Shown here: positions 1 to 6,868 of the stretch, one piece after another | Layout: every line of letters begins with the position of its first letter | How positions within the stretch are numbered: position 1 is the stretch's first letter | Assembly (NCBI GenBank): GCA_005883365.1 | Contig: VAXA01000223.1 | Location: forward strand, 1-6,868 | Direction: 5' to 3' | DNA length: 6,868 nt | From: Actinomycetota bacterium | GTDB taxonomy: Bacteria > Actinomycetota > Thermoleophilia > Gaiellales > Gaiellaceae | Notes under the pieces: generated by a model | The model's input: the letters and a program-made list of their open reading frames with translations, nothing else | Database searches by the model: none | Told to the model about the DNA's origin: nothing | Translations under genes and position numbers: made by a program

Positions 1-327
1 CGCGTCCTCGGCATCCCGGCGTTCCTCGTCGCCGTTCTGATCGGCATCCACCTGTACTCGCAGGACGCGAAGTCGAACGGCTCCACGTCGACGTCGGGCC
101 AGCAGGCGATCACGCAGGCGCAGTCCGCGGCTGCCGCGACGAACTTCAGCCAGGCCGACGCCGCAATGCAGGCGTTCTATACGCAGAGCGGGACGTACGC
201 AGGCGCAACGCTCCCGCCCGGCAGCGGCGTCGTGCTCGTCCGCGCCGACGCGACCTCGTACTGCCTGCAGGCGGGCGCCGAGCACGAGGACGGCCCCGGA
301 GGGCTGCCCCAGCCGGGCGGCTGCTAG
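1..327 (+). CDS. Pilin-like membrane-anchored protein, C-terminal part (5' end outside window)
   Basis: The frame is open from base 1 to a TAG at 325-327, giving 108 visible residues with no start codon, so the N-terminus lies upstream. Residues about 3-18 are a hydrophobic segment (LGIPAFLVAVLIGIHL) that looks like a membrane anchor. An Ala/Gln/Ser/Thr-rich stretch follows (about 25-57), then a compact part reading AFYTQSGTYAG, VVLVRADATSYCLQAG. The pattern of a tyrosine-bearing 'G-TYAG' turn, then 'V-LV-A-ATSYCLQA' resembles the short globular part of type IV pilin/pseudopilin-like proteins of actinobacteria; this is recall, not a search. Two cysteines (88 and the last residue, 108) could form a disulfide outside the membrane, as in many pilins. 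The classic prepilin motif (FTLIE) is not visible and may be upstream or absent. I am fairly sure it is coding; the pilin assignment is tentative. Confidence 0.6.
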   Translation, partial: RVLGIPAFLVAVLIGIHLYSQDAKSNGSTSTSGQQAITQAQSAAAATNFSQADAAMQAFYTQSGTYAGATLPPGSGVVLVRADATSYCLQAGAEHEDGPGGLPQPGGC

Positions 328-515
328 AGGCCCAGGCCGAGAATCTTGTGGCCGTAGCTCGACAAAAGATGACGTAAATGCATCAGGGAACCAAGCTGGA
401 GGAGGAAGTAGAGTCGCGTTCGCGTGCTTCGCGTTGTCAGCACAAGAAATGTCTTCGCGACCTGGCAGTCCCGTGAAGCGGCGCTCCGAGGAAGCTCGGC
501 CTTTGCTGCTGCCCG
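328..515. other. Intergenic stretch between pilin-like gene and LuxR gene
   Basis: These 188 bases have visibly more A and T than the rest of the window, especially around 340-400 and 430-460, as expected of a regulatory gap. They should hold the promoter of the PAS-LuxR gene. I found no -35/-10 pair with acceptable spacing: TTGTCA at 434-439 looks like a -35, but no good -10 follows 16-18 bases later. No rho-independent terminator hairpin with a T tract follows the upstream TAG. Small frames that cross the region on either strand lack protein character and are not called. Confidence 0.4.
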
Positions 516-1532
516 ATGAATACGGGAGCAAGCCCGCCCGCAAGCGATGCGCTCGTGAACCGGCTCAGCGAGATCGCGGACGTAGTGCTGATGCGTTATC
601 GGCTCGAGCCGCGGCCTGGGATCGAGTTCGTAAGCCCGTCCTCGCTGCCGATCCTTGGCTACCGACCTGACGAGTTCTATGCCTCGCCGACGCTTGGCGT
701 CGAGATCGTGCACCCCGAAGACCGCGAGCGGTTGGCGCACGAGTGCGCTCGCGACCCGGAAGCGACGTTCGTCGGCCGTGCAATCCGCAAGGACGGCCGC
801 ATCCGTTGGATCGAACGGCGACAGAAACGCGTCGCTGACCGCCACGGTCGACGGTCGTACCTCGAGGCGACACTTCGCGACGTAACGGTTCAGCAGGAGG
901 CCGCGGAGGCGCTACGGGAGAGCGAGCTTCGCTTTTGCACCGCGTTCGAACGGGCGCCGATCGGGATGGCGCTTGTGGCCATCGACGGGCGCTGGCTCAA
1001 GGCCAACGAGTCGCTCTGCGCGTTCCTCGGCTACAGCGAGGACGAGCTACGCCGGACGACCTGGCAGGCGCTGACCCATCCGGACGATCTTCATCCCGAC
1101 CTCGCCTCGGTCAAGGCCACGCTCGCGGGGCGGATAGACGGCTACACGATCGAGAAGCGCTACCTGCGCAAGGACGGACAAACCGTTGTCGGGCGGCTAA
1201 ACGTCGCGCTCGTGCGCTCTCCCAAAGGTGAGCCCCGCTATTTCATCAGCCAGCTCGAGGACCTCACGTCGCTGCGTGCGGCCACTCCGGCCGCTCGCCC
1301 CGAGCAATACGGACTCACCCAGCGCCAGCTCGAAATCCTCCAGCTACTCGCGGACGGCAAGTCGACGAGCGAGATCGCTGAGGCGCTCCATATCAGTAAG
1401 ACGACCGTCCGCAACCACATCGCGCACCTTCTCACGGTTCTGGGTGTTCACACGCGTATTCAGGCGATCATGACCGGGAATCGCCTCGGGCTGATCCGCA
1501 TTCCTGACGTCGAACCACCAGCGGAGACATAA
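516..1532 (+). CDS. PAS-PAS-LuxR family transcriptional regulator
   Basis: A 338-residue cytoplasmic regulator. Residues about 17-126 form a PAS domain (GIEFVSPSSLPILGYRPDEF, then HPEDRERL, KDGRIRWIE, and an RDVT end). Residues about 138-250 form a second, more typical PAS domain (AFERAPIGMALVAIDGRWL, LCAFLGYSEDEL, HPDD at 188-191, LRKDGQ, QLEDLT). Residues about 266-328 are a LuxR/GerE helix-turn-helix (LTQRQLEILQLLADGKSTSEIAEAL, then SKTTVRNHIAHLL). There is no receiver or kinase domain, so it probably senses a small molecule, redox state or light through its PAS domains and binds DNA directly. The ligand cannot be read from sequence. ATG 516 is the first possible start after an in-frame TGA at 474-476; a GAGGAAG at 488-494 is too far upstream to be a normal ribosome site, so GTG 555 remains possible. 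Third-position GC is lower than in the neighbours. It converges with the sulfotransferase, 43 bp away. Confidence 0.9.
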   Translation: MNTGASPPASDALVNRLSEIADVVLMRYRLEPRPGIEFVSPSSLPILGYRPDEFYASPTLGVEIVHPEDRERLAHECARDPEATFVGRAIRKDGRIRWIERRQKRVADRHGRRSYLEATLRDVTVQQEAAEALRESELRFCTAFERAPIGMALVAIDGRWLKANESLCAFLGYSEDELRRTTWQALTHPDDLHPDLASVKATLAGRIDGYTIEKRYLRKDGQTVVGRLNVALVRSPKGEPRYFISQLEDLTSLRAATPAARPEQYGLTQRQLEILQLLADGKSTSEIAEALHISKTTVRNHIAHLLTVLGVHTRIQAIMTGNRLGLIRIPDVEPPAET

Positions 1533-1575
1533 GGGACACCGACCGCGTGCCCGGGGAGGCTACTTCGGGAGGCGT

Positions 1576-2529
1576 TCAATGCAGGGGAGGATGCGAGCGC
1601 CGCCAGAGTGGCGACCGTTGGTACGCCGCGGCGGTTGCGTTCCAGCTCCGGCTGAGCGCCGCGAAGCGGGCCAGCTCGAGGCGTCCCCGCGTGGTGGGGT
1701 AGCGGCCGTCCGGCTCGAGCAGCTCGTAGCCGGCGTTACGCAGGATGTCGCCGGCGACTTGCTCGAACGCGAGCGCGTCCTCGTGGCTCATCTGGCTGCG
1801 CCAGTCGCGGAGGCCCGGCGTCGGCGGCTGCGCGAGGTTCCGGTGCTCGGGCATGTTCGCGGCATCGCTGACGCGCGTGTGGTCGAGCATGCCGGGCTCC
1901 CATGCGAGTGCCGCGTGCTCGCAGACCCGGCCAACCTCGCGCTCCGGATCCGCGACGAGATCCTCGTAGCGGAGCTCGAGATAGCGGCCGCCCGCGTGCC
2001 GGCCGAGCCGCCGGGCGGCCAGGATCTCCGTGCGCCACCTCGCCGCGAACTGCGCGACGGTCCGCGGCTGCGCCCAGGTCTTGCCCGAGAAGCCCGCGGG
2101 CAACTCGAGGAAGGAGAGCGCGGCGTCGCGGCCGTCGCGGACAAGGTGGACCCACCGCGCGTCCGGGAAGAGGCGCTCGAGCAGCGGCAGCTGCTGCATG
2201 TAGAGCGGAGTCTTGTCGCCCCAGCGCGTCTTCCCCTGCCGCTCCGCGTACGTCTCGAAGATCGCGCCGATGGCCTCGCGCGTCGTCATCCCGTCGTGCA
2301 GCCGTGGCCGCACGTCCTCAGGCGTAATGCCCCAGTCGTAGAGCGTCCGCAGACGTCCGAGGTCCTCGATGAACTTGTCGAGCTGGGGGCGACGTCCGTG
2401 TCGATGGGCGAGCTGCGGGACGAAGAACGTCTCATAGGGGATCGCGAGCTGGCTGTTCCGGTCGAGCATCACACGGAGCAGCGTCGTGCCGGAGCGGCCG
2501 ACGCCGAGGACGATCAGAGGCGGAGCCAT
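1576..2529 (-). CDS. Sulfotransferase family protein (PAPS-dependent type)
   Basis: A 317-residue sulfotransferase, expected to move a sulfuryl group from PAPS to an unidentified acceptor (carbohydrate, lipid or small molecule). The 5'-phosphosulfate loop is at residues 9-18 (GVGRSGTTLL), directly after the first beta strand. WGDKTP at 103-108 is a conserved substrate/cofactor-side motif, HLVRDGRDAALS at 128-139 is the 3'-phosphate-binding segment, and LRYEDLVADP at 186-195 is the conserved late motif of bacterial sulfotransferases. No signal peptide or membrane helix is seen. I chose ATG 2529 because the P-loop normally sits within the first 20 residues. An ATG at 2625 would add 32 Arg/Ala/Asp-rich residues and overlap the oxidoreductase gene by 85 bp. 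The gene starts 11 bp after the oxidoreductase stop and has no clear ribosome-binding site, which suggests translational coupling. It ends with TGA, the only TGA terminator in the window apart from the odd one at 5841. Confidence 0.9.
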   Translation of the reverse strand: MAPPLIVLGVGRSGTTLLRVMLDRNSQLAIPYETFFVPQLAHRHGRRPQLDKFIEDLGRLRTLYDWGITPEDVRPRLHDGMTTREAIGAIFETYAERQGKTRWGDKTPLYMQQLPLLERLFPDARWVHLVRDGRDAALSFLELPAGFSGKTWAQPRTVAQFAARWRTEILAARRLGRHAGGRYLELRYEDLVADPEREVGRVCEHAALAWEPGMLDHTRVSDAANMPEHRNLAQPPTPGLRDWRSQMSHEDALAFEQVAGDILRNAGYELLEPDGRYPTTRGRLELARFAALSRSWNATAAAYQRSPLWRRSHPPLH

Positions 2530-2540
2530 TGCGCGCGAGA

Positions 2541-3551
2541 CTAGAGGACCAGCTCGGCGAGCGTCCGAAGCGCCTCGGGCTGCGTCGTGCCGAGGACAAG
2601 TGTCGTGACGGGCGTCTCCCGCCACGCCTCGAGCCGCTCCGCGATCCGCTCCTTCGGCCCGACGAGAGAGACTGCGTCGACGAGCTCGTCAGGCACCGCG
2701 GCGATCGCCTCCCGCTGCTTGCCGGCGAGGTAGAGCTCCTGGATCCGCTCCGCCTCCTCCTCCCAGCCGTAGCGGCGGACGAGTGCGTTGTAGAAGTTTC
2801 GCCCCTTCGCGCCCATCCCGCCGACGTAGAGCGCGACATGGGGCCGGAGCGCGTCGCGGAGCGCCGGTGCGTCGTCGCCGACGAGGACACTCGCCGTCGC
2901 TGCGATCTCGAAGCCCGGCGGCGCGGCAGCGAGGCTCGGCCCGAACGCGTCGTCGAAGCGCTCGGGCGCGACGAAGATCGGCAGCCAGCCGTCCGCGATC
3001 TCGGCGGCGAGCGCGACGTTTTTCGGCCCGAGCGCCGCCAGGTAGATCGGGATCTCGGTGCGCAACGGGCGAAGCATCAGCTTCAGCGGTTTGCCGAGGC
3101 CGGTCGCGCCCGGGCCGTCCCAGGGGATCCGGTAGTGCTCGCCGTCGTGCTCGACGACCTCCCGCCGCAGCGCCGCGCGGACGATCTCCACGTACTCGCG
3201 CGTCTTCCCGAGCGGCTTCCCCCACGGCTGCCCGTGCCAGCCCTCGACCACCTGCGGGCCAGAGGTGCCGAGCCCGAGCAGGAAGCGGCCGTCGGAGAGG
3301 AGGTCGAGCGTCGCCGCCGTCATCGCCGCGTTCGCGGGGGTGCGGCCTGGGATCTGCATGATCGCCGAGCCGAGCTTGATCCGCTCCGTCCGCGCCGCCA
3401 GCCAGCCGAGGACGCTGACCGCGTCGGTGCCCCACGCCTCGGCGACCCAGACGGAGTCGAAGCCGAGCCGTTCTGCCTCGTGCACGAGTGGGAAGAGGTC
3501 GGCCGGGTTGGTGCCCGGCGGCGCGTAGCCGAGGCTGAGGCCCAATTTCAT
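2541..3551 (-). CDS. LLM class F420-dependent oxidoreductase (Rv3520c-like)
   Basis: A 336-residue luciferase-like (TIM-barrel) oxidoreductase, close to the usual length of the family. The sequence [12 protein letters not shown] forms the first strand. [31 protein letters not shown] (31-61) is the typical strand 2/3 region. [15 protein letters not shown] (69-83), [17 protein letters not shown] (91-107), [11 protein letters not shown] (168-178) and ADGWLP (186-191) are hallmarks of the F420 branch, and the overall pattern matches the Mycobacterium Rv3520c-type subgroup as I remember it. Such enzymes carry out hydride transfer with reduced or oxidised F420; the substrate is unknown. ATG 3551 is preferred because the fold begins there. 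An upstream ATG at 3590 would add 13 mostly basic residues and collide with the HelD start. The gene is first in a two-gene unit with the sulfotransferase and divergent from HelD. F420 use implies a host that makes that cofactor. Confidence 0.93.
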
Positions 3552-3588
3552 TGCGCCAGCGATCCTACGTCGGTACCGTCGGCGGGCC
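3552..3588. promoter_or_regulatory. 37-bp divergent spacer, overlapping promoters inferred
   Basis: Only 37 bp separate the start codons of the oxidoreductase (-) and HelD (+), so both promoters must overlap this spacer or lie within the opposite gene. On the plus strand TTGCGC (3551-3556), a 17-bp gap and TACCGT (3574-3579) form a weak -35/-10 pair whose start point would fall at or just before the HelD ATG, as in leaderless actinobacterial transcripts. On the minus strand TAGGAT (complement of 3562-3567) ends 10 bases before the oxidoreductase ATG. It could be a -10 box, or its AGGA could act as a slightly distant ribosome site. GGTACC (3572-3577) is a small palindrome. All of this is by eye and could be chance. 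Confidence 0.25.
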
Positions 3589-5556
3589 ATGGCGCACCCA
3601 GAGCTCGCAGCCGAGCAGGCCTACGTCGACAACGCGTACGAGCAGCTCGACCGGATGCGGTCGACCGTCGCGCGCACCCAGGACGCGATGGCCACGGAAT
3701 GGGCCTCCCTCAACATGGAGGCGTGGGCGAAGCGCCGGATGCGGACGTTCGAGGACGCCGAGCGCGGGCTCGTCTTCGGCCGACTGACGCTCGACGGGAC
3801 GCCGCGGCCGCTCTACGTCGGCCGCCGCTGGGTGCACGACGACGAGCACGAGTCGCTCGTCGTCAACTGGCAGGCGCCCGCCGCGCGGCCGTTCTACACG
3901 GCGACGCCGCAGGCGCCGCACGGAGTGCAGCAGCGGCGTCGCTTCCGCGCCGACGGCAGGCGCCTCCTCGACATCTCCGACGAGTCGCTCGACGGCAGCG
4001 CGGTCGAAGGCGCGAGCGTCTCGGACTTCCTGCTCGAGGAGCTCGACCGGCGCCGGGATGCCCGGATGCGCGACATCGTCGCGACGATCCAGTCCGACCA
4101 GTACCGGCTGATCACGGCCGAGCCCGAGGGCGCGCTCGTCGTGCAGGGCGGTCCCGGCACGGGCAAGACGGCCGTCGGCCTCCACCGCGCGTCCTGGCTC
4201 CTCTACACGCATCGCGAGCGGCTGCGCCGCGTCCTCGTCGTCGGGCCGAATCCGACCTTCATGGACTACGTCTCGCACGTACTGCCGACGCTCGGCGAGG
4301 AGGCGGTCGAGCAGCGGGCCGTCACCGAGCTGCTCGACGGGATCGAGGTCGTCCGCGAGGAGGAGCCGGACGTCGCGCGGCTGAAGGGCGACCCGCGGCT
4401 GCGCGAGGTGGTGGCGCGTGCGGTCGAGATCGCGGTCGTGCCCGCACCGGAGGAGCTCGTGACCCTCGTGGACGGCGTCTACGTGCGCGTGCGCGAGCGA
4501 GACGTCGCGGCCCTGCTGGACGAGGCTCTGGCGGCCGGCGCGCCGCTCGGGCTCGCGCGGGAGCGGTTCCGGATGGCCGTCCTCCGCCGCTTCTACGAGC
4601 GCTACGGCGAGCTGTTCGGCCCGCGCGCGTTGCGGAGCTTCGACGAGCTCGAGCGCGCCCTGCGGCGCGGCGGCTTCCTGACGCGCTGGCTCGACCGTGT
4701 CCTGCCCCTGCCGCAGCCGGAGAAGCTCGTCTCGCGGCTCCTCACCTCGCCGGCCGCGCTCGAGGCGGCGTCCGAGGGCGTGCTCGACTCCGACGAGCGG
4801 CAGCTTCTGCTGCGCGACCGGCCGCGCCGCATGGCCGACCTGCAGTGGAGCGACCAGGACGTGGCGCTGCTCGACGAGGCGCGGATTCTGTTGGCCGGAG
4901 CGCCGCGGGCATACGGGCACGTGATCGTCGACGAGGCGCAGGACCTGTCCCCGATGCAGCTCCTTGCGATCTCGCGGCGCGCAATCGACGGCTCGCTCAC
5001 GATCCTCGGCGACGTCGCGCAGGCCACCGGTCCCGTCGTCTACAGGCGCTGGCAGGAGCTGGAGCCGTACCTGCCGGACGAGGCCGAGCTCTCAATCGAG
5101 GAGCTCCGCCATGCCTACCGCGTCCCGGCAGAGATCATGGACTTCGCCCTCCCGCTGCTCGACCGGATCGCGCCGGAGGTCGAGCCGCCGCTCGCCTACC
5201 GCAAGGGCGGCGAGCCGCCCCGTCTCGTGCGCGTGGCCGAGGAGGAGCTCCTGGCGGCAGCGCTGAGCGAGGCCGCCGCGCTGGCCGAGCAGGACGGGCT
5301 GCTCGCGGTGATCGTGCCGCGCTCACTCGCCGGGCCGTTGCCGCAAGGCGATCTCTTCGATGAGCTCACCGTCCCGGTGCTGACGCCGCGGCAGGCCAAG
5401 GGCCTCGAGTTCGACCACGTGATCGTCGTCGAGCCCGCGGCCGTCGCGGATGACGAAGACCGCGGGCTGCGCGAGCTCTACGTCGCGCTGACCAGGCCGA
5501 CGAAGACGCTCGTCGTCGTCCACGCGCGCCCGCTGCCCGAGCCGCTCGGCCGCTAG
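3589..5556 (+). CDS. HelD-like (class II) RNA polymerase recycling ATPase, UvrD/Rep superfamily 1
   Basis: A 655-residue ATPase. Residues 1-60 form a charged N-terminal helical region ([19 protein letters not shown]), like the HelD coiled coil that enters the RNA polymerase secondary channel. [35 protein letters not shown] (63-103) is a HelD signature before the helicase core. Core motifs: a Q-motif-like segment around 163-171, Walker A GGPGTGKT at 187-194 (Lys193), Walker B VIVDEAQD at 445-452, GDVAQ at 474-478, [11 protein letters not shown] at 599-609, and LYVALTRP at 630-637 with the arginine finger. Residues about 260-430 form the HelD-specific insertion. HelD proteins pry stalled RNA polymerase off nucleic acid, and some actinobacterial relatives (HelR) protect against rifamycins; a role in resistance here is inference. 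At 655 residues it is somewhat shorter than the mycobacterial protein of about 740. It could be annotated generically as a UvrD-like or AAA family ATPase. The methyltransferase gene follows after 2 bp. Confidence 0.92.
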
Positions 5557-5558
5557 GC

Positions 5559-6242
5559 GTGTACGTCCCCGACCTGTACGAGGCCGAGCCCCGTCGCATC
5601 GAGGCGCTCGTCCCGCTCGACGGCGCCCGGATCCTCGAGATCGGCTGCGGAGACGGCCGGCTCACCGGGTTCGCAGCCGCGCGCGCGGCGAGCGTCTACG
5701 CGTTCGACCCGGACGGCGAGCAGGTGGCGGCCGCGCGGGGGGCCGTAGCGGCGCAGAGCGTGCGTTTCGGCGTGCATGGCGCCGATGCGCTCGATGTTGA
5801 GCGCGAGAGCTTCGACGTCGCGCTCTGCGGCTGGTCGCTCTGATGCGTCGAGCCCGCGGGCGTGGTCGACGCCCTGAGCCGCATCCACGCCGCACTCGTC
5901 CCCGGCGGCGTGCTCGTCGACACGCAGCCGGTCAGCGCCCGGCTGCGCGTCGCCCTGGGCGGCGAGGCGATCGGCGAGCTCGAGACCGACGAGTGGGTCG
6001 AGATCGTCGCGGCCGTGGACGCCGAGACCGAAAAGGCGTTCGCGTCGGGGCTCTTCGAGTCGCGGCACGAGGAGCGCTACGTCGTTGTGCACGAGTTCGG
6101 CTCCGGTGACGAATGTCTCGACGAGGTGGGAAAGTGGGCCGGAACCGTTGTCCCCGAGGGGATCGCAACACCCCTGAAGCAGGGCTCCGCGCGCGCCACG
6201 GTCGAGCACGACGTCAGGCTCCGGCTGCTCGCGCGCCGCTAG
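5559..6242 (+). CDS. Class I SAM-dependent methyltransferase interrupted by one in-frame TGA
   Basis: Starting at GTG 5559, two bases after the HelD stop, the first 94 codons encode the SAM-binding half: ARILEIGCGDGRL (motif I, glycines at 29-33), an acidic residue after strand 2 (YAFDPD, Asp50), GADAL (74-78) and FDVALCGWSL (85-94). Codon 95 is TGA (5841-5843). Codon 96 is TGC (Cys), and the same frame stays open for 132 sense codons to TAG 6240-6242, reading CVEPAGVVDALSRIHAALVPGGVLVDTQP, the normal continuation of a Methyltransf_11/25-type domain. No frameshift is involved. Read through, the product has 227 residues, a full-size small methyltransferase; stopped at the TGA, it lacks the last strands of the fold. 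The methyl acceptor is unknown. Options are selenocysteine at 95 (Sec-Cys pair), a recent nonsense mutation (pseudogene), a base error, or reinitiation at GTG 5862. Downstream codon usage still looks fully coding. No good ribosome site precedes GTG 5559, so coupling to HelD is likely. Confidence 0.75.
5845..5872 (+). promoter_or_regulatory. Stem-loop immediately after the in-frame TGA; SECIS-like candidate
   Basis: GCGTCGA (5845-5851) and TCGACGC (5866-5872) are perfect inverted repeats, giving a 7-bp stem that begins two bases after the TGA (5841-5843), with a 14-nt loop (5852-5865). Inside the loop CC/GG (5853-5854 with 5864-5865) and CG/CG (5855-5856 with 5861-5862) can extend the helix through a bulged G5852 and U5863, leaving an apical CGGG loop (5857-5860). 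Known bacterial SECIS elements sit just 3' of the UGA and carry a G early in the apical loop, which fits in outline. The loop lies about 13 nt from the UGA, a little closer than in E. coli fdhF. In GC-rich DNA such short stems arise easily by chance, so this is only a candidate. Confidence 0.25.
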
Positions 6243-6868
6243 TCGCCCGGGAAGAGCAGGCTGTAGCCGTAGCGGCGGACGCGGCGCTCGTACCACAGCG
6301 AGGCGAGGTCGAGGTAGGCGCGCATCCGCGGGTCGCGCTTCAGCTCCTGCCATTGCCGGAAGTATCGGTCGTTCGCTCCCTGCTCGACGGGCTCGCTCGG
6401 CGGGATCGGCTCGAGCTCGAGGAACTCGAAGATCTCGTGGAGCACGCCCGCCGGATCGGCGACGAGCTGCTCGTACTGGAGGACGTATACCCGCTCGAGG
6501 TGGTCGCGGTCCGCCTCGAAGAGCGCGTGACAGCGGAGCCAGTGCTCGAGCAGGCGGTGGTAGCGGCGAGTGCGCCGCCACCTCGCGGTCGCGAGCGAGA
6601 CCGGAATCGGGTGCCGGACGACCACGACGAACGAGGATGCTGGAAAGAGCGCCTGTAGGAAGCGCGTCTTGAGCAGGTTCGGCGGCGACTTCTCGAGCAG
6701 CATCGAGCTAGAGAGGTCCCAGTGCGGCGACCATTCCTCCCAGAGCGTTCTCGCGCTCTCCTCGGAGACGAGTGGCGAGTTCTCGGTCAGGTGCATCTCG
6801 GGCGCGAAGCCGAAGCGGCCAGGACGGCCGTACTCGTGGTCGCTCGGATAGACCCTCTGGAGGTGCTG
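6239..6868 (-). CDS. Sulfotransferase family protein, C-terminal part (5' end outside window)
   Basis: The minus-strand frame is open from the window edge to TAG at 6241-6239, giving 209 visible residues. An internal Met at 6796 is not taken as the start, because the 24 codons before it are open and read like the family (QHLQRVYPSDHEYGRPGRFGF). Features seen: LLEKSPPN at 57-64, LKTRFLQALFPASSFVVVVRHP at 66-87 (3'-phosphate-binding segment with the RHP arginine), LEHWLRCHALFEAD at 107-120, and VLQYEQLVADP at 129-139. The N-terminal P-loop for the PAPS phosphosulfate must lie beyond the window. The EKSPPN and VVVVRHPI pattern belongs to a subfamily different from the sulfotransferase at 1576-2529, and I recall such proteins near actinobacterial glycan genes. 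The acceptor is unknown. The gene converges with the methyltransferase and overlaps it by 4 bp. Confidence 0.88.
   Translation of the reverse strand, partial: QHLQRVYPSDHEYGRPGRFGFAPEMHLTENSPLVSEESARTLWEEWSPHWDLSSSMLLEKSPPNLLKTRFLQALFPASSFVVVVRHPIPVSLATARWRRTRRYHRLLEHWLRCHALFEADRDHLERVYVLQYEQLVADPAGVLHEIFEFLELEPIPPSEPVEQGANDRYFRQWQELKRDPRMRAYLDLASLWYERRVRRYGYSLLFPGD

Follow-up and report, generated by a model that had tools for sequence, protein, structure and literature searches.

We propose with high confidence that the gene at positions 5559–6242 (+) of the window, the whole 6,868-nt stretch of DNA analysed here, encodes a class I SAM-dependent methyltransferase that contains selenocysteine (Sec). 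The first-pass annotation had named a selenoprotein as a possibility, and this is now supported by a TGA at the same codon in 26/26 genomes of the class with a strong match, Cys in relatives, genes for SelA, SelB and SelD, and a SECIS-like hairpin. To the fuller reading, in which the Sec95–Cys96 pair of this methyltransferase binds a soft metal or metalloid such as As(III) near the SAM methyl group, we give an even chance.

The frame at 5559–6242 (+) opens with GTG and comprises 228 codons, its sole internal stop being the TGA at codon 95 (5841–5843, +), the predicted selenocysteine; read through, it yields 227 residues. Directly behind the TGA, TGC (5844–5846, +) encodes Cys96, the second member of the pair, and is the first of 132 sense codons that run to a TAG. 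The sequence had been read in the same way before, with both methyltransferase halves in one frame and split only by TGA at codon 95, and the frame and the Pfam domain agree with that reading: Methyltransf_25 (PF13649) spans the TGA, covering residues 25–117 with 59 bits against a gathering cut-off of 27. G+C per codon position is 0.81/0.51/0.90 on the 5′ side of the TGA and 0.79/0.46/0.92 on the 3′ side, compared with 0.80/0.45/0.95 in the upstream helicase gene, and none of the four other long frames of the window that are split by a single TGA carries this signature on both sides. The UvrD/HelD-like helicase gene used for comparison (3589–5556, +; 'HelD-like' being our label) ends 2 nt before the methyltransferase GTG, and no such helicase was found as a common neighbour among the 26 loci whose neighbourhoods were clustered. 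Elsewhere, the window holds two Sulfotransfer_3 family genes on the minus strand (1576–2625 and 6239–6868), a luciferase-like monooxygenase gene (2541–3590, −) and a PAS-LuxR regulator gene (516–1532, +).

A search with the read-through protein returned 24 matches in 23 of 103 genomes of the family (E ≤ 1e-20), all of which contain one or two in-frame TGA codons and no other stop. The TGA is the first codon past a WSL motif in 24/24, followed by TGA or TGC, and the in-frame TGA is therefore beyond chance, given that relatives carry it at the same codon. Profile searches were widened to the order (129 genomes) and the class (399 genomes), with two order families and one class family added. At E ≤ 1e-25 a match was obtained in 26 of the 399 class genomes, and the aligned codon is TGA in every one of them, which answers the proposal to look for a conserved TGA. 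The codon pair reads TGA-TGA in 18 of these genomes and TGA-TGC in 8, a count that includes one duplicate, the same gene in G079 and G092. Those two copies (L114, G079:C141; L138, G092:C156) share their neighbouring genes as well, although the two genomes are placed in different genera, which suggests mis-binning of a contig or a recent transfer. Among 396 genomes drawn from the phylum, seven had a match at E ≤ 1e-25, two of them already known; the five new ones read Cys-TGA (L140, L141, L142 and L143) or TGA-TGA (L144). In each of the 31 strong-match genomes, one or both codons of the pair are thus TGA, and TAA or TAG occurs at either codon in 0/31. Cys stood at both positions of the search profile, which therefore did not select against Cys-Cys genes. 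Five weaker TGA-free matches (E 5e-17 to 1e-15) are not informative on the pair: four end before it or lie past it, and the other (L104) is another methyltransferase, which does not have the motif. One genome (G096) also has a second copy of the gene near 17.5 kb of contig C57 (L035) with no readable N-terminal half and TGA-TGC kept, apparently a decaying paralogue.

The predicted SECIS-like hairpin lies at 5857–5875 (+), 20 nt after the TGA, with a stem formed by 5858–5863 and 5869–5874 around the loop GGTCG (5864–5868); the outermost pair of the family consensus (5857–5875) is not formed in the window. As set out in the available text of PMC13188914, the bSECIS model has a loop of 3–9 nt, a stem of 4–16 bp, a G in the first two loop positions, a UGA-to-loop distance of 16–37 nt and a minimum free energy of at most −7.5. 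The window falls within all of these limits (loop 5, stem 6, GG, 20 nt, −11.8 kcal/mol), as do 23 of 25 aligned sequences, the window included; L031 and L134 fall outside the energy limit only. Loops are spaced 20–21 nt from the first TGA and 17–18 nt from the second, both within 16–37. Numbered from the T of the TGA, columns 17–23 pair with columns 29–35, 98.3% of the hairpin cells across the 25 sequences are paired, and sliding the partner columns lowers pairing to 23–51%. Both sides have changed in 3 of the 7 pairs, which was equalled by 7/500 column shuffles that retain relatedness; the covariation score was equalled by 0/500 and the number of pair types, which is not above the shuffles, by 500/500. 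In synonymous shuffles of 22 sequences, with the protein fixed and codons redrawn from family usage, 0/1000 reach the observed mean pairing of 6.91 of 7 (shuffle maximum 6.5) and 0/1000 the observed stability of −9.4 kcal/mol (shuffle minimum −7.8). All seven pairs form in 20/22 observed sequences, compared with 35% of single shuffled sequences, so the protein sequence alone favours the hairpin. The two codons flanking the loop are GTC GTG in 21/22 sequences and GTG GTC in the window. The same hairpin was not folded in L033 (G044), which has one extra codon and was left out of the hairpin alignments together with L140–L144 and the duplicates L010, L015 and L016.

The genome from which the window derives (G000; 2.15 Mb, 310 contigs, 78% complete) encodes SelA (504.7 bits), SelB (325.8 bits) and SelD (327.8 bits), all above their NCBIfam cut-offs. 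Genes selA and selB share contig C170, with what we read as an O-methyltransferase-like frame between them, and selD is on C283. It had been proposed to look for selC as well, and here the outcome is divided, since an intact tRNA-Sec was not found in this genome using either RF01852 or a search with a tRNA-Sec of the same genus. The latter query matched with its first 40 nt at 93% on the contig carrying selA and selB (C170:10989–11028), anticodon TCA included and with a variable arm that folds. In this tRNA-Sec-like locus (L047, 10989–11090) the T-arm and 3′ acceptor strand are unrecognisable and no normal T-arm is found nearby, the cause being either assembly error or decay. RF01852 gave 13 matches in the genome, of which the eight with loci are tRNA-Ser, -Arg, -Leu and -Trp genes, so the over-cut-off match is a tRNA-Ser. 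The window itself gave nothing at the Rfam gathering threshold, and ARAGORN found no tRNA in it. Across the family, ARAGORN called tRNA-SeC for 30/30 of the best RF01852 matches, and SelB is found in 61 of 103 genomes, comprising 18/23 genomes with the methyltransferase and 43/80 others (Fisher p 0.029, phylogeny and genome completeness ignored). Counting either SelB or tRNA-Sec, the latter by our own cut of RF01852 matches spanning 91–93 nt among the matches listed, raises this to 21/23 against 50/80 (Fisher p 0.006, again ignoring phylogeny and completeness). The two methyltransferase genomes with neither match are G016 (91% complete) and G102 (72%).

An AlphaFold2 model with Cys at the TGA position is an ordinary class I methyltransferase (mean pLDDT 91.8) in which residues 95–96 lie between a strand (85–91) and a helix (99–112). 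The loop that follows strand 4 in class I methyltransferases lies next to the SAM methyl group. Foldseek and VIA-align returned numerous class I methyltransferases, tied in score and pointing to no particular function; the matches listed do not include ArsM, an absence that excludes nothing. Alignment by hhalign to five ArsM and ArsM-like proteins placed residue 95 on Cys156 of the canonical ArsM of L130 (98.1% probability overall), the similarity being confined to residues 21–119; the alignment has a gap of 3 residues adjacent to the pair and may therefore be out of register there. Cys156 in turn corresponds to Cys174, as numbered from the alignment, of PDB 4kw7, which we take to be CmArsM. 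The available part of PMC3877260 reports that Cys174 ligates As in CmArsM.

Frame clustering of the 26 loci identified DsrE-like (6), MBL-fold (4), MFS transporter (3) and LysR regulator (3) genes alongside nine methyltransferases. Several of these neighbouring methyltransferases are ArsM-like, with an in-frame TGA of their own in the motif WTG-U-IAG. An ArsM-like gene, as identified by motif, adjoins the methyltransferase in L113, L114, L128, L132, L136 and L138 and stands one gene off in L129, giving 7/26 loci in total, the copy in L136 being without the U-x-x-G stretch. No WTG-U-IAG gene was found nearby in 19/26 loci, including the window, and many loci stop at contig ends. We call the neighbouring gene ArsM-like and not ArsM because its 222.8 bits fall short of the ArsM cut-off (263). 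The ArsM-like gene is present in 29 of the 103 family genomes, and 30 of its 32 matches contain one TGA, two partial ones having none. Its TGA-bearing form occurs in 16/23 genomes with the methyltransferase against 13/80 without (Fisher p 2.5e-6, ignoring phylogeny and completeness), and the association holds within SelB genomes (12/18 against 4/43). In the window's own genome, the ArsM-like gene at L139 907–1686 (−) on contig C126 has an in-frame TGA (LWTG-U-IAG) followed by a predicted hairpin and is likely a second selenoprotein.

Other arsenic- and selenium-related genes were also observed near relatives. In L130 (6407–9567), a Sec-Sec methyltransferase gene lies near genes for a class V aminotransferase, a canonical ArsM (276.7 bits) and an ArsR regulator, and in L129 a rhodanese-ArsR gene is found near the methyltransferase. 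In some relatives (L114 3331–4221, −; L134 near 67, −; L138 5499–6389, +), a divergent second ArsM-like gene with a TGA (WAG-U-VAG) lies no more than a few kb from the methyltransferase. The neighbouring LysR regulator of L128 (10687–11676, +) has as its best NCBIfam match the selenium metabolism-associated LysR family, at 174.9 bits, below the cut-off of 250. Overall, these neighbourhoods suggest a metalloid chemistry that depends on selenium in Thermoleophilia, of which very few species have been cultivated according to the available text of PMC6544083.

In the mechanism that we propose, SelB and Sec-tRNA-Sec would read the hairpin and insert Sec at codon 95; in the TGA-TGA relatives, Sec would be inserted at codons 95 and 96, with one hairpin serving both UGAs. 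The pair would occupy the loop that follows strand 4, the site of the As-ligating Cys174 in ArsM, and could form a vicinal selenolate–thiolate or diselenolate ligand that presents the metalloid for methylation, possibly as part of a pathway shared with the ArsM-like selenoprotein and the DsrE-like protein. We infer the metal(loid)-ligand reading from the alignment of residue 95 with the reported As ligand of ArsM, and, once Sec is granted, consider a metalloid role for the pair to be about evenly poised. The first-pass annotation had suggested a redox- or metalloid-linked enzyme; gene neighbours and the ArsM alignment favour the metalloid part, as a prediction. Tentatively, and at just short of even confidence, we extend this to a broader scheme in which two adjacent UGAs are both read as Sec under one coding-region SECIS hairpin, producing a diselenol metalloid methylase that is partnered with Sec-containing ArsM-like and DsrE-like proteins in a selenium-dependent metalloid pathway, with Sec-Sec, Sec-Cys, Cys-Sec and Cys-Cys versions coexisting in nature. 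SelB would then have to act twice at spacings 3 nt apart, which poses a direct question on bacterial Sec decoding, and the UU, UC, CU and CC versions that occur in nature offer a ready-made experiment on the benefit brought by each selenium.

A redox or a thiol- or selenol-directed role is almost as likely as that of a metal(loid) ligand. The protein would still be a true selenoprotein, with a pair that acts as a selenenylsulfide or diselenide redox switch or that takes part in the methylation of thiols, selenols or persulfides, a reading that we place somewhat below even. Vicinal Cys/Sec pairs are well suited to redox switching, and sulfur chemistry is indicated near some relatives by the DsrE-like genes (6/26 loci), the MBL-fold genes (4) and the rhodanese-ArsR gene of L129. 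However, the strong association of the methyltransferase with a TGA-bearing ArsM-like gene and the alignment of residue 95 to the As-ligand position of ArsM both argue for the metalloid.

Readings that dispense with selenium can be weighed against database relatives, for which we collected 234 proteins (the best 120 of 241 and the best 120 of 2615 matches, and so not a random sample), called hypothetical or UbiE-like in those cases in which the source gives a name. Among the matches listed, 35 are full-length (at least 170 aa) and have Cys-Cys (27), Trp-Cys (5), Arg-Cys (1) or a broken motif (2) at the pair, so that the Cys in homologues that had been put forward as a check is found in 27/35. 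Together with TGA-TGA, TGA-Cys and Cys-TGA in DNA, these Cys-Cys proteins document Sec/Cys exchange at both codons, while Trp in five full-length relatives and Arg in one at position 95 count against a Sec reading. Another 86 of the listed proteins are shorter than 110 aa and represent N-terminal halves, 78 ending exactly at WSL and eight at WSL-Cys, and 113 of 110–169 aa are mostly C-terminal halves, 107 of them starting with VVDAL or MVDAL just past the site.

These C-terminal pieces are what would be expected if the TGA were a real stop and the gene two cistrons, the C-terminal half re-initiating at GTG 5862 to give a two-chain methyltransferase, and gene callers do place a start there. We consider this very unlikely, since the methyltransferase domain would be broken internally, at a motif that is invariant in 22 aligned relatives, only TGA and neither TAA nor TAG is used in the 31 genomes, TGA-free relatives have Cys, and the hairpin is present. 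Under the Sec reading, such half-length proteins are to be expected from gene callers that treat UGA as a stop, the eight N-terminal halves ending WSL-Cys fit a Cys-Sec order, and the enzyme is mis-annotated in databases as two pieces. Decoding of the TGA as Trp, or near-cognate read-through without selenium, is similarly improbable. It could draw on the Trp at codon 95 in 5/35 full-length relatives, but all five (P0004–P0008) come from one source, jgi, Trp is absent at the second codon, Cys dominates and TGG is found at codon 95 in 0/31 genome loci. Gene callers that allow genetic code 4 would translate TGA as W, and this is possibly the origin of the five Trp residues. Least probable of all is the nonsense mutation, decay or base error that had been offered as the competing explanation, for while the window comes from one draft genome, its relatives carry TGA at the same codon in 26/26 class genomes, which refutes a lesion as the general explanation, and the C-terminal half is open and conserved; the TGA at 5841–5843 is very probably no lesion.

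Comparison with described selenoproteins points to a new family. A 2026 review counts 119 prokaryotic selenoprotein families and subfamilies, and in its available text the Sec methyltransferases are ArsM with UxxG, ArsM fusions, MduS and UXPK-star; the accessible part of its table has no UU motif and no entry for the methyltransferase described here (PMC13188914). No such protein appears in the available portions of PMC5029168, PMC12013277, PMC9312934, PMC2398784, PMC7435645, PMC2375036, PMC1242214 and PMC1794560, and our literature search, within the accessible text of its sources, returned no report of this methyltransferase family or of a bacterial Sec-Sec motif. On this evidence, the methyltransferase probably represents a new selenoprotein family with Sec-Cys in the window and Sec-Sec in most relatives, the Sec-Sec variant being one that we did not find in print for bacteria in the text available. 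No NCBIfam family listed for the window reaches its cut-off, and membership of MduS, ArsM and CpaM was rejected on this basis. The best NCBIfam score was that to the corrinoid protein-associated methyltransferase CpaM (NF043040), at 51.7 bits with a cut-off of 180.

As is proposed for the protein described here, ArsM (NF008823, UxxG) is a class I SAM methyltransferase with Sec replacing Cys, and selenoprotein ArsM is listed as experimentally verified in the available text of PMC13188914. However, Sec in ArsM is part of a U-x-x-G motif further downstream, whereas here it is predicted in WSL-U-U/C after strand 4; a C/U-x-x-G motif, present in the ArsM-like genes, was not found after residue 120 of the translation. 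The 20 families that the window matched at E ≤ 0.01 do not include ArsM (cut-off 263), against which the relative L017 scored 26.8 bits. MduS (NF045649) has a methyltransferase domain with two Sec, as predicted for the TGA-TGA relatives, but its listed motif is CxxU, and against a cut-off of 380 the window scored 17.7 bits and four relatives 25.5–39.7. MduS reportedly goes back to Haft and Tolstoy 2025, and its features are given here as described in PMC13188914. The fusions ArsM/AhpD (NF041537) and ArsM/DUF2284 (NF041536) are methyltransferase selenoproteins with 2–3 Sec and short names ending in UU, but their motifs, as listed in the available text of PMC13188914, are UxxG and CxxU and not adjacent Sec; relatives scored 17.9–35.9 bits against the former (cut-off 510) and 21.5–30.8 bits against the latter (cut-off 575). 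An algal selenoprotein methyltransferase, which we liken to the present one by its description, also contains Sec and is termed a homologue of a bacterial selenoprotein in the accessible parts of PMC2375036 and PMC7539508. Consecutive Sec-Sec, as predicted for the TGA-TGA relatives, occurs in the GUGUU motif of the algal PDI_e, which the available text of PMC7539508 calls the first motif of this kind. That protein is a eukaryotic protein disulfide isomerase, whereas in the methyltransferase described here one coding-region hairpin would serve two adjacent UGAs.
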